DNA from: Aeoliella mucimassa
GTDB taxonomy: Bacteria; Planctomycetota; Planctomycetia; Pirellulales; Lacipirellulaceae
Direction of reading: 5' to 3'
Assembly (NCBI RefSeq): GCF_007748035.1
Contig: NZ_CP036278.1
Span: 372,001-436,000, forward strand
Length of the DNA stretch: 64,000 nt
The notes under the pieces were generated by a model, which saw only the letters and a program-made list of their open reading frames with translations, had not been told where the DNA came from and did not search any database. Of the stretch, positions 1-64,000 are shown piece after piece (within the stretch, counting starts at the first letter, position 1; every line of letters starts with the position of its first letter). A program made the translations under genes and the position numbers.

Positions 1-437
1 ATATCGCTCGCTGTATAGCAGTAATACTCTCGTTCTACGTGGCAATACTCTTTGGCCGGAGCGCTTGCTCCTTGAACCATTGATTCTGCAGCCACTATTT
101 GATCGGGAGCAGCGTCCACAATCACAATGCCGAATTCGCTCAACACGGTTGCTTCGACATCATCACTCGCTGAGGCCGACTCATCACCTGCTGTCAGAGT
201 TAAGGTGTTGCTAATTCCTGCCCGGTTTTTCAAGTCGCGGACGATTCTCTTGACGGCATCAGGATCATTATCCACTGCTGTCATGATAACACGACCGGTA
301 GTCTCCAGTTCCGGCGATCCAGAACGCGAGAAAAGGCTGGGAGTGTCTGTCGAGGCTGTTTGGCGTAGTTCAGCGGCCGCTCGTTGGTAAGGCGGCTCAG
401 CTTGCGGACGAGTGTGACTGGCTCGTTTCTTTCCCAT
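1..437 (-). CDS. Partial protein with inhibitor-I9-like propeptide region (3' end off window)
   Basis: The first 145 codons of a minus-strand gene that runs off the left edge. It starts with ATG at 437, preceded by a strong ribosome-binding site (GGAGGAAATT at 441-450). The first ~50 residues are polar and low-complexity (MGKKRASHTRPQ...). A segment then begins GRVIMTAVDNDPDAVKRI and ends EFGIVIVDAAPDQIVAAESM. This beta-alpha...beta-alpha order resembles the I9-type propeptide of subtilisin-like proteases, and also the small protein at 2208-2405. No Sec signal is evident at the start. A secreted protease precursor is an inference only, since the catalytic part, if any, lies outside the window. 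Confidence 0.7.
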   Translation of the reverse strand, partial: MGKKRASHTRPQAEPPYQRAAAELRQTASTDTPSLFSRSGSPELETTGRVIMTAVDNDPDAVKRIVRDLKNRAGISNTLTLTAGDESASASDDVEATVLSEFGIVIVDAAPDQIVAAESMVQGASAPAKEYCHVEREYYCYTASD

Positions 438-676
438 TCGAATTTCCTCCCCTGTGAAGCTGTTTAAACAACCTATTTCCCCTGGGTAGCCTAATGGGCA
501 TCGGTCGCCAAGGCAAGCAATATCCTTCGGTCTGCCGCAGATATTCACTGTTCCAGGTAATCAAACATACCGATTCTTCCATTTGTATTGGCGGGATAAC
601 CGCAAAAAGCGGTCTAGAGCGATTAACTGATTTTCCTAGAAAGTCACTACCTTCTATTTAGTAGGGGAATACAGGG
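438..676. other. Divergent intergenic region
   Basis: A 239-base spacer between two divergent genes, so it should hold both promoters. It contains a short CCGC-AAAAA-GCGG inverted repeat near 610 and is A/T-richer towards the plus-strand gene. I could not identify a convincing -35/-10 pair. Confidence 0.4.
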
Positions 677-2116
677 ATGTTTAACCGGAATGCTTGCACA
701 ATCTGCCTGCTGGTGGTTTGTGTTTCCATCGCATCAGGATGCGGCTGTTTTGAAGGCCGGCATCGTAAACCACCAATAACGGCGCTTTCGGCCTCTCCCG
801 GAAACTGTGAGCCACCTGGCATACCTTTCTATCTTCCCAAGCCATTGTTGGTCATATCGAAGAATTTTTACCACGTGGAAGACGCCAAAGTGGGCCTGAC
901 CGGCACTGCTCCGATTCCGGGCAGTTTTGACGAGCAGGAAACCTACGCAGATGTCAATCTCAACGGCTCTTTCAGTCGAACCTCTTCAAGTAACATGGGA
1001 GGTGGCGACTCTGAAGGTGGGGAGGCCGACGGAGCAATGACCAGCAGCCTTGCACACGCTCCCACATTGCACTCGTCAAATGGCATTCCCAGTGCGCCGG
1101 GCTCCGACGCCATTCCAAGTGATGGGTTGGGCCCGCACATGTTCTACACTTACGAAATTGTGTTCGTTCCGGACCTCACTCAGAAGTACATGCTCCAGGT
1201 TAACGGCGGACCAGGCGAGATCCGAGCTGCAATGAACTTGGTGAATGGATGGCAGTTTACAGGCTTAGGCCCCTACTACCTAAAAGACAGCTCCACTGCA
1301 CAGAACATTATTTCGCGAGGCGTTGCCGCCAACCTTGGTCTTGGAGGGGCGAGCGATGTGATCAACAGTGTTGCTAACTTGAAGAGCCTGGGGGGATCGG
1401 GAGGTACCGTTGATACTGGCGCCATTGCCGATCTGGCTTTGGCTCTCGACGAGGCAAAGAAGGAGCAGGTGTTTAATACTTCTTGCATCCCGATGGATCT
1501 ATGGTCGACGAAGACCGTCCGTAACGAGGATGGAAAAATCGAAGTGATCAAGGTCCCGCCACGGATTGAAAAATACGCTCAGATTGCTGTCTATGAAGCT
1601 CGCGTAGAGGGAGGGCACATGCTATGGAGTCCAGTGGCTCAGCACGATTTTGATCGGGAGTACCTAGGAGTTATGGAAAAGCGAATCGCTCCGATGGCCA
1701 CAACTACTGGTGATGCTCCGAGTGAGGAAGGCCAAATACCTGGTGACGACGAAGCTAGTGGCGCAAGCGAAGAGGGATTCCATTCAGCTGAGCCGATCCC
1801 AAGTCCTCCAGGTGCGGCGACCGAGTCAGCCGCAAAGGGAATGCTACAAATGCTACTTCAGCCACCAGTGTCCTCAGGTGCGGCTGCAGCCGATGGGCCT
1901 GGGCTGGACAGTGGCCTAGACCAACCGCTTCAAGGCGTAACCTATATGCAAGGCACTCCCGCTCCAGTTCAATTTATCACTCCCGAAGTCACCGGTGAGG
2001 TGGTGGCTAGATTCTTGCCGGAGCCTGTAGAGCCGAGGGAAAGCTGGTTGGAGAAACTCTCCCCCTGTAAGAAACGAGTGGTTGCTAATCAGAAGGTCAA
2101 CAGTATTACCCAGTAG
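677..2116 (+). CDS. Hypothetical lipoprotein, Ser/Gly/Glu-rich
   Basis: A 479-residue protein with an N-terminal lipoprotein signal: a hydrophobic stretch (CLLVVCVSIA) ends in a lipobox-like ASGC at about residues 19-22. It is therefore probably exported and lipid-anchored. Residues ~100-155 are a Ser/Gly/Glu/Asp-rich linker, ~155-340 look folded (it includes YEIVFVPDLTQKYMLQVNGG and a Leu/Ala/Gly-rich helix region), and ~345-430 is a second low-complexity Pro/Glu/Ser region. I recognise no catalytic motif or family. ATG at 677 follows ATACAGGG. A 15-bp hairpin at 2139-2177 lies just downstream. Its neighbours on the opposite strand are the I9-like genes, but a functional link is not shown. 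Confidence 0.75.
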   Translation: MFNRNACTICLLVVCVSIASGCGCFEGRHRKPPITALSASPGNCEPPGIPFYLPKPLLVISKNFYHVEDAKVGLTGTAPIPGSFDEQETYADVNLNGSFSRTSSSNMGGGDSEGGEADGAMTSSLAHAPTLHSSNGIPSAPGSDAIPSDGLGPHMFYTYEIVFVPDLTQKYMLQVNGGPGEIRAAMNLVNGWQFTGLGPYYLKDSSTAQNIISRGVAANLGLGGASDVINSVANLKSLGGSGGTVDTGAIADLALALDEAKKEQVFNTSCIPMDLWSTKTVRNEDGKIEVIKVPPRIEKYAQIAVYEARVEGGHMLWSPVAQHDFDREYLGVMEKRIAPMATTTGDAPSEEGQIPGDDEASGASEEGFHSAEPIPSPPGAATESAAKGMLQMLLQPPVSSGAAAADGPGLDSGLDQPLQGVTYMQGTPAPVQFITPEVTGEVVARFLPEPVEPRESWLEKLSPCKKRVVANQKVNSITQ

Positions 2117-2138
2117 AAGGTGGTAGCAGTTTAACATG

Positions 2139-2177
2139 GTTGCGGGCGATTTCGTTTCGAGTGAAATCGCCCGCAAC
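2139..2177. terminator. Perfect 15-bp hairpin between convergent genes
   Basis: GTTGCGGGCGATTTC at 2139-2153 pairs perfectly with GAAATCGCCCGCAAC at 2163-2177 around a 9-base loop. It lies between the stop codons of two convergent genes, so it probably terminates or protects both transcripts. There is no good T-tract on either side, so classic intrinsic termination is uncertain. Confidence 0.6.
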
Positions 2178-2207
2178 ATCTTCGTTGTCCCATTAACACC
2201 GAGCACC

Positions 2208-2405
2208 TCAAATGCCCGTTTGAGCGTTCTCTTCGACTCCCAATACCGCGTCGTTCTCTTTCAGTTCTTTAGCCGTTTGGTCTGGAGCTGATACGATAAG
2301 GAACTGGCCAAAGGTCGTTTCTACTTCCGCACCTTTGGCTCGGCAAACATCCTGCAGCTTAGGGATATCGGATTCATTTCGGAGAGTGATGATCCAGCTC
2401 TTCAT
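2208..2405 (-). CDS. Small I9-inhibitor-like protein (65 aa)
   Basis: A 65-residue cytoplasmic-looking protein without a signal peptide. Its predicted order is strand (SWIITLRN), helix (DIPKLQDVCRAKG), strand (TTFGQFLIVSAP), helix (DQTAKELKEND), strand (VLGVEE). This matches the ferredoxin-like layout of inhibitor I9/subtilisin propeptides. It shares the sense of a F-x-IV-x-x-APDQ core with the edge gene at 1-437. Stand-alone I9 proteins can inhibit proteases or act as folding chaperones; that role here is inference. ATG at 2405 has no strong Shine-Dalgarno sequence, which lowers confidence. Confidence 0.6.
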   Translation of the reverse strand: MKSWIITLRNESDIPKLQDVCRAKGAEVETTFGQFLIVSAPDQTAKELKENDAVLGVEENAQTGI

Positions 2406-2762
2406 GAAAAAAGTCGTTGTGATAGGTTTGTGAGAGAAGTGATGTCTGCCAGTAGATTCTATACAGTCATCACTGCATTGAACACTGAAATGGCAATCAA
2501 CTGCTCGATTATAGTATTCTAAGGATCATCAAAACCCATCAACTGATGTTTTCGTATTCGGTGTGCAAGAAATAGGCGCATCTTCACGCTTTTCTATAGA
2601 AACCCATGCTTTCACAGCCGTTTCGTAGGTAATTGTTCGGGGGCATTGGTGAGGGACTCGGTGCGAAGTCAGTGGGTAAACTGAATCACAACCACGTTCC
2701 ACTCATTCACCATTGCCTCTCTGCATTTCCACTCCGTCCAGTAAATCCCGCTGACACCACCC
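2406..2762. other. Intergenic region, nothing recognised
   Basis: A 357-base spacer between divergent genes, A/T-richer than its surroundings in its first half. A reading frame crossing its right end (2633-2983) overlaps the better-supported gene at 2763 and looks spurious. No RNA gene or repeat was recognised. Confidence 0.4.
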
Positions 2763-3275
2763 ATGGCGTTGTTCGTCCATCTTGCTCCGGAGAACCAGAG
2801 TGCGGCCATCTTACGGGATGGTATCAAGCCGCACCGCAGGTTTCGTCCGCTCGCCGAAGGGTACGAGCGAGTGGTCTTCGCGATGCCGGTGACGCCCGAC
2901 TTTTATGTCTCTCACCAATGGTTGCGGGAGCTCAAGCGTCGTGGGCAGCGAACCATTGTCGGGGTGTACTTTCGCATTCCTGACGACCAGCAGGTGATGG
3001 TCGGTCATTACAACGAGTCGCACACCGAGATGTCGGCCAGTGAAGCGGTGGGAACCATCCTGCATGCGGACCAGCCGGAAGGCTTTGAGGTAGTGATTCC
3101 TCGCAAAGTGGAAGCGAGCGAGATCCATAAGATCCGCCCGCTGCCGCAGGTGGTTGGTTGGCGATACTACCCAGGCGCGAAAGGCCGCCAGCCGTGCGGT
3201 TGCCCCTTTTGCACGAAGGGCGACATCAAGTCGAAGCGAATTCGCGACGCCTACGAACAGTCGTTCGGCGAGTAA
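2763..3275 (+). CDS. Hypothetical protein, possible ADP-ribosyltransferase-like fold with C-terminal Cys cluster
   Basis: A 170-residue soluble protein. The N-terminus (LFVHLAPENQSAAILRDGIK) resembles the opening of several ADP-ribosyltransferase-like families, where a His in the first strand is followed by a helix ending in '..IL..GI'. The middle carries VVFAMPV and a Trp-rich helix, and later SASEAVGTI could supply a Glu. The C-terminus has a CGCPFC cluster followed by basic residues, which suggests a small metal or nucleic-acid-binding element. The enzymatic idea rests on pattern resemblance only. ATG at 2763 is the natural start. It converges with the PilT-like gene. Confidence 0.7.
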   Translation: MALFVHLAPENQSAAILRDGIKPHRRFRPLAEGYERVVFAMPVTPDFYVSHQWLRELKRRGQRTIVGVYFRIPDDQQVMVGHYNESHTEMSASEAVGTILHADQPEGFEVVIPRKVEASEIHKIRPLPQVVGWRYYPGAKGRQPCGCPFCTKGDIKSKRIRDAYEQSFGE

Positions 3276-3397
3276 CCTCGCGTGGTTTCAGCGGGGCGTA
3301 GTGGGCGTTTCTTCTCCTGGATTATCCATTCACAGTTAGTTCGTAGCATCTTACCACGAGTTGCTTCCCCATCACGGCTTCTGCCACGCCCCCCCCG

Positions 3398-4537
3398 TTA
3401 CCTCACCCGCGAAATAATCGAGCTCGCCGCCGAGTCGATGCCTTTGAGGGCCGAGCTGAGTACTTCGCGGCTGGGGGCGTAGTCCATCGCAACTTCGCGG
3501 AGGATCAGCTGCTGCTCGACCAGCTCGCATAGCGAGTGGGTGTAGTCGCGCATGCCTTCCTCGCGGCATTGGTGCAGGATGGCGCTCATGTCTTCGTCCT
3601 CTTCGCGGATGATTTTCGACTTGACCACTGAGTTCACCAACAACACCTCGGTGGCAGGGAAGCGAGAACCGTCCTCGATGCCGGGCACCAGGCGTTGGCA
3701 CATGATGGCTTTCAGGCTGCTGGCCAGCGACGAGCGAATGAACGTGTGCTCCGAGCGGTCGAAGAACTCGAGGATCCGCGAGAAGCTTAGCTCCACATTC
3801 GCGCAGTGCAGCGAGCCGAGCACCAGGTGGCCGGTTTCGGCGGCCTGGATGGCGGCGAGCATCGTCTCGCGATCGCGCATCTCGCCGATCAGGATGCAAT
3901 CGGGGTCCTGCCGCACCACCACGCGCAGGGCACTGGCGAAGTCGGGCGTGTCGGTGCCGATTTCGCGCTGCGAGATGATGCTCTTCTTGCCCTGGAACGA
4001 AAACTCGATGGGATCTTCGATGGTGACAATGTGCAGGCTGCGGTGCTGGTTGATGTGTTCGAGCATTGCCGCCAGGGTCGAGCTTTTTCCCGAGCCGGTC
4101 ACGCCGCACACCAGGATAAGTCCCTCGGTCGTCTTGCCAATGACATCGTTGTAGATCTTGGGGAGCGTTAAATCGTCGTAGTTGAGTATCTTGGCCTGGA
4201 CGCGACGAATGGCGACGGTGACCTCTCCCTTGGAGAGAAACATGTTGATGCGAAACCGATCGCCGGTGTCGCCGGTAGCGGCAAAGTCGAGCGATCCATT
4301 TTTCTCGAACTCCCCAAGTCGATCGCCCGGCACAAACGGAGTGATCATCTTTTTGACTTCGTCGGAGGTGGCGATTGGCGGGAGTTCCAATTTCCGCAGG
4401 TGTCCACCGACACGCACGTAAGGGGAGTAACCGAACTTGATGTGCAGATCGGAAGCCTCGTGGGTGCTGAGAAAGTAGAGCAGTCTCTTCAGCTCAACGT
4501 CCGGAGTCAAAGTGCCATCCACGTGCAAGTCCTCCAT
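3398..4537 (-). CDS. PilT-type twitching motility / type IV pilus retraction ATPase
   Basis: A GspE/PilT superfamily hexameric ATPase, expected to power pilus retraction at the cytoplasmic membrane. The N-terminal domain has DLHIKFG (typical 'SDLHI'), then Walker A GVTGSGKS at residues 145-152, an Asp box (TIEDPIEF), Walker B (DCILIGEMRD) and a His box (GHLVLGSLHCAN). The length (379 aa) is close to PilT. The longer frame to 4570 begins with TTG; ATG at 4537 fits the family start better. The C-terminus is more divergent than in proteobacterial PilT. No other pilus genes adjoin, although a prepilin-like DUF1559 gene lies at 15.6 kb. Confidence 0.9.
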   Translation of the reverse strand: MEDLHVDGTLTPDVELKRLLYFLSTHEASDLHIKFGYSPYVRVGGHLRKLELPPIATSDEVKKMITPFVPGDRLGEFEKNGSLDFAATGDTGDRFRINMFLSKGEVTVAIRRVQAKILNYDDLTLPKIYNDVIGKTTEGLILVCGVTGSGKSSTLAAMLEHINQHRSLHIVTIEDPIEFSFQGKKSIISQREIGTDTPDFASALRVVVRQDPDCILIGEMRDRETMLAAIQAAETGHLVLGSLHCANVELSFSRILEFFDRSEHTFIRSSLASSLKAIMCQRLVPGIEDGSRFPATEVLLVNSVVKSKIIREEDEDMSAILHQCREEGMRDYTHSLCELVEQQLILREVAMDYAPSREVLSSALKGIDSAASSIISRVR

Positions 4538-4820
4538 AGAAGAAAGAACCAGATAAGCGGAGCCACGCAAGTTGTCGGAGTCGCAGGAAAAGTCGCTAAG
4601 TTGATCATACCAGCGTTTTGTGCCAATACCATCAGCAGGGCGGCTTTGGGCAAAGAATTTTCGCGGTGTACCTGCCGCTAGGGCAGGACATCGCCCATGG
4701 ATGGCACGTGGGTAAGTTCTGCAAAGCGCCCAAACGTTGACCTTCTAGTGGTAAGTCTCGAAGATGGGACTGTTGTGCGGCAGGGACCGTTTCGCCACCC
4801 CATCCAAAGGTGCCACGTTT
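4538..4820. other. Intergenic region, divergent
   Basis: A 283-base spacer between the PilT-like gene and the next plus-strand gene, expected to hold both promoters. No clear promoter, RNA or repeat was recognised. Long frames crossing it on either strand appear to be extensions or shadows of the flanking genes. Confidence 0.35.
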
Positions 4821-5759
4821 ATGTGTATTTTTTCGCAGCCGGTGATGTCGGTCAGTAGTACCCAGATTTTTGCGCGGGCGACGTCGCAGGGAACGCAGCT
4901 GCTTGCTTATCAGATGAGCTATGAGTCGCAAGACGAAAACGCGATGATCTTGCCGCTGCCGATTCGTCGGCCAGTGCATGAGGGGAGCTTGCGGTTTGTT
5001 GATTTGAGCGACTACGACGACTTCTTCGACGACCTGACGCAGGGGTTCCCGTTCGTAGCACCAGAGTTCAGCATCGGGTGTGCTGCCTTTCCAGATGAGA
5101 CGGCTGAGGCAGTGCTGGAGGTGTTTGAGGTCGGCAACTACATCGCCTCGTTTGTGCCGACGCTGGGCGACTTTGAGCGGCTCGACGAGCGATTCACGTT
5201 GTCGAAGGAGATTTGGGAGCAGTTGCCAGAATACGCGAACTATGGCTTTGCGGTGTTTCAGTTGGCGGCTGGTTCGCTGAAGCCCCATCCGATGGCTTTC
5301 GAGTTCGAAGGCCCTAGGGATTCTCTGTTTTTTCCGACCCTGCATATTCACGATGGTGAGATTCACGAGCTGGAGGAGTTCGACCACGAGCACTACCTGC
5401 AGCACGCGGGATTCGATAGCCGAGTGCATGGGTACCGGAACTGGGACGTCGAGGACGAGTCGACTGGTCTCGTGCGTTCCAAGTATCCGGCCAAAGACTT
5501 TTGCGATATCGACCGTACCGAGGGGCTGGTCGATGGCAACTTGCTGGTGCATCGCAAGGTGATCCGTGGTAGCCATCCCAACCAAGACACCCCGATGGCC
5601 ACGTATGGCGACCCGACCCGCCGAACGTTTAACTTCCGCCCCTGGTTGCCGCTGACTCCGTACCTACTCGTGGCAGCAGCAGTCACCTGGTTCTTCGCCC
5701 GCCGGTCGCGGATTAAGAAGTTGCGGGAGAGGCAAGTTGCTGGTGAATCGCCAAGCTAA
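4821..5759 (+). CDS. Hypothetical protein with Cys-2 N-terminus and C-terminal membrane anchor
   Basis: 312 residues from ATG at 4821, beginning MCIFSQPVMSVSSTQIFARA. The Met-Cys start is the layout of N-terminal nucleophile hydrolases, where Met removal exposes the Cys, so a catalytic role for Cys-2 is possible but unproven. The body is rich in acidic and aromatic residues (DYDDFFDDL; EELEEFDHEHYLQHAGF-type segment). Near the end comes a transmembrane helix (YLLVAAAVTWFFA) followed by positive charges (RRSRIKKLRER), giving a type II-like C-terminal anchor with the bulk facing the other side. The upstream extension to 4764 starts less plausibly. Function unknown. Confidence 0.75.
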   Translation: MCIFSQPVMSVSSTQIFARATSQGTQLLAYQMSYESQDENAMILPLPIRRPVHEGSLRFVDLSDYDDFFDDLTQGFPFVAPEFSIGCAAFPDETAEAVLEVFEVGNYIASFVPTLGDFERLDERFTLSKEIWEQLPEYANYGFAVFQLAAGSLKPHPMAFEFEGPRDSLFFPTLHIHDGEIHELEEFDHEHYLQHAGFDSRVHGYRNWDVEDESTGLVRSKYPAKDFCDIDRTEGLVDGNLLVHRKVIRGSHPNQDTPMATYGDPTRRTFNFRPWLPLTPYLLVAAAVTWFFARRSRIKKLRERQVAGESPS

Positions 5760-5899
5760 CTCACAGGGGAAGCTTGGAGGTGGGTGACGGGGCCATCGAG
5801 TTGAAATGTCCTTCGACGATGGAGCTGGCGACACTTCGTGTGGAGCGGTATGCTTGGGCGTTCTTGAATCGGTTGATTTCTGGCTAGAAGGTCTTGGAC

Positions 5900-6910
5900 A
5901 TGATGCGATTCGCTGTGTGTTTACTTTTGATTGCCTGCCTGGGGTGTTCGCGGGAAGAATCACTGTCGACCGCGTCGCAGAAAGATAGGGAAACAGTGCA
6001 TCCACCAGTCGACTTCGAGCATTGGGCAACGCTGTTCCCCAAGGAAACGTTTGAAAGAACAAGTGGGCCTCGGCAGTACGACTCCACTGAGCCAGGAGAC
6101 CCCTTGGACTTGTGGAAAGCTCAAGGGGCGATCATTACCAGCCCCGCCGAGTTGTGCGAAATCGAACTGGTTCGCAAGGAGTATGAGAAGACCAAGGATT
6201 TGGGGCCGGCGGTGCCTGTCGACATCTTTATGTGGAGTGTGGAACCACCCGAAAAGCCGTATCTGACAAAACTGGGAGGTACTCCTCATCGCGAGGCAGG
6301 CCTGCCTTGGCCAACGATAGAGGGTATGCCGTTGACCTTTGTGGGTCAGTTCTGTTTTGCTGATTCGCGCGACATTGTATCGGATAAGTTGCCGAACGAT
6401 GTCATGCTGATCTTCTTCAAAGACGCCGAGAGTATCTACGACAGAAGTGGCGTATACGTCGAGTGGAGTTCTATCGAACTCGAATCTCCCCTTTCGCCCG
6501 ACCAGTGTCCTGCGCCGTCGTTTACTGTGCCCCAACTCTCGGGCCACATTTACCGCACGAACGAGTATCCCGAGAGTTGGGAGGTGTTTGAGCAAGCAGG
6601 CCATGATCAGTGCTATTTGTTTCCAACGACTCAATCTACCAAGATTGGGCGCGAAACGTACTTCATTCAAGGTGGTCCTAACCTATTAAAGAGAGAACTG
6701 TTTTGTGCCCTCAATTCTGTTGATCCACCATCCTATCCTTCCGAATGTAAGTGGCCGTTGATTGGTCTGGAGGCCTTGCCGGACGACTGGGATCAACCAG
6801 ACGATCACGATGGATGGGGGAAGTATCAAATGATGTTTGGGGACGTCGGGTGCATGTACTTCATGATCGACGAACAGGGCAGGGTGTCTTGGGACTGGGA
6901 TTGCTACTAG
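5900..6910 (+). CDS. DUF1963 (YwqG-like) lipoprotein
   Basis: A 336-residue protein with a lipoprotein signal (MMRFAVCLLLIACLGCS; lipobox LGC). The body has the DUF1963/YwqG pattern: a KLGGTPHREAGLPWP motif followed by PLTFVGQFCFAD, then a terminal segment with GLEALPDDWDQ and Asp-rich strands. YwqG-type proteins have no settled biochemical role; some relatives occur as putative immunity proteins of polymorphic toxins. Membrane anchoring is unusual for the family. TTG at 5894 is also in frame, but ATG at 5900 with upstream AGAAGG is preferred. An SMI1/KNR4 gene follows. Confidence 0.75.
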   Translation: MMRFAVCLLLIACLGCSREESLSTASQKDRETVHPPVDFEHWATLFPKETFERTSGPRQYDSTEPGDPLDLWKAQGAIITSPAELCEIELVRKEYEKTKDLGPAVPVDIFMWSVEPPEKPYLTKLGGTPHREAGLPWPTIEGMPLTFVGQFCFADSRDIVSDKLPNDVMLIFFKDAESIYDRSGVYVEWSSIELESPLSPDQCPAPSFTVPQLSGHIYRTNEYPESWEVFEQAGHDQCYLFPTTQSTKIGRETYFIQGGPNLLKRELFCALNSVDPPSYPSECKWPLIGLEALPDDWDQPDDHDGWGKYQMMFGDVGCMYFMIDEQGRVSWDWDCY

Positions 6911-7050
6911 GTAGGGAGCCCGCGGACCTGGTCGGCGTTCACCGGAGTGGCACTCGGGCTATGGTTGATGTTGGGTTCACGCGGCATCGTCGGAGCCATC
7001 CACTGGTGCCGCTCGACAGGCACACCGGAGCTAGAGGAGGAAACGTACAT

Positions 7051-7596
7051 ATGAGTACTGATCACGATGTTTTTGTCGCATTGAAGCGGCGTGCTGATGC
7101 GGGGGAATTGAAAACGGACGAGCCACTTCTCAAGGGCGACACGTCGCCGCTGGATGTTCAAACCTTGGCGGCGGTCGAAGCAACGTTGGGTCGTCCGCTT
7201 CCCTCGCTGTTGTTCCGTATCTACTCCGAGATTCAAAACGGTGGATTCGGTGATTCTTATGGATTTCTTGGGCTAGTCGGCGGTCCCACAAACGAGTTCA
7301 ATCTCGATGCGATCGGTTTGTGGAAAGCGTGTTGCGAACCGAATCCGAACGATGATTTCTGGGATTGGCCAAAGCACCTGCTGCCGATCGGGCATCTCGG
7401 CTGTGGGATGTATCACTGCATCGACTGCAGCACTCAGGCGGGGGCGATCGTATTGTTTGAGCCCAATCCACATGAAGATGAGGAACCATGGGACGACGCG
7501 TTCTTCGCGGTTTGCCCATCACTGGCTGACTACCTCGATACCTGGCTGCGAGGCGAGAATATCTGGGAGGTATTTCCACCGCAACCTATTGCCTAG
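7051..7596 (+). CDS. SMI1/KNR4 family protein
   Basis: 181 residues from ATG at 7051, which has a textbook ribosome-binding site (AGAGGAGG at 7033-7040). The in-frame extension to 6751 is therefore rejected. The sequence fits the SMI1/KNR4 (SUKH) fold: an early helix with VEATLGRPLPSLLFRIYSEI, then NGGFGDSYGFLGLVGG, the GCGMYHCIDC segment and a late SLADYLDTWLRGE helix. In bacteria this family often serves as immunity protein against secreted toxins, and some members simply bind proteins. It follows a DUF1963 lipoprotein, another family seen in immunity contexts, but no toxin gene is visible nearby. Confidence 0.85.
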   Translation: MSTDHDVFVALKRRADAGELKTDEPLLKGDTSPLDVQTLAAVEATLGRPLPSLLFRIYSEIQNGGFGDSYGFLGLVGGPTNEFNLDAIGLWKACCEPNPNDDFWDWPKHLLPIGHLGCGMYHCIDCSTQAGAIVLFEPNPHEDEEPWDDAFFAVCPSLADYLDTWLRGENIWEVFPPQPIA

Positions 7597-7615
7597 ACAC
7601 ACTCACTCAGCAGGC

Positions 7616-8095
7616 TTACAAAAACCCATACTTCCACCGCAGGGTCGCGGGTAGCTGCTGGTGTTCGCCGGTGGGGGAGAGGGTGAGGCGGTGGGTCGAC
7701 TCGTCGATATGGAACGTGCCGACTGGTTGGCTGCAGGCGAGCCCTGGCGGTTCGGTGGTGGGGCCTTGGTATTCGATCACTCGCATCGGCGGCGCGGTGC
7801 TCACGCGGGCGGCGACGTCGAACGTGATGGCCTTGTCGTCTTGTTGCACGCTCATCGACCAGTGGGCTCCGCCGGCGGCCCCGTTCAGGAACAGCAGCGT
7901 GTTGCCTTGGTGGTCGGTTTGCTCGTGCAGTTCCTGGTAGGCGGGGCCTTCGTCGTGGTGCTCGATGCTTTGCCAGACGACGGTCGGTTGTGCGTCGCGG
8001 ACGATCGACAGCGTGTGCGAATAGCGGTCGTCGAGTTGATAAAAGTCGACCCGCAAACCTCGTCGTTCAAGCGTGGCGATCGGCGTCGAAGCCAT
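7616..8095 (-). CDS. Hypothetical protein (159 aa)
   Basis: A soluble, beta-rich protein of 159 residues with no signal peptide or membrane segment. It opens with ATLERRGLRVDFYQLDDRYSH and contains LLFLNGAAGGAHWSMSV, a potential glycine-rich turn. I recognise no family. ATG at 8095 is the natural start. It lies just downstream of prfB on the same strand (65-base gap) and may be cotranscribed with it. Confidence 0.7.
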   Translation of the reverse strand: MASTPIATLERRGLRVDFYQLDDRYSHTLSIVRDAQPTVVWQSIEHHDEGPAYQELHEQTDHQGNTLLFLNGAAGGAHWSMSVQQDDKAITFDVAARVSTAPPMRVIEYQGPTTEPPGLACSQPVGTFHIDESTHRLTLSPTGEHQQLPATLRWKYGFL

Positions 8096-8160
8096 GGGAG
8101 CGATCCGCTGCAGGAAAGGAGTGGGGAGTTGGTAAGCAACGCGAGTCGCCCTGTATCGGG

Positions 8161-9277
8161 TTACTCGTCGTCGTCCTCAATCGGTTGGCCCGCTCGCCAG
8201 CGTAAAGTGCTTTCGAGGAAGCCTTGGATGTCGCCATCGAGCACCGCGTGGAAGTTGCCCATCTGAAACTTGGTGCGGGCGTCTTTTACGCGTTGGTCGG
8301 GATGCAGGAAGTAGTTGCGAATCTGCGAGCCGAAACCGGTTTTGGCCTGCTGTTCGTACTTGGCGGCCTCCTCGGCTTCGCGTTTTTCTTCCTCGATGCG
8401 AGCCATGCGGGCGCGAAGCATCTTCCAGGCAGTGGCCCGATTCTTGTGCTGCGAGCGTTCGTTCTGGCACTGCACGACGATGCCGGTCGGTTCGTGGGTG
8501 AGACGCACCGCCGAGTCGGTTTTGTTGACGTGCTGCCCGCCGGCACCGCTCGCGCGGTAGGTGTCTTCGCGAACGTCGCCTTCGTTGATTTCGACTTCGA
8601 CCGAGTCGTTAATCTCGGGCGACACGTCGACTGCGGCAAAGCTGGTTTGGCGTTTGCCTTCGGAGTTGAACGGGCTGATCCGCACCAGACGGTGGATGCC
8701 GGTTTCGCCGCGCAGGTAGCCGTAGGCCATCGGCCCGCGAATGGCGATGGTCGCGTTGTTGATGCCGGCCTCTTCGTTGTCCTGGCGATCGATCAGTTCG
8801 ATCTTGTAGTCGTTCTTGTTCGCCCACTGGATGTACATGCGGAGCAGCATCTCGGCCCAGTCGTTCGCGTCGGTGCCACCGTCGCGGGCGTTGATGGTCA
8901 TGATCGCCCCGGCGGCGTCGTGCGTGCCGGAGAGCAGCGCGCTGAGCTTGAGTCGCTCAAGCAGTGCTTCGATGCGTTCGACCTCCGCAGGCACTTCGGC
9001 AGCGAACGAGTCGTCCTCTTCAGCCATCTCGACCATCGCGGCCAGGTCGTCGGCGGCGGCAATCGCTTCGTCGAGCGGCCCTACGACCGAGGTGAGCGAC
9101 TTCAGCTCGCCGATTCGCTCTTGCGCCTTTTCTTGATCGTTCCAGAACCCCGGATCACCCTGCTCTCGTTCGATCGCGGCGATTTGCTCTTTCTTATGAG
9201 CGTAGTCAAAGAGAGTCCCTGAGCTGAGTCAGGGCCTCCTCAATCGCGGTGGTGCGATCGATGTATTCTCTTTCCAT
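8161..9277 (-). CDS. prfB: Peptide chain release factor 2, expressed by +1 programmed frameshift
   Basis: Class I release factor recognising UGA/UAA and triggering peptide release on the ribosome. The main frame carries the RF2-specific tripeptide SPF (in LVRISPFNSEG) and the catalytic GGQ (ASGAGGQHVNKTDSAVRL). Translation starts at ATG 9277 (MEREYIDRTTAIEEA) and meets an in-frame TGA at 9206-9208 after codon 23. The context is AGG GAC TCT CTT TGA C, which aligns codon for codon with the E. coli prfB shift site: an SD-like AGGGA, the slippery CTT, then TGA C. A +1 shift joins the frames and gives ~371 residues, the family's usual length. This is an autoregulatory site, not a broken gene. Confidence 0.97.
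9200..9222 (-). promoter_or_regulatory. prfB: prfB +1 frameshift site
   Basis: On the minus strand the sequence reads CTCAGGGACTCTCTTTGACTA. It has the three parts of the classic RF2 site: an internal Shine-Dalgarno-like AGGGA, a CTT slippery codon and TGA followed by C. When RF2 is scarce the ribosome pauses at TGA and slips forward one base, so RF2 controls its own synthesis. The spacing equals that in E. coli. Confidence 0.95.
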
Positions 9278-9454
9278 GGGAAAACTCACGAGCTAATGCG
9301 GTGGTTTGGGGGCAAACAGAGAGGTATCTTCGCGGTTTCGGGCGAAATGGGCTAGACCCCGCCAAGCGAAGCAAGGTTCAGAGGGCAGCGAAGACTTCAG
9401 CGGTCAGGCCCGCGTGGGGCAGGGGGGATAGGGGGCAGTGAGATAGCCCGCACG
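9278..9454. other. Spacer with dispersed-repeat fragment
   Basis: Between prfB and the phosphoesterase gene. Bases from about 9300 contain ggtggtttgggggcaaa, which also occurs inside the dispersed repeat at 41911-41963. This suggests a decayed copy of the same element. The rest is GC-rich with short G runs and no recognised gene. Confidence 0.45.
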
Positions 9455-10333
9455 CTACGCTGGGGCCGATTCGGCCGAGGTCAGCCGAAACCGGGTGATT
9501 TCGGGCGAGCACATGAATCGCACTTGCAGCGAGTGACCGAGGCCGCGATTCACGTACAGCGTGGTTTCGGGCGTGATGCTCACCTCGCCCGAGACATAGC
9601 GGCGATTCTTGATCGGGATGATCGGCGCGCCGAAGTAAGGCACTCGGCACTGCCCGCCGTGGGTGTGGCCCGAGAGTACCCAGCCTTGGAACCCGTCCCA
9701 GCCGTTGTGGTCGACGGAGTCGGGATTGTGCGACAGGGCGATTCCTGCTCGGGCGGTATCAAACTCCTTGAGCGCCCGCCGAGCACTAAAACGGCCCGAC
9801 CATAGTTCGTCGAGACCGACGAACTGCAGGCCGCGATAGGTGGTGGTTTGGTTCCGCAGGCACTCAACACCGATGTTGGTGAGCCGCTCAAAGAGCACAT
9901 CGGCCACCTTCACATTCTGTGCGCCGTGCCCATAATCGTGATTGCCAGGGATGGCAATTACTTTGCGTTGATCGGGTTTCAGGCGTTTGACGAGGTCGAC
10001 CACCGGGTCGATTTGTTCCAAGTGTCGCGCGGTCATCAGGTCGCCAGTGATAGCGACAACCTCGGGATCGCTCGCTGCGACGCGGTCGATGGAGTGTTGC
10101 AGATAGGGGTAAGATACGAACTCGCCGACATGAATATCGGAGAGCTGTACTAGCTGCGCGCCTTCGAGTTCTGCGGGTAAATTGCGGAGCGGCATCGTGC
10201 GCTCGACGACGTCGACCCAATGAGGCTCGACGCGCCAGGCGTAAAAACCAGCAGCGGCCGCCCCGCCGACCGTGCAAAGCGCAGCACGGCGTAGAAAACG
10301 TCTACGGTTGACTTTCACGGGTTCGGTCGGCAT
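9455..10333 (-). CDS. Tat-exported metallophosphoesterase (YkuE-like)
   Basis: A calcineurin-like phosphoesterase of 292 residues. The N-terminus has a twin-arginine signal (VNRRRFLRRAALCTVGG), so it is exported folded. The metal-binding motifs follow in order: SDIHVGE (D66, H68), TGDLM (D98), GNHDYG (N131, H132), SHNPD and GHTHGG. The family hydrolyses phosphodiester or phosphomonoester bonds with a dinuclear metal centre; YkuE-type members act on cell-envelope or UDP-lipid substrates, but the substrate here is unknown. ATG at 10333 is chosen so the Tat signal is N-terminal; the longer frame to 10396 adds an unlikely leader. It is divergent from the lipoprotein gene at 10430. Confidence 0.9.
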   Translation of the reverse strand: MPTEPVKVNRRRFLRRAALCTVGGAAAAGFYAWRVEPHWVDVVERTMPLRNLPAELEGAQLVQLSDIHVGEFVSYPYLQHSIDRVAASDPEVVAITGDLMTARHLEQIDPVVDLVKRLKPDQRKVIAIPGNHDYGHGAQNVKVADVLFERLTNIGVECLRNQTTTYRGLQFVGLDELWSGRFSARRALKEFDTARAGIALSHNPDSVDHNGWDGFQGWVLSGHTHGGQCRVPYFGAPIIPIKNRRYVSGEVSITPETTLYVNRGLGHSLQVRFMCSPEITRFRLTSAESAPA

Positions 10334-10429
10334 GGTGATGATTGAGAGGGTGTGGCCGCTTCGCGAGTGTAATATCTGGCTAGCAGAGCCAATCATTTTG
10401 GTGGTTTGGGAAGTATAGGCAATATCCCC

Positions 10430-11884
10430 GTGACGACTCTTCGTTTAGTACGCAAAGCTACTCCATCGGTTCGTCTGGCGACGGCAAGAAGCCAGATTTC
10501 CGCGATATTCACACTGTTTGCCCTCCTGGCAGCCGGTTGTTCGGAAGATGTGCCTTACGTGGCTCCGGACGAAGAGCAGCCCGCTCCTGCGGCTCCCGAC
10601 ACCGATACGACCGATCCGTCGGCCGCTACGGAGCCGGAAGTCTTGGAGAACGATCCGTATGGCACCCCGCTCTCCAGTGGGGGCGGAGAGTCTGCCCCAC
10701 CCGCAGAGTCGACCGTGGAGGACGAAATTTCTTCCGATAACTTATTTGGCAGCGGCGACGAGGAAGAGGAACTCAGCACCCCTGGGCTGATTGCGGCCGA
10801 CGAGTTGGACGAAACCGCTGCCGAAGTGGCGGAGATGGGTGACGATGAGTTTGCCGATCTGATGTTCGGCACAGGGTCGTCGATCACCGATGACGAAGCC
10901 ACAGGTGACGAGGCACCGCTGGCCGACATCGAGGCGCCGAGTTTGCCGTCGATCGATTTGCCGCCGCTCGAAGAGCCGACGGTCACACCACCGACGGTCG
11001 AAGCGTCGGTCTCGAGCGATTTGCCCCCGCTGGAACCTGCTGACGAGCCAGTGGAAGAGACCGTGGCCGATGCTGGCGAGATGTTGCCGTTCGGCTTCGA
11101 CGACACTTCCATGGACGACACCGGTGTGGAGGAGCCGCTGGAGCAACCAACTGATTTAGCCCCCGCGACCGAAGCGGTCGCCGAGACTCCGACTTTCGAG
11201 AGCCCATCGATCGAATTGCCACCACTCGAGCCATCCGCCGGGCTAGAGCCTGCTCCGGACGAACCAATGGGGCTAGAGCCCGCGCCGGAGGAATTGCCTT
11301 CGACCGAAGTGGCCAACAATCAGGACGACTGGCAGCCGACCGCCCCCCAGCCTGTTCGCCCGGACAGCGATAACACGCATCAGTTGGTGTGGCTCTACGC
11401 CTCGCGATTGAGCTTTGTAATTCTGGCTCCCGATTCCGACCTGGCCGCGGTGCGTAAGGAACTGGCTCCGGTGGTCAAGCGATTGGACATTGCCATGCCA
11501 TCGATCACGAAGATTGAATCTGACGAGGGTCCGCGGCTCAAGCAGCTATTGAGTGTTGGTCGCGAGGTAGGCGAGGGCATCGGCAAGCAGTACGGCGACG
11601 ATCATGCCGCGCTGGTCGAAGTGGCCTTCAAAAGCAATCTGCTCCTCGCAGTGGCCAAAGATCGTCCGCAGCTCAAGCACGCGATCAATGCGTCGGTCTC
11701 GGCCGCCGCAGTGCGAGCTGGCTTGCCCGACACGTTGTGGCAACCGTGGCAATCGCAAGTGGCCGAGAGCGACGATGCCAGCGAAATCGCCGATGCGGTG
11801 ATCGACCTGCAACGTCAGGTCGGCAATTACCTTCAACAGGCAACGCCCGTGGATGCTGGCGAAGAAGCACCAGTGCTGCGTTAA
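10430..11884 (+). CDS. Hypothetical lipoprotein with long acidic Pro/Glu-rich linker
   Basis: ~484 residues. A signal (ISAIFTLFALLAAGC) ends in the lipobox AAGC, so it is probably an anchored lipoprotein. About 280 residues of acidic low-complexity sequence follow, with repeated SLPSIDLPPLE/SIELPPLEPS-type motifs, which should be an extended spacer. A folded C-terminal domain (~residues 310-450) starts near NTHQLVWLYASRLSFVIL and is helix-rich. No ATG precedes the signal; GTG at 10430 and TTG at 10406 are the only plausible starts, and neither has a strong ribosome-binding site. lnt, whose product lipidates such proteins, follows 37 bases downstream. Confidence 0.75.
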   Translation: MTTLRLVRKATPSVRLATARSQISAIFTLFALLAAGCSEDVPYVAPDEEQPAPAAPDTDTTDPSAATEPEVLENDPYGTPLSSGGGESAPPAESTVEDEISSDNLFGSGDEEEELSTPGLIAADELDETAAEVAEMGDDEFADLMFGTGSSITDDEATGDEAPLADIEAPSLPSIDLPPLEEPTVTPPTVEASVSSDLPPLEPADEPVEETVADAGEMLPFGFDDTSMDDTGVEEPLEQPTDLAPATEAVAETPTFESPSIELPPLEPSAGLEPAPDEPMGLEPAPEELPSTEVANNQDDWQPTAPQPVRPDSDNTHQLVWLYASRLSFVILAPDSDLAAVRKELAPVVKRLDIAMPSITKIESDEGPRLKQLLSVGREVGEGIGKQYGDDHAALVEVAFKSNLLLAVAKDRPQLKHAINASVSAAAVRAGLPDTLWQPWQSQVAESDDASEIADAVIDLQRQVGNYLQQATPVDAGEEAPVLR

Positions 11885-11921
11885 TCCGCGGTTCGATTGA
11901 TCTATCAAGCAGGGATGCACG

Positions 11922-13619
11922 ATGCCCGCCGAATCGGATGATTGCCCGCCCCCGGTACCTCGCTCGCGGACGTTGCTCGTCGCTTTGACCGGTTCGGTGC
12001 TGCTTTGGCTTGCCCAACCGCCGGTTGGTTGGAGCCTGTGTGCGTGGGTGGCTCCGCTCCCATGGCTGTACCTGGCGACGAAGCCGGTGCTCATGGGGCG
12101 CCGCGACTACTTGAAGATCTGGCTCGCCGGCGCGGTTTACTGGATGCTGGCGGTGCACTGGATACGCCTGGCCCATCCGGCGACGATCGTCGGGCTGTTC
12201 TTCCTGGCTGGCTATCTCGGCATCTATCTCCCATTGTTCATCGCGGCCACACGGATGGGGGGCCAGCGACTACGAATGCCGCTCTGCCTGGTCGCCCCTA
12301 TGGCGTGGGTTGCCATCGAATGGCTCGAAGCCCACGTGATTAGCGGCTTCCTGATGGGCGCGCTTAGTCACACGCAAGTCGACCACGCACCGCTGGTGCA
12401 GATCGCCGACCTGGCGGGAGCCTATCTCGTGTCGGCGCTCATCATGCTGGTGGCCAGCTGTTTGTGGGAACTCGTAGCCGTGCAGCCAGTGGTGCGTCGC
12501 CGCCTGGAGCAGTCGGAATTGCCGGTGGTCTCCTGCTGCCCGCCAGGAGTGCGGGTGATCGCGAGCCTGATACTCGCAGTCTGTGCGGTCAGTGCCAGTT
12601 GGTGGTACGGACAATGGCGGCTAGCGCAACTGGCCCCTGCGGATGACGCCATGCCCAAGCGGCTCGCGCTCATCCAAGGCAACGAGCGGGCGGTGTGGGT
12701 GCCGGATCCCGGGCGCGAGCAACGTGTGATGGAGACCTACCTGAGGCTCACGGCCGAGGCCAAGCAAAAGTCGGCCGACGGCGAACTCGACCTGGTCGTC
12801 TGGCCCGAGGGAGCGTTTCGCACCCCGCTTTACTCCTGCACGCCCGAGGTGGCTAGCACCATCGGGGCGGTGGAGCTGATGCAGATGGAGTCGGCCGCAC
12901 CTGGCGACTTACAGCGAACCGTCGAAGACCTCGGTGCGCCGATCCTGGTCGGCTGCGACCGTTTCTTCCATCACGGCACCGAAGGGTCGATGCAGCAGCA
13001 GTATCAAGTGTTCAACGCCGCGGTGGCGGTCGACCGGCAAGGCGAGCTGCTCGGCATCTACGATAAGACCCACCTGGTGATGTTCGGCGAGTACGTGCCT
13101 GGCGGAACCTACTGGCCGGGGATCTACAATTTCTTCCCCATCGGCGGCGTCACGCCCGGCGAGCTGCCGGTGGTGTTCGACATCGAAGGCACCCGCTACA
13201 TGCCGACCATCTGCTACGAAACCGTGATGCCGCACGTGGTGCGACGTCAGGTGGTGCAGCTGGCCGACGCCGAGCAGCGGCCCGATGTGCTGGTGAACGT
13301 GACCAACGATTCGTGGTTTTACGATTCCAGCGAGCTGGCGATGCACCTCACCTGCACCCGGTTGCGGGCGATCGAGTGCCGTACGCCGGTGGTGGTGGCC
13401 GCCAACGGGGGGCTGTCGGCCAACATCGATGTGGCTGGCCGTGTGCTCGACCTGTCGCAGCCGGTGACGAACCAGGTGCTGCTGGTCGATGTCCAGCCTG
13501 GCGGGCACGCGTCGCTCTACCTGCGGTACGGCGACACTTTCGCCATTGCCTGCCTGGCTGGTACGGTATTGGTATTCGTGGTCGGAATCATTCAGCGTCG
13601 CCTTGCAACCCAGTCCTAA
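11922..13619 (+). CDS. lnt: Apolipoprotein N-acyltransferase
   Basis: A membrane enzyme that adds the third acyl chain to the N-terminal Cys of lipoproteins. The N-terminal ~230 residues hold several transmembrane helices; the periplasmic nitrilase-like domain follows. The catalytic triad is visible: E296 in VVWPEGAF, K382 in YDKTHLVMFGEYVP and C431 in TICYETVMPH, with the downstream VNVTNDSWF. A last membrane helix (FAIACLAGTVLVFVVGII) closes the protein. At 565 residues it is slightly longer than the E. coli enzyme. It lies 8 bases upstream of the ABC-F gene, so the two are probably cotranscribed. The many lipobox proteins in this window are its likely substrates. Confidence 0.95.
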   Translation: MPAESDDCPPPVPRSRTLLVALTGSVLLWLAQPPVGWSLCAWVAPLPWLYLATKPVLMGRRDYLKIWLAGAVYWMLAVHWIRLAHPATIVGLFFLAGYLGIYLPLFIAATRMGGQRLRMPLCLVAPMAWVAIEWLEAHVISGFLMGALSHTQVDHAPLVQIADLAGAYLVSALIMLVASCLWELVAVQPVVRRRLEQSELPVVSCCPPGVRVIASLILAVCAVSASWWYGQWRLAQLAPADDAMPKRLALIQGNERAVWVPDPGREQRVMETYLRLTAEAKQKSADGELDLVVWPEGAFRTPLYSCTPEVASTIGAVELMQMESAAPGDLQRTVEDLGAPILVGCDRFFHHGTEGSMQQQYQVFNAAVAVDRQGELLGIYDKTHLVMFGEYVPGGTYWPGIYNFFPIGGVTPGELPVVFDIEGTRYMPTICYETVMPHVVRRQVVQLADAEQRPDVLVNVTNDSWFYDSSELAMHLTCTRLRAIECRTPVVVAANGGLSANIDVAGRVLDLSQPVTNQVLLVDVQPGGHASLYLRYGDTFAIACLAGTVLVFVVGIIQRRLATQS

Positions 13620-13627
13620 AAGATAAG

Positions 13628-15400
13628 ATGCCAGTAGTTCTCACGCTTCAAGATGCGCATAAACGGTACGGCGAACAGCTATTGCTCGACGGGGCAACTT
13701 GCGCCCTGGCCGACGACCAGAAGGTGGGGCTCATCGGCCGCAACGGAGCAGGCAAGTCGACGTTGTGCCGCATCCTGCTCGGCGAGGAAGATCTCGACGC
13801 GGGCGAAGTGGTGAAGAGCAAGAAGCTGCGACTCGGCTACCTCCGCCAGCACGACCCGTTCCACCCCGGCGAGACCGTGATCGACTTCCTGATGCGCGAT
13901 AGTCAGCAGCCCGATTGGAAGTGCGGGCAGGTGGCCTGGCAGTTCGCGTTGACCGACGCCATGTTGCACAACCCCGTGAGCGAACTCTCCGGCGGATGGC
14001 AAACCCGCGTGAAGCTTGCTGCGCTGTTGTTGCACGATCCCAACCTGCTGGTGCTCGATGAACCAACCAACTTTCTCGACCTGCGTACCCAGATGCTGCT
14101 CGAGCACTTTCTCCGCGAGTTCCGCGGCGGCTGCCTGATCGTGTCGCACGATCGCGAGTTCCTGATGAAGACCTGCTCGCACACGCTCGAAGTCTCGCGC
14201 GGGCAGCTTAACATGTATCCCGGCAACGTCGAGTCGTACCTGGCGAACGTCGACGAACGCCGCGAGCACGACTTGCGAGTCAACGCAGCGACTCAAGCCA
14301 AACGCAAGCAGCTCGAGACCTTTATCAACAAGAATCGGGCGAACGCCAACACGGCCAGCCAGGCCCGCAACAAGGCGAAGCAGCTCGAACGATTGGAACT
14401 GGTCGAAGTGGCCGGCGACGAAGCGACCGTGTCGTTTAGCTTTCCGCAAATCGAAGCCCGCCGCGGCCCGGCAGTCCGCACCGAAGCCTTGGCCATTGGC
14501 TATCCCGATGTCGTCGTGGCCGACGACATTCATGTGGAGATCGAACATGGCTCGCGGGTCGGTATCGTCGGTGATAACGGCCAAGGCAAAACCACCTTTC
14601 TGCGAACCATCTGCGATTCGTTGCCGCCGCAAGCGGGCGAGATTAAATGGGGCTATGGGTGCGAACTCGGTGTCTACGCGCAGCATGTTTACACCACGCT
14701 CGATCCCAAGCACTCGGTCATGGAATACCTGGAGTACCAGGCCGCGCCCGATACCACGACCCAGCAAATCAAGGACATCGCTGGAAGCTTCCTATTCAGC
14801 GGCGAGCTGATCAACAAACGCGTCAAAGTGCTCAGTGGTGGTGAGCGGGCACGGTTGGTGCTAGCGGGTTTGCTGTTGCAGAAGCACAACGTGCTAGTGC
14901 TCGACGAACCAGGCAACCACTTGGATGTCGAAACCGTTGAAGCGCTGGCCGACGCGCTGGAGCGTTACCAAGGAACGGTGATCTTCACGAGCCACGACCG
15001 GCACTTCATGCACCGCGTAGCGACCGACGTGATCGAAGTGCGCGAAGGTCGGGTGGTGATCTATCCCGCGAGTTACGACGACTACGTCTACCGCGTGCAG
15101 AAAGAAATCGATGCGGGGCTTCGCAGCGAAGCGGCCGCCCACAATCATCAACCCGCGGCCGTGGTCGACCGCAAGGCCAACGCGCGGGCGGATCGTGAGT
15201 CGCAAAAGCGACTTAAAGCGGTAGAACGCAAGATTGCCAAACTCGATACCGAACGCCAGGAACTAAACGCTCGTTTGCTACAGGTAACCGATCCGAAAGA
15301 AGCAACGGATTTACACGAGCGGACCACAGCCATCGGGGAGGAAGTCGAGACACTCGAGCACGAATGGCTAGAGCTCTATGAAGAGTTGGAAGGCGCTTAA
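13628..15400 (+). CDS. ABC-F family ATP-binding protein (Uup/EttA-like)
   Basis: A 590-residue soluble protein with two ABC domains and no membrane segments, the hallmark of ABC-F translation factors that act at the ribosomal E site. Domain 1 has Walker A GRNGAGKST, signature LSGGWQ and Walker B LLVLDEPTNFLD. Domain 2 has GDNGQGKTT, LSGGERAR and LVLDEPGNHLD. The second Walker B carries Gly where Thr is usual (DEPTNHLD). The linker between the domains is basic and helical, and a C-terminal coiled coil (residues ~515-590) resembles the Uup-type DNA/RNA-binding tail. The start is ATG at 13628; the frame extending to 13313 overlaps lnt and is not coding. Confidence 0.93.
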   Translation: MPVVLTLQDAHKRYGEQLLLDGATCALADDQKVGLIGRNGAGKSTLCRILLGEEDLDAGEVVKSKKLRLGYLRQHDPFHPGETVIDFLMRDSQQPDWKCGQVAWQFALTDAMLHNPVSELSGGWQTRVKLAALLLHDPNLLVLDEPTNFLDLRTQMLLEHFLREFRGGCLIVSHDREFLMKTCSHTLEVSRGQLNMYPGNVESYLANVDERREHDLRVNAATQAKRKQLETFINKNRANANTASQARNKAKQLERLELVEVAGDEATVSFSFPQIEARRGPAVRTEALAIGYPDVVVADDIHVEIEHGSRVGIVGDNGQGKTTFLRTICDSLPPQAGEIKWGYGCELGVYAQHVYTTLDPKHSVMEYLEYQAAPDTTTQQIKDIAGSFLFSGELINKRVKVLSGGERARLVLAGLLLQKHNVLVLDEPGNHLDVETVEALADALERYQGTVIFTSHDRHFMHRVATDVIEVREGRVVIYPASYDDYVYRVQKEIDAGLRSEAAAHNHQPAAVVDRKANARADRESQKRLKAVERKIAKLDTERQELNARLLQVTDPKEATDLHERTTAIGEEVETLEHEWLELYEELEGA

Positions 15401-15484
15401 CCGCTCATGTGGGTGGATTTCTGCGCAATTGACTGCATTACCAACGCAATTTCCGTATAAATAGTCGACTTTTTTTATAACGAA

Positions 15485-15513
15485 TTGACGGATCTCGGGG
15501 CAGTCTTTACTAT
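15485..15513 (+). promoter_or_regulatory. Candidate sigma-70-type promoter for DUF1559 gene
   Basis: TTGACG (15485-15490) and TACTAT (15508-15513) are separated by exactly 17 bases. The pair is about 108 bases upstream of the DUF1559 start codon in an A/T-rich spacer. The -35 matches 5 of 6 consensus positions and the -10 matches 4 of 6. A small CCGGG/CCCGG hairpin lies in the predicted leader near 15560. Confidence 0.55.
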
Positions 15514-15620
15514 TTCTTCATGGGACGCGCGGCGGTTTGCGGCCCTTAAGGGGATGAGCCGGGTTTAATGCCCGGTCCTGCAATTTCATCTTTCATACCT
15601 CCCCCCCACCCGGAGTTCGC

Positions 15621-16676
15621 ATGAATCGCCATTTCTGTGAGCCGGCTGCCCGCGTGTGCAGGGCAGCTTCGGCCCGACGTTCTCGTATTGCTTTTACCCT
15701 GGTCGAGTTGTTGGTGGTGATAGCCATCATCGGCATCTTGGTCGCCTTGCTGTTGCCCGCGGTGCAGAGCGCCCGCGAAGCGGCCCGCCGCACTGGTTGT
15801 ACCAACAACCTTAAGCAACTAGCACTTGCGACGCTCAACTACGAGAGCGCCTACAGTAAGCTTCCTGCCGGATATCTCTCGGGTCGCGACTTCGACGATA
15901 TCCGCGCTGACCAGGTGAATGGTAAGAATCAGCAGTGGACTGGCGTTTACTCGCAGATTTTGCCTTACCTCGAAGCGACGGCCGTGGAGTCGTTGCTAAC
16001 CGATAACTACCAGAACGGTGCCAACAGCTACGACTTACCCTACTGGAGTGTCGAAGGACCTTGGTACGCAGGTCAGTCGACGCTGACCGCGTTCCTGTGC
16101 CCATCGGTCGGTAACGAATCGCCTTCGTACGGTACCTTCCGTCGCTTGGCTCACTGGGTGGATGGAAGTAGCTACGTACTCGGTGGCGAAGTGTATGGTG
16201 CTGAGGCCGAACAACAAGTGACGCACTACTTGCCGATCTCCGGCGTGTACGGTGAACTTGGTCCTGGCTATGAAGCGTATGATGCTTACCGCGGTGTGTT
16301 TGGATACCGTACCAAGGTGGCTTTGAGCCGCGTGACCGATGGAACTTCGAACACAATCATGTTCGGCGAATCGCCCGGTTCGATGGGCGAAGGTCTCGAC
16401 TATGGTGACGGTCCCCAGGGGGGACTCGTAGTGAGCACTGCGTGGATCGGTGGTGCAACCATGACTACCTACTATGGCATGTACACCGGCCAGGAAGATA
16501 CCGAAACCACCGACTACGATACCCACTACGCCTACTTAGGCAGTGTGCATACCGGCGACACCGTACTGTTTTCGCTTGTCGATGGATCGGTGAAGTCATT
16601 GACCCGCGATGTAGATTACACCGTACTCGATGCTTATGCGTCGATGGCTTATGGAGAAACCATCAATGAGGATTAG
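15621..16676 (+). CDS. DUF1559 prepilin-like protein
   Basis: A 351-residue planctomycete-type pseudopilin. The N-terminal methylation motif is clear ([27 protein letters not shown]), with cleavage expected before Phe in A-FTLVE, followed by the [19 protein letters not shown] segment typical of DUF1559. The rest is a large beta-rich extracytoplasmic head. These proteins are strongly expanded in Planctomycetes and are thought to be assembled or exported by type II secretion or pilus machinery; individual roles are unknown. CGGAG lies 5-9 bases upstream of ATG 15621. The gene overlaps the next one by 11 bases. Confidence 0.92.
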
Positions 16677-16905
16677 TTCCCAAAAAACCGTTTCCATTCG
16701 TCGCTGCATGAAGTGGCTGACCAGCGGAACTTTGCAGGTTGTGATGTGTGCTTTGATGTTGTTTGTGATTTCGGGTTGCTCGGAGAGTGGCTCGGAAGTG
16801 CAAATCCCTGAGAAGCCAACCAGCCTGCCCGACGACAGTCAACTGAAGTCGATGCAGGGAGGCAGCGGACCCGCTCAGCCTTCCAACCCCAAGCGGCAAC
16901 TGTAA
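16666..16905 (+). CDS. Small lipoprotein coupled to DUF1559 gene
   Basis: 79 residues. A basic N-terminus precedes a hydrophobic segment ([17 protein letters not shown]) with lipobox ISGC, then a short polar tail rich in Pro, Ser and Gln. ATG 16666 overlaps the DUF1559 stop codon (ATGAGGATTAG), so translational coupling is likely. Small lipoproteins directly after DUF1559 genes are common in planctomycetes and may be accessory to the pseudopilin. A terminator follows. Confidence 0.8.
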
Positions 16906-16956
16906 GCTGCCGGGGTGAGAATCATCGCCTTTAGCATTCAGGTATGTTAATCTACA

Positions 16957-16999
16957 GGCGGACGACTTTCGTGCGAACGAAGCGTCCGCCTGTTTTTTT
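16957..16999 (+). terminator. Rho-independent terminator
   Basis: GGCGGACG at 16957-16964 pairs with CGTCCGCC at 16983-16990, with an inner CTTTCG/CGAAG pairing, and a run of seven T's follows (16992-16998). It ends the DUF1559-lipoprotein transcript. Confidence 0.9.
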
Positions 17000-17027
17000 G
17001 TAGTGATTTGCTTTGAAGGGGAAACGC

Positions 17028-17951
17028 ATGTTTGGTCATCCTGGGCGGCTTCTGGCATCTAGTTGCTTACTGTTTCTTACGACTCTCACCGCAGCCGCAT
17101 CCGCGGCCGAAGGGGACGAACGCTACGTGGTTCAATTCGCCCCGAGTGGACGAGTGGGACAACGCTACAACATGCAGCTCACCGCCCAGCAGCAGCTCAA
17201 GCGAATCATCCGCAGCGGCGAAGTGGTGCTCAACAAGCAGGATTCAACGGTCAAGATCGAGTTTGAAGCGACCGTTGAGATTCTTGCGGTCAACGAGCGC
17301 AAGCAGGAGACCAAGCGACATTACGTGGTACACAAGGCGGTCGCCACCATGGGCGATCAGCAGATGACGATCGTCGAACCCGAAACAGAAATGACCGCCG
17401 AAGCCAACGACGGCGAGCCTCGTTTCGTTCGCAGCGATGGACGTGCGCTTTCGCAAGCCGCGCAGCAGCTGTTGCCGCGGATTCTGCTGTTCGATACCGA
17501 CGAGGTAACGACCAACGACGTGTTTGGCAGCGACACTCCGCGGAAGGTCGGCGACGAATGGCAAGGCGAGCCCAAGGCTCTGTTGGCCATGCTTGGTCAG
17601 GAAGAGGAGAACATTCAAGCCGAGCAGATCAAGTCGAGAGCCAAGTTGGCGTCGGCCACGCCGACCGAGAAGGGGGTGCTGCTCGACATCCTGCTGCACA
17701 CCGAGTTGGCATTGCCACTGAAGGAGTCGCCAATGGAAGGTGCCGATCCGGTATCCGCGTCGGTGGTGATCGATCACCGAGTCCATCTCTACGAAGACTC
17801 CGATCATGGCCCCGAAGCGCAGTCGACTCGCGTCGCAACCTTCCAAGTGCTCAAAGGCAAAGTCGATAGCCCGCTCGAAGGGCAAACGTTCGATGGTACG
17901 AACCTTGAGAGCCAAACCGCCAAGTACGAGCAGTTGCCCGACGCCAACTAG
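17028..17951 (+). CDS. Hypothetical secreted protein (DUF6263-like layout)
   Basis: 307 residues from ATG 17028 (AAGGGG upstream). A Sec signal peptide (LLASSCLLFLTTLTAAASAA) is followed by a mostly beta-strand protein. It contains VGQRYNMQLTAQQQLKRI early on and paired strand motifs such as VKIEFEATVEILAVNERKQ. The general pattern resembles exported planctomycete proteins of the DUF6263 type, but I am not certain of the family. TTG at 17013 is a weaker alternative start. It is separated from the upstream operon by the terminator at 16957. Confidence 0.75.
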   Translation: MFGHPGRLLASSCLLFLTTLTAAASAAEGDERYVVQFAPSGRVGQRYNMQLTAQQQLKRIIRSGEVVLNKQDSTVKIEFEATVEILAVNERKQETKRHYVVHKAVATMGDQQMTIVEPETEMTAEANDGEPRFVRSDGRALSQAAQQLLPRILLFDTDEVTTNDVFGSDTPRKVGDEWQGEPKALLAMLGQEEENIQAEQIKSRAKLASATPTEKGVLLDILLHTELALPLKESPMEGADPVSASVVIDHRVHLYEDSDHGPEAQSTRVATFQVLKGKVDSPLEGQTFDGTNLESQTAKYEQLPDAN

Positions 17952-17987
17952 GCGTCGGACGCTCGAATCAACCTAAGCCATCGTTGC

Positions 17988-18659
17988 TTACACCGCTTCG
18001 ATGTGCAGCCCTCGGCGACGGCGCTCTTTGCGGCGCAGGTCGTCGATCAGGTCGGCCACGGAACGCACCCCTTCGATGCCTGGCAGGGTCATCTTCGGAT
18101 CGGTAATGTCGCTGCTCAACAGTTCGATGGTGCCGACATTGAACATCCGTTCGACCGGACCTTGGCGGAACGTGACGTCGTCGATGTCGATCAGCTCGAT
18201 CCGATCGGTGCGTCGCCAGAGCAGACCTGTCTCGTGGATGAATCGCTGGCTGGTCAGGTGGTAAGTCACCCCGAGTCGACGCACCGCGTAGCGACCTCCG
18301 ATTGCCGCCCAACCAATGGCCAGGCCGAGCACGATCCACCAGAAGGCATTGCTGAAATAAATCAGCGAAGCAATCAGTGCGACCACGGTGATCACTGCGG
18401 CCGAAATCCACCAGCCGACCATCGCCTTGGGGGAGTAGCTACCGCTCCAGATGTCGTCTTCTTCGATGTCGGCTCCCGATTGCCGCGAAGCGACCGCATT
18501 CTGAAACCGTTGCTTTGGTTCGTTGTCGCCAGGTAGCGGGAAGTCGGCGTCGCGTTCCGCGTCGTCAATCAGTGCTTCGTCATCGGCAATGCGAGCACCA
18601 CATTCGGGGCAAAACTTTACCTTTTCGTTCACTTCGGTTTGGCAACTGGGACAATTCAT
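17988..18659 (-). CDS. Zinc-ribbon and bacterial PH (bPH2) domain membrane protein
   Basis: 223 residues. The N-terminus is a zinc ribbon (MNCPSCQTEVNEKVKFCPECGARI; two CxxC pairs). An acidic linker follows, then two transmembrane helices (VGWWISAAVITVVALIASLIYF and FWWIVLGLAIGWAAIGG). The cytoplasmic end is a bacterial PH-like domain (GVTYHLTSQRFIHETGLLWRRTDRIELIDIDDVTFRQG), the pattern of PF03703. These proteins are membrane-associated with unknown ligands. ATG 18659 puts the ribbon at the N-terminus; the longer frame to 18800 is unlikely. Confidence 0.87.
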   Translation of the reverse strand: MNCPSCQTEVNEKVKFCPECGARIADDEALIDDAERDADFPLPGDNEPKQRFQNAVASRQSGADIEEDDIWSGSYSPKAMVGWWISAAVITVVALIASLIYFSNAFWWIVLGLAIGWAAIGGRYAVRRLGVTYHLTSQRFIHETGLLWRRTDRIELIDIDDVTFRQGPVERMFNVGTIELLSSDITDPKMTLPGIEGVRSVADLIDDLRRKERRRRGLHIEAV

Positions 18660-18950
18660 CGAATCCGCTTTCTCGTTGATGAGTCGATAGGTTTTGGTAC
18701 GGGGCAACCGAGCGATTGGCATCCAGTAGAGTGTAAATCGCACTGCGTGTCCATTTCGCCCAGCAAGCGTCGGCTGGCTTGCTAGTGGTGTCCGAACCAC
18801 CGGTTGCTAGCGTCTGGCAGGCACTAGTTTCACTCAAACCCCTATTCGTCAGCAAGCGCCCGATCTTGGGGTGACCGTAGCGCGAAAGGAAAAAATGCCC
18901 CCTTCGCAGCAGTTGTGAGCCGCTAGGCGGGTGCGGTATACTCGGGGGTT
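18660..18950. other. Divergent intergenic region upstream of nrdR
   Basis: 291 bases between two divergent genes. No NrdR box pair, RNA gene or repeat could be identified with confidence. Confidence 0.35.
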
Positions 18951-19424
18951 ATGAAATGCCCCTTTTGTCGCGCCGACAACGATCGCGTGATTGACTCGCG
19001 AGCCTGCCAGGACGGTTCGGCCATACGCCGACGCCGCGAGTGTTTGTCGTGCAATCGTCGTTATACCACTTACGAGCGACCCGAAGAGTCGACTATTAAG
19101 GTGGTAAAGAAGGACGGTTCGCGGGCACCTTTCTCGCGCGACAAGATTCGCCGAGGTCTCGAGCGGGCATGTTGGAAGCGGCCAATCACTAGCCGTCAGA
19201 TCGACAATACCGTGGCCGCCATCGAAAACGATGTGTACGCGAAGTACGATACAGAAGTCGAATCGCGGCAACTCGGCATTCTGGTGATGGAACACCTGCG
19301 GTACTTAGATGAAGTCGCGTTCGTGCGATTTGCCAGCGTGTACCGCCAGTTCAACGATGTGCAGGACTTCCTGGAAGAACTGCGAACCATCCTCGAAAAA
19401 CGCCCGCCGGCTACGCCGCACTAG
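18951..19424 (+). CDS. nrdR: Transcriptional repressor NrdR
   Basis: 157 residues, the family's usual length. NrdR is the ATP/dATP-sensing repressor of ribonucleotide reductase genes. The N-terminal zinc ribbon has CPFC...CLSC spacing (MKCPFCRADNDRVIDSR and RRECLSCNRRYTTYE). The ATP-cone follows, with VVKKDGSRAPFSRDKIRRGL and later VESRQLGILVMEHLRYLDEVAFVRFASVY, all strongly conserved. No nrd gene is in the window. Confidence 0.97.
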   Translation: MKCPFCRADNDRVIDSRACQDGSAIRRRRECLSCNRRYTTYERPEESTIKVVKKDGSRAPFSRDKIRRGLERACWKRPITSRQIDNTVAAIENDVYAKYDTEVESRQLGILVMEHLRYLDEVAFVRFASVYRQFNDVQDFLEELRTILEKRPPATPH

Positions 19425-19487
19425 GCTATCCCCTCCGTTTCCATCCCGCCAACGTAACGCCCCTCGTTGCCGAGAGAGCTTCCTGCT

Positions 19488-20381
19488 GTGAACAACGACA
19501 GCCGACTGATTGATTGGATTCTGCGGATCGCGGTTGCCATGCAGGCGCTGGGGTACGCTTGGTTGCTCGGCATCTTGAACGAGTCGCCCTTCCTTGGCTG
19601 GTTGTGGGAGCCGACCGACGTCGGCGGGCTTGCGCTTGGCGAAGGGACCGCGCTGGTGATCTCGCGCACCGTGGCAGCGGTGCTGTTCGTCACCGCGGTG
19701 TCGACCTTGGTGCGACCTTCCCGCGTGCTGCTCTACGCCATGGCGGCATTCCAGTTCTGCTACGCGGTGGCCTCCTGGCAGATCGGCGAGGGCTACCCGT
19801 TGTCGACCAGTTGGCTCGGCTCCGGCGTGCTTCGCCAGGTTGCCGGTCAGGTGGTACCGCTGCTACCATTTGCCACGGGAGCCGCCCGCATCGCTGCGCC
19901 GTTGGTGCTGATCCTGGTGCATTGGTCGAACAAGCGAAAGCTGCTCGGCGTATCGTTCGGCTGGTTCAGCGAATGGCTCGTGCGGGTGAGCGTGGCCCTG
20001 ACGTTCGCGGGGCATGGGCTCGAAGCGCTCTCGATGCACCCCAAGTTCATCGACATGATCATGCTCTCCGGACAGCGAGTGCTCGGCCTTGGCATTTCGC
20101 AGTCGCTCGCCCAAACCTCGCTGGTAGTGATCGGCGTGGTCGACCTGACCTTGGCAATGTTGATCTTGCTGTTCCGCTCGCGACTAGTGGCCGGCTACAT
20201 GGCCTTCTGGGGATTGATTACCGCGGCGGCTCGCTTGATTGTGCTACCAGTGGTGTCGACCGAGTTCCCCGCTGTTGGGGCCTCGGAGTTCAGCCAGCGA
20301 GCGTCGCATTGGGCGTTGCCGCTGTTGCTGGTACTCGCCTGGCGGGTTGTGAAACGCGAGCGTCCCCCGAAGGACGACTAG
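19488..20381 (+). CDS. Multi-pass membrane protein of unknown function
   Basis: ~297 residues with seven to eight predicted transmembrane helices, including RIAVAMQALGYAWLLGIL, VAAVLFVTAVSTLV, APLVLILVHW and LALLLVLAW-type segments. A conserved-looking FAGHGLEALSMHPKFIDMI motif sits between helices and resembles the heme- or quinone-interacting loops of DoxX-like proteins, but I do not assign the family. GTG at 19488 is preferred over TTG at 19467 because it follows GAGAG and begins just before the first helix. The stop overlaps the convergent gene by four bases. Confidence 0.8.
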   Translation: MNNDSRLIDWILRIAVAMQALGYAWLLGILNESPFLGWLWEPTDVGGLALGEGTALVISRTVAAVLFVTAVSTLVRPSRVLLYAMAAFQFCYAVASWQIGEGYPLSTSWLGSGVLRQVAGQVVPLLPFATGAARIAAPLVLILVHWSNKRKLLGVSFGWFSEWLVRVSVALTFAGHGLEALSMHPKFIDMIMLSGQRVLGLGISQSLAQTSLVVIGVVDLTLAMLILLFRSRLVAGYMAFWGLITAAARLIVLPVVSTEFPAVGASEFSQRASHWALPLLLVLAWRVVKRERPPKDD

Positions 20382-23300
20382 CGGAACAACAGCAGCCCGA
20401 ACGCATCGGGCGAATGGTCGGCCGTGCCGGTCCAGCTGGCGGCGTGCCCGTGCGAGGTCTCGCGGGTCGCCCGCAAGCACCAGGCGTCGAGCAGCGCGGG
20501 GCCTTCTTCCGACATTTCGCTCCATGGCACCGCGATTTCCACCGACCACTCCTGCGGAGTCAGTCGCTGGGCGACATACCACTTGGGGTTCCACGAGCGA
20601 TCGCCCCAGCAGGCATCGCTGGTCCAACCACGGCAGTCGACCGTTAGCTCGTAGGCCGACGAGTAATCGCGATCGATATCGAACGACAGTTTCACTCGAT
20701 CGAACGCCGACAGGTCGGCATCGCGGGCGCGGGGGCCGTTTTCTTCAGGGTAGGTTTCACCTGCCATTCGTGGTGCTCGGATCGCGATGTACAGGAAGTT
20801 CTCGTCGCGGGCGAGTTGCACACTCGCTGCGGTCAGGTCGTCGCGTCCTGCTTGCGTTTCAACGCGAAACGCGCGGGCTTGTTGCCAGAAGGGTTCGTCG
20901 AACTGCCCATCGAGGTGCGGCGGCTCAGCAATCGCCTTGCAGGTAGCCACCGGTTTGTTTGGCGGCAGTTCGTCGGGCTTCGCGAGCCAGGTTTCGGCCT
21001 GCGCGGCAGTGCTCCAACCAGCGGCTACGTCCTGCTTGGCGAGCACCATGAAGTAGCGGTCGGCCGTGTTGTCGAAGCCCAGCTTGCGCGATGCGACCGC
21101 GAGCGGGAATCGCAACGCAGGCTCCGCGTACATCGCAGGGCGATTACTAGAGAGATAGTCGCCGAGCGCGGTTGCTCGTTCGAGCCGACCATCCGCGTCG
21201 AGGTCGTTGGTGCCGCCCCCTTGGTCCTGTGGAAGCTCCGCCGGCGGAGGAGTGCCCGGCTGCGAGCGGTCGACATTCGCCAGCGGCCGCTCGCGAATTT
21301 CCTTAGCTTGTCGGCGGACAGTCAGGTGAGCGATCTCGCCGCTCGCGTAGTACTGCACGAGCCAGCCGAGGGCTTGCTCGGTGAGCGGGTGGTCGGGGTA
21401 TCGGCGGGCCAGCAGGTATAGTGTGTCGGCAGCCATCGCTTGCCGCCCGGTCGAGCGATATCCCTCGGCCAGTTGGTACAGGAGCTCGCCGCCCGATTCG
21501 GTGTCGAGTCCCGCGGTGAGCTGCACCACCTGGCCGCTCCAGATGGGGCTTCCTTCGGTGTATTCAAGCAGGCGAACGAGCTGCCCTCGCTTTTGCGTTA
21601 GCTTGCGCAAGCGGTCGAGGTCGGAGGGGTTCGACATGATCACCGGGCGTCGGGCGTCGCCGCCGCTCGGCAGGTTCAGCCCTGCGAACGGGTCGCGGGT
21701 GCTCGTGGCCAGGCCAGCCAGTTGCTTGATGATCTCCATCTCCACCAGCGGAGCGGGAATCGTATGCTCGCTAAACAGCAACCCGCGAGCCGTCGAGGCT
21801 TGATGACTGGGCGAACCACCCAGCGCGGGCACGAAGTCGTCGGTCGCCATGCGAATGGTGCCGCGCTCGCCGGCGGGAAGCAACCCAACGGTTCGCTTTA
21901 CTTGCCAGGCACCAACGCCGAGCCCTGCGAGATTAACCTCCTGCGTGGGATCGGCCGCTCGCACGATGGCTTGCTCCAGCAGTGCTTCGACCAACCGATC
22001 GGCCGCGCTGCCGGCTGCATTGCGATTGTGCGACACCAATATCACCTCGGGCCGCCAGCCGCGGATCGCGAGTACCATCTTGGCGACCAGTCGTTCGGTT
22101 GCCTGACCATCGCTCATGCGATTCAGCTCGGCCAGCAATTGTTCCGGCGAGGCGTGATAAGCCAGCGCTGGCAGGTCGTCGCTCCAGAGCGGCGGTTGGG
22201 CTTCGCCGCCGCACGCGACCAGGGCCTCGGCGGTGCGATGCTTGTCGATCGTGGTGTCGGCGGTCGGGGTCGAGCCGAACAGCGGCACGATTGCGGTGCG
22301 GTAACCGTCGCCTGCAGCGTAGCGGGCGGTGGCCTCAAGCGGCATTTGCTGCGAAGCGCCGACCACTGTAAGCATGGCAGCGCGTCCGCCGCCGCGTTGG
22401 CGTCGCCAGGTGCGACCGCCATCGTCGGTGGCCACAATCGTGCCGGCAGCGCCAACGGCCCAGCCGCGCTGAGTGTCGACGAACGCTAGTTGTTCAATCG
22501 GTAGGCTCAACCCGGTCGCTTGGGGAGTCCAGCTGGCTCCAGCATCGGCCGAGTAGGCAATCACGCTGCCTGGCATGCCTGCGATCCACACGTGCGAACC
22601 GACCGCCGCGACCGCGTTCCATTGCCAGCCACGTTCCATCGCTACCGAAAGCGACAGCGGAGGACTCGTGGGAGGTTGCCAAGTGGTGCCGGAGTCGGTG
22701 CTGTGCAGCACTTGGCCATCGCTGCCGACGAGCCAGGCTTCGGTGGTCGACACCGCGCAGAGCGCGCGAGGTTCGCGAAGGTCGGTCGACCCGAGCGGAG
22801 GAGCATGGATCTCGCGATCGAACACGACGCCGCGAGCGCCGTGCGCACCGGCCAGGTAGCCGGTGTCGGCATCCACGAAGTCAGCAGCCAGCCAAGTGCT
22901 CTGCGATCGGCTCGCCAGGGCCTGCCAGCTTTTGCCACCGTCGCGGGTGGCGAACATGCCAGCGGGGTAGAAGCTACTGCCGTAGCCGGTCGCAACGCCA
23001 TGAGCGGCGTCGAAGAACTTGACGAATGTCAGACGGGGTAGGGTAGGGGTGTCGACCGTTTGCCAGTGAGCACCACCATCCATGGTGCGAAGCACCACGC
23101 CGGTGGTGCGATGCGTGAGCGGAGCGGCCGAGCCACCGACGATCCAGCCTCGCTGGTCGTCGGCAAAGCTGACCGACAGCAAAGGGCAAGTAACGCCGGA
23201 CCGTTGGGCGGTCCAGTGCGCGCCGCCATCGTCGGTGGACAAGATCACCCCGCGATCTCCCACGGCCCAACCATGCTGCGCATCGACAAACGTCACGTCG

Positions 23301-23464
23301 TGCAACGTTGCGTCGTCGGCCAGTACTTGGTCGAGGGTTTGCGCGTTGTTAGCTCTTCGCGATCGGCCTGATTGCAGTTGGGCGGCCAGCGATTGTGCGT
23401 AGATCGGGCTGGCGAGCGTGAAGATCGCCAGCAACGAAACGAATATGCGGGTGGTCCAAGTCAT
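20378..23464 (-). CDS. Large secreted protein: Ycf48-like repeats, TPR-like middle, CBM9-like C-terminus
   Basis: 1028 residues with a Sec signal (FVSLLAIFTLASPIYAQ). Residues ~50-370 hold repeats of the Ycf48/BNR photosystem-assembly type, each with F-x-D-x-x-x-GWxVG and (S/A)TxDGGxxW cores (for example GWAVGDRGVILSTDDGGAHW). The middle is helical, with a TPR-like stretch around 660-720 (AADTLYLLARRYPDHPLTEQALGWL). The last ~180 residues look like a CBM9/DOMON-type domain (PHLDGQFDEPFWQQARAF; later WSVEIAVPWSEM). Such proteins are exported scaffolds or carbohydrate binders; no enzymatic site was seen. ATG 23464 is the start. Confidence 0.85.
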   Translation of the reverse strand: MTWTTRIFVSLLAIFTLASPIYAQSLAAQLQSGRSRRANNAQTLDQVLADDATLHDVTFVDAQHGWAVGDRGVILSTDDGGAHWTAQRSGVTCPLLSVSFADDQRGWIVGGSAAPLTHRTTGVVLRTMDGGAHWQTVDTPTLPRLTFVKFFDAAHGVATGYGSSFYPAGMFATRDGGKSWQALASRSQSTWLAADFVDADTGYLAGAHGARGVVFDREIHAPPLGSTDLREPRALCAVSTTEAWLVGSDGQVLHSTDSGTTWQPPTSPPLSLSVAMERGWQWNAVAAVGSHVWIAGMPGSVIAYSADAGASWTPQATGLSLPIEQLAFVDTQRGWAVGAAGTIVATDDGGRTWRRQRGGGRAAMLTVVGASQQMPLEATARYAAGDGYRTAIVPLFGSTPTADTTIDKHRTAEALVACGGEAQPPLWSDDLPALAYHASPEQLLAELNRMSDGQATERLVAKMVLAIRGWRPEVILVSHNRNAAGSAADRLVEALLEQAIVRAADPTQEVNLAGLGVGAWQVKRTVGLLPAGERGTIRMATDDFVPALGGSPSHQASTARGLLFSEHTIPAPLVEMEIIKQLAGLATSTRDPFAGLNLPSGGDARRPVIMSNPSDLDRLRKLTQKRGQLVRLLEYTEGSPIWSGQVVQLTAGLDTESGGELLYQLAEGYRSTGRQAMAADTLYLLARRYPDHPLTEQALGWLVQYYASGEIAHLTVRRQAKEIRERPLANVDRSQPGTPPPAELPQDQGGGTNDLDADGRLERATALGDYLSSNRPAMYAEPALRFPLAVASRKLGFDNTADRYFMVLAKQDVAAGWSTAAQAETWLAKPDELPPNKPVATCKAIAEPPHLDGQFDEPFWQQARAFRVETQAGRDDLTAASVQLARDENFLYIAIRAPRMAGETYPEENGPRARDADLSAFDRVKLSFDIDRDYSSAYELTVDCRGWTSDACWGDRSWNPKWYVAQRLTPQEWSVEIAVPWSEMSEEGPALLDAWCLRATRETSHGHAASWTGTADHSPDAFGLLLFR

Positions 23465-23748
23465 CGATCAAGCATCCTTGCTGTCGCTTGGGAAGAGCGA
23501 ATTTCGCGATAGTTGCTGGCTATTGTAACCGGTTTGCCGCCATTTCCCCTAGACGAAGTTCGCCTCGAAAGGCCTGTTTATGCCGATTGTGCTAGCAACT
23601 TCACTGGAATGTCGGCAAGCCGAATCCCAGGAGTAAGGTAGAGTTCCAAGGCAGGGTCTGCCCGTGCGACACGGCATGGCTCGCCAGACCCAAAAACACT
23701 ACAAATTAGCCACTCGAAGTCCTTGTCCTCGGACACCACCGATTCGCC
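23465..23748. other. Divergent intergenic region
   Basis: 284 bases between the Ycf48-like gene and the HDOD gene. No clear promoter, RNA or repeat was recognised. Confidence 0.35.
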
Positions 23749-25347
23749 ATGCCCGATCCATCCTCTCCCTTGGAATCCCTGATTGCAAAGGCTGGTACGC
23801 TCTACACGCTGCCAGCGGTTGCCATGGAAGTGCTGCAGCTGACCAATAGCGATCGCGTAGATACGCGGGCGCTGAAGGAGTGCATCGAGCGCGATCCGGC
23901 CTTGGCGGCCAAGCTGCTCAAAGTGGTGAACGGCGCGATGTTCGGGCTGAGTGGTAAAGTGGAGAACCTTACTCAGGCGATCGCCCTGTTGGGGATCAAG
24001 CCGCTCAAGTTGCTGGTGCTTGGTTTCAGTTTGCCGAAAGGCTTGCTGGCCGACCTCGACGCGGTGCAGCTGGCCCAGTACTGGCGCACCGCCCTCACGC
24101 GGGCGGTCGCCGCGCGGCAGTTAGCCGAGACCCAGTGGAAGTCGCCAGGCGACGATGCTTTTCTCGTCGCACTGCTGCACGACATCGGCAAGCTGGTGCT
24201 GCTGCAACAAGTCGGCTCGCCTTACGCGAACTTTCTCGCCCAAGTGCAAAGCGAGGGGGGCCGGCTCATTGAGTTCGAACAACGCTCGCTAGGCTTCGAC
24301 CATCGGCAGCTTACGGTCGCGCTGCTGCGGCATTGGTCATTGCCAGAGATCTACGCGGCCAGCATCGAGACTGCACCGCTCAAGCAAAACACGGTCGGCG
24401 ACTACTCCAACGAACAATCGATTCCGCAGATCCTCGCGCTCGCGAATCTGATGGTCGAGCTGGTGAACGATCACCGCTTGAAGGTATTGCCCGACTTGCT
24501 CGAGCAAGGGGAGTGTTACTGTGGGCTCACCAGCGACGACCTCAGCCGACTGCTGGCTGAAGTCGAACCTCGCGTCGAGCAGTTGGCCAGCGTGCTACAG
24601 GTGGAAGTGTCGGAAACGGCCAAGTACACCGAGGTGTTGCTCGAAGCGCACGAACTCATGTCGCAAGTCGCCACCGACGCAGCAGGCATGCTGATGCTTA
24701 CCGAGGATCAACTGTGTGCGCAGGTGCTGAGCGATTCGAGCGAGTTGCAACAAGCGATGCGCGACTTCACACGGGTGCCGCCGCCAGGCGACTCGGCCTT
24801 GCAGGGGCAAGGTCGCGCCGACGCACCCCAGGCTTCCGCCATGCGGGGACCTCGCAGCCGCACTACTTCGGTCGAGGCGGCCCTAGCGACCGCTCGGGCG
24901 CGGCTGGCGAAGGTGGTCGCGCAGCAGGCGATCGATTGTCGCGAGCAGCGCATCAGTTTGAGCCTGGTATGCATCGAAGCATCGATGGCCGACGACGGAA
25001 GCATGTCGACCGACGCCGCGGCCGCACTCAATTCGGCGCTGCAGCCGCTGATGGAAGAGTACCAGCTGAGCAACGACCAGTACTTGCGGCTATCAGAAGC
25101 ATCGATTGCCATCGTCTTGCCGAACATCGAGCGTCGCGAGGCCGTAGAGCTAACACAGCGCTTAGTGCGACTGGTCGACTCGAATAGTGGCCACGCGGTG
25201 CCGCCGAACATCAAGGCCGGAGCCGCTTCGATTTCCGGGATTCCCAAGGGTTGGGAGTCGGTTCGGTTGGTCGAGGCCGCAGAAAATTGCCTGTCGGCGG
25301 CACGCCATGCGGGCGGCAGTTCCGTGAAAAGCATCGAAGTTTACTAA
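23749..25347 (+). CDS. HDOD signalling protein with degenerate GGDEF-like domain
   Basis: 532 residues, cytoplasmic. Residues ~8-230 are an HDOD domain: TLPAVAMEVLQL, then DPALAAKLLKVVNGAMFG, QAIALLGIKPLKLLVLGFSL and VALLHDIGKLVL. HDOD proteins link cyclic-di-GMP, chemotaxis and stress signalling through protein contacts. The C-terminal ~160 residues follow the GGDEF fold: SLSLVCIEA for the first strand, DQYLRLSEASIAIVLP where RxGGDEF should be, then a GAASISG segment and an AENCLSAARHAGG helix. The signature is replaced by SEASI, so cyclase activity is very unlikely. It may sense nucleotide or act by dimerisation. ATG 23749. Confidence 0.87.
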   Translation: MPDPSSPLESLIAKAGTLYTLPAVAMEVLQLTNSDRVDTRALKECIERDPALAAKLLKVVNGAMFGLSGKVENLTQAIALLGIKPLKLLVLGFSLPKGLLADLDAVQLAQYWRTALTRAVAARQLAETQWKSPGDDAFLVALLHDIGKLVLLQQVGSPYANFLAQVQSEGGRLIEFEQRSLGFDHRQLTVALLRHWSLPEIYAASIETAPLKQNTVGDYSNEQSIPQILALANLMVELVNDHRLKVLPDLLEQGECYCGLTSDDLSRLLAEVEPRVEQLASVLQVEVSETAKYTEVLLEAHELMSQVATDAAGMLMLTEDQLCAQVLSDSSELQQAMRDFTRVPPPGDSALQGQGRADAPQASAMRGPRSRTTSVEAALATARARLAKVVAQQAIDCREQRISLSLVCIEASMADDGSMSTDAAAALNSALQPLMEEYQLSNDQYLRLSEASIAIVLPNIERREAVELTQRLVRLVDSNSGHAVPPNIKAGAASISGIPKGWESVRLVEAAENCLSAARHAGGSSVKSIEVY

Positions 25348-25402
25348 GCCGTGTCCGCCCCTTGGGTCGCAGGCCCGCAGACTGTTTGATAAGATCGGCA
25401 CC

Positions 25403-26494
25403 ATGCCCGACGACGCCCAGCCCCACGAAACACCGACCACCCCGCCTGCCGCTGCGGCCAGTGCTGCGCCGGAGGGGGCCGCGAGCCCTGCCCGGGGGGT
25501 AGAAGTCGAACTCACCGCGCCCGATCACCGGCCAGTCCAGGTCGAGGTCCAAGCCGAGTATCGTGAGCTTCGCAGTTCCGATCTCAACTCCGCGGACGAT
25601 GAGGACAAACCGATTCGGCGCAACATCCGCTTGCCGATCTTGCTGTTCATTGCGACTTGCATGTCGACTTTCTGGGTTGGAGCGACCCATTACAAGCCGA
25701 CCGATCGCATGGGCAGCACCACTGAGATGTGGCAAGTGATCCAGCACAACTGGCAGGATGGGCTCATCTATATGGGCGCGGTCTTGGCCATTTTGCTGAC
25801 CCACGAGATGGGGCACTTCCTGCAAACGCTTCGCCATCGCATACCGGCCAGCTATCCGCTCTGCATCCCGGTGCCGTTCAACCCGATTGGGACCATGGGA
25901 GCTGTGATCAGCATGGATGGAATGAAGGCCGATCGCAAACAGATCTTCGATATTGGTCTCGCCGGACCACTGGCCGGCCTGGCCGTGGCCATCCCGATTC
26001 TGTGCATCGGCGTCGGACAACTCGACCTTTCGACCTCGCCGGGTGCGCCACGCGAGATTCAACTCAACAGCCCGTTGATCGTCACGTTGATGATCGACAC
26101 CATCCACCCCGAGTGGTCGGACCGCGCCGATTGGATCAGCATCTCGCAGGTGAATCCCTGGTTCATGGCCGGTTGGGTCGGCATGCTGATCACTGGGTTG
26201 AATATGATGCCGATCAGCCAACTCGATGGGGGCCACACCCTGTACGGTTTGTTCGGTCCCCAAGCCCGCACATACGCGCAAGGGTTTGTGATCGCTGCGA
26301 TCGTGTACGTGGTGCTGTTCCTCGAACAGGCCGCGCTGTGGACACCCATGCTGATTCTGGTGATCCTGATGGGGGTCCATCATCCCCCGACGGCCGACGA
26401 CGACGTGGAACTCGACGACGTTCGCTGGATCGTCGGCGTTGCGTCGCTATCGATTCCGGTTCTTTGCTTCCCGCTCTTGGGGCTCAAGCAGTAA
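25403..26494 (+). CDS. Site-2 protease family (M50) membrane metalloprotease
   Basis: 363 residues. The first ~70 are a Pro/Ala-rich cytoplasmic tail. Transmembrane helices follow, with the zinc-binding HEMGH motif at residues 134-138 (ILLTHEMGHFL) and the second conserved motif NMMPISQLDGGH. GLAGPLAGLAVAIPI between them fits the family's G-x-G loop. M50 proteases cut membrane-embedded substrates such as anti-sigma factors or signal peptides. There is no PDZ domain, as in the FtsH-like short subgroup of planctomycetes and cyanobacteria. Its convergent neighbour is a small membrane protein. The substrate is unknown. Confidence 0.92.
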   Translation: MPDDAQPHETPTTPPAAAASAAPEGAASPARGVEVELTAPDHRPVQVEVQAEYRELRSSDLNSADDEDKPIRRNIRLPILLFIATCMSTFWVGATHYKPTDRMGSTTEMWQVIQHNWQDGLIYMGAVLAILLTHEMGHFLQTLRHRIPASYPLCIPVPFNPIGTMGAVISMDGMKADRKQIFDIGLAGPLAGLAVAIPILCIGVGQLDLSTSPGAPREIQLNSPLIVTLMIDTIHPEWSDRADWISISQVNPWFMAGWVGMLITGLNMMPISQLDGGHTLYGLFGPQARTYAQGFVIAAIVYVVLFLEQAALWTPMLILVILMGVHHPPTADDDVELDDVRWIVGVASLSIPVLCFPLLGLKQ

Positions 26495-26502
26495 CTCGAA
26501 AG

Positions 26503-26910
26503 CTAATCCTGCGTCGGCGACGCGTAAGGATTGTTGGGATCCGGCACCGAGTAGCTGGGGCCCCGCGTGGAACTGCTCGTTTGCGGACTGTAGGGATCCG
26601 CGGCTTCCAGTTCTTCCTGTGCTTGGCGTTTGTAGAACGTGTTGCCGAGCACGTAGACCAAGACAATCGTGCCGATCACGACGCCTAGATCCATCGCGAC
26701 CATCACCATTTGATCGGGCATGTCGATCACGCCCGATAAGGCAAGCAGGCCGATCGCCAGACCGATACAGAAAGCAAACGGAAGCACGCAAACACAGAGA
26801 ACTCCCAAGATGCGTGCCCGCGTTCCGACCACCTCGCGACCACCGCCGAGCGCGAACTTGCCACGAAACAGCACAACGATTCCATAGATGAAGACGGCAA
26901 GTTGAAGCAT
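26503..26910 (-). CDS. Small membrane protein (135 aa)
   Basis: 135 residues with three likely transmembrane helices: LQLAVFIYGIVVLFRG, ILGVLCVCVLPFAFCIGLAIG and MDLGVVIGTIVLVYVLGN. A cytoplasmic tail rich in Pro, Ser and Tyr follows (ends PYASPTQD). Tails of repeated 'NPYASP' type are common in planctomycete membrane proteins, but I cannot name the family. ATG 26910 starts directly before the first helix; GTG 26997 is an in-frame alternative. Confidence 0.7.
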   Translation of the reverse strand: MLQLAVFIYGIVVLFRGKFALGGGREVVGTRARILGVLCVCVLPFAFCIGLAIGLLALSGVIDMPDQMVMVAMDLGVVIGTIVLVYVLGNTFYKRQAQEELEAADPYSPQTSSSTRGPSYSVPDPNNPYASPTQD

Positions 26911-27099
26911 GGCAAGGTCTCGATAGAACGCGCTAGAAAAAGAGGGGAAGATCAGCCGCCTGCTGCTGGTTTCCGCTAGTTTAGTCTCGCGGTTCACCAG
27001 GCGTCAAGCTTTTGCATGCCTTCTCCAGGTTCGCCAGTTCCACCTGTTTTGCAATCTCAAGACGTGGCAAAACAATCCTTGCTCGCACGTCTCATTTAG

Positions 27100-27128
27100 T
27101 TGGTTTTCGTGCGACCCGGGGCTAGAAT
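27100..27128 (+). promoter_or_regulatory. Candidate promoter for the cytochrome/DUF1553-DUF1501 operon
   Basis: TTGGTT (27100-27105) and TAGAAT (27123-27128) are separated by 17 bases and lie 45 bases before the start codon at 27174. The -10 matches 5 of 6 consensus positions, the -35 matches 4 of 6. Confidence 0.5.
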
Positions 27129-27173
27129 GCGGTCACCAAGCGTCCCGTCCGCTCGTATCTGCAAGGATCCCTC

Positions 27174-30100
27174 ATGCGTCGATTGCTGGTCATTACTGTG
27201 GGGATAAGTTTGTTTGCGGGCAGTTGCGTAGCAAACGAGTATGCCACGCTCGAATTCTTCGAACGCGAAGTCCGCCCGATCTTGGCGAATCGTTGCTACG
27301 AGTGCCACGATGGTGAGAATGCCGAAGGGGCAGCCAACCTGCGCCTCGATTACGGTGGTGGTTGGACCGCCGGCGGCGACAGCGGCCCTGCCATTGATAC
27401 GCACGATGCCGAGAAGAGCCTGCTGCTGCGGGCGGTGTCGTACGACGATCCCGATCTGCAGATGCCGCCGAAGAGCAAGTTGCCGCAGCGCGAGATCGAT
27501 GTGCTGCGCAACTGGATCGCCGCGGGAGCGGTGGCTCCTGAAGAGACCCCCGAGGAATCCAAAGCGAGCCAAGGCATCGACATCGAAGCGCGTCGCCGGG
27601 AGCATTGGGCCTGGCAACCGGTCGAGCGCCCCCAGGTGCCAACGGTCAACGACCAGCAGTGGCCGGCCGATCCGCTCGACCAATTTGTGCTGGCAAAGCT
27701 CGAGCAGGCGAAGCTTGCCCCGGCTGAGCCTTGCGATCCGGCCACTTGGCTGCGTCGAGTAAAGTTCGATCTCACGGGTTTGCCACCCACGGTCGAAGAG
27801 GTTCGCGAGTTTGTCGCGGATCCCTCGCCGGCCGCGCGGGAGAAGGTTGTCGATCGATTACTGGCCAGTCCCGAGTTCGGTGAGTGCTGGGCGCAGCATT
27901 GGCTCGACCTGATGCGATTCGCCGAGACCAAAGGGCACGAGCAAGACTACGACATCCCCCACGCCTGGCGATATCGCGATTACGTGATTCGGGCGATGAA
28001 TGCGAATGTGCCGTACAACCAGTTTGTCGTGGAGCACATTGCCGGCGATCTAGTCGACCCTCCGCGAGTCGATCCCGAGACTCGCACCAATCAATCCATT
28101 CAAGCCACGGGATGGTGGCACCTTGGCGAGGCAACGCACTCGCCGGTCGACATCCGCGGCGAAGAAGCCAATCGTATCGACAACCAGATCGACGTGTTCG
28201 GCAAAGCCTTGCTCGGCATGACCATCGCTTGTGCCCGCTGCCATGATCACAAGTTCGATGCGATCTCCACGGCCGACTATTACGCGCTGTGCGGGTTTGT
28301 TCAGAGCAGCAGTTACCAGGAAGCCAATATCGCTGATCCCGAACGTCAGCAACAACTGGCCCGCGAGTTCGAGTCGCTGCAACAACAGCATGCCGCGCAG
28401 GTGCTGCCAGCTTATGTTGCGTTGGTCGAGCAGCGTTTGACCAAGTTCGTCGGCCAGGCGAAGCAAGGCAATTGGACCGATGCACAGCGGGCGGAACTGC
28501 AACAAGCGATTCACCAACCAAGCCATCCCTGGCACCTGCTGGCGGTTGCGTCTGAAGCCGAAGGCCGTGGCATGACCGTCGAGCAGATGATTCGCCAGGC
28601 GGTGAGCGAGACACCGACCTCCGATGGGCCAACGTTCGACTCCACAACGCCGAACGCAATCGTCGATTTTAGCGCGGTGGCCGAACCGGTTGCCTACGCC
28701 GATTGGTTGACCTCGGGGCAGGCATTTGGTTCCGCTCCTCAACCGGCCGGCGCAGTGCTGATTGCCGACGTCAGCGACACCGAGTCGCCGAGGGTGCTGA
28801 GCCATGCGGCCGCGACCAACCTGGCGACCAGTCCCAAGCTGACCGGGTTGTATCGCACCCGCACGTTCGAAGTCACTGCCGACCGGCTATGGTATCGCGT
28901 GCGTGGTAAGGCCAACGTGTTCATGGAAGTCGATTCGCATCGCACGGTCGCTGGACCGCTGCACGGAGTGGTCCGCAAGTCGATCGACACCCAGGGGGCC
29001 TGGCAGTGGATCGAGCATCCCACGCAAGACTACGTGGGGCATCACGTGCATGTCGACTTCAAGCCAACCGGTGAGTTCTCGCTGGCCGAAGTCCGCCATG
29101 GCAACACTCGTCCCGCAGAGCCTAAAGCAGTGAATCCCGCGCTCGCTCAGGCGGTGCGCGACGCGAACCCTGCGACGTTTAGCGATGTGTTGGAGGTAGT
29201 CACTTCGACTATGTCGCTGGCGCTCGAAGACGCTTGCCATCATCGGGCCGACGAGGCCGTGTTGCCGCTTGCCGAATGGCTGGTGGATCACGACTCGCTT
29301 TTGCCTGAGGTCGCAGGAGAGTCGTTCGCAACGTATCGCACCGTGGTGGACAACTACACGGCCGCACGCACGGAGCTGGAGAAGCAGATTCCCCACCCGC
29401 AGTACGCGATTGCCCTATTGGATGGGAGCAGCGAAGACGAGTACGTGCACCTGCGCGGAAGCCATCAACGTTTGGCCCCCGAAGCCACGCATCGCCGGAT
29501 GCTGACCGCGCTGGGGGGTGAGTTCCCTATTACCGAGGGAAGCGGCCGGCTGCAACTCGCCGAGCGAGTGGCGGCGGCCGATAACCCGCTGTTCACTCGC
29601 ACCATCGTGAATCGCTTGTGGGCGCATTTGATGGGCGAGGGCATCGTCGCGACGGTCGACAACCTGGGAGTGCTGGGCCGACGCCCGACGCATCCCGATC
29701 TGCTCGACTACCTGGCGTGCGAGTTCGTCGACAGCAATTGGGACACCAAGGCCATGATCCGCCGCATGGTGCTCAGCAGCACCTACGCACAGCGTTCGCA
29801 GGGTTCGCCCGCGAACGACCCGCAGGTGGTGGAACTGGCCGACCCGGCCAACGAGTTGGTGCACATGGCCAGAGTGCGTCGGGTGCCTGCCGAAGCAATT
29901 CGCGACAGCCTGTTTGTGATTGCCGGCGAGCTCGACCCGAAAATGTACGGGCCGAGCGTCGAGGTGGAGATCACCGACTTCATGCGGAACAATCGCAGCC
30001 CGAGCGGCAGCGGCCCGATGGATGGCGATCGTCGGCGAAGCATCTACGTGAAGGTTCGCCGGAACGCGCTCAATCACTTCCTGGCCGCTTTCGACAAGCC

Positions 30101-30416
30101 GATGCCGTTTACGACGGTCGGCCATCGCAACTGCAGTAACTCGGCCGCTCAGCCGCTGATGCTGCTGAACGATCCGCTGGTGCATCACCTGGTCGACAAG
30201 TGGGCCGAGAAGCTCACCGCGCAGTTCGCCGACGACTCGGCCGCGATCGAACACGCCTACCTTTCGGCCTTCGCCCGCCCGGCTTCGGCCGAGGAGACCG
30301 CGCAGATCACCGCGTTTCTCGCCGAGCAAGCCAGCGCCAATGTGCCGCGCGCCGACGCTTGGCAAGATGTTTGCTTGGCATTGGTGAACAGCAAAGAGTT
30401 CATTTTCCTCAAGTAG
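27174..30416 (+). CDS. Planctomycete cytochrome c / DUF1549 / DUF1553 protein
   Basis: 1080 residues, exported (signal MRRLLVITVGISLFAGSCVA). Near the N-terminus is a PSCyt1 c-type heme site (RPILANRCYECHDGENAEG; CxxCH). DUF1549 (PSCyt2) follows, with LDQFVLAKLEQAKLAPAEP, a FDLTGLPPTVEEV motif and a second possible heme pair in CARCHDHKFD. The last third is DUF1553 (PSD1), with NRLWAHLMGEGIV and NTVDNLGVLG-type segments. This architecture is almost confined to Planctomycetes and neighbouring phyla. It is thought to take part in extracytoplasmic redox chemistry, perhaps on polysaccharides; the reaction is unproven. The DUF1501 gene follows at 100 bases. Confidence 0.93.
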   Translation: MRRLLVITVGISLFAGSCVANEYATLEFFEREVRPILANRCYECHDGENAEGAANLRLDYGGGWTAGGDSGPAIDTHDAEKSLLLRAVSYDDPDLQMPPKSKLPQREIDVLRNWIAAGAVAPEETPEESKASQGIDIEARRREHWAWQPVERPQVPTVNDQQWPADPLDQFVLAKLEQAKLAPAEPCDPATWLRRVKFDLTGLPPTVEEVREFVADPSPAAREKVVDRLLASPEFGECWAQHWLDLMRFAETKGHEQDYDIPHAWRYRDYVIRAMNANVPYNQFVVEHIAGDLVDPPRVDPETRTNQSIQATGWWHLGEATHSPVDIRGEEANRIDNQIDVFGKALLGMTIACARCHDHKFDAISTADYYALCGFVQSSSYQEANIADPERQQQLAREFESLQQQHAAQVLPAYVALVEQRLTKFVGQAKQGNWTDAQRAELQQAIHQPSHPWHLLAVASEAEGRGMTVEQMIRQAVSETPTSDGPTFDSTTPNAIVDFSAVAEPVAYADWLTSGQAFGSAPQPAGAVLIADVSDTESPRVLSHAAATNLATSPKLTGLYRTRTFEVTADRLWYRVRGKANVFMEVDSHRTVAGPLHGVVRKSIDTQGAWQWIEHPTQDYVGHHVHVDFKPTGEFSLAEVRHGNTRPAEPKAVNPALAQAVRDANPATFSDVLEVVTSTMSLALEDACHHRADEAVLPLAEWLVDHDSLLPEVAGESFATYRTVVDNYTAARTELEKQIPHPQYAIALLDGSSEDEYVHLRGSHQRLAPEATHRRMLTALGGEFPITEGSGRLQLAERVAAADNPLFTRTIVNRLWAHLMGEGIVATVDNLGVLGRRPTHPDLLDYLACEFVDSNWDTKAMIRRMVLSSTYAQRSQGSPANDPQVVELADPANELVHMARVRRVPAEAIRDSLFVIAGELDPKMYGPSVEVEITDFMRNNRSPSGSGPMDGDRRRSIYVKVRRNALNHFLAAFDKPMPFTTVGHRNCSNSAAQPLMLLNDPLVHHLVDKWAEKLTAQFADDSAAIEHAYLSAFARPASAEETAQITAFLAEQASANVPRADAWQDVCLALVNSKEFIFLK

Positions 30417-30516
30417 CTTTCGATTCTTTCAGTAACAGCACAGTGCTGAGCAACGTCTGCTGCTCTCGCTTGCGATAGTCCTATCCCACCTTTCGCCTTA
30501 GCCCCTCCCGAGTGCC

Positions 30517-31914
30517 ATGCATTGCCAACGCTTTGTGAATCCTCCACTGACGCGCCGCGAGATGCTTCGGCAATGTGCGTGTGGCTTCGGCGGTCTGGCG
30601 CTCGCCAGCCTGGCAGGGGGTGCGCCGCCGGCCCCACCCGGCTACCGTCCGCGGGCGAAGAGCGTGATCTTTCTCTACATGGATGGCGGCGTATCCCAGG
30701 TCGATAGCTTCGATCCCAAGCCAGCCCTCGAGCGGTGGAATGGCAAGCCGTTCAATGCGAAGATCGAGCCGACGCAGTTCGACAACGTGGGGACTACGCT
30801 CGCGTCGCCTTGGAAGTTCTCGCAGCACGGCGAGTCGGGCCAGTGGTGCAGCACCATGTTCCCGAACATCGCCCGCAACATCGATAAGCTCGCCATCGTG
30901 CGGAGCATGGTCAGCGAGTTCTCCGAGCACAACACGGCCAACTACTTCCTGCACACCGGCTTCGGGCAGGCGGGGCGGCCGAGCATGGGGGCCTGGCTCA
31001 GTTACGGGCTTGGCAGCGAAACGCAAAACCTGCCGACGTTTGTCGTGATCAACGGCGGGCTTGTCCCGAGCGGCGGGGCCGATAACTTTGCCGCTGGATT
31101 CCTGCCGGCGCTGCATCAGGCCACCATGTTCAAGCCGCAGAAGCTCCCGGTCGCGAACCTCAACGCACCCGCTTCGATGAACGACGAGCGGATGCACGGG
31201 GTCCGCAGCTTGCTGGCGAGTCTCGACTCCGGTGTCGCCGAGAGCTATGCCCACAACGATGCGATCGAGAGCGCGATTGCCAACTACGAGCTGGCCTATC
31301 GCATGCAAATGGCCGTACCCGAGGTGGCTTCGGTCGACGACGAACCGGAGTTCATCCGCGAGCAATACGGGCTGAACCACGATTTCGCTCCCACCCGCAT
31401 CTTCGCCCGCGAATGCCTGCTCGCCCGCCGGATGGTGGAGCAGGGGGTGCGGTTCATCGAGCTGACCTGCCCGGCCATCTCGGGCTGCGATCGCTGGGAC
31501 GCCCATGGCGGGTTGATCAAGAACCACTCCGAAAACGCCCTGGCGACCGACCAGCCAATCGCCGCGCTACTGGACGATCTCGACGCCCGCGGGCTGCTCG
31601 ACGAAACCCTGGTGGTGTGGGCCGGTGAGTTCGGGCGCACGCCGTTTGCTCAGGGCTCGGACGGGCGCGATCACAATCCGTTTGGCTTCACCATCTGGAT
31701 GGCCGGCGGCGGCGTCCGCGGCGGCACCACTTATGGCCAGACCGACGAGTTCGGCTACCGCGTGGTCGAAAACCGAGTGACCATCCACGACCTGCACGCG
31801 ACCATGCTACACCTGCTGGGCATCGACCACACGAAGCTCACCTACCGCTTCGGCGGCCGCGACATGCGACTCACCGATGTCCACGGCGAACTCGTCCACG
31901 GCATCCTGGCTTAG
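30517..31914 (+). CDS. DUF1501 (sulfatase-like) protein, Tat-exported
   Basis: 465 residues. The N-terminus has a twin-arginine-like signal (LTRREMLRQCACGFGGLALASLAGG), so export as a folded protein is likely. The body is DUF1501: VIFLYMDGGVSQVDSFDPKP (alkaline-phosphatase-like metal site), VRSMVSEFSEHNTANYFLHTG, later VVWAGEFGRTPFAQGSDGRDHNP and HDLHATMLHLLGIDH. The fold belongs to the sulfatase/alkaline phosphatase superfamily. The family nearly always follows a DUF1553 gene, as here, so the pair probably works together outside the cytoplasm. The specific substrate is unknown. Confidence 0.92.
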   Translation: MHCQRFVNPPLTRREMLRQCACGFGGLALASLAGGAPPAPPGYRPRAKSVIFLYMDGGVSQVDSFDPKPALERWNGKPFNAKIEPTQFDNVGTTLASPWKFSQHGESGQWCSTMFPNIARNIDKLAIVRSMVSEFSEHNTANYFLHTGFGQAGRPSMGAWLSYGLGSETQNLPTFVVINGGLVPSGGADNFAAGFLPALHQATMFKPQKLPVANLNAPASMNDERMHGVRSLLASLDSGVAESYAHNDAIESAIANYELAYRMQMAVPEVASVDDEPEFIREQYGLNHDFAPTRIFARECLLARRMVEQGVRFIELTCPAISGCDRWDAHGGLIKNHSENALATDQPIAALLDDLDARGLLDETLVVWAGEFGRTPFAQGSDGRDHNPFGFTIWMAGGGVRGGTTYGQTDEFGYRVVENRVTIHDLHATMLHLLGIDHTKLTYRFGGRDMRLTDVHGELVHGILA

Positions 31915-31926
31915 GCCTGCGATGCC

Positions 31927-34218
31927 TTATCGTCGGCGGTACCACCCCACCGCCAGCCCGGCGGCTAGCAGCAGCGTGCAGCTGCTTGGCTCCGGCACGT
32001 TCAGCGTGCCGACCACCGCCGCGGCAGTGGCTCCGAAGTTCTCTTTCCAGAGGTTGTACTGCAACATGCCGATCGACGACGTGTAGGGATTGTTGGTCAG
32101 CGTGCCGGCTTCGCCGCCGAAGTTATCGCGCCAGAGCGTGTAGTCGCCGAGATCGACGACGCCATCGTTGTTGTAGTCGCCCGCCAGCTCGTTCGGCAGG
32201 TTCGTCCAAATCAAATCGAACGATGACGCGGTCGACTCGCCGAACTCGTTGCTGATCGATACCACTTCCACGGTCACCAAGTTGCGGCGGGTCGGGGCAA
32301 TCAGGTTGCGAACGAAGAACGAGTTGTTCAAGGTGCCGCCGAGGAACACGCGCCGACCGTCGACCACTTCGTACACGTTGTAGTTGTATACCTCGTTCGA
32401 GTCGTCGGGCGCGTAGTCGGCCGAGTGCTGCCACTCGAGCCGCATCGTGTATTGTCGGTCGTTCACTTCCGCGTAGTCGAGCAGCGCCAGGTTGGTTGGC
32501 GGGGCGACCGGATCGGCCTCGCCATCGATCACTCCCAGGCGGCCGATGTTGATGCCGTAGTCGTCGTCGGTGCCATCGAAACGAAAGCCAAGCTGGGCGA
32601 TCGTTTTGCCTGCGTAATCTCCCAAAGGGAGCGTTGCGAGTTCCCAACCGCCGCCGCTGCTCGCACCCACCGGCACCGCGGTGAAGTTCGTGGGATCGTC
32701 GGTAAAGGCCACCAGCACTTCCATGTTCGAATCACTGGCCGCTACGTCGGTCTTGAAGGCCACCTGCAGATTGGTCTCCGCGGTGACCGGCAAGTTGGTC
32801 ATGTACAACCGCAAGTCGTTTTGGCTCGTTAGGTTGCCGCTCACACGCAGGCTGCTGCCACCGTAGTAGGCGATGCCAAAGTCGATCTCGGGAGTCAGCG
32901 GGTTCGACGGGGCGTCGATCAACCATCGCCAGGTTGGCACTACATCCTGCAGGCTCAGGTTGTTCCACTCGCCGCGACGAGAAACCATTCCGTCGATCCA
33001 ATAATGGTTGCCTTGCCCCATGTTAAAGTTGGTGACGAACGGGCCATCGGTAATCGGCGACTTCTCCGGCACGTAGTTCGCCAGCCCTTTCCAGCCTCGC
33101 GAACCAACGCTGCCCGAGGTATCCCTCGGATCCGCGTTGGCACCCACCCAGAACTGGTTGTCGCGCTCGTAGAACTGCTCGACCGTGCTGGTAGAGTTCA
33201 GCGTCCACTCCGGACGGTAGAGGCCTAGCGACGCGCGATGGTCACCGCCGTTGGGGAACAAATCGCTCATCGACACCCGCGACTGGTCCCACCCCGAGCC
33301 TTCGACGTCGACCCCCGCGTAGATCTCGTACTTGTCGCGGCCGAGTGCTTCGGCGTACGAGGCCGAGTTATTAAGCTTATTCGCGTTCCAGCGAAAGTCG
33401 AGGAACATACTGTCCGACGCGCGATCGTTCGTCGAGCTTCCTTCGAAGAAGCCATTGTTGAAGCTGTTGAGTTCGCCTTGCCAACTGATGTTGCCGTTTT
33501 CGAGCATCGAGTCGTACCAGATCATCTCAAGATCGCTGTTGTCTTGGATGTACTGCAAGAAGTCGATGGTTTGCTGAGCCAGGCCGCTGTCCGCGCCGGA
33601 CGTTTCCTGATTGAAGAACCAGCCATCGAAGCGATTCTTTTCGGCGATCTCAATCAGCTTGTCGGCCAGCGGATATCGCCCGCCACGCGATTCGGAGACC
33701 AGGTCGCTCAATCGGTCGATGTCGCCACCGTACACGTTGGGGGGCAGGAAAATCGTGCCATAGACCGGCACTCCGTTGCGATGGGCCGCGTCGATCACCG
33801 GGCCATTAGGGGCGAGAATGTTCCCCTCGCCGGCCGAACCACCCCAGAATACCATCGCGTCGAGGTATTGCCAGTTGTTGAACGCGTAGTACCGTGAGGT
33901 GTCGCTCCCTTGCGAGGGATTGTTCGACGTGGAATCAAACGCCGCCAGCGACATCACGCGGGCTTGGTTCGCTCGGGCGTTGGGATTTGCTTGCAGCGCG
34001 GGATTAGTGAACCGCGAAGCGAGCGGAACGCTCCCCTTGTTGAATTGCGCGTCGGGGTCCCAGTCGTACACGTAATCCTTCAACGAGTTCGGCTCGTCGT
34101 CGGGTTTCCAATACGAAGCATATGGCTGCAGCGGCAAATCCGCCTGGCAGCACGCGCTCCACACGCATAGATTGGCCAGGCCGATCGCGCAGATCGCCCA
34201 GCGAAAGAAAGGTCGCAT
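31927..34218 (-). CDS. Secreted GH85 endo-beta-N-acetylglucosaminidase with PEP-CTERM tail
   Basis: 763 residues. ATG 34218 follows GGAGA. A signal peptide (ICAIGLANLCVWSACCQA) precedes the GH85 catalytic domain (~30-340). The catalytic motif is FDGWFFNQE, with E205 as the acid/base and N203 the oxazoline-assisting Asn. GH85 enzymes cut the chitobiose core of N-glycans. Beta-sandwich and FN3-like regions follow (~390-690). Then comes one dockerin-like calcium loop (GDYNNDGVVDLGDYTLWRDNFGG) and a PEP-CTERM sorting tail (VPEPSSCTLLLAAGLAVGWYRRR; PEP plus membrane helix plus RRR). This suggests cell-surface sorting by exosortase. It converges with the DUF1501 gene. An internally deleted copy of its 5' end lies at 38665-38878. 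Confidence 0.9.
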   Translation of the reverse strand: MRPFFRWAICAIGLANLCVWSACCQADLPLQPYASYWKPDDEPNSLKDYVYDWDPDAQFNKGSVPLASRFTNPALQANPNARANQARVMSLAAFDSTSNNPSQGSDTSRYYAFNNWQYLDAMVFWGGSAGEGNILAPNGPVIDAAHRNGVPVYGTIFLPPNVYGGDIDRLSDLVSESRGGRYPLADKLIEIAEKNRFDGWFFNQETSGADSGLAQQTIDFLQYIQDNSDLEMIWYDSMLENGNISWQGELNSFNNGFFEGSSTNDRASDSMFLDFRWNANKLNNSASYAEALGRDKYEIYAGVDVEGSGWDQSRVSMSDLFPNGGDHRASLGLYRPEWTLNSTSTVEQFYERDNQFWVGANADPRDTSGSVGSRGWKGLANYVPEKSPITDGPFVTNFNMGQGNHYWIDGMVSRRGEWNNLSLQDVVPTWRWLIDAPSNPLTPEIDFGIAYYGGSSLRVSGNLTSQNDLRLYMTNLPVTAETNLQVAFKTDVAASDSNMEVLVAFTDDPTNFTAVPVGASSGGGWELATLPLGDYAGKTIAQLGFRFDGTDDDYGINIGRLGVIDGEADPVAPPTNLALLDYAEVNDRQYTMRLEWQHSADYAPDDSNEVYNYNVYEVVDGRRVFLGGTLNNSFFVRNLIAPTRRNLVTVEVVSISNEFGESTASSFDLIWTNLPNELAGDYNNDGVVDLGDYTLWRDNFGGEAGTLTNNPYTSSIGMLQYNLWKENFGATAAAVVGTLNVPEPSSCTLLLAAGLAVGWYRRR

Positions 34219-34657
34219 CACAGTCTCCAGAAGCCTTGCATCTCTGTCCGGTTCCATTGTACCAACGGCCCGTAAACTGCTGCAGGGTTTGGCGGCGAAA
34301 ACGCTGGGAGAATTGAGAGCTTTTGAGGCTTGGTGCTACGAGAATTCAGCCGCCCTGCGGCCCGCTGCGCGCGGCGACGACCGTTTCTTCGCTTCGTGCG
34401 GTGTTCTTGGGGGAAACCGTAGTTGGAATAGGTACCAACGTATCTGGATTGTTTACCGTAGCAGACCCGCGTGGTCTCAGCCGTGGCCGACAACATCGTA
34501 GAGGTAGTTGGCGACGACGGAACTGAACTGCTTGAATCCGGCGAAGTGGTTCTCTTCTAGGCGGACCTGGGAGTTCATAAAACTACCAGCCGATCCCACT
34601 CGCTATCCCCAGGTCGCACCTAGAGTCATGCGGCGTTAGCCCTGCCACGCTGCACCG
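34219..34657. other. Intergenic region with decayed coding-like sequence
   Basis: 439 bases between the GH85 gene and the biotin-carrier gene. Bases 34219-34293 form the upstream part of the segment duplicated at 38665-38878. Further on, one frame ends VGDDGTELLESGEVVLF before a stop near 34560, while another has GIGTNVSGLFTVADPRG. The fragments are in different frames and lack starts, which suggests a decayed gene, but this is weak evidence. Confidence 0.4.
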
Positions 34658-35047
34658 CTATTCGAACTCAACCAGCACCTGGCCGGTCTTCACCGAGTCG
34701 CCAGGCGTGACTTTGATGTTCGAGACCTTACCCTCCCTCGGCGAGGTGATCTCGGTTTCCATCTTCATCGCTTCGACGACCAGCAGCACGTCGGAGGCGG
34801 CGATTGCGTCGCCCACCTTAGCGGTCACGCGGACCACTACCCCAGAGATCGGGCTGCGACAAACTTTGCTCTCGTCGGCCACCACTTCCTGGCTGCCGCC
34901 GGGCACTGGGACTGCTGGGGTGGCCGCAGCGGCCGGGGCGCGGACGTGGCCTGGTGGCGGAACGTACGCCGGGCGCGGGGATTCCGGCTCGTCGACTTCG
35001 ACTTCCACCTCGAATAGTTGGCCATCGACCTTGATGTTGAGTTTCAA
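34658..35047 (-). CDS. Biotin carboxyl carrier subunit (1.3S-like)
   Basis: 129 residues. The start is probably TTG 35047, because AGGAG lies seven bases upstream and the codon overlaps the stop of the previous gene (TTGA). The N-terminal LKLNIKVDGQLFEVEVEV resembles transcarboxylase 1.3S and decarboxylase gamma/carrier proteins. A Pro/Ala linker follows (~residues 28-60), then the biotinyl domain with VVEAMKMETEI; the Lys of AMKM is the biotinylation site. It swings carboxyl groups between the two carboxyltransferase-type subunits encoded upstream in the same operon. Confidence 0.93.
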   Translation of the reverse strand: MKLNIKVDGQLFEVEVEVDEPESPRPAYVPPPGHVRAPAAAATPAVPVPGGSQEVVADESKVCRSPISGVVVRVTAKVGDAIAASDVLLVVEAMKMETEITSPREGKVSNIKVTPGDSVKTGQVLVEFE

Positions 35048-35328
35048 TGCGGACTCCTGGAAGCTAAATCGTGGGACGCTTGAATCGTGGCACGGCCTTG
35101 GTGGCTCCACTGTGGATTGCTCATCAGGCGAATCTGGCGAATCTTCGGCTTGACGCCTAGATACGCGGCCACCGCTGCGCTAATGGTCAAAATCATATCT
35201 TCGTCAACGACCTTTGCCGGCTGATGCAACTCCAGCGCGGCGACGCGATCGTTCAACTGAGCGATTTCCGCGCGCAGACTCTCGAGCGTGGAGAGGATTT
35301 CCTTCGATAGTTCGGAATCAGAGGCCAT
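35044..35328 (-). CDS. Small subunit-like protein of the carboxyltransferase operon (94 aa)
   Basis: 94 residues, soluble. The N-terminal half is a helix with heptad character (SELSKEILSTLESLRAEIAQLNDRVAALEL), likely a coiled coil. The C-terminal half (MILTISAAVAAYLGVKPKIRQIRLM) resembles the conserved segment of small acetyl-/methylmalonyl-CoA decarboxylase-associated proteins. It is placed between the 12S-like and carrier genes, with its TGA overlapping the carrier's start. I infer an assembly role. Confidence 0.8.
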   Translation of the reverse strand: MASDSELSKEILSTLESLRAEIAQLNDRVAALELHQPAKVVDEDMILTISAAVAAYLGVKPKIRQIRLMSNPQWSHQGRATIQASHDLASRSPH

Positions 35329-35376
35329 AACGTTCTCGGCGTTGTTCGCGGCGGCTTAGGTGCTCTGGGAGATACA

Positions 35377-36936
35377 CTACAGGGGAATCAAACCATGCTT
35401 CTTCGGCGGGCGATGATCGCGCTTGCTGTGCAGGTACTCCAGCGCCCGGGCCAGGTGTCGCCGGGTACTGGCTGGTTCAATGATGTCGTCCACCAACCGC
35501 CGCCCGGCCGCCACGTAGGGCGAGGCGAACGCTTCGCGGTAGCGGGCGATTAGCTCTTCGCGGGTCTTGGCCTTGTCCTCGGCCTCTTGCATTTCTTTGC
35601 GGAAGACAATCTCTACGGCCCCTTCGGCCCCCATCACGGCCACTTCGGCAGTGGGCCAGGCCAGCACGCAGTCGGCGCCCAGGTCGCGGGAACTCATCGC
35701 CACGTGCGCGCCGCCGTACGACTTGCGAAGGATCACCTGAATCTTCGGCACGCTCGCCGCGGAGTAAGCGAACAACAGCTTCGCCCCGTTGCGGATGATG
35801 CCGCCGTACTCCTGTTCCACGCCGGGCAGGTAGCCAGGGACGTCGACGAACGTGATCAGCGGAATGTTGAACGCGTTGCAGAAGCGGATGAAGCGGGCTG
35901 CCTTGTTGGCGGCCTTGATGTCGATCGCGCCCGACATCACCGCAGGCTGGTTGGCGATGATGCCGACGCTGCGACCCAGAATGCGAGCGAAGCCGACCAC
36001 CATGTTCATAGCGTGCCCGGCTTGAACCTCCAGCAGGTCGCCCTGGTCGACGATGCCGGCGATCACGTCCCGCACGTCGTACGACTGTTTGGTGTCGACC
36101 GGAACGACGTCGTTGAGCGCGGGGTTCGGATCGATGCTCTCGTCGGTCACGATTCGCGGCGCTTCGGTCAGGTTGTTCGAAGGCAGGAAGCTCAATAGTC
36201 GCCGGCAGAGGTAGAGCGCTTCTTCGTCGTCCTCGGCCACAAAGTGAACCACGCCCGAGTGGGCCATGTGGGCGTCGGCGCCGCCGAGGGCCTCGGCCGT
36301 AATGTCTTCGCCGGTGACCTGCTTAATGACCTGCGGCCCAGTGATGAACATCTGAGCCTTGCGAGTTTGGATCACGAAGTCGGTGAGCGCGGGCGAGTAA
36401 GCCGCCCCGCCGGCGCAGGGACCGCAGATCAGCGAGATTTGCGGCACCGCCCCCGACAGCAGCACGTTGCTGTAGAACACTTGGCCGTAGCCGGAGAGCG
36501 AGTCGATGCCCTCCTGCACGCGGGCGCCGCCCGAGTCGTTGATGAACACAAAGGGGCTGCCGGTCTTGAGCGAGCGGTGCATCGCGTCGGCCACTTTGAG
36601 CGAATGGACTTCGCCTGCCGAGCCACCGAGCACGCTGAAATCCTGGCTGGCCAGATGCACTAGCCGGCCATCAACCGACGCTGCCCCGGTTACGACGCCA
36701 TCGGCTGCCGCTTCCTTATCGGCCATGCCGAGCTGGGTGGATCGATGTTGAGCGAATAAGCCGAACTCTTCAAAGCTATCGGCGTCGGCCAGCTTGGCGA
36801 CTCGCTCGCGGGCGGTGAGCTTTCCCTGCGCTCGCTGCTTCTCGAGTCGCGCTTCCCCGCCGCCAGCTTCGAGCGCCTCGCGCTTTTTCTGCACTTCGGC
36901 AATCAAACTCTGCATCGTCTTAGTTGGCTTGGACAC
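35377..36936 (-). CDS. Acyl-CoA carboxyltransferase subunit (12S / MmdA / PccB-like)
   Basis: 519 residues, the usual size of methylmalonyl-CoA decarboxylase alpha, transcarboxylase 12S and propionyl-CoA carboxylase beta. The crotonase-fold halves are visible: LVHLASQDFSVLGGSAGE, FINDSGGARVQEGIDSL and GPCAGGAAYSPALTDFV in the first half, then PLITFVDVPGYLPGVEQEYGGIIRNGAKLL in the second. The last ~40 residues fit the family (FASPYVAAGRRLVDDIIEP). It moves a carboxyl group between acyl-CoA and biotin. The start is GTG 36936 with GGAGA upstream. The gene lies 38 bases after the 5S-like gene. Confidence 0.93.
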   Translation of the reverse strand: MSKPTKTMQSLIAEVQKKREALEAGGGEARLEKQRAQGKLTARERVAKLADADSFEEFGLFAQHRSTQLGMADKEAAADGVVTGAASVDGRLVHLASQDFSVLGGSAGEVHSLKVADAMHRSLKTGSPFVFINDSGGARVQEGIDSLSGYGQVFYSNVLLSGAVPQISLICGPCAGGAAYSPALTDFVIQTRKAQMFITGPQVIKQVTGEDITAEALGGADAHMAHSGVVHFVAEDDEEALYLCRRLLSFLPSNNLTEAPRIVTDESIDPNPALNDVVPVDTKQSYDVRDVIAGIVDQGDLLEVQAGHAMNMVVGFARILGRSVGIIANQPAVMSGAIDIKAANKAARFIRFCNAFNIPLITFVDVPGYLPGVEQEYGGIIRNGAKLLFAYSAASVPKIQVILRKSYGGAHVAMSSRDLGADCVLAWPTAEVAVMGAEGAVEIVFRKEMQEAEDKAKTREELIARYREAFASPYVAAGRRLVDDIIEPASTRRHLARALEYLHSKRDHRPPKKHGLIPL

Positions 36937-36974
36937 AGGTGTTCTCCGTACCTTCGATTACGTTCGATTCTTGC

Positions 36975-38474
36975 TCACGCGGGTTCGACGCTGACGCTGT
37001 GCGTTCGGTTGCCGAGCTTCACTTTGTATGAGATTGGTCCCGTGATCGACTTTCCACCGCCTGAGGCGCTGACCGCAGAGGGCTCGGTTTGACTCTCGGG
37101 GCTCTTCCCCAGATTCTTGGGGCCATTTGCGCGATCGACGAAGAACTTGGGGGCGACCTTCGGGAACATGGCGTAGGTCAGCACGTCTTCATCGGTGCCG
37201 TTGCAACCTTCGAGCTCCAGCGCGTTGGTGCGGAGCTGGTCCCACTCGGGCTTCAGCATGTCGGCGGGGCGGCAGGTGATCGGTTCTTTCTTGGCCTGCT
37301 TCGAGGCGGCCTCGATGAGCTTGGGGTCGCGATCGCCCTGGGTTTCGCCGTAATAGCCGAGCATCAGGTCGGCGAACTCGGCCGTCAGCACTTTGAATGG
37401 TCCCATCAGCACGTTCAACACCGCCTGCGTACCGACAATCTGGCTCGAGGGCGTGACCAGCGGGGGAAAACCTGCCGCCTCGCGCACCCGCGGCACTTCG
37501 GCCATCACTTCTTCCACGCGATCGGCCGCCCCCTGCTGTTTGAGCTGGCTCTCCATGTTGGAGATCATGCCGCCGGGGATTTGGCTGTCGAAGATGTCGG
37601 TTTCGACGCCCAGGATGTTCGAGGCAAACTCGGCGTACCGGGGACGAATGCCGGCAAAGTACTTCTTGATCTTGCGGAGCCGGTCCTTGTCGAGTCGCGT
37701 CTCGTACCCGGTGCCGGGCAGCATCTCGACCAGTGCCTCGGTGGGATTATGCCCTGGGCCTAGGCTCATCGACGAAATGCAAGTATCGACGATGTCGGCG
37801 CCGGCTTCGATGGCTTTCATCAGGCTGACGAGCGTCACGCCAGTGGTCGAGTGGACGTGCACATGCACCACGGTGTCCTCACCGCACCGCTGTTTGATGC
37901 CCTTTACCAGGTCGTAAGCCGGTTGGGGACGCAGCAGAGCGGCCATGTCTTTGATGCAGATCGAATCGCAACCCGCTTCGCAAAGTTGCTCGGCCATGTC
38001 GACGAACATGTCGACCGAATGCAGCGGCGAGGTCGTGTAGCAGATCGTGGCTTCGGCGTGCTTGCCGGTGCGGCGCACTGCTTCCAAAGCACGCTTAATG
38101 TTCCGCACGTCGTTCAGGGCGTCGAACACGCGGAAGACGTCCATGCCGTTTTCGGCCGACTTTTCGACAAAGCGGTCGACCACGGTGTCTTCATAATGCC
38201 GGTAGCCCAAGAGGTTTTGCCCCCGCAGCAGCATTTGCAGGCGGCTGTTGGGCAACAGCTTGCGGAACGTTCGCAGTCGCTCCCAGGGATCCTCGTTCAG
38301 GAAGCGGATGCAGGAGTCGTAAGTGGCACCGCCCCAGCACTCGACGCTCCAATAGCCAGCCTGATCGATGTCTTCGCAGATCGGCACCATATCTTCCATC
38401 GCCATGCGAGTGGCGAGGAGGCTTTGATGTCCATCCCGTAGCGCGAGTTCCGTTACTTCGACCGTACGAGTCAT
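36975..38474 (-). CDS. Carboxyltransferase 5S / oxaloacetate decarboxylase alpha-type subunit
   Basis: 499 residues from ATG 38474 (AGGAGCG upstream). The TIM-barrel carboxyltransferase acts on pyruvate or oxaloacetate. Seen in order are ELALRDGHQSLLATRM (metal Asp and substrate loop), SVECWGGATYDSCIRFL, MDVFRVFDALND, CIKDMAALL (the Lys usually carbamylated as a metal ligand) and VHVHVHSTTG (metal His pair). The C-terminal PYC/OADA-conserved domain ends the protein, with no biotinyl domain, because the carrier is separate. That split matches Propionibacterium transcarboxylase 5S. It is the first gene of the four-gene operon. Confidence 0.93.
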   Translation of the reverse strand: MTRTVEVTELALRDGHQSLLATRMAMEDMVPICEDIDQAGYWSVECWGGATYDSCIRFLNEDPWERLRTFRKLLPNSRLQMLLRGQNLLGYRHYEDTVVDRFVEKSAENGMDVFRVFDALNDVRNIKRALEAVRRTGKHAEATICYTTSPLHSVDMFVDMAEQLCEAGCDSICIKDMAALLRPQPAYDLVKGIKQRCGEDTVVHVHVHSTTGVTLVSLMKAIEAGADIVDTCISSMSLGPGHNPTEALVEMLPGTGYETRLDKDRLRKIKKYFAGIRPRYAEFASNILGVETDIFDSQIPGGMISNMESQLKQQGAADRVEEVMAEVPRVREAAGFPPLVTPSSQIVGTQAVLNVLMGPFKVLTAEFADLMLGYYGETQGDRDPKLIEAASKQAKKEPITCRPADMLKPEWDQLRTNALELEGCNGTDEDVLTYAMFPKVAPKFFVDRANGPKNLGKSPESQTEPSAVSASGGGKSITGPISYKVKLGNRTHSVSVEPA

Positions 38475-38664
38475 GATCAATCGCTCCTGATGACATTCCG
38501 AGCCGTCGAATGCGTGGTAATCACGGAGTGATGGCCAACATGGTCCTTCCAGTTGGAATCCCATTCAGGGCAATTCCAACCTCTCTCCAACTCGCCATGC
38601 TTTCGTCACCGCCCACAGTACAAACTTTGATTGTCGACTTCAAGGTGCGCAGCCCCTACAAGTA

Positions 38665-38878
38665 AGGGATCGTTCGACGTGGAGTGAAACGCCGCCAGCG
38701 ACATGATGCGGGCTTGGTTTGCCTGGGCGTGGGGGGGGCTTGTTGCGCGGGATTGGTGAACCGCGAAGCGAGCGGAACGCTCCCAGCGAAAGAAAGGTCG
38801 CACCACCGTCTCCAGAAGCCTTGCATCTCTGGCCAGTTCCACGGTACCAACGGCTCGTATCCTGCTGCCGGATTTGGC
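38665..38878 (-). pseudogene. Internally deleted copy of the GH85 gene 5' end
   Basis: This segment matches 33916-34293 closely at the nucleotide level, for example gttcgacgtgga, gccgccagcgacat, gaaccgcgaagcgagcggaa and gcgaaagaaaggtcgca. About 160 bases corresponding to roughly 34037-34196 are missing; the junction falls on a shared CCC. On the minus strand it still reads VRPFFRW... and ANQARIMSLAAFHSTSNDP beside the intact ANQARVMSLAAFDSTSNNP. No catalytic domain remains. It marks an old duplication of the GH85 start and upstream region. Confidence 0.85.
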
Positions 38879-39197
38879 TTCGCTTTGGCCGTCAAGGCCG
38901 ATGTCACCTGGACAGGCGAGGTCGAGCGGACCTCTGAAGCGATTGTACAACACACCGTATCGGTGCTTATGTGGTGTTCAAAGGGGTAAAGGGCGGCTAC
39001 GACAACGCCACTGCGACTCAGCTCCAAAATCGGGCTGAGTGAATTTGGTGATTGGAGAGCTGCTTGCTTTAAGCCCGAACGATGGCAGCAACGGCAGGAA
39101 CTCGCTCTTCTATGTCGATGTGCTAAAGTTCTTGCACAACCCGATTAAGAATCGTGCGAAGCAGCCCTATCGTGACCACTATGAGCGAGGGCCGTGA

Positions 39198-39368
39198 GCA
39201 AGCCTGGACTTCGCCGACTACGAAATCTGGAAAACCAACTTCTCCGCCAGCCAGGCTGCCGAGGCCCAAGCCAGCCAGGTGCCCGAGCCCGCGTCGCTGC
39301 TATTGGTCCTGTTCGTGATAGGTGCTGCGGGTTCGCGTCGCGGTTTACGTCTTGCTCGGTGTTTGTAG
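39198..39368 (+). pseudogene. Orphan dockerin-like plus PEP-CTERM tail
   Basis: An open frame from just after a TGA (39195) to TAG at 39366-39368 reads LDFADYEIWKTNFSASQ, then VPEPASLLLVLFVIGAAG and SRRGLRLA. This is the end of a secreted planctomycete protein: the second half of a dockerin-type loop, the PEP motif, a hydrophobic helix and basic residues. No upstream gene is in frame with it, so it is the relic of a lost PEP-CTERM protein. Confidence 0.75.
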
Positions 39369-39570
39369 CGTTCTCGCGGATAGCGTACGAAATCGATACG
39401 CGATGTCGTGCACAACCCGACTCCCGCAAACTCCAGTTTTGGGTGCGCAGACTCGTACTATTCATCTACGGGTTGCCGGTGTTCTTTGAGCTAGGCTTGA
39501 TGTTAGGCAAGTGCCAATCGCGATGTCGAACGCTTGCTGCTCCTCTCTCATCCCCCTGGTTCCTCACCCA

Positions 39571-40272
39571 ATGCTCGATAAGTCTGCTTACCCTTTACAA
39601 GCGTGGGGCAATGGCCACGAGCCATTGCCAAAGCGATTCTATCTGCCTGCCAAACCCGACCACATCGATAGTCGCTGGTGTTGTTGGGTGAACCTGGAAG
39701 AGGTGCTGCCATTGCATTTAGCCGCCGAAGCGCATTGGCAAGGAATGGACGAATCGCGAGCGTGTACTAGCGACTACCTCGAGCGGGCGTCGGAAGAAAT
39801 CGGGGGACTCTGCGGAGGTTGGCTCGACCACGAAGAGTCGCATCTGTTGCGGCAGTACCTGGGGGAGCCACCGCTGCCATGCTTGCCGATTTACTTCATC
39901 GCCCTCGAACGCGATGGCACCTACAGCGAGCCCTTGTACATTGGCATCACGAGTTCCAGTTGCCGGTTTGCTAACGGGCACAAAGCGGCTCTCTGGTTGC
40001 ACGACGACAAGTACGCGGGCTATCGCAAGGTGCTGTTTCGCGCGGCCGTGTGGTTCCACGATGGCACCCAATACCTGCCGCTGGAGTGGATGCTCCCCCA
40101 CGCGCTGGCGGCTGAAATGCTGGAGAGCATCGAGTCGCAGTTGATCTACGACTACCAACCGGTGATGAACGAGCGAAAGCGAGCCAACGACTGCGCGACG
40201 AAACCAATCGACATCCATCTACAAAGCTACGCCGGCAGCGACTTCATCGCCACGCGGTTCTTGGTGCCCTGA
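39571..40272 (+). CDS. GIY-YIG-like domain protein
   Basis: 233 residues from ATG 39571 (ATG 39523 and GTG 39511 are in-frame alternatives; none has a clear ribosome-binding site). The C-terminal half has the GIY-YIG order: IYFIALERDG (GIY strand), EPLYIGITSSSCRF (YIG strand with the following Arg), GHKAALWLHDDKY, then a helix AAEMLESIESQLIYDYQPVMNER that supplies the family's Glu and Asn positions. GIY-YIG domains cut DNA in repair, restriction or mobile elements. The N-terminal ~110 residues are not recognised. It stands next to gene remnants in an accessory-looking region. Confidence 0.7.
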   Translation: MLDKSAYPLQAWGNGHEPLPKRFYLPAKPDHIDSRWCCWVNLEEVLPLHLAAEAHWQGMDESRACTSDYLERASEEIGGLCGGWLDHEESHLLRQYLGEPPLPCLPIYFIALERDGTYSEPLYIGITSSSCRFANGHKAALWLHDDKYAGYRKVLFRAAVWFHDGTQYLPLEWMLPHALAAEMLESIESQLIYDYQPVMNERKRANDCATKPIDIHLQSYAGSDFIATRFLVP

Positions 40273-40307
40273 AGCGTAGGCTGTGCTGATTGGTAGCTTG
40301 TGAAGCC

Positions 40308-40350
40308 CTCGCGACTCACGGCATTCTTGGGGAGTTGCGAGGGGCTCCGT
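40308..40350. terminator. Hairpin downstream of the GIY-YIG-like gene
   Basis: GCCCTCGCGACT pairs imperfectly with AGTTGCGAGGGGC around a loop of about 16 bases, roughly 40 bases after the stop codon at 40272. There is no T-tract, so its role as a terminator is a guess from position. Confidence 0.4.
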
Positions 40351-40481
40351 ATTGATGCCATTTGGCGGTGCTGTTGCAGAAGATAGTCCTACCGATCATA
40401 AACAAAGCTGGTGTACCAGCCGTCCCGATGTTGCGGGATGGGTAAAAGTACTAGAACTTCAACAATCGAAGGGATTGACCC

Positions 40482-40817
40482 ATGCCGAACGATTCAGCAA
40501 TGCTAGTACTAAAAGCAATGAGTGGCCTTGAGCTAACCATAGTAGAACGTACTCGTCTCTCAGCGGAAGATCTTACTTTGTTAGCGAATCGTGGATATTT
40601 GGAACTGACCAAAGCTGAGCGACAGCGGCTTATCCCCAATCAACTCGCCATACTCGCAGTCAGCGGCACAATTGTGCTGGATCGACAAGAGCGTGATCGT
40701 ATTCCGGTAGCTCAAATTATTGAATTAGTTGTTAGAGGACATGCACAGATGTCTAAGGAGGAACTCAAGCGACTTACGCCGGAGCAACTGACAATGATTT
40801 ACTCGGTTATGGGATAG
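40482..40817 (+). CDS. Small protein of four tandem 24-residue repeats
   Basis: 111 residues with a good ribosome-binding site (GAAGGGA before ATG). After a 15-residue opening, residues 16-111 divide exactly into four 24-residue units. They open LELTIVERTRL, LELTKAERQRL, IVLDRQERDRI and AQMSKEELKRL. The consensus is roughly (L/M)-(T/D/S)-x-x-E-R-x-R-(L/I)-x-P-x-Q-(L)-x-x-(L)-x-x-x-G. Each unit should form two short helices, giving a small solenoid. The opening (AMLVLKAMSG) looks like half a unit. I recognise no named family. It is followed by an unexplained segment that ends in a terminator at 41087-41123. Confidence 0.8.
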   Translation: MPNDSAMLVLKAMSGLELTIVERTRLSAEDLTLLANRGYLELTKAERQRLIPNQLAILAVSGTIVLDRQERDRIPVAQIIELVVRGHAQMSKEELKRLTPEQLTMIYSVMG

Positions 40818-41086
40818 GCAATTTGCGGCTCTGGCCGGAGGTGGGTATACAAATTTCGGGAATTCTGAGAAGATAGAAGAAGTATGACACTTGCGTGAAC
40901 ATATGTGATCTGGTAGTATGTTCGCGCCACGTCGGGGATTCCCAATTCAACGTGCTCTCGATGCACGGATGAGTTCGTTTCCTGGCGTGGGAACCTGGGA
41001 AGCGGTTTTACGTTTCCCAGTGACTGGTAGGACGCCAATCACTTAAAGCTATTGGACGGAGTCTGCCAACTTACCATTGATAGGTT
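40818..41086 (+). other. Unexplained transcribed-looking segment before a terminator
   Basis: 269 bases with no convincing reading frame. It contains a CTGGGAA...TTCCCAG hairpin near 41000 and ends at a strong terminator. It could be a long 3' untranslated region of the repeat-protein mRNA or a separate small RNA. I could not match it to a known RNA class. Confidence 0.35.
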
Positions 41087-41123
41087 AACGGCAGTCCAAG
41101 TATTTGGTGCTGCCGTTTTTTTT
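41087..41123 (+). terminator. Rho-independent terminator
   Basis: AACGGCAG at 41087-41094 pairs with CTGCCGTT at 41110-41117 around a 15-base loop, followed by a run of eight T's (41116-41123). Confidence 0.85.
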
Positions 41124-41178
41124 GTTCGTTAGTGTCCCTTGTCGGAAAGGAGAGAATCATGAGGTGCAAGAAACAGTA

Positions 41179-41212
41179 AGAGCCGCTCGGCTTGAAGCCA
41201 CCGAGCGGCTCT
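41179..41212 (-). terminator. Strong 12-bp hairpin, probably a minus-strand terminator
   Basis: AGAGCCGCTCGG at 41179-41190 pairs perfectly with CCGAGCGGCTCT at 41201-41212 around a 10-base loop. On the minus strand a T-rich stretch (TTACTGTTTCTT) follows, so it could end transcripts coming from the signalling operon at 42-48 kb. Confidence 0.6.
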
Positions 41213-42027
41213 ATATGCATCGGCTTCCGCGGAAGTAGGTGTTAGAGCACCCAACCCGCGTTAAGGATCTCAGGAGTAATAGCATTGAAAGCTAGAATCC
41301 TGCTGTGGTTTTTCCAGACACTCTGTCGATCAAATTTCCACGCGATGACAGGTGTTGGAAGAACCAAAAGGTAGTGGTGCTTTAAGCACCAAAGGGTAAG
41401 TTGCGCCTTGGAGCAACTAACTATACGCGGATGGTTTTCGCGCTCCACGAGCCGCGTATCTCGTGGAGTTTTCATCGGGTGTGAAGTATATCACTAGTTG
41501 TGGTCATGTCTAGATCGGTCGTTTCGACATTCTGTCGAAATCTGCTATCACACAATTGCTTATCCAGGCATCGTCTAGGCGGTATTCCTATGCAGCCATG
41601 TATGCCAAATCAAGATCATCAATCACAGTGTAGAAGTAGTTTGATTGCAAGCTTTGCCCCATCTTCTCTCCCACTTTTTCCTTGAATTTGGCGCGACATG
41701 CGATCTAATGTACACATGTCTATTCGATGCTCACCATCCACTGTTTGCTGCTTGCCATTGTCGCTCGTGTTCGCACTCGGCGCGGGGTGGTTGGTTGTCG
41801 GTAATGCCCCCACCCGAAACAGGTGGGGCGAAACGAACTCGGAGGCCATTTTGGGTGTCGCTGTAAATGGTGGATTAGAAACGACTTACGACAAGCGGTC
41901 GGCGTCGGCGAGAGAAAGTAAAGCCCCCACGAATCGATTTCGGTGGTTTGGGGGCAAAACGCCGGGGCTCAAAGCAGCGAGGGAGGCCAGTAGGGGGAGC
42001 CCCCGCTCGCGAGCGGGCACGCTGGCT
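41213..42027. other. Gene-poor spacer with dispersed repeat
   Basis: About 800 bases without a supported gene. Open frames at 41242-41475 (minus) and 41698-42399 (plus) lack ribosome-binding sites and family resemblance. The right part (41803-41963) is a dispersed repeat shared with 61710-61885. Confidence 0.5.
41803..41963 (-). repeat. Dispersed repeat copy A
   Basis: The reverse complement of 41911-41963 (ggcgttttgcccccaa...gaaatcgattcgtggggg...ctttctct) matches 61710-61760 at nearly every position apart from a few substitutions and a two-base gap. The outer end (cgtttcgccccacc...gtgggggc) also matches around 61846-61875, while the ~80 bases between are only loosely alike. The two copies are inverted relative to each other. 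Confidence 0.75.
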
Positions 42028-42429
42028 TTAGCAGGTGCTGGTGCTGGTGCTGGGGAGCTGCAAGCCTTCGAGAATGGCGGTGGCCAACGCCTCGGCCGAG
42101 GTCGGCTTGGTGAAGTAGCGGAACACTCCGCCATGGTTAATGGCGGTTTGCATCGCTGGAATGCTCGGCTGCCCAGTGAGCACGATGCGAATCACGTTGG
42201 GGTAATGCTCGGCGATCCAGGTGACGAGCTCCGAACCTCGCATGCCGACCATGCACTCGTCGGTCACCACGAGCTGCACCGCGTGGGCCTTGAGCACCGC
42301 AACAGCCTCCTCGGCCGACCGCGCGGTGAGCGTGACGAACGGCTGCTTCCGCCACTCGCGAGCGAGCGAGTGCAGCAGGTTCGGTTCGTCGTCCACTAAC
42401 AGGACCGTTGGCTTCGCAGGAGTATTCAT
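42028..42429 (-). CDS. Single-domain response regulator
   Basis: 133 residues from ATG 42429 (the frame extends to TTG 42441). A receiver domain: VLLVDDEPNLL (acidic pocket D13, D14), VVTDECM with phospho-acceptor D57, RIVLTGQ (Thr switch) and FRYFTKPTS (Lys). No output domain follows; the C-terminus is a Ser/Thr run encoded by a repeated GGTGCT hexamer. It is the last gene of the H-NOX signalling array, 63 bases after the degenerate HD-GYP gene, and may act as a phosphate sink or connector. Confidence 0.9.
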   Translation of the reverse strand: MNTPAKPTVLLVDDEPNLLHSLAREWRKQPFVTLTARSAEEAVAVLKAHAVQLVVTDECMVGMRGSELVTWIAEHYPNVIRIVLTGQPSIPAMQTAINHGGVFRYFTKPTSAEALATAILEGLQLPSTSTSTC

Positions 42430-42492
42430 CGAGTTCGGCAAGTCGATCCAAACAGAAGGAAAAACGAATGTAAACAGTAGGGGGATTCGGTA

Positions 42493-43653
42493 CTAACCAA
42501 CCGGTTGAGCCAGTTGCTCTTCGGTCGGCGCTTCGGCGGCTTGCTCGCTGCTGTAGCACCGCACCCGAATCGGCTGCTGCACGCCATGCGTGGAGCGTTC
42601 GAAGTTGCGTAGTCGGTTCATGAGCGACTCGGTGACTTCCTGGCCTTTGGCAATCAGCACCGAACCGGTGAGCGTCTGCACGTTCTCGTCGAACACCATG
42701 CCTTCGCGCAGGCCGATGATGTGAACTTCCTTCGTAATGTACGACGAGGTCACCAGCTCGCTGAGCGCCTTGAGCACGTCGGGATCGTATTGCTCGGGAT
42801 GCTCCCGCAGCATGGTGTGCAGCGCCTCGGGGGGCGAGGTGACTGTCGCCAGCACGTCGTGGTCGAGTACCACCTTGAGCACTCGCGCGCCCATCGGAAT
42901 GGAGTTGTTTGGTTCATGATACCGCTGCAAAGCAATGAGCTCGGCCGCCCCTTCCAAGCGAGGGATCTTGCCCACCAGTTCGCGCCCGGTGTCGGGGTGC
43001 TCGTCCCACATGCGTTGTTCAGTAGGATTCAGCCGAATGCCATCGGTAACTTTTTCGAGGATTTCGTTAGGAATCGCAATGCAGCCGATTTGCGAGAGCA
43101 TGGCTGCGATTTCGACTTCCCAGGCGTTTTTTAACTTTAGCCGATTGGCAATATCGCGAGCGTACCGCCGCACCCGCGACGCCTGGCCGAACGCTTTCGG
43201 ATTGGTGAGCGACATCATCTGGACCATCAGGTTCACGCTGCCGCTGAGTGTTTTGGTGAGCAGTTCCTGCTCCGCCCGCACGAGCCGAAACTGCCGGACC
43301 GCTGCTTCGAGCGTGGCGGCCATGGTTTCGGGCGAGCAAGGTTTGGTAAGGAAGCGAAAGATGTTGCCTTGGTTTACCGCATCGATGGCGGTTCGCTGGT
43401 CGGCGTCGCCGGTGAGCATCACCCGCACGGTGTCGGGGTGGCGCTTCGCCACGGCGGCCAGCACCGCGATGCCATTGACCTCGGGCATTTTCATGTCCGA
43501 CACGACAACTGCAAACGGAATTTCGGAGGCAATCATCGACAGCGCCTGGGGACCCCCCTCGGCAAGAAACACATTGTAGTCCTTGCGCAGGTGCCGTTTG
43601 TAACCAGACAGCACGTTGGGCTCATCGTCGACTAGAAGAATTCGCTCTTTCAT
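42493..43653 (-). CDS. Response regulator with degenerate HD-GYP domain
   Basis: 386 residues. The receiver is intact (D9-D10, phospho-acceptor D53 in VVSDMKMP, KPC Lys). The second domain aligns with HD-GYP cyclic-di-GMP phosphodiesterases, but key residues are gone. The first His region reads FGQASRVRRYA, LHDIGK is replaced by LSQIGC, and HHExxDGxGYP is replaced by QRYHEPNNS. Only the EHPDTGRELVG His remains clear. It is therefore probably catalytically dead and acts by protein contact. The C-terminal ~100 residues form an extra domain seen in planctomycete homologues. ATG 43653 overlaps the preceding stop (ATGA). Confidence 0.9.
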   Translation of the reverse strand: MKERILLVDDEPNVLSGYKRHLRKDYNVFLAEGGPQALSMIASEIPFAVVVSDMKMPEVNGIAVLAAVAKRHPDTVRVMLTGDADQRTAIDAVNQGNIFRFLTKPCSPETMAATLEAAVRQFRLVRAEQELLTKTLSGSVNLMVQMMSLTNPKAFGQASRVRRYARDIANRLKLKNAWEVEIAAMLSQIGCIAIPNEILEKVTDGIRLNPTEQRMWDEHPDTGRELVGKIPRLEGAAELIALQRYHEPNNSIPMGARVLKVVLDHDVLATVTSPPEALHTMLREHPEQYDPDVLKALSELVTSSYITKEVHIIGLREGMVFDENVQTLTGSVLIAKGQEVTESLMNRLRNFERSTHGVQQPIRVRCYSSEQAAEAPTEEQLAQPVG

Positions 43654-44867
43654 GGAACTGCCTGATGTTTTGGTACAGAAGTGTTAGTTGCCCGATGCCA
43701 TTGTTCAACTCGATCGGCGAACGGGCCATTGGCCAGGAACTCGGACCGCTCGAGCAGCGTCGCTTCCTGCGCCCGACTCGACACGCGTTTGCGACACAAG
43801 ATATTAGCAGCATGCACGGCAACCAGGGGACTGAAGCCCGTCGATTCGGCTTCTTCGGGAGTGCGGTACAAACAAATCGCTTCCATCACCGGCAGCGGTG
43901 CACCCCACAGTCCCAGCAGATAGCTCCCCACCTCGGCATGACTCGATCCGAACACATGCATCTCGGCTTCCCAAAGCGTGATTTGCTGATCATGAGCGAG
44001 ATCAACCGCCTGGCGGAACTCGTCGGCCGCGCAAGTGGCCAGCACCAGTTTGCCCACGTCGTGCAGCAAGCCAGCGAGTCGCGAATCGCCATGCACTTGA
44101 GGATCGTCGCTTTCGAGCTTCGCGATGTTGTAAGCGCACTCCGCAACGTCGCGACTATGGTTAGTCAGTTCGTTCAGCGAAAAATGAGCAAACTGCTCTT
44201 CCTCGAACACGCGAAACACCCCTTCGATTCGCAGCAGTTCACGCAGCAAGTCGAGGCCCAACAACGAAACTGCTTGCTCGGCCGACTTGACTCGTTGCGG
44301 CTGGCCAAAGAACGAGGAACTTACCAGTTGCAGAAACTTCGAAGTCATGCCGACATCGCCGGCTACGATTTTGGCGACATTGTCGATGGTGGCCGACGAG
44401 GAGTTCAGTTCGCTGGTGAGTTGTTCCAGCGAGTGAGCCGACGAGGGTACGGTGTCCAACTGCGAAACCAATTGCTTCAACCGATCGTTCTTCAAACGAT
44501 CGCGAAGCATGCAGCAACGAGCGACCGTAGAGGTCAGCTTCTCCGCGTCGCATGGTTTCGACAGGTATTGATGAGCAGGACCGAGCGCGCAGAGAATCCG
44601 CTCGCGGTCGGACTGTCCCGACAGCACGATCCGTATGGTCGAAGGCCACTTCTCACGGACATTCCCCAGCAGCGCGGCGCCGTCGATGCCTGGCATCCGC
44701 ATGTCGGTAATCACCACATCGAACCGCTTGTCCTGCATCAACTCGAGCGCTTCATGCCCTCCGCAAGCAAACTCCATGTCCCACTGCTTGTGATAACTGC
44801 GCAGCATACGACGAATGCCCGAAAGCACATTCGCTTGATCGTCTACAAACAACAAACTTGTCATCAT
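43650..44867 (-). CDS. Response regulator with HDOD output domain
   Basis: 405 residues. The receiver (residues 1-120) has FVDDQ, phospho-acceptor D55 (VVITDMRMP), LSGQ and YLSKPCD. The HDOD domain (~140-340) includes VAKIVAGDVGMTSKFLQLVSSSFFG, EQAVSLLGLDLLRELLRIEGVF and LAGLLHDVGKLVLATC. HDOD domains usually lack enzymatic activity and pass signals by binding partners, although the HD pair is retained here. It lies between two HD-GYP-type regulators in the same operon: 12 bases after one and overlapping the next by four bases. Confidence 0.92.
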   Translation of the reverse strand: MMTSLLFVDDQANVLSGIRRMLRSYHKQWDMEFACGGHEALELMQDKRFDVVITDMRMPGIDGAALLGNVREKWPSTIRIVLSGQSDRERILCALGPAHQYLSKPCDAEKLTSTVARCCMLRDRLKNDRLKQLVSQLDTVPSSAHSLEQLTSELNSSSATIDNVAKIVAGDVGMTSKFLQLVSSSFFGQPQRVKSAEQAVSLLGLDLLRELLRIEGVFRVFEEEQFAHFSLNELTNHSRDVAECAYNIAKLESDDPQVHGDSRLAGLLHDVGKLVLATCAADEFRQAVDLAHDQQITLWEAEMHVFGSSHAEVGSYLLGLWGAPLPVMEAICLYRTPEEAESTGFSPLVAVHAANILCRKRVSSRAQEATLLERSEFLANGPFADRVEQWHRATNTSVPKHQAVP

Positions 44868-44879
44868 ACAGTTCCTAGC

Positions 44880-46028
44880 TCAGGGCGTCGTTTCTTGGAG
44901 TATCTCTGTGGGGGTGATGGAACGCTTGTCGGCATCGGAGTAAGCTACTTCGGCTTCAAGAATCTCTTCCAGTACTTGCAGGAACGCCAGGTAAACCTCC
45001 GGGTCGAAGTGGGTGCCATTTTTTTCTGCAATGATGTCGAGCGCTTGCTCTACATCGTATCGTTTCTTGTACGGGCGTTTGCTTCGCAAGGCGTCGTAAA
45101 CGTCGGCAATCGCAACAATGCGGGCGGGCAGGGGAATGGCTTCGCCGGCCAGGCCATAGGGATACCCGGTGCCATCCCATTTCTCATGGTGGTAGGTTGC
45201 AATGTTTGCGGCCATTTCCAGCAAAGGGTAACGCTCGGTCAAAGTGTCGAGCGACAGGTCGCCTGGCACCAGCGTACGCCCAGCGTGACCTTCCACAAGA
45301 ATGGAGCGTCCGATCAAGCAGTGCTCCTGCATGATCTTCCATTCCTGCGGACTCAGCTTGCCCGGTTTGCGCAGGATGGCATCTGGGACGCCAATCTTGC
45401 CAATGTCGTGCAGCGTGGCAGCCAAACAAAGGTTCTCACAGAATTCGGCCTTCATGCCCATTGCTTGCCCGATCAGTTTGGCATAGACCCCCACGCGGAC
45501 AACGTGGTTGCCAGTGTCGTCGTCGCGACACTCCGCGGCTTTGGCCAGCCGCCAGACCAGTTCGGCATGCGAATCGAACAGCTGTTTCGTGCGGGCGCGC
45601 ACCAGCAGATCGAGTCGCTCGTTTTGTTGTTTCAGTTGATCGGTGCACTTTTTGAGTTGCAAAGCGCTCCGCAGTCGGGCAGCCAGTTCGCTGCAGTCGA
45701 CAGGTTTATGCAACAAGTCGGTCGCACCAAGCGACAGTGCGCGACTCTTCAGTCCATTGTCGTCCCGCCCGGTGACGATGATCACCGGGATATCGATCAT
45801 ATCGGGATGTTCTTGCATCCGCTCCAGCAGTTGCAGTCCCGACATGCCAGGCATGTTGATATCGGAGACGACCACATCTGCCGACGACTCGAGCAGGCCA
45901 TCCCAGGCCGACATCGCGTCTTGATGAAACGACATCGTCCATTCTTCTCGGAACGGATGCAAAATCCGCGCATACGCCCGCAGGACGTAGTGTTCGTCGT
46001 CGATGAAAAGTATTCGGTTCAAACTCAT
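44880..46028 (-). CDS. Response regulator with intact HD-GYP (c-di-GMP phosphodiesterase) domain
   Basis: 382 residues from ATG 46028 (TTG 46034 is in frame). The receiver has FIDDEHYVL, phospho-acceptor D56 (VVSDINMP), IIVTGRDD and LLHKPVD. A helical linker (~125-160) precedes the HD-GYP domain with all hallmarks: HVVRVGVYAKLIG, TLHDIGKIGVPDAIL, MQEHCLIGRSIL and HHEKWDGTGYPYGLAGEAIPLPARIV. Intact HD-GYP enzymes hydrolyse cyclic-di-GMP to GMP. It lies 6 bases after the kinase gene and is the obvious catalytic output of the array. Confidence 0.95.
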   Translation of the reverse strand: MSLNRILFIDDEHYVLRAYARILHPFREEWTMSFHQDAMSAWDGLLESSADVVVSDINMPGMSGLQLLERMQEHPDMIDIPVIIVTGRDDNGLKSRALSLGATDLLHKPVDCSELAARLRSALQLKKCTDQLKQQNERLDLLVRARTKQLFDSHAELVWRLAKAAECRDDDTGNHVVRVGVYAKLIGQAMGMKAEFCENLCLAATLHDIGKIGVPDAILRKPGKLSPQEWKIMQEHCLIGRSILVEGHAGRTLVPGDLSLDTLTERYPLLEMAANIATYHHEKWDGTGYPYGLAGEAIPLPARIVAIADVYDALRSKRPYKKRYDVEQALDIIAEKNGTHFDPEVYLAFLQVLEEILEAEVAYSDADKRSITPTEILQETTP

Positions 46029-46034
46029 GTTCAA

Positions 46035-47372
46035 TCACTCAATCGGCAAGCGGACGATGAAAGTCGTGCCAGCGTTTTGTTCGGTTTCAAAGCTGATGGT
46101 ACCGCCATGCTTCTCGACAATTACCGAATAGGTAATCGCAAGACCTTGACCAGTTCCTTTGCCCACCGCTTTAGTGGTGAAAAAGGGGTCGAAGATCTTA
46201 CTCTGAGCGTCGAGAGGTATCCCAGAGCCAGTGTCCGAAATACGGATTTCAGCCCAGTTGTCGACTTGTTTCGTGCTGATGGTAATCGTGCCGAGCGGCT
46301 GCGTTTCGTCGTCGCGAGTCGACTCAATCGCATGGGCGGCATTCACGATCATGTTCAACAACGCTTGGTTCAAGTCCCCCGCATAGCAAGGCACCAAAGG
46401 CAGGTCGTTGGCGAATTGCATCTCGACTTCCGAGACGTATTTCCACTCGTTGCGCGAAACGGTCACCGTGCTTTGAATCGCATGATTCAGATCGATGGCG
46501 GCCTTTTCGCGGATGCCTGGATGCGAGAACTCTTTCATCGCGCGAACGATCGTCGCCACGCGTTCGGCACCATCGAGAGAATGTTGGATGGCCAGGGGGA
46601 TTTCTTCCCGCAGGTATTCCAGATCGGACTCTTCCATGAGCGCCTTCGTGCGTTTCACAAGCGAAGAGCAGAGATTGTTGTCTTCGCATGCCTGAATCAG
46701 TTGATCGACACTCTCGAAGTAGTCTTCGAGATCGTGAAATGCATTGTTGAGGAACCGAGTATTGTCTCCCACGTACTGAATGGGAGTGTTGATTTCGTGG
46801 GCGATGCCAGCGGCCAATTGACCTACCGATTCCATCCGTTGGGCGTGAGCCAGTTGAGCTTCGAGCTGCTTGCGTCGGGTAAGGTCGCGAACCAAGCTCA
46901 TGTAGGCATGGCGGTTGTTGATGGTGACCTCGCTAATGATCAGTTCCATCGGAAACTCAGTGCCATCACTCCGCCGGCCGAGTATCTCGCGGTCCGCTTC
47001 TCGTTTGCTCGAAATCAACCACTGAGGAGTGCAGATTGTTGCGTCGGGCGAAGTCTCCCGGCACGGGTTTGCAAACAGCGAGTCGGCTCGTTTGCCTACC
47101 ATTTCGTCGGCTGCCATAGCGAACATGCGTTCCGCGGCCGGATTTACCGAATCGATGTAGCCTGCGTTGCTGATCGTGATGATGCCTTCAGCGGCGTTGG
47201 CCACAATCGCGTGGGTACGCTCTCCCTGTTCTCGAAGGCATTCGGTCAACGCCTTCAGTTCGGAGTTGGCATCGTACACCGCGCGCGACTTTTCCTCCAG
47301 CAGCAATTCCGCCTGCGAGCGGGCGCTCTGTTCGCGAGTCAGGCGTCGTTCAATGACTTCTATGTGTTGCAC
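46035..47372 (-). CDS. PAS-domain sensor histidine kinase, partner of H-NOX
   Basis: 445 residues, cytoplasmic with no membrane segment. An N-terminal coiled coil (~1-50) and a PAS domain (~55-165: AIVANAAEGIITISNAGYIDSVN...) precede the HisKA domain. The phospho-acceptor is H192 in LAAGIAHEINTPIQY. The HATPase domain follows, with N box LLNMIVNAAHAIES, G1 ISDTGSGIPLD, FDPFFTTK and a GTGQGLAITYSVI loop. The GTG start at 47372 overlaps the H-NOX gene by 13 bases, the arrangement of H-NOX-associated kinases, whose activity is controlled by the heme protein. Confidence 0.93.
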   Translation of the reverse strand: MQHIEVIERRLTREQSARSQAELLLEEKSRAVYDANSELKALTECLREQGERTHAIVANAAEGIITISNAGYIDSVNPAAERMFAMAADEMVGKRADSLFANPCRETSPDATICTPQWLISSKREADREILGRRSDGTEFPMELIISEVTINNRHAYMSLVRDLTRRKQLEAQLAHAQRMESVGQLAAGIAHEINTPIQYVGDNTRFLNNAFHDLEDYFESVDQLIQACEDNNLCSSLVKRTKALMEESDLEYLREEIPLAIQHSLDGAERVATIVRAMKEFSHPGIREKAAIDLNHAIQSTVTVSRNEWKYVSEVEMQFANDLPLVPCYAGDLNQALLNMIVNAAHAIESTRDDETQPLGTITISTKQVDNWAEIRISDTGSGIPLDAQSKIFDPFFTTKAVGKGTGQGLAITYSVIVEKHGGTISFETEQNAGTTFIVRLPIE

Positions 47373-47929
47373 GGCACCGCCCCTTCTTGGTGAACCGTAA
47401 GCCGGAACCGAGCGTAGGTGTCGTCGCCAGATTCAGAATCCTCACGGATCAAATCAATGGACTCCCCAAAGTGGTCGATGCAGCCTTTTATTAACCCTTC
47501 CGCAAAATCAGCAAAAGGACGGCTGGAATGGTAAGTCAACTCGAGTGTATCGTCAGCGGGGCGGGACGTTTTGAAACGCGGTACTTCTGCGTCAGGATAG
47601 AGTTTTGCGACTTCGGCATGATGGTGTTGATCGACCATGGAAAGCATCGCGAATACCGAACGGGCCTTGGCAAATTGCTTGGCGCTGATTTTCAGCATTT
47701 CGGCAAAGGCATACCTACCGAACTCATACAGAAGCTTGGCAGAGGAAGTCTTGGTGCGACGACTCAGTTCGTCGACCAAAGCCAGCAGTTCGTGGTGATC
47801 GTAGATGCCTACATTGGTGTAGGCGCCTCCACTTTCCAGAGGAACGCTATCAATAAGTGTCTCGGTGGTGACCATACCGTACTGGTCATCAACCCAACCG
47901 AGAAATTGATTGAAGATGGCGCCTTTCAC
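47360..47929 (-). CDS. H-NOX heme nitric oxide/oxygen-binding protein
   Basis: 189 residues from GTG 47929, with AAGGGG six bases upstream. This gives the canonical opening (V/M)KGAIFNQFLGWV, so the longer frame to 48016 is rejected. Hallmarks: the proximal heme ligand H104 in DQHHHAEVAKLYPDAEVPRF, and the heme-propionate YxSxR motif Y133-S135-R137 (LTYHSSR). The length is that of stand-alone bacterial H-NOX proteins, which bind NO (and in some cases O2) and regulate a kinase or cyclase. It overlaps the histidine kinase gene downstream, which is the expected partner. Confidence 0.93.
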   Translation of the reverse strand: MKGAIFNQFLGWVDDQYGMVTTETLIDSVPLESGGAYTNVGIYDHHELLALVDELSRRTKTSSAKLLYEFGRYAFAEMLKISAKQFAKARSVFAMLSMVDQHHHAEVAKLYPDAEVPRFKTSRPADDTLELTYHSSRPFADFAEGLIKGCIDHFGESIDLIREDSESGDDTYARFRLTVHQEGAVPCNT

Positions 47930-48124
47930 AACTACCCCTTTGCGAAGGAACTTATGAACCTGCCTTGGCAAAGCAAAGACATTCTCATGGCAACTATAGA
48001 ATGCAAGTTCCGGCAATGCGGTCGGAGACGCGTAGGGTGCACAAAAAAACGATCAAATGGAATGTGTCGAATGCTGCAACTGCGACGAATGTCGAGACGT
48101 CGTGTTGTTGGTGGCTGCTATGCG

Positions 48125-48565
48125 CTAGGCGTTACGTGCGAGACTCTGCGGCACCAAAGAAGCAATGACCTGCACCAACTCTTCGGAGTCGACCGGTTTC
48201 GTAAAGTACGCATCGACCCCCAAGCCGAGCATCTTCTTTTTCCAGTGCGATTCCTCAAGGCCCGTCAAGACGATGATCGGCGAACTGCTGGTGGTTTGAT
48301 TGTTGCGCAGGCAACGAACCACCTCTTCTCCATTCACCAAGGGCATACAGATGTCGGTAATGATGATATCGGGCCGCTCGGTAATGGTACGCCAGATACC
48401 ATGGACTCCGTGATACCCTTCGATTACTTCGATGTTGTAACGCTTCAGGCAGCGTTTCATGCCATCAATCACTTTCGAATCGTCATCCACCACCAGCACC
48501 CGTACGGGCGGTGCCGAATGAAACGGATCCGCTCGATCAAAATCGAGTTCGCAGTCAATCGCCAT
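48125..48565 (-). CDS. Single-domain response regulator
   Basis: 146 residues. A ~20-residue polar extension precedes the receiver: VLVVDDDSKVI (D27, D28), phospho-acceptor D71 in IIITDICMP, IIVLTGLEES and YFTKPVDSEEL. There is no output domain. It is the promoter-proximal gene on the minus strand, 195 bases before H-NOX, and may share phosphate with the kinases of the array. ATG 48565. Confidence 0.92.
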   Translation of the reverse strand: MAIDCELDFDRADPFHSAPPVRVLVVDDDSKVIDGMKRCLKRYNIEVIEGYHGVHGIWRTITERPDIIITDICMPLVNGEEVVRCLRNNQTTSSSPIIVLTGLEESHWKKKMLGLGVDAYFTKPVDSEELVQVIASLVPQSLARNA

Positions 48566-48976
48566 AACTATTTGCCCCGTGTGAGAAGTTGGAGAAGTTC
48601 CAAGGCGACTGACACCTGTTGGCTCTCACGGAGTCCAGGTGGCAAGTCAGCCTACAGCGGTATCCCCTTTACAAACGTAGCTCAAACTCGTTCGGCAGCT
48701 TTGCAGGAAATTCAGCGCCAGCATCGGGAATTCGCTTGGCGTAACGATTCTTACGAACCTCGCGATTGCGATGGTCCAGGCAGGTTCTGGTTGCCTGCGA
48801 ATCAATGCACTGAAGCGAGGTGGAAGCACACACCCGCAAGCCACGGCAGAACTAGCAATTCGATTGCAACGAGAGGCAACTGGAGAAGTCGGTCCACTTC
48901 TTGGAAAAGAGACACACAACACAACTAACAACCTATATTTGCACAGTCTAGGGGTTCTCACTTTGGAGGCATTCAG
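48566..48976. other. Divergent control region of the signalling array
   Basis: 411 bases between the two arms of the array. It contains an inverted CACCTG...CAGGTG pair near 48612-48642 and becomes A/T-rich towards the plus-strand CheY-like gene. No gene is supported: small open frames on both strands lack ribosome-binding sites. It should hold promoters for both arms. Confidence 0.45.
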
Positions 48977-49354
48977 GTGAATAGAGTTTTAGTAGTCGAC
49001 GACAGCGCCTTCATGGCTCGATCCGTCGCGATCGTGCTAAAGGATATGGATTTCGAAGTCGTGGCACTTGCTCACGATGGCTTCCAGGGCGTTGAGAAAT
49101 ACGAAGAGCTGCGTCCCGACGTGGTATTGCTTGACGTCACGATGCCCAACATGGATGGCGTGGAATGCCTGGTAAAGCTTCGCGAGATCGACAACGACGC
49201 CCGCGTCGTTATGCTCTCTGCGGTTCACGATGAAGAGACTGTAAATAAGTGCTTGGAGTATGGCGCTATCGCGTTTTTGCAGAAGCCCATTCGTAGGGGC
49301 AATGCCGAAGACCTGGAGCGTTTGCGTTCGACCCTCGAAACTGCCGCCCACTAG
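48977..49354 (+). CDS. CheY-like response regulator
   Basis: 125 residues, a bare receiver: VLVVDDSAFMARSV (D8, D9), phospho-acceptor D53 in VVLLDVTMPNMDG, VVMLSAV and FLQKPIR. GTG 48977 has TTGGAGG 7 bases upstream. It lies 11 bases before the CheX-domain kinase, so phosphotransfer between them, and removal by the CheX-like domain, is a reasonable inference. Confidence 0.92.
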   Translation: MNRVLVVDDSAFMARSVAIVLKDMDFEVVALAHDGFQGVEKYEELRPDVVLLDVTMPNMDGVECLVKLREIDNDARVVMLSAVHDEETVNKCLEYGAIAFLQKPIRRGNAEDLERLRSTLETAAH

Positions 49355-49365
49355 TAGCCGAGCCC

Positions 49366-50718
49366 ATGAGTAATATCGCAGCTTACACTTCGGCGTTTCA
49401 GTCCATCACCGAACGTGTCTTAAACGACATGTTTGGGCTGGGGGAGTCCGTTCCCTCACCGGTGATTGAAGTGCCATCGGTAGAAACGTCAAAGAACTTC
49501 ATTGTGTCGTTATTCTATACCGGCTCAGTGTATGGTGAATATCTACTTGCGATGGACGAAGAAGTTGCCGCGCGAGTGGTAGGCATCGATCAAGTATCGG
49601 ATGGTGAAGATCGTGACATTGCTCAAGAAACCATCTGCGACGCCCTGACCGAAACGCTTAATCTGATCGTTGGCGAAGCGGTAGTCGAACTGCAAGACTG
49701 CTACGCTAAGCTCACCATTACCGCTCCGCGGGTGTACTTCGGGAAAATTCGCTATCCCCAGTTCCGCACCGGTAAGGCAGTGCTGCAAACTTCGGCCGGC
49801 GAGATCGAATGCTTCTTCTGTCTTGATCAAATGCGGTTGAGTCTCGCAGCGTCGTACGACGAAGCGATGGACTCGCTCATGGTCATCAATAAAGAATTGA
49901 AGGAAGCTAATCGCCATCTGGCTGAGCAACAAGCTCAGTTGGTGCATGCCGAGAAAATGGCCACCGTGGGTATGCTGGCCTCCGGCGTGGCTCACGAAAT
50001 CAACAACCCGTTGTTCTTCCTCGATATGAACCTGGAGACATTGAACGAGAATGTCTCGACCATCGAAGGACTGATTCAACGCTACGAAAGAATCGAAGCC
50101 CGTGTCGCCGCCGTCGAGCAACAGCTTGAAGACGAAGGCTTCGAGCGGGTGCTCACGGAAACCAAGGAAGTGGTAACCGAAGCCCGCGAAGGGGTAGAGC
50201 GAATCAAGAATATCGTCCGTAGCCTCAAAGAGTTCTCGGACGTGGATCGCAGTGGGTTTGCGGACTCCGACATCAACATGATTGCCAAGAATGTGTGCAA
50301 TCTGATCTCGCACCTGTTGCCGAAGGGTTGCCAGGTAGAGCAAGAGTTTGAGGAAGTACCGCGACTGAACTGCAACGCTGGTGAAATGAGTCAGGCGCTA
50401 GCCAACATCCTCACCAACGCGGCTCAAGCAGTCGGCGAAGATGGCCATATCGTCGTCGGTAGCCATGTAGAAGAAGACTGCGTGGTGCTTTCGTTTACCG
50501 ACAACGGGGTGGGCATCGATGCTGATAATCTCGATCGGCTGTTCGATCCCTTCTTCACGACCAAAGAAGAAGGCCAAGGTTCCGGGCTTGGGCTGTCGAT
50601 CTCGTACGGAATCATCAAGAAGCACAAGGGTGTGATCAGCGTCGAAAGCACGTTGGGCGAGGGAACCACCTTCAAGGTGCGGCTTCCCTTCACCACACCC
50701 GAAGCCAGTTACTGCTAA
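49366..50718 (+). CDS. Histidine kinase with N-terminal CheX-like domain
   Basis: 450 residues, cytoplasmic. Residues ~1-165 resemble the CheC/CheX/FliY phosphatase fold: an early AFQSITERVLNDMF helix and the ALTETLNLIVGEAV helix, which carries the E-x2-N pair (E96, N99) and Gly (G103) that form the CheX active site. A short coiled coil leads to HisKA with H210 in LASGVAHEINNPL. The HATPase domain follows (ILTNAAQAV, FTDNGVGID, FDPFFTTKEEGQGSGLGLSI). Having kinase and putative receiver-phosphatase in one chain is unusual. The end overlaps rsmE by four bases on the other strand. Confidence 0.88.
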   Translation: MSNIAAYTSAFQSITERVLNDMFGLGESVPSPVIEVPSVETSKNFIVSLFYTGSVYGEYLLAMDEEVAARVVGIDQVSDGEDRDIAQETICDALTETLNLIVGEAVVELQDCYAKLTITAPRVYFGKIRYPQFRTGKAVLQTSAGEIECFFCLDQMRLSLAASYDEAMDSLMVINKELKEANRHLAEQQAQLVHAEKMATVGMLASGVAHEINNPLFFLDMNLETLNENVSTIEGLIQRYERIEARVAAVEQQLEDEGFERVLTETKEVVTEAREGVERIKNIVRSLKEFSDVDRSGFADSDINMIAKNVCNLISHLLPKGCQVEQEFEEVPRLNCNAGEMSQALANILTNAAQAVGEDGHIVVGSHVEEDCVVLSFTDNGVGIDADNLDRLFDPFFTTKEEGQGSGLGLSISYGIIKKHKGVISVESTLGEGTTFKVRLPFTTPEASYC

Positions 50719-51428
50719 GACTCGACCGAGCAGCTAGAAGTGACTACCGCTGCGACCGCGATAGCTGCGGTTTCGATGCGGAGAATGCTAGCACCGAGGC
50801 ACATGCTCTGCCAGCCATGCTCGTTGGCCAGCGCGACTTCGCTGTCGGAGAAGCCTCCCTCGGGGCCAATCGCCGCGGCAAACTCAGTAGCGGCTGACAG
50901 GCCAAACTGCGAGAGCGACCTCCCGACGGGGTGGGCGATGCACTTGGTGCCAGAGTCGACCGAAGCGATAAACTCGCCGAAAGGGCGGGGCGGCGTGATC
51001 TGCATCAACTGATTGCGACCGCACTGCTTGCAAGCTTCGACCACCGCCCGCTCGAGCTTCTCGAGCGACTTTCCACGGAGGTCAGCAACACTGTGCTCGG
51101 TTGTCAGTGGTACCAAGGTCGCGACACCGATTTCGGTAAGCTTCTCGACCATCCACTTTTGCCGATCCCCCTTTGGCAACGCGACGCCGAGCGTGATTGC
51201 AATCCGTGGCTCGCGACTTACCTGCTCCACGGGACCGACCGTGAGCAGCACCTCGCTACGACCACACTTGGCGATGGTCGCAGTGCTTTGGTGGCCTTGG
51301 CCATCGAACAGCAGGACCTCGTCGCCTACTTTGCCACGCATCACATGCAGCAGATGATGCGCCTCGGCTCCGGTGAGCGAGGGTTCTTGCGTGTCGCAAA
51401 GTTCAGGGCAAAAGAAGCGATCGGCCAT
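50715..51428 (-). CDS. rsmE: 16S rRNA m3U1498 methyltransferase RsmE
   Basis: 237 residues, the family's usual length. An N-terminal PUA-like part (MADRFFCPE...AEAHHLLHVMRGKVGDEVLLFDGQG) precedes the SPOUT methyltransferase domain. The SAM-binding trefoil knot shows AAIGPEGGFSDSEV and LGASILRIETAAIAV. RsmE methylates U1498 of 16S rRNA with SAM. ATG 51428 starts the conserved N-terminus; the longer frame to 51536 adds unrelated sequence. Confidence 0.95.
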   Translation of the reverse strand: MADRFFCPELCDTQEPSLTGAEAHHLLHVMRGKVGDEVLLFDGQGHQSTATIAKCGRSEVLLTVGPVEQVSREPRIAITLGVALPKGDRQKWMVEKLTEIGVATLVPLTTEHSVADLRGKSLEKLERAVVEACKQCGRNQLMQITPPRPFGEFIASVDSGTKCIAHPVGRSLSQFGLSAATEFAAAIGPEGGFSDSEVALANEHGWQSMCLGASILRIETAAIAVAAVVTSSCSVES

Positions 51429-51568
51429 TTCACCCGTGATGCTAGCACATTGCTGTTGAAGTTCGCTAGCCGGGCAGGCCGATGATGACGACGGAGCGAT
51501 ATTGGCTACCTGTCCAACGGTGGAACCGACAGCCATATCGTGCGTTACGTTGCTCGGAAAGCTGAACC

Positions 51569-52375
51569 ATGTCTTATCTGCGTCATTGGCAACTCGAAAC
51601 GTCTCCTTACCGCCCGCAAGCGGGAAGCTACCCCGCCCCTGCGCAGCAGGAAGCCATGGCTCGCATCGACTACTTGGTGGGCGAAAAACGCAATCTTGGA
51701 GCGCTGGTTGCTCCGCGTGGATTGGGCAAGACCGTGGTGCTCGAAGAAGCTGGCCGACACCATCTGCGAGATGGCAAGTACGTGGCCTCGATCGATGCGT
51801 TCGGGTTGACCCCTCGCGAGTTTTTGTGGCAAGTTGCCTGTGCGTTCGAAACGCAACCGGCGCTCGGCGATAGCGTCTCCCGTTTGTGGCAGAAGTTGGC
51901 CGACTCGGCGACCGAGCACGCCTGGCGCGGCGAACAGGGTCTTGTGCTCATCGACGACGCAGGGCAGGCCGGGCCTGATTTATGCCAGCAGATGGTCCGC
52001 CTGGTGCGGTTGGCCTCGAACCTCGGCGCTGCGTGGAACCTGGTGCTGGCGGCCACCCCGAGCGAAGCATCGCGTTGGCCGGATACGCTGCTCGAACTCA
52101 TGGACTTGCGGATTGAGCTGTACGCGTGGGACGAAGAGACCACGTTCGACTATCTGCAGCATGCACTGATGTCAGCAGGGCGGTTGGAGCCGGTATTCAC
52201 CGAGGACGCGCTGTATCGCATTCATGTCCTCGCACAGGGCATTCCCCGACATGTGGCTCGCCTAGCCGACTTCTCGTTGGTTGTCGGAGCTGCCGCTGAG
52301 GTGTCGATCATCGATACCAGCGTGGTCGAGTCGGCCCAGGAGCAAGTCTCTTGGCCTACGGCGGTCGCCTCTTAA
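51569..52375 (+). CDS. ExeA-like AAA ATPase
   Basis: 268 residues. The start (YLRHWQLETSPYRPQAGSYPAPAQQEAMARIDYLV) matches the ExeA/GspA-type and phage-B-type ATPases. Walker A is APRGLGKT (residues 48-55), with Arg where Gly is common; Walker B is GLVLIDDAGQ. A sensor segment LVLAATP and a lid GIPRHVARLADFSLVVG follow. In proteobacteria ExeA helps assemble the type II secretion channel; transposition MuB-type proteins are related. There is no peptidoglycan-binding domain or membrane helix here, so the exact role is open. Confidence 0.87.
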   Translation: MSYLRHWQLETSPYRPQAGSYPAPAQQEAMARIDYLVGEKRNLGALVAPRGLGKTVVLEEAGRHHLRDGKYVASIDAFGLTPREFLWQVACAFETQPALGDSVSRLWQKLADSATEHAWRGEQGLVLIDDAGQAGPDLCQQMVRLVRLASNLGAAWNLVLAATPSEASRWPDTLLELMDLRIELYAWDEETTFDYLQHALMSAGRLEPVFTEDALYRIHVLAQGIPRHVARLADFSLVVGAAAEVSIIDTSVVESAQEQVSWPTAVAS

Positions 52376-52562
52376 GCGACAGGCCTGCTTCCGTTTAAGG
52401 TGGAATCCCAGCCTTTCTGATGGGCCGATCTTTCCAAGTCAGCTGCCTTGGCGACGGTGTTCTGTAGCCATCGCAATCTGTGTTCGACGTAACCGATCGA
52501 CTCTCAGGTTTGTCGTGGTATGGCCAAGAACCAGTACGCGACTTTCGAGACACGCTAAACGT

Positions 52563-52599
52563 AAAAATGCCGACAGGCTCGCAAAGCGAACCTGCCGGC
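52563..52599 (-). terminator. Rho-independent terminator of the TPR gene
   Basis: On the minus strand, GCCGGCAGGTTCGC and GCGAGCCTGTCGGC (52569-52599 region) form a 14-base stem with one mismatch and a 3-base loop. TTTTTAC follows at 52567-52561. It lies 34 bases after the stop codon of the TPR gene. Confidence 0.85.
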
Positions 52600-52632
52600 A
52601 CAAGTTATTTTAGTAACAGCGCGTCTGGCGAA

Positions 52633-54834
52633 CTAATAGCGACGTGTGCGTTGCGTGTTGCGATTCGCTTGCGTGCGAGGCTGCGATGTGCGAGCTTGCG
52701 GAGCTGGCGATTCGGTGGCCTCCGCAACGCCTGGCTGCGATTCGTTGATGGTCTTTAGCGACTCGACCAGCTTGGCGTAGCGTTGAGCTTCGACCATGTT
52801 GCCTTGCTTCTTATGCATGGCAGCCAAGTTGCCGTAAGGCACCGCGAGCGTCTTCTTCTTCATTACGCCAGCGGTCACGGCTTGCTCAATCAGATCGGCA
52901 CCTTGCTCAGTCAGCCGGATCGCCCGGTTGCGTTCGCCTTGGTCCCAGTACGAGACGGCCATGCTAACCAGTGCTTCACCTTCGTGGCGAGGTACCAGTA
53001 GTTCCGATTCCGACGCCTGAGTGGTCATCAGCGGAATGGCCTTTTCGTACCACTTCACCGCTTCGCCATGCTGGGTCTGGTGCACTGCATGGACCGCTCC
53101 GATGTGGAAGAAGAGTTTGCCAACCTGCTGAACCGTTTGAGGGCAGTCGCGACGCTCTTCGGCCTTGTCGGCCATCAGGGCGATGGCTTTCTCCGAGTAC
53201 TCCAACGCCTGCTTCGGGTGCCGGCGGTGATGCTCAATTTCCAACGCGTGTTGGTAAGCCACGCCTGCCCGCCACTCGAGTTGATCGATCCACAGCGGAT
53301 CGTCGGAGTCGAGCTTGATGGTTTCCAGCGTCTTCTCAATTTCTTTGATCAGCGGCTCGGGATCGTTCGATGGCTTGAAGTTCGCCAAAGCTGCCAGCGA
53401 ACGCTCGGCGACCGTGATCCGCAGACCAAGATCACCACCCTCGTTGCTGATCAACCCCTCGGCAATCTCCGAAGCGCGGGCGACCCAGTCGCCTACGTTT
53501 TCCATGTTGTCTTCGTAGTCTTGCTTCGACAGTTCCACGGCGATCGCCAGGTGGGCGTCGACCAGCAACCGCTTAGCAGCCATACGCTCCGTGGGGTCGC
53601 TGCTAGTCGCCAGCTTGTCGGCTTCGGTGATGGCCATGTTGTGGAAGTGAATCGCTTTCTCAGCAATGCTCGAATCCCCCAACGCGGCCAACAATCCCAT
53701 TTGGTAGAGGGCTTGGGCGCGAATCAGCGGATTGGCCCCTTCCGAGTCGAGTACTTCGCGAGTCGTGATCACAGCGTTATCAAACTTGCCGACAGCCGAC
53801 AGGGTTTTGGCCCACTGTTGGCGATAAGCAAGATTCTCAGGCTCGATGTCGAGCGCCCGCTTTGCCGAGGCTTCGGCTTCGGTGGCCAGTCCTGCGTCGC
53901 TCAATGCTTGCGAGAGTTGCCAGTGGATGCTGGCTTCGCGAGGAGCCAGCTTCAAGGCTTGCTTCAGGTCGGCAATGCGATTCGTCAGCTCGCCGAATGA
54001 ACGTTCTGCGGCACGCAGGCAGAAGGTATCGGGGTCGAGTGGTTGCAGAATCATCTGCGAGATCTTCTCCGTCGTCAGCGGAGTGATGCCATCCGACTCG
54101 TCGACCACCATCACGATACCACGCTCGGGATACGCATACGCGACCACGCGATTGGCTTCGGGATCTTCCAGCGGAACAGCTTCGTCCGTATCGGCGGCAA
54201 TTTTCTCGGCCAGCTCGGCTGGCGACAACGCCCGGCGGAGGTTGATTTTCATCAATGTGACGAGCCCATCTTCCACCAACACTTCAACGCCGCGGAAGCT
54301 CTCGAGTTGGAACAACATCAGCTGCCCCGCGTCGGTCGGAGCGACTTCGTCGGGGCTGCCCCACGATTCGATCAGTTGCTTCTTGGTCGATACGCCGGGC
54401 TGAATGCCATGGAACACGGCCGGCTGCGCGGGCTGCGGACCTTCGGGTGCGGCCAACTCGGCAGGCTCTTCGGGCTGGTCGCTGGCGGGTACTTCCGCCG
54501 CGTTGGCAGCCACCTTTACCGCTTCGTCCTTCGCCTTTGGCATCAGGTGCTCTTCGGGATCCGCTAGCTGCGGTTCCTTGTCCGACACCATGATCGGCTG
54601 CAGGCTATCGTCCCCTTCTTCTAGTTCCAAAGGGGCGACGTCGTCTAGCTTGCGTTTCGCCACGACTACCGAGTTCTCAACCACAATGGTTTCGACCACT
54701 GCAGGAGCTAGGTCGTCGATGGCGGAACTGTAGCTTGTCGGAAGCATAAGCCCGACCAGACCAGCTCCTAGGGCCAGACGAGTAACGTCCGACAAGCTCG
54801 ATTCGTGTTGGAAGTAATGGACTAGGCGACGCAT
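52633..54834 (-). CDS. Secreted TPR-repeat protein
   Basis: 733 residues from ATG 54834, which has a perfect ribosome-binding site (AGGAGG eight bases upstream). The frame that runs on to TTG 54864 is rejected. A hydrophobic segment (LALGAGLVGLMLPTSYSSA) serves as signal or anchor. An acidic low-complexity stretch (~65-140) precedes a SmpA-like/BamE-like unit (GIQPGVSTKKQLIESWGSPDEV). Tetratricopeptide repeats follow from ~270, for example ASIHWQLSQALSDAGLATEAEASAKRAL and PYGNLAAMHKKQGNMVEAQRYAKL. The tail is Arg/Thr/Gln-rich. It is probably a periplasmic scaffold; the partner is unknown. Confidence 0.88.
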   Translation of the reverse strand: MRRLVHYFQHESSLSDVTRLALGAGLVGLMLPTSYSSAIDDLAPAVVETIVVENSVVVAKRKLDDVAPLELEEGDDSLQPIMVSDKEPQLADPEEHLMPKAKDEAVKVAANAAEVPASDQPEEPAELAAPEGPQPAQPAVFHGIQPGVSTKKQLIESWGSPDEVAPTDAGQLMLFQLESFRGVEVLVEDGLVTLMKINLRRALSPAELAEKIAADTDEAVPLEDPEANRVVAYAYPERGIVMVVDESDGITPLTTEKISQMILQPLDPDTFCLRAAERSFGELTNRIADLKQALKLAPREASIHWQLSQALSDAGLATEAEASAKRALDIEPENLAYRQQWAKTLSAVGKFDNAVITTREVLDSEGANPLIRAQALYQMGLLAALGDSSIAEKAIHFHNMAITEADKLATSSDPTERMAAKRLLVDAHLAIAVELSKQDYEDNMENVGDWVARASEIAEGLISNEGGDLGLRITVAERSLAALANFKPSNDPEPLIKEIEKTLETIKLDSDDPLWIDQLEWRAGVAYQHALEIEHHRRHPKQALEYSEKAIALMADKAEERRDCPQTVQQVGKLFFHIGAVHAVHQTQHGEAVKWYEKAIPLMTTQASESELLVPRHEGEALVSMAVSYWDQGERNRAIRLTEQGADLIEQAVTAGVMKKKTLAVPYGNLAAMHKKQGNMVEAQRYAKLVESLKTINESQPGVAEATESPAPQARTSQPRTQANRNTQRTRRY

Positions 54835-55143
54835 GGGAGTGTTCCTCCTGAACAACTTATGCAACCTAGAAACTCTCTAGGATTAGCATCTCAAGGCAGG
54901 TGCTAAGACATCGGACTGGATACTCCACTAATTGTCCGAGTTATCTGCACTCGTGCGCAGTATCGTCCACCGCGCATCCAGAAGAGAAATCAAAGTCGAC
55001 AGAAATCGCCATAACCGGCAAAATCGGTGTCGCTGTGCTGGCACTGCTGTCAGCGTCGAGGGTATCACGAACGCGAAACGCTCGCCATGGTTGCGGGGAA
55101 CCATGGCGAGCGTTTGCTTGGTTGTTGCTATCCGCGACGCGCT
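54835..55143. other. Intergenic region with terminator hairpin
   Basis: 309 bases between two minus-strand genes. It holds the hairpin at 55079-55112 and the promoter region of the TPR gene. Plus-strand frames here lack ribosome-binding sites. Confidence 0.45.
55079..55112 (-). terminator. Perfect 14-bp hairpin after the PEP-CTERM gene
   Basis: CGCTCGCCATGGTT (55079-55092) pairs perfectly with AACCATGGCGAGCG (55099-55112) around GCGGGG. It lies 31 bases after the stop of the minus-strand PEP-CTERM gene and is followed on that strand by TTTCGCG. A terminator role is likely, though the T-run is short. Confidence 0.75.
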
Positions 55144-57429
55144 TTAGCGGCGGCGGTAGAGGGCCAGGCCGGCGAAGGCACTGCCGAGGAGCAGCAGCAC
55201 CGACTGGGGCTCGGGAACCTGACTGACGAACTCGCCGAAGTTGGAGTTCAGGCTACCGGGAGCCATGCCAGGCATGCCCACTTGATTGAGCCATACCAAG
55301 TAGTCGTAGCCGTCGACGTCGCCATCGCCATCGGCATCGCCGAGCACGCCGGTCGCGCCAGATTGAATACCGAAGTTGGTCTCCCAGATGGCGTAGTCCA
55401 GTTCGTCGACGATGCCGTCGCCATTGAAGTCGCCACCGATCGAGTTGTCTTCGACCACCACCAGGGTGAAGTCGGAGTTCGAAGTATCGATGCTCCAGGC
55501 CAGACCGGCAGCGAGTGTCGGCAGGTTCAAGGCTTCGAACGCACCGCTCAAGAGTCCGGTGCCCGAGATCAGCTCGTACTGGTCGCCGACCATCGGGTCG
55601 AGCGGCGAAGGACCGTTGGCCGACAGGTCGACAAACAGCCCGCCGCCAAGCACGATGTCGCCGGTCACGGCCATGGTGCTCAGCAGGTAACCGGTCGAGC
55701 CGCCGCCGAGGGCCAGGCTCAAGGTCGAAGCAGGAGCGCCGGTGAAGGTGCCGAGCACCGACATCGAAACCGCACTGCCATCAGGCCCCAGTTCAATGTC
55801 GCCGAAGTTGGTCAGGTCGCCTTCGAACACGGTGTTCGAGCTACCCGACAGCAGGATGTCGCCGGTCGCGTCGTTGATCACGTTGCCAGCAACAATGTTG
55901 TCGCCAGCGGTCAGCGACAGCGAAGCCTGGTTCATCAGGCCCGAGCGGAAGCGAATCTTCGCGTCCTGGCCGGTGATGTAGCCCCGTTTGTCGGGCAGGA
56001 TGCCGGTCGCCAGTTCGATGCGGTTGATGAACATGTCGGCTTCGTTCACGAAGCTGCGTTCGAAGATCAATTCGCCGTCGACTACTTCGATCAATCCGCT
56101 GTTCGCCATGAAGAACGAACCGGAGTCGTCGGACGCGGCTTCATCGGCAGTGGAAGTGAACCGCAAGGTTTCTCCTTCGCTGATCGTAAGTTCGCCGAAG
56201 CGACGATTGTTGAAGGTGCCGCTGGTCACGCGACCGGTACCGTAGGAGATACCGTCGTTGTAGAAGCCATCGGTAATCACCGCCCGACCGCCGTCGAATT
56301 GCAGGCTGCCGTAGCGACCGATGAACAAACCGGCCGAGCTACTACCGTCGGACTGGGTGATGTTCAACAGCCCCGAATTGGTAATCGCAAGCGTACCACC
56401 GAGGTCGGCGCCGTTTTCATACTCGGCTGCGTCGTGGTAGTAGGTGCTCACGGTCACGCCGCCGTTGGAGTTAATGCGCGAACCGGAACCATCGATTTCG
56501 ACGGTGCCGTTGCCGCCGTAGTAGTCGACGCCTAGCGGGTTGTCGGCATCGCCATCTACCCCGTCTTCGACGACCACGCCGAGCGAACCGATACCGATAC
56601 CAGCTTTAGCGTTCACGATGCCACCTTCTTCGATTCGCATCGAGCCGCTACCCAAGGCACCGATGAGCATCGGCTGCGAATCGGGCTGTTCCTGATCTTC
56701 CTCGAGTTCTTTGATGCCGCTCTGGGTAATCACCGAACCAAATCCGCTTACCAGCACGACGCCGGTGGAGCCTTCGGCCAAACCGACGAACAGCGAGTCG
56801 CCGATTTCCAGACGCCCGCCGTCGAGTACTTCGAGCGAACCATGACCTGTGAGGCCGACGTACACGTCGTAGCCATCGTCCTCGGCGCGAGGAGTCGGGT
56901 CGTTGATGTTCTCGTAGATCGAGGGAATGGTGCTGGGATCGTTGTTGTAGACCGCGTTGACCCCTTCGATGGTCACGAAGCCGATGCCCTGACCACCCGA
57001 AAAGCTGTTGCCGGTGGGGTTTACGTCGTCGGCAGTACCACCGATCACCAGGTGACCGTAGCGGAACTGGGTGCCTTGATAGATCTCGAAGTAACCGACG
57101 CTCTCGATACCGACTGAGATATTGACCTTGTCGTCGTCGCCTTCTTCGAAGGTGTACTGAGCGAAGTCCTCAGGGTCTTCGCTGAAGCCACCGCCGTAGA
57201 ATTCGGTGTAAGGCATGATGCCTTCGTTGCCGTAGTAGTAGCCCAGGCCGCGAGGGTCGGTGTTGTCGTAGACGAAGTCTTGCTCCGTCGATCGATCGTC
57301 GACCGGCGTGTAGTCGCCTTCAATCAGAAAGCCGGTTTGCGCCTTGGATTGGGGAGCCAGCAGCAGGCAAGCACCTGCAACTAGAGCCATTCCCAGGGGA
57401 AGGGAACGTGAAAGCGAGCGATGATTCAT
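55144..57429 (-). CDS. Secreted passenger-type protein with dockerin pair and PEP-CTERM tail
   Basis: 761 residues. A signal peptide (LGMALVAGACLLLAPQSKAQ) is followed by a long repetitive region of short beta strands with recurring 'GxG(S/T)(L/V)x(I/V)xxGG' units (for example HGSLEVLDGGRLEIGDSLFVG and GSGSMRIEEGGIVNAKAGIGIG). This is typical of beta-helical surface passengers. Near the end come two calcium loops of dockerin type (GDFNGDGIVDELDYAIWETNFG and GDADGDGDVDGYDYLVWLNQVG). The PEP-CTERM sorting tail (VPEPQSVLLLLGSAFAGLALYRRR) closes it. It is probably sorted to the cell surface. ATG 57429. Confidence 0.92.
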   Translation of the reverse strand: MNHRSLSRSLPLGMALVAGACLLLAPQSKAQTGFLIEGDYTPVDDRSTEQDFVYDNTDPRGLGYYYGNEGIMPYTEFYGGGFSEDPEDFAQYTFEEGDDDKVNISVGIESVGYFEIYQGTQFRYGHLVIGGTADDVNPTGNSFSGGQGIGFVTIEGVNAVYNNDPSTIPSIYENINDPTPRAEDDGYDVYVGLTGHGSLEVLDGGRLEIGDSLFVGLAEGSTGVVLVSGFGSVITQSGIKELEEDQEQPDSQPMLIGALGSGSMRIEEGGIVNAKAGIGIGSLGVVVEDGVDGDADNPLGVDYYGGNGTVEIDGSGSRINSNGGVTVSTYYHDAAEYENGADLGGTLAITNSGLLNITQSDGSSSAGLFIGRYGSLQFDGGRAVITDGFYNDGISYGTGRVTSGTFNNRRFGELTISEGETLRFTSTADEAASDDSGSFFMANSGLIEVVDGELIFERSFVNEADMFINRIELATGILPDKRGYITGQDAKIRFRSGLMNQASLSLTAGDNIVAGNVINDATGDILLSGSSNTVFEGDLTNFGDIELGPDGSAVSMSVLGTFTGAPASTLSLALGGGSTGYLLSTMAVTGDIVLGGGLFVDLSANGPSPLDPMVGDQYELISGTGLLSGAFEALNLPTLAAGLAWSIDTSNSDFTLVVVEDNSIGGDFNGDGIVDELDYAIWETNFGIQSGATGVLGDADGDGDVDGYDYLVWLNQVGMPGMAPGSLNSNFGEFVSQVPEPQSVLLLLGSAFAGLALYRRR

Positions 57430-57768
57430 TCCAGTGCCTTTTTCTCTTGTGTCGCCCCAAATCTAACCGTCAGGCGTAGGTGCGTGTACGTAAGGTGGGC
57501 TATCTTCGGTGATCCGTCCTGGCCCGACGGATTTCGAAAAGTAGGGTTGCGCGCCGCGGTCCATCGCACGGTATTGCAAGGTGTGTTCCGTAGTCCCCCG
57601 ACGCCGGGTTGGCCGTTTTGGGCCATACAAGGAGCATCTAGACGCTCCGCGACGCTGCACGGGGACTTGCCTCCATGATCGCTAACGGGTACCTCGTTTG
57701 TCAACCTTTTTGTGTCGAGTAGACCCTTTGGATTCGGGCAAACATGGCGGAAAAACCGGAGAATCGAC
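57430..57768. other. Leader and promoter region of the PEP-CTERM gene
   Basis: 339 bases between moeA and the PEP-CTERM gene, both on the minus strand. A candidate promoter at 57675-57704 leaves a ~240-base leader with several G/C-rich inverted segments, such as ATCCGTC...GACGGAT near 57510-57535. No known riboswitch class was recognised. Confidence 0.45.
57675..57704 (-). promoter_or_regulatory. Candidate promoter for the PEP-CTERM gene
   Basis: On the minus strand TTGACA (57704-57699, a perfect -35) and GATCAT (57680-57675, 4 of 6) are separated by 18 bases. Transcription would begin ~240 bases before the start codon. Confidence 0.5.
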
Positions 57769-58983
57769 TCATTGGCCTCTAGAACCTCCCAGCGGCAGCA
57801 GATCGACCCAGTCGCCGGCCGAAAAAGCGGCTCCTGCCCCGGGGACTCGCAGCAGGCAGTTGGCCGCAACCATGCCGGCCAAATCGGCCGATCCTTGCCA
57901 ATTGCAGGGGGTCACCTCGCCGGAACAGGCTAGCACCGCCGGGCGGAAACCCTCGCGGCCGGGGCCGCTGCTCAGCGGCTGCGTGAGCCGACCGCGCTGC
58001 CAGGGTAGCTCGAACCGCGAGGAGCGGCCCGCGAGCACCTCCAGCGTGGGTCGCACGAACAGGTGAAAGCATGCCAGACCGCTTACCGGGTTGCCAGGCA
58101 GGCCGAACACGAGTCGCGGGCGTTCGGATTGCCGCGGGGCGATGCCAAACCAGAGCGGCCGGCCCGGTTTGATCGACACGCGGTGGAATACCCGCTCGAC
58201 GCCGGCTTCGGCGAACGCCTGCGGCATCAGGTCCTTCACCCCGACCGACATACCGCCGGATACCAGTAGCACGTCGGCTTCGAGTCCGGCGGCTACGAGC
58301 CGTGTCAGCTCGTCGAGATCGTCCATGCTCCTTGGCAGCAAGTAGGGAGTCGCGTCGCATTCGCTCACCGCCGTGCGGAGCATCGGCCCGTTCGCGTCGC
58401 GTATCTGCCCGGGGTCGGGGCGTTCGTCGACGCTTACCAGTTCGTTGCCAGTGACGAGGATCGCGACTGTCGGGCGGGGGACCACCTGCACCACGGCCGC
58501 ACCGGCTTCGGCCAGCGCTCCCATCACGTGCGGGGCGACCCGCGTGCCGGCGGTGACCACGGTTTGGCCCTTTCGGCTCAGCGAGCCTTGCGGCTGCACG
58601 TTGGTGCCGACCGCCGGATCGACCCAGTCGAGGTGCAGCTGGTCGTCGGGCAGCTCCGACGTTCGCTCCACCGGCACCACGGCCGCGGTGCCATCGGGCA
58701 CGGGGGCACCGGTCATCACTTGCGTGACGATACCCGGGCGAATCGCGTAGCGAGGCACGTCGCCCGCCATGATTCGCTCGACGATCTTGCGCTCGGCCGA
58801 GGTGTCGCCGGCCGCTACCGCGTAGCCATCCATCAGCGACTTGTTATACGGTGGCGAGTCGACGTCGCTGGTTACGTCGTCGCCGAGCACTAGGCCCATG
58901 CTGTCGCGCAGCCGCACCCGCTGGGTAGCGAGAGTCGCTACCTGCTCGGCAACATGTTCCAAGGCTTGTTCGAACGAAATCAC
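57769..58983 (-). CDS. moeA: Molybdopterin molybdotransferase MoeA
   Basis: 404 residues, the usual MoeA size. It inserts molybdate into adenylylated molybdopterin. Motifs: SPPYNKSLMDGYAV, IMAGDVP, VMTGAPVPDGTAAVVPVE, LVTGNELV, PGQIRDANGPMLRTAV, VSGGMSVGVKDLM, RVSIKPGRPLWFG and GLPGNPVSGLACF. GTG 58983 follows GAGGT. It is the last gene of a trpG-MOSC-moeA group, so the MOSC protein may work with the same cofactor. Confidence 0.95.
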   Translation of the reverse strand: MISFEQALEHVAEQVATLATQRVRLRDSMGLVLGDDVTSDVDSPPYNKSLMDGYAVAAGDTSAERKIVERIMAGDVPRYAIRPGIVTQVMTGAPVPDGTAAVVPVERTSELPDDQLHLDWVDPAVGTNVQPQGSLSRKGQTVVTAGTRVAPHVMGALAEAGAAVVQVVPRPTVAILVTGNELVSVDERPDPGQIRDANGPMLRTAVSECDATPYLLPRSMDDLDELTRLVAAGLEADVLLVSGGMSVGVKDLMPQAFAEAGVERVFHRVSIKPGRPLWFGIAPRQSERPRLVFGLPGNPVSGLACFHLFVRPTLEVLAGRSSRFELPWQRGRLTQPLSSGPGREGFRPAVLACSGEVTPCNWQGSADLAGMVAANCLLRVPGAGAAFSAGDWVDLLPLGGSRGQ

Positions 58984-59004
58984 CTGAATACCTCAAGGCT
59001 TGGG

Positions 59005-59646
59005 TCAGGTTGAACTTAGTAGCTTCTCGAAGTCCGACCGCCAGGCGGCCGACAACGCTGGCAACTCGGCCGCTCGTTGTAGCTCGTTGCGATCGACCGA
59101 CTTCGCGTGTAGCAGACGGTAGATGTCGGGGATGTTCATCGAGTGCTCTGCTTGCATAACTCGCTCCACCGCTTGCCCCACGGCCAGTCGCCCTGGCTCG
59201 AGCACCCGCAGGTAGAACCCCGGTAGCTCGGCCTGGTGGAATTGTTTGATGAACGCTGGCGACTTCATTTTGACGCCGAGCTTCGAGCAAGGCTGGCGAG
59301 GCTGCGTGACTTCGAGCAGCACGGTGCCGATGCGGAACTGGTCGCCGATCTGCACCTGGGCGTCGGTCAGTCCGTCGATGGTCAGGTTCTCGCCAAACGT
59401 GCCGGGGGGGAGCGGGTGGTCGCTCAGCTGGGTGCGCCACCACGCGTAGCTCGGTTCGGTGTAGGCGTAAACCGCTTTGTCGGCTCCGCCATGCACGCGC
59501 TTGTCGGCCTGGTCGTCGGGCACCAGGCCCATTTCGTCGACCTCCACTTCGCCGGTTACCGGCTCCTTGTAGATGGCGGTCGAGATGGTCTGCCCGTTGT
59601 ATTGCACCAGTCGCGGGCGACCCACGTTTACCGAAAGTAGTTGCAT
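59005..59646 (-). CDS. MOSC domain protein (YiiM-like)
   Basis: 213 residues from ATG 59646. The long frame extending into trpG is a shadow. The MOSC beta-barrel shows DKRVHGGADKAVYAYT, PPGTFGENLTIDGL and VTQPRQPCSKLG, whose Cys is the conserved MOSC residue that handles the sulfur of the molybdenum cofactor. The C-terminal helices (AEHSMNIPDIYRLLHAKSVDRNELQRAAELPAL) are the YiiM 3-alpha domain. YiiM reduces N-hydroxylated bases with Moco. It sits 21 bases from moeA, in keeping with this. Confidence 0.92.
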   Translation of the reverse strand: MQLLSVNVGRPRLVQYNGQTISTAIYKEPVTGEVEVDEMGLVPDDQADKRVHGGADKAVYAYTEPSYAWWRTQLSDHPLPPGTFGENLTIDGLTDAQVQIGDQFRIGTVLLEVTQPRQPCSKLGVKMKSPAFIKQFHQAELPGFYLRVLEPGRLAVGQAVERVMQAEHSMNIPDIYRLLHAKSVDRNELQRAAELPALSAAWRSDFEKLLSST

Positions 59647-59657
59647 GGCACCATGAG

Positions 59658-60260
59658 TTAGGTGGTTGTCGGCTCGCAAGCTGTCGCCAAAAACTGCCGC
59701 AACAGGTCGAAGCCGCGATGGGTCAGGAAGCTCTCTGGGTGGAACTGCACGCCGTACAGCGGAAGCTCCTTGTGCTGAATCGCCATGATCTCGCGACCAC
59801 CATGCGGCTCGTTCGCCCAGGCGGTCATCTCGAACTCGTCGGGCAGCGTCGCCGGATCGATCACCAGGCTGTGGTAACGCGTTGCTTGGAACGGGCTCTC
59901 GATTCCTTCGAACAACCCTTTGCCGTTGTGATGGATCTGATCGACCTTGCCATGCATCAAGTTGCGGGCGCGGACGATCTTGCCGCCGTAGACCTGGCCC
60001 ATCGACTGGTGACCCAGGCAAACGCCGAGCACTGGCACCTTGCCGGCCATGTGCTTGATGGCCTGCATCGACACGCCCGCTTCGTTCGGCGTGCATGGCC
60101 CTGGCGAAACGATCAGCCGATCGGGCTTCATCTGTTCGACTTCTTCCGGAGTGACTTCGTCGTTGCGCACCACTTTCACATCGAGCGACGAATCGATCTC
60201 CCCGAGTCGTTGCACCAGGTTGTAGGTAAAGGAGTCGTAGTTATCGATAACCAGAATCAT
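59658..60260 (-). CDS. trpG: Anthranilate/aminodeoxychorismate synthase glutamine amidotransferase
   Basis: 200 residues. A class I glutamine amidotransferase that releases ammonia from glutamine for TrpE or PabB. Motifs: MILVIDNYDSFTYNLVQRLGE, RLIVSPGPCTPNEAG, the nucleophile C81 in VLGVCLGHQSMGQVYGGKIV, and the pair H174/E176 in VQFHPESFLT. TrpG and PabA cannot be told apart by sequence alone here. No trpE or pabB adjoins. It lies 11 bases upstream of the MOSC gene. Confidence 0.93.
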   Translation of the reverse strand: MILVIDNYDSFTYNLVQRLGEIDSSLDVKVVRNDEVTPEEVEQMKPDRLIVSPGPCTPNEAGVSMQAIKHMAGKVPVLGVCLGHQSMGQVYGGKIVRARNLMHGKVDQIHHNGKGLFEGIESPFQATRYHSLVIDPATLPDEFEMTAWANEPHGGREIMAIQHKELPLYGVQFHPESFLTHRGFDLLRQFLATACEPTTT

Positions 60261-60407
60261 AAATCAGCAACAAGTTCGGAGAGGGGGGAGCGGGAGAGAG
60301 CCTTCCATTCTACGTCTCAAATGCCGGGGCTACTAGCATCAAATAACCGCCAGTGGTGTAATGCAGGCGTCGTTCCCCGCTCTTTCGTTACCGAGGCTAC
60401 CCCCACC

Positions 60408-61622
60408 ATGGCAAAACGTGCAGCCAAGAAGAAACCCGCCGCTAAGTCCCGCAGCAAGGCCTCGTCGACTGGCCCGCTCGATCTGGTGATGGAGATGATG
60501 GCCATCCCCGGCATGAGCGGACAGGAACAGGCCATCATGGACTACATTCGCGGTCGGCTCGTCGCGGCCGGCGCCGACGAAAAAGATCTGGTGCACGACA
60601 ACGCTCATAAGAAGACTCCTCTCGCTGGACAGGTGGGCAACCTGGTGCTCAAGCTGCCAGGGACGGTTCGGGGGCCTCGTCGCATGCTTTCGGCTCATGT
60701 CGATACGGTGCCGGTTTGCGTGGGTAGCAAGCCGGTGAAAAAGGGTAAGTTTGTTAGTTCGTCCGATCCCACGACCGGGCTCGGTGCGGACGACCGTGCG
60801 GGCGCGGCCGTGTTGCTAAACACCGCCGAGACCTTGCTGGCCGGCGACGTCGACTACTATCCCACCACGCTGTTGTGGACCGTGCAGGAAGAAGTCGGCC
60901 TGTACGGCGCACGCAACGTGATGGTCAGCAAGCTCGGCAAGCCCGAGCTTTGTTTCAACTTCGATGGCGGCTCGCCGGCCAAGCTTACGATCGGCGCGAC
61001 CGGCGGGTATCGCATGACGATCGAAGTACACGGCATCGCCAGCCATGCCGGCGGCGCTCCGGAGCAGGGCGTTAGTGCGATTGCGATTGCGTCGATTGCC
61101 ATTGCCGACCTCGTGGAAAACGGCTGGCACGGGCTCATCGACAAGTACGATGGAACCGGCACCAGCAACGTCGGCGTGTTCGAAGGGGGAGCCGCTACCA
61201 ACGTGGTGACCAACTACGTGAAGCTTCGCGCCGAAGCTCGGAGCCACGATCCCAAGTTCCGCGAGCTGATCGTGAAGGAAATCAAAAAGGCGTTCGATCG
61301 TGCTTTGAAGAAGGTGACGAACGACAAAGGCAAACGGGGCCGAATCGACTTCAACGGGCAGCTCGATTACGACTCGTTCCGCTTGCCGGAAGACGATGCG
61401 TCGGTGGTGGCGGCCGCCTCGGCGGTGGAAGCCGAAGGGGGGACGCCGGTCATCGAAATCAGCAACGGCGGGCTCGACGCCAACTGGCTCGCCGCACGAG
61501 GATTGCCAGCGGTGACCATGGGCTGCGGTCAGAAGAACATCCACACGGTCGACGAACAGTTGGTGATCGCCGAATACGAAACCGCCTGCCGCCAAGCACT
61601 GCGGTTGGTCGCGGCCGAGTAA
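60408..61622 (+). CDS. M20/M28-type metallopeptidase (PepT-like)
   Basis: 404 residues from ATG 60408; the longer frame to 59718 runs antisense through trpG. A Lys/Ala-rich opening (MAKRAAKKKPAAKSRSKASS) is unusual and may be a linker or nucleic-acid-binding tail. The dinuclear zinc site is visible: H97 and D99 (LSAHVDTVP), D128 (GLGADDRAGAAVLL), E161/E162 (WTVQEEVGLYGA), NFDGGSP, and H in KNIHTVDE. The lid domain lies between. Relatives are tripeptide and broad aminopeptidases. Cytoplasmic, because no signal is present. Confidence 0.9.
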   Translation: MAKRAAKKKPAAKSRSKASSTGPLDLVMEMMAIPGMSGQEQAIMDYIRGRLVAAGADEKDLVHDNAHKKTPLAGQVGNLVLKLPGTVRGPRRMLSAHVDTVPVCVGSKPVKKGKFVSSSDPTTGLGADDRAGAAVLLNTAETLLAGDVDYYPTTLLWTVQEEVGLYGARNVMVSKLGKPELCFNFDGGSPAKLTIGATGGYRMTIEVHGIASHAGGAPEQGVSAIAIASIAIADLVENGWHGLIDKYDGTGTSNVGVFEGGAATNVVTNYVKLRAEARSHDPKFRELIVKEIKKAFDRALKKVTNDKGKRGRIDFNGQLDYDSFRLPEDDASVVAAASAVEAEGGTPVIEISNGGLDANWLAARGLPAVTMGCGQKNIHTVDEQLVIAEYETACRQALRLVAAE

Positions 61623-61709
61623 CTGGGGCAAGGATCCCCTTACCAAAACTTCCCCTCCCCCTCGGGGGGAGGGCTAGGGTGGGGGCCTTATGGGAGGGGG
61701 CTGCGGTCG

Positions 61710-61885
61710 GGCGTTTTGCCCCCAATCCCCGGAAATCGATTCGTGGGGGCTTTATTCTCTCCGCCTTCGCGGCGAGTGCTGCGCATTTTGCCTTGGTTTA
61801 TCGGCGTTTTTTCAACTTGCCGGATTGGCATGGATTGGCATTTCGCCCCACCCCACCGAAAAGTGGGGGCAAAACGGCAAACGAC
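61710..61885 (+). repeat. Dispersed repeat copy B
   Basis: 61710-61760 matches the reverse complement of 41911-41963 closely, and 61846-61875 matches the other end of that copy (ttcgccccacc...gtgggggcaaa). The middle ~80 bases have diverged. One frame reads through as FILSAFAASAAHFALVYRRFFNLPDWHG, but it has no counterpart in copy A, so coding is unlikely. Confidence 0.75.
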
Positions 61886-62066
61886 ACTGGGTTGCTGTCA
61901 TGTGGTTTCGGTTGTCAAAGATCGGCCGCACCAAACACGCGGTGATGCACTGTTCATTAGTGCATATGTGGTGGCCAATTGCTACAAGAAAATGGGAAGA
62001 ATATCCGGGTGTTCGAAGTTCGACCGCCTACCTTTGTGGGGGGAATGAACGTTCGCTTTGCGAATC

Positions 62067-62208
62067 GTAGCTCGACTCTCCGAGTCGTTGGTAGTTGGCA
62101 AGTGTTTGCCTGGTGGAACACTTCTCGGCTAAGAGAGTCGACTCGTTGGGGTAACGACACGGAGTGTCGTGCTACCGATGGGGGATCGGCCTCGGAGAGG
62201 CCTCCTAC
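62067..62208. repeat. Three micro-hairpins with GGA loop and CTAC tail
   Basis: Three units share the pattern stem-GGA-stem'-xxCTAC while the stem sequences differ. Unit 2 (62154-62175) is ACGACAC-GGA-GTGTCGT then GCTAC. Unit 3 (62188-62208) is GGCCTC-GGA-GAGGCC then TCCTAC. Unit 1 (62067-62087, opposite strand) is CGACTC-GGA-GAGTCG then AGCTAC. The changing arms keep pairing, so structure appears conserved. Confidence 0.65.
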
Positions 62209-62267
62209 AGGACGCTAGAAATGCTGGGCCAAGAGACTTACCGCAACGGCGGTGCGCCCGGGTATAG

Positions 62268-62302
62268 AAAAAAAGCGAGGGGCCATTTGCATGGCCCCTC
62301 GC
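62268..62302 (-). terminator. Rho-independent terminator of the sulfatase gene
   Basis: On the minus strand GCGAGGGGCCAT and ATGGCCCCTCGC (62275-62302) form a perfect 12-bp stem with a 4-base loop, followed by seven T's (62274-62268). It lies nine bases after the stop of the sulfatase gene. Confidence 0.95.
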
Positions 62303-62310
62303 CTTAAGTG

Positions 62311-63912
<1,602 letters not shown>

Positions 63913-64000
63913 GGCAAGTTTCTCCGTGGTCCACGTGTAGTGAGTAGACAACGGGAAGGCTAGCTGCCCCCCCAAATAAGCGTCGGCAATCGCAAGCGAA

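Follow-up and report, generated by a model that had tools for sequence, protein, structure and literature searches.

The closest described system is the Hno network, in which H-NOX, a histidine kinase, and c-di-GMP are connected, as set out in the available portions of two papers (PMC6335343, PMC8846402). The HnoX-HnoK-HnoB-HnoC-HnoD-HnoS system of Shewanella oneidensis and Vibrio places H-NOX beside a soluble kinase, several receivers, and a second kinase, and it includes the receiver-EAL phosphodiesterase HnoB, the degenerate HD-GYP regulator HnoD, and the HTH response regulator HnoC. These portions contain no mention of HDOD or CheX. A plasmid locus of about 13 kb in V. coralliilyticus (NZ_CP009266.1, locus L157; for a second locus, NZ_CP120721.1, L169, only the annotation was used) carries HDOD, CheY, CheX, a second kinase, EAL, a degenerate HD protein, and H-NOX with its kinase. 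In Burkholderia, the NosP-NosK-NosR system consists of an auxiliary heme NO sensor, a kinase, and a degenerate HD-GYP regulator, according to the part of the source available (PMC12570481).

Organization of the H-NOX array

The window, which is the whole stretch of DNA analyzed, comprises 64,000 nt of Aeoliella mucimassa (NZ_CP036278.1, 372,001 to 436,000 of the forward strand), and all coordinates are positions within it. Nine genes, g1 to g9, occupy 42028..50718, and their domains are backed by a Pfam search.

g1, 42028..42441, minus strand: bare receiver (Pfam Response_reg, 68 bits)
g2, 42493..43653, minus strand: receiver with a degenerate HD-GYP pseudo-enzyme domain and a C-terminal extension, HnoD-like (HD_5, 100 bits)
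g3, 43650..44867, minus strand: receiver with HDOD (HDOD, 146 bits; H..HD..H set retained in the motif table)
g4, 44880..46034, minus strand: receiver with intact HD-GYP, predicted c-di-GMP phosphodiesterase (Pfam HD_5; motif table)
g5, 46035..47372, minus strand: H-NOX-partner histidine kinase with an HnoK-type N-terminal motif, PAS, and DHp/CA (Pfam and motif comparison)
g6, 47360..47929, minus strand: H-NOX (HNOB PF07700, 117.7 bits; cutoff, 25.5)
g7, 48125..48565, minus strand: bare receiver upstream of H-NOX (Pfam)
Divergent control region, 48566..48976, between g7 and g8
g8, 48977..49354, plus strand: CheY-like receiver (Pfam)
g9, 49366..50718, plus strand: CheX domain fused to a histidine kinase (CheX, 33.9 bits; cutoff, 27; HisKA/HATPase)

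The open reading frames and Pfam matches agree with the first-pass annotation, which had described a nine-gene H-NOX array with these domains at these positions, an H-NOX gene overlapping a PAS kinase gene, and a CheY-like receiver and CheX-domain kinase running divergently from the rest. The g6/g5 overlap is 13 bases and that of g3/g2 is 4 bases. The g1 product has 137 amino acids from a TTG start, with an alternative ATG four codons further in. Response_reg was found by Pfam in all six receiver-bearing proteins, and the acidic pair, acceptor Asp, and Lys were present in six of six when the sequences were inspected by eye.

Residues of the H-NOX protein favor NO sensing

If the GTG at 47929 is taken as the start codon (the first TTG of the open reading frame is at 48016), the heme motifs H104 and Y133-S135-R137 are numbered as in the first-pass annotation. 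Alignment to solved H-NOX chains showed that g6 keeps the proximal His and the YxSxR motif. The same columns in 55 aligned H-NOX sequences hold H in 53, Y in 53, S in 55, and R in 48. At the place of the distal tyrosine Y140 of the oxygen-binding Tt H-NOX, a marker of oxygen binders, g6 has F142; in 27 of the 55 sequences this column is F, and in 20 it is L.

The available part of a study of the Caulobacter H-NOX reports a protein that reacts to cysteine oxidation and not to NO, and a published H-NOX zinc site of three Cys and one His/Gln close to the C terminus (PMC12329717). A response of g6 to oxygen or oxidants instead of NO would have this precedent. It is nevertheless very unlikely, because g6 has Phe in place of Y140 and, as judged by its cysteine count, lacks the zinc site: the protein has two cysteines when it begins at the GTG and three in the extended open reading frame, and three are required. 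For the redox input proposed earlier, a zinc-cysteine route has no support. As far as residues can tell, g6 is a candidate NO sensor, and oxygen or zinc-redox sensing is less favored.

Output regulators and partner kinase

In the motif table, g4 holds every HD-GYP motif (H, HD, H, HHE, GYP, and D), and g2 is without HD (replaced by SQ), HHE, and GYP. These results bear out the three HD-type regulators named in the first-pass annotation, namely, an intact receiver-HD-GYP (g4), a receiver-HDOD (g3), and a degenerate receiver-HD-GYP (g2). In the tree, g4 pairs with a protein of the same-genus genome G005 (support, 90/99). The genome of A. mucimassa, counted for GGDEF and EAL, gave 8 GGDEF matches over the cutoff and one weak EAL match; therefore, an HD-GYP hydrolase is expected. 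Among the nine array proteins, Pfam detected no EAL domain and no HTH regulator of the HnoC kind. The degenerate HD-GYP protein has been conserved as a pseudo-enzyme. The g2 protein matched the HnoD-like Rec-HD protein of the V. coralliilyticus locus along its full length, at 26.6% over residues 2-364 (E, 1e-39), and its homology to HnoD was judged on this Vibrio protein. Counterparts of the other regulators were found in other loci: g3 matched its homologue in L219 at 54% over 396 amino acids, g1 matched the receiver downstream of the degenerate-HD gene in L194 at 49% over 121 amino acids and the receiver at the same place in L060 at 41%, and g7 matched the receiver preceding H-NOX in L216 at 40% over 116 amino acids.

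The partner kinase g5 has the H-box HEINT (HEINN in g9) and the N-terminal motif R..RE..AR..AE.LLE.KS..LY. This motif was found in 20 of the 38 kinases directly downstream of H-NOX and in the V. coralliilyticus HnoK. Only 2 of 43 other kinases had it, both from H-NOX loci, so that among the kinases compared it is confined to H-NOX loci. The use of this N terminus as an Hno criterion comes from the present analysis, and we know of no published precedent. The g5 protein matched the kinase after H-NOX in L193 at 56% over 434 amino acids. Its PAS and kinase core matched kinases of H-NOX-free cassettes at 42 to 46% over about 390 to 440 amino acids.

CheY/CheX-kinase pair and control region

The CheX part of g9 has ExxN (E96 and N99), which we take to be the catalytic motif of CheX/CheC phosphatases and which g9 shares with the homologue from the same genus and with a CheX gene of Vibrio. 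A three-row CheX profile found the CheX structure 3hm4 in the PDB at 4e-6. The N terminus of g9 therefore has the sequence features of a CheX/CheC phosphatase and is predicted to be one. Homologues of g9 were found in G005 (61%) and in L196/L197 (51%), and g8 matched the receivers beside these CheX-kinases at 58% and 60%, respectively. The g9 N terminus was present in 2 of 392 phylum genomes, the window's own and G078 (29%). A search of plasmids gave no match at an E of 0.01, in an insensitive search that also missed the known Vibrio plasmid CheX gene. The control region (48566..48976) contains no FNR/NNR-type palindrome with up to two mismatches. In the whole window, 93 loose matches to such palindromes were counted, and 58 were expected.

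Comparison with described systems

The comparison with Hno was made with Vibrio sequences. The array differs from Hno in having HD-GYP (g4) in place of EAL, no HnoC, a CheX domain fused to the second kinase, and two extra bare receivers. With the V. coralliilyticus locus it has in common HDOD, CheY, CheX, a PAS-kinase, an output phosphodiesterase, degenerate HD, and H-NOX with its kinase; there, however, the output is GGDEF-EAL, CheX is a separate gene, an Hpt gene is present, and H-NOX and its kinase lie nearly 5 kb from the rest. Since HDOD, CheY, and CheX are all present in the Vibrio locus, they are shared parts. Of the two additions claimed earlier, an HDOD arm and a kinase-phosphatase fusion, only the CheX-kinase fusion is a difference. 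A NosP system was rejected since Pfam found no FIST domain, the domain of NosP, among the nine array proteins; NosP-NosK-NosR also has a single regulator. The NosR model gave 237.8 bits for g2 (cutoff, 400) and is unspecific because g4 (188.6), g3 (139.3), and g1 (114.5) also matched.

Recurrence of the array in Planctomycetes

In its own family, H-NOX was found in 1 of 43 genomes (2 of 23 in the family of G171). The reading of the array as a lone case was rejected because an H-NOX match was present in 92 of the 396 genomes sampled from the order, 91 of them over the cutoff. HDOD and degenerate-HD regulators were present in 12 of the 40 fetched H-NOX loci of the order, which is not an unbiased count, as the order-wide reading covered 42 of 105 places. 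For every gene from g1 to g9, a likely counterpart exists in at least one H-NOX locus of the order with HDOD and degenerate HD. The five central genes of the window (H-NOX, PAS-HK, Rec-HD-GYP, Rec-HDOD, and Rec-degenerate HD) recur in the same order in L193, whose Rec-HD-GYP has LHDLGK but departs from the strict HHExxDGxGYP string, and in L219, which has an extra Rec-HK. In L194 and L204, Rec-HD-GYP sits at the far end of the H-NOX array. L196/L197 contain a single same-strand run of HK, Rec-HDOD, Rec-degenerate HD, Rec, CheY, CheX-kinase, BLUF, H-NOX, and PAS-HK, and a BLUF photoreceptor gene is added in nine relatives from the order. Because much of its gene order recurs in other genera, the array is more than a chance arrangement, and the neighborhood conservation that had been set beforehand as a test was found in relatives. 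The searched literature contained no paper joining H-NOX with Planctomycetes and none joining H-NOX with HDOD, which agrees with the earlier claim that no equivalent had been described in Planctomycetes; equivalents nevertheless sit in many genomes.

The same output genes also occur with other sensors. The H-NOX-free planctomycete cassettes L138, L140, L141, and L143 have a kinase, Rec-HD-GYP, Rec-HDOD, and Rec-degenerate HD in the order of the window, and L135 is similar but without HD-GYP; in these cassettes, PAS, Rec, or other sensor kinases replace H-NOX. Locus counts were taken from gene strings, and the tallies of the loose HDGYP/HDdeg profiles, which cross-match HDOD, were set aside. 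Across planctomycetes, Rec-HDOD and pseudo-HD-GYP form a general output pair, mostly with non-H-NOX sensors.

Proposed signaling and alternative readings

From these domains, motifs, homologies, and recurrent neighborhoods, we infer that the array is a planctomycete equivalent of the Hno network of Shewanella and Vibrio, with a probability of roughly 0.65. NO would bind the heme of g6, which would restrain g5, as most studied H-NOX proteins do, probably through the g5 N-terminal helix. Without NO, g5 would phosphorylate the receivers; phosphorylated g4 would hydrolyze c-di-GMP, and phosphorylation of the pseudo-enzyme g2 may lift its brake on g4. With g5 silenced by NO, and its phosphatase motif HExxT helping to reset the receivers, c-di-GMP would rise and attachment would be favored. 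The g3, g1, and g7 proteins may be further phosphate-receiving arms or sinks of g5. As a putative second input kinase and counterpart of the Vibrio second kinase and CheX, g9 would phosphorylate g8 and use its own CheX domain to dephosphorylate it, so that the CheY signal would be brief. The direction of the NO effect is not safe, because the NO-bound Caulobacter H-NOX does not inhibit HnoK in the available part of the source (PMC12329717). The Hno-like reading of the first-pass annotation, in which a phosphodiesterase predicted to be active is paired with a degenerate HD-GYP protein, is supported by domains, motifs, and the conserved neighborhood and is largely right, yet incomplete. The points against it are HD-GYP instead of EAL, the lack of HnoC, the motif change in L193, the lack in G005 of H-NOX and of HDOD and degenerate HD beside the retained genes, and the occurrence of H-NOX in a single genome of the family. 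In addition, 31 of the 35 degenerate-HD loci show no H-NOX in the stretch read (some contigs being short) and 29 have no intact-type HD-GYP gene just ahead, so that the partner of g2 need not be g4.

The main output may not be c-di-GMP hydrolysis if HDOD and the pseudo-enzyme serve as adaptors that act on other targets under the control of phosphorylation, with g4 in an accessory role. The conserved pair speaks for this, since Rec-HDOD adjoins Rec-degenerate HD in 27 of 35 loci and an intact-type HD-GYP gene lies just ahead in only 6, as does the HDOD regulator DVU0330, which retains the HD pair and showed no c-di-GMP activity in the available part of its report (PMC4114195). We nonetheless hold this reading to be rather doubtful, because intact Rec-HD-GYP is present in the H-NOX arrays L194, L204, and L219 (with a partly changed motif in L193) and the homologous Vibrio set contains an EAL protein. 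That the locus joins two unrelated neighbors, an H-NOX operon (g7 to g1) and a chemotaxis-like pair of CheY and CheX-kinase that receives an input of its own, is unlikely. In favor of this reading, their transcription is divergent; G005 keeps Rec-HD-GYP, CheY, and CheX-kinase without HDOD and degenerate HD beside them and without H-NOX in the genome; and a narrow CheX profile, made from the window and G005 sequences, matched only these two within the phylum loci that were read and found no CheX next to the other cassettes. Against this, L196/L197 carry CheY, CheX-kinase, and H-NOX on the same strand in one run, and the Vibrio CheY, CheX, and second kinase lie inside the HDOD/EAL/HD run.

Evolution of the array

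Insertion of a foreign H-NOX module around native g4, g8, and g9, first suggested by G005, was dropped after the order-wide search. A loss in G005 is no less likely than insertion because g4-like and g8/g9-like genes sit in other H-NOX arrays, and gain and loss of the module cannot be told apart. A single origin of the H-NOX link for the degenerate-HD protein was rejected by AU tests (P = 1.8e-12 with 4 H-NOX rows and 4.6e-5 with 17 rows). In both trees, the group tested was chosen from the data themselves, the Vibrio row and the near-duplicates L147, L152, and L162 were omitted, and the long branches L080, L168, and L153 were included, so that the number of H-NOX recruitments is unsure. Mantel correlations among HDOD, degenerate-HD, and kinase distances at 20 loci were 0.36 to 0.46; of 5,000 shuffles, 49, 49, and 7 gave values as high. 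The shared ancestry of the genomes could also produce such correlations.

Tentatively, and at somewhat less than even odds, Planctomycetes may own a plug-in output cassette of a kinase, Rec-HDOD, and Rec-pseudo-HD-GYP, which in some cases also includes an active Rec-HD-GYP, a bare receiver, and the CheY/CheX-kinase pair. Sensors would have been fitted to it repeatedly (PAS, receiver, other kinase N termini, H-NOX, and, in one family, H-NOX with BLUF), the Vibrio/Shewanella Hno system would be a far branch and not the type, and HDOD and CheX of Hno loci would be core parts. If so, loci in which H-NOX and BLUF co-occur would integrate NO and blue-light input. Loci of the Hno NO-to-c-di-GMP type are widespread in Planctomycetota as an HD-GYP version, and HDOD and CheX merit attention in the known Hno networks too. 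A dead enzyme, the pseudo-HD-GYP, is retained beside HDOD across many families. With one output cassette under a variety of sensors, and with close pairs among them (L073/L145, for example), these loci form a natural comparative set for sensor swapping on kinases.

Organization of the array and its H-NOX sensor

The nine genes of the H-NOX array were all found with the domains proposed in the first-pass annotation.

42028-50718, both strands, nine-gene array (g1 to g9)
43650-44867, minus strand, receiver (Rec)-HDOD gene (g3)
47360-47929, minus strand, H-NOX gene (g6), GTG start at 47929

Seven genes lie on the minus strand in one orientation, in the order g7 (bare receiver), g6, g5 (PAS histidine kinase), g4 (receiver with intact HD-GYP), g3, g2 (receiver with degenerate HD-GYP), and g1 (bare receiver). 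From g6 to g1 the genes either overlap or leave gaps of no more than 51 bases, and g7 stands ahead of the g6 GTG with a 195-base gap. The CheY-like receiver g8 and the CheX-kinase fusion g9 are oriented oppositely, starting from a 411-base region. Within the array, GC content is lowest in the H-NOX gene, at 51.8% (56.8% at third positions), compared with 59.1% for the window. An open reading frame at 39511-40272 has, by eye, a GIY-YIG-like look, with YIGIT near its middle.

The best solved H-NOX chain aligned to g6 was 6ocv_A (E 3.6e-37). The proximal His and the Tyr, Ser, and Arg were all present at the heme-motif positions of g6, and the residue numbering proposed earlier fits the GTG start. 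In 55 compared H-NOX sequences, the same columns held H in 53, Y in 53, S in 55, and R in 48. Oxygen binders are marked by a distal Tyr, as in the Thermoanaerobacter (Tt) H-NOX, and g6 has Phe at this position. Redox input had also been proposed, but g6 has two cysteines counted from the GTG, and therefore the zinc-cysteine redox site needed for that route is absent. Such a site is described for Vibrio and Caulobacter H-NOX (PMC12329717).

Relation to the Hno network

Gene anatomy, motifs, homology, and recurrence indicate that the array is probably the planctomycete counterpart of the Shewanella and Vibrio Hno network (probability about 0.65). The V. cholerae proteins VC1086 and VC1087 are presumably homologues of HnoB and HnoD. 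A predicted operon of eight genes (VC1080-VC1087) contains both VC1086 (EAL) and VC1087 (degenerate HD-GYP), along with the response regulators VC1081 and VC1082 (PMC4441509). In the Hno network, HnoC, HnoB (EAL), and HnoD receive input from HnoK and HnoS; HnoD is a degenerate HD-GYP protein that inhibits HnoB (PMC6335343, PMC8846402). By extension from the Hno literature, NO would inhibit the partner kinase g5, and c-di-GMP would rise upon NO. Between NosP systems (PMC12570481) and Caulobacter H-NOX (PMC12329717) the direction of the NO effect varies, which argues against a fixed direction here. In the A. mucimassa genome, GGDEF gave eight matches over the cut-off and EAL one weak, partial match, so an HD-GYP enzyme would be a fitting phosphodiesterase; a second Rec-HD-GYP in this genome is 44% like g4.

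A tblastn search with g2 over plasmids matched 22 records, 7 of them from Vibrio, and two V. coralliilyticus records were examined. The plasmid NZ_CP009266.1 carries Rec-HDOD, CheY, CheX, a PAS-kinase, Rec-GGDEF-EAL, Rec-degenerate HD, and Hpt, with H-NOX and a kinase nearly 5 kb further on. By annotation, a complete Hno-like locus with HDOD, CheY, and CheX is also present on NZ_CP120721.1 from a second strain. The V. coralliilyticus locus matched g2 at 26.6% (residues 2-364, E 1e-39), g3 at 23%, g8 at 35%, g6 at 31%, and the kinase part of g9 at 39%, with a weak match to its CheX part (phmmer E 5e-6); g5 was 40% like the second kinase and 35% like the H-NOX kinase. Hence, the predicted HDOD, CheY, and CheX proteins are common to Planctomycetota and Vibrio H-NOX loci, either by inheritance or through repeated assembly, and the earlier view of HDOD and CheX as additions to the Hno kind is not supported.

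Literature searches returned nothing on H-NOX in Planctomycetes, nothing joining H-NOX with HDOD, and nothing joining CheX with CheC, HDOD, and histidine kinase. The abstract openings of papers combining any two of Planctomycetes, HD-GYP, and HDOD described no such gene set, and the single paper joining HDOD, nitric oxide, histidine kinase, and c-di-GMP concerned, by title, a different subject.

Recurrence of the H-NOX array

H-NOX was found in 1 of 43 genomes of the family (the window's own), 42 of 392 in the phylum sample (53 places), and 92 of 396 in the order (105 places). Among 45 of the 53 phylum places (43 fetched, a second place inside L069, and the window), HD-type outputs lay near H-NOX in seven: the window, L060, L072, L073, L074, L080, and L051, which has a divergent Rec-HDOD. 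In the order, 42 of the 105 places were examined (40 fetched, plus the window and L051). The neighborhood search proposed in the first-pass annotation found Rec-HDOD and Rec-degenerate HD within the H-NOX run in 12 of the 40 fetched loci (L193, L194, L196, L197, L200, L201, L202, L204, L206, L212, L219, and L220), a frequency that is not unbiased because the loci were picked by match strength and are mostly short frames. The other 28 had no such pair; in most of them H-NOX came with a hybrid kinase or lay in a long fused frame.

L193 encodes H-NOX, PAS-HK, Rec-HD-GYP, Rec-HDOD, and Rec-degenerate HD in the gene order of the window and has no counterpart of g7 or g1. The HD-GYP protein of this locus keeps LHDLGK and lacks the strict HHExxDGxGYP string, which slightly reduces our confidence in the Hno-counterpart reading; the string is kept in the HD-GYP proteins of L194, L204, L209, and L219. 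In the order set, an HD.G or HHE..GYP string was absent from all 13 degenerate-HD proteins. L196 and L197 each hold, within the H-NOX run, CheY (60% to g8) and a CheX-kinase (51% to g9), and a receiver ahead of H-NOX in L216 is 40% like g7. For each gene of the window array there is thus a likely counterpart in at least one H-NOX locus of the order; for the bare receivers g1 and g7, the call by similarity alone is weak. Another H-NOX type in the order (L221-L229) consists of reading frames of about 505-544 aa holding the H-NOX domain, and no degenerate-HD gene was found near them.

Degeneracy in the output cassette

The part of g2 behind the receiver was searched against the 392 phylum genomes (E 1e-20), giving 35 places in 32 genomes. 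All 35 neighborhoods were examined from about 8 kb upstream to about 5 kb downstream, less at contig ends, and H-NOX was present in 4 of these stretches. Rec-HDOD was the next upstream domain pair in 27 of 35 and was missing at that place in L073, L148, L151, L154, L160, L161, L165, and L166. An intact-type HD-GYP lay directly ahead in six (the window, L138, L139, L140, L141, and L143), with an intervening PAS kinase gene in L139.

The HD pair was lost in 24 of 26 compared degenerate-HD proteins; those of L072 and L074 kept it and lost HHE. HD, HHE, and GYP were retained in all 11 Rec-HD-GYP proteins (GFP in L141). Thus, the HD-GYP degeneracy is widespread and maintained. Among 27 cassette HDOD domains, a table count including near-duplicate rows, 24 retained the HD pair and 21 the full H..HD..H set, the window's g3 among them; the Vibrio HDOD lacks this set. 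The degeneracy is thereby inverted, with HDOD keeping the metal set that its HD-GYP relative next door has lost.

The partner kinase and possible sensor exchange

A 40-residue N-terminal motif, derived from g5 and the Vibrio kinase, was iterated on reading frames of the compared loci. It occurred in 20 of 38 kinases directly after H-NOX; among 43 other kinases (26 of them from cassette loci L135-L154), two carried it, both from H-NOX loci (L077 and L086). Many of the 18 motif-less kinases were HNOBA-like by eye, and the one tested, from L060, was HNOBA by Pfam; the L080 kinase showed, by eye, a weaker form of the motif. In its PAS and kinase core, g5 resembles kinases of cassettes without H-NOX (L140, 46% over 423 aa; L136, 45.5% over 400; L135, kinase core, 55% over 275). 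Therefore, g5 looks like a cassette kinase bearing a putative H-NOX docking helix.

In the degenerate-HD tree, the order H-NOX arrays including the window fell in a 16-row group (support 87/96), 14 rows with H-NOX and two (L135 and L139) without; L060, L073, and L080 lay elsewhere. A single clade for all 17 H-NOX-linked rows was rejected (AU p 4.6e-5). L073 and L145 are closely related, with identities of 74% in Rec, 64% in the kinase core, and 79% in degenerate-HD; the former has H-NOX and a motif-bearing kinase, and the latter has an HDOD gene and a kinase whose N-terminus is different.

The same-genus genome G005 keeps counterparts of g4, g8, and g9 (57%, 58%, and 61%), and g4 pairs with its homologue in the tree (support 90/99). 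The remaining array genes, H-NOX included, are not beside this trio at L105/L106 (G005:C80). This place may be syntenic with the window, because about 5 kb from the trio there is a gene pair that matches window 27174-31914.

BLUF photoreceptor genes beside H-NOX

In 9 of the 40 order loci, a BLUF photoreceptor gene lies directly before H-NOX, identified by profile in all nine and by Pfam in the four tested. The window's genome gave no BLUF match.

L194, 9520-10002, BLUF gene before H-NOX
L196, 8256-8804, BLUF gene before H-NOX
L197, L200, L201, L202, L204, L206, L212, BLUF gene before H-NOX

This arrangement suggests joint light and NO input.
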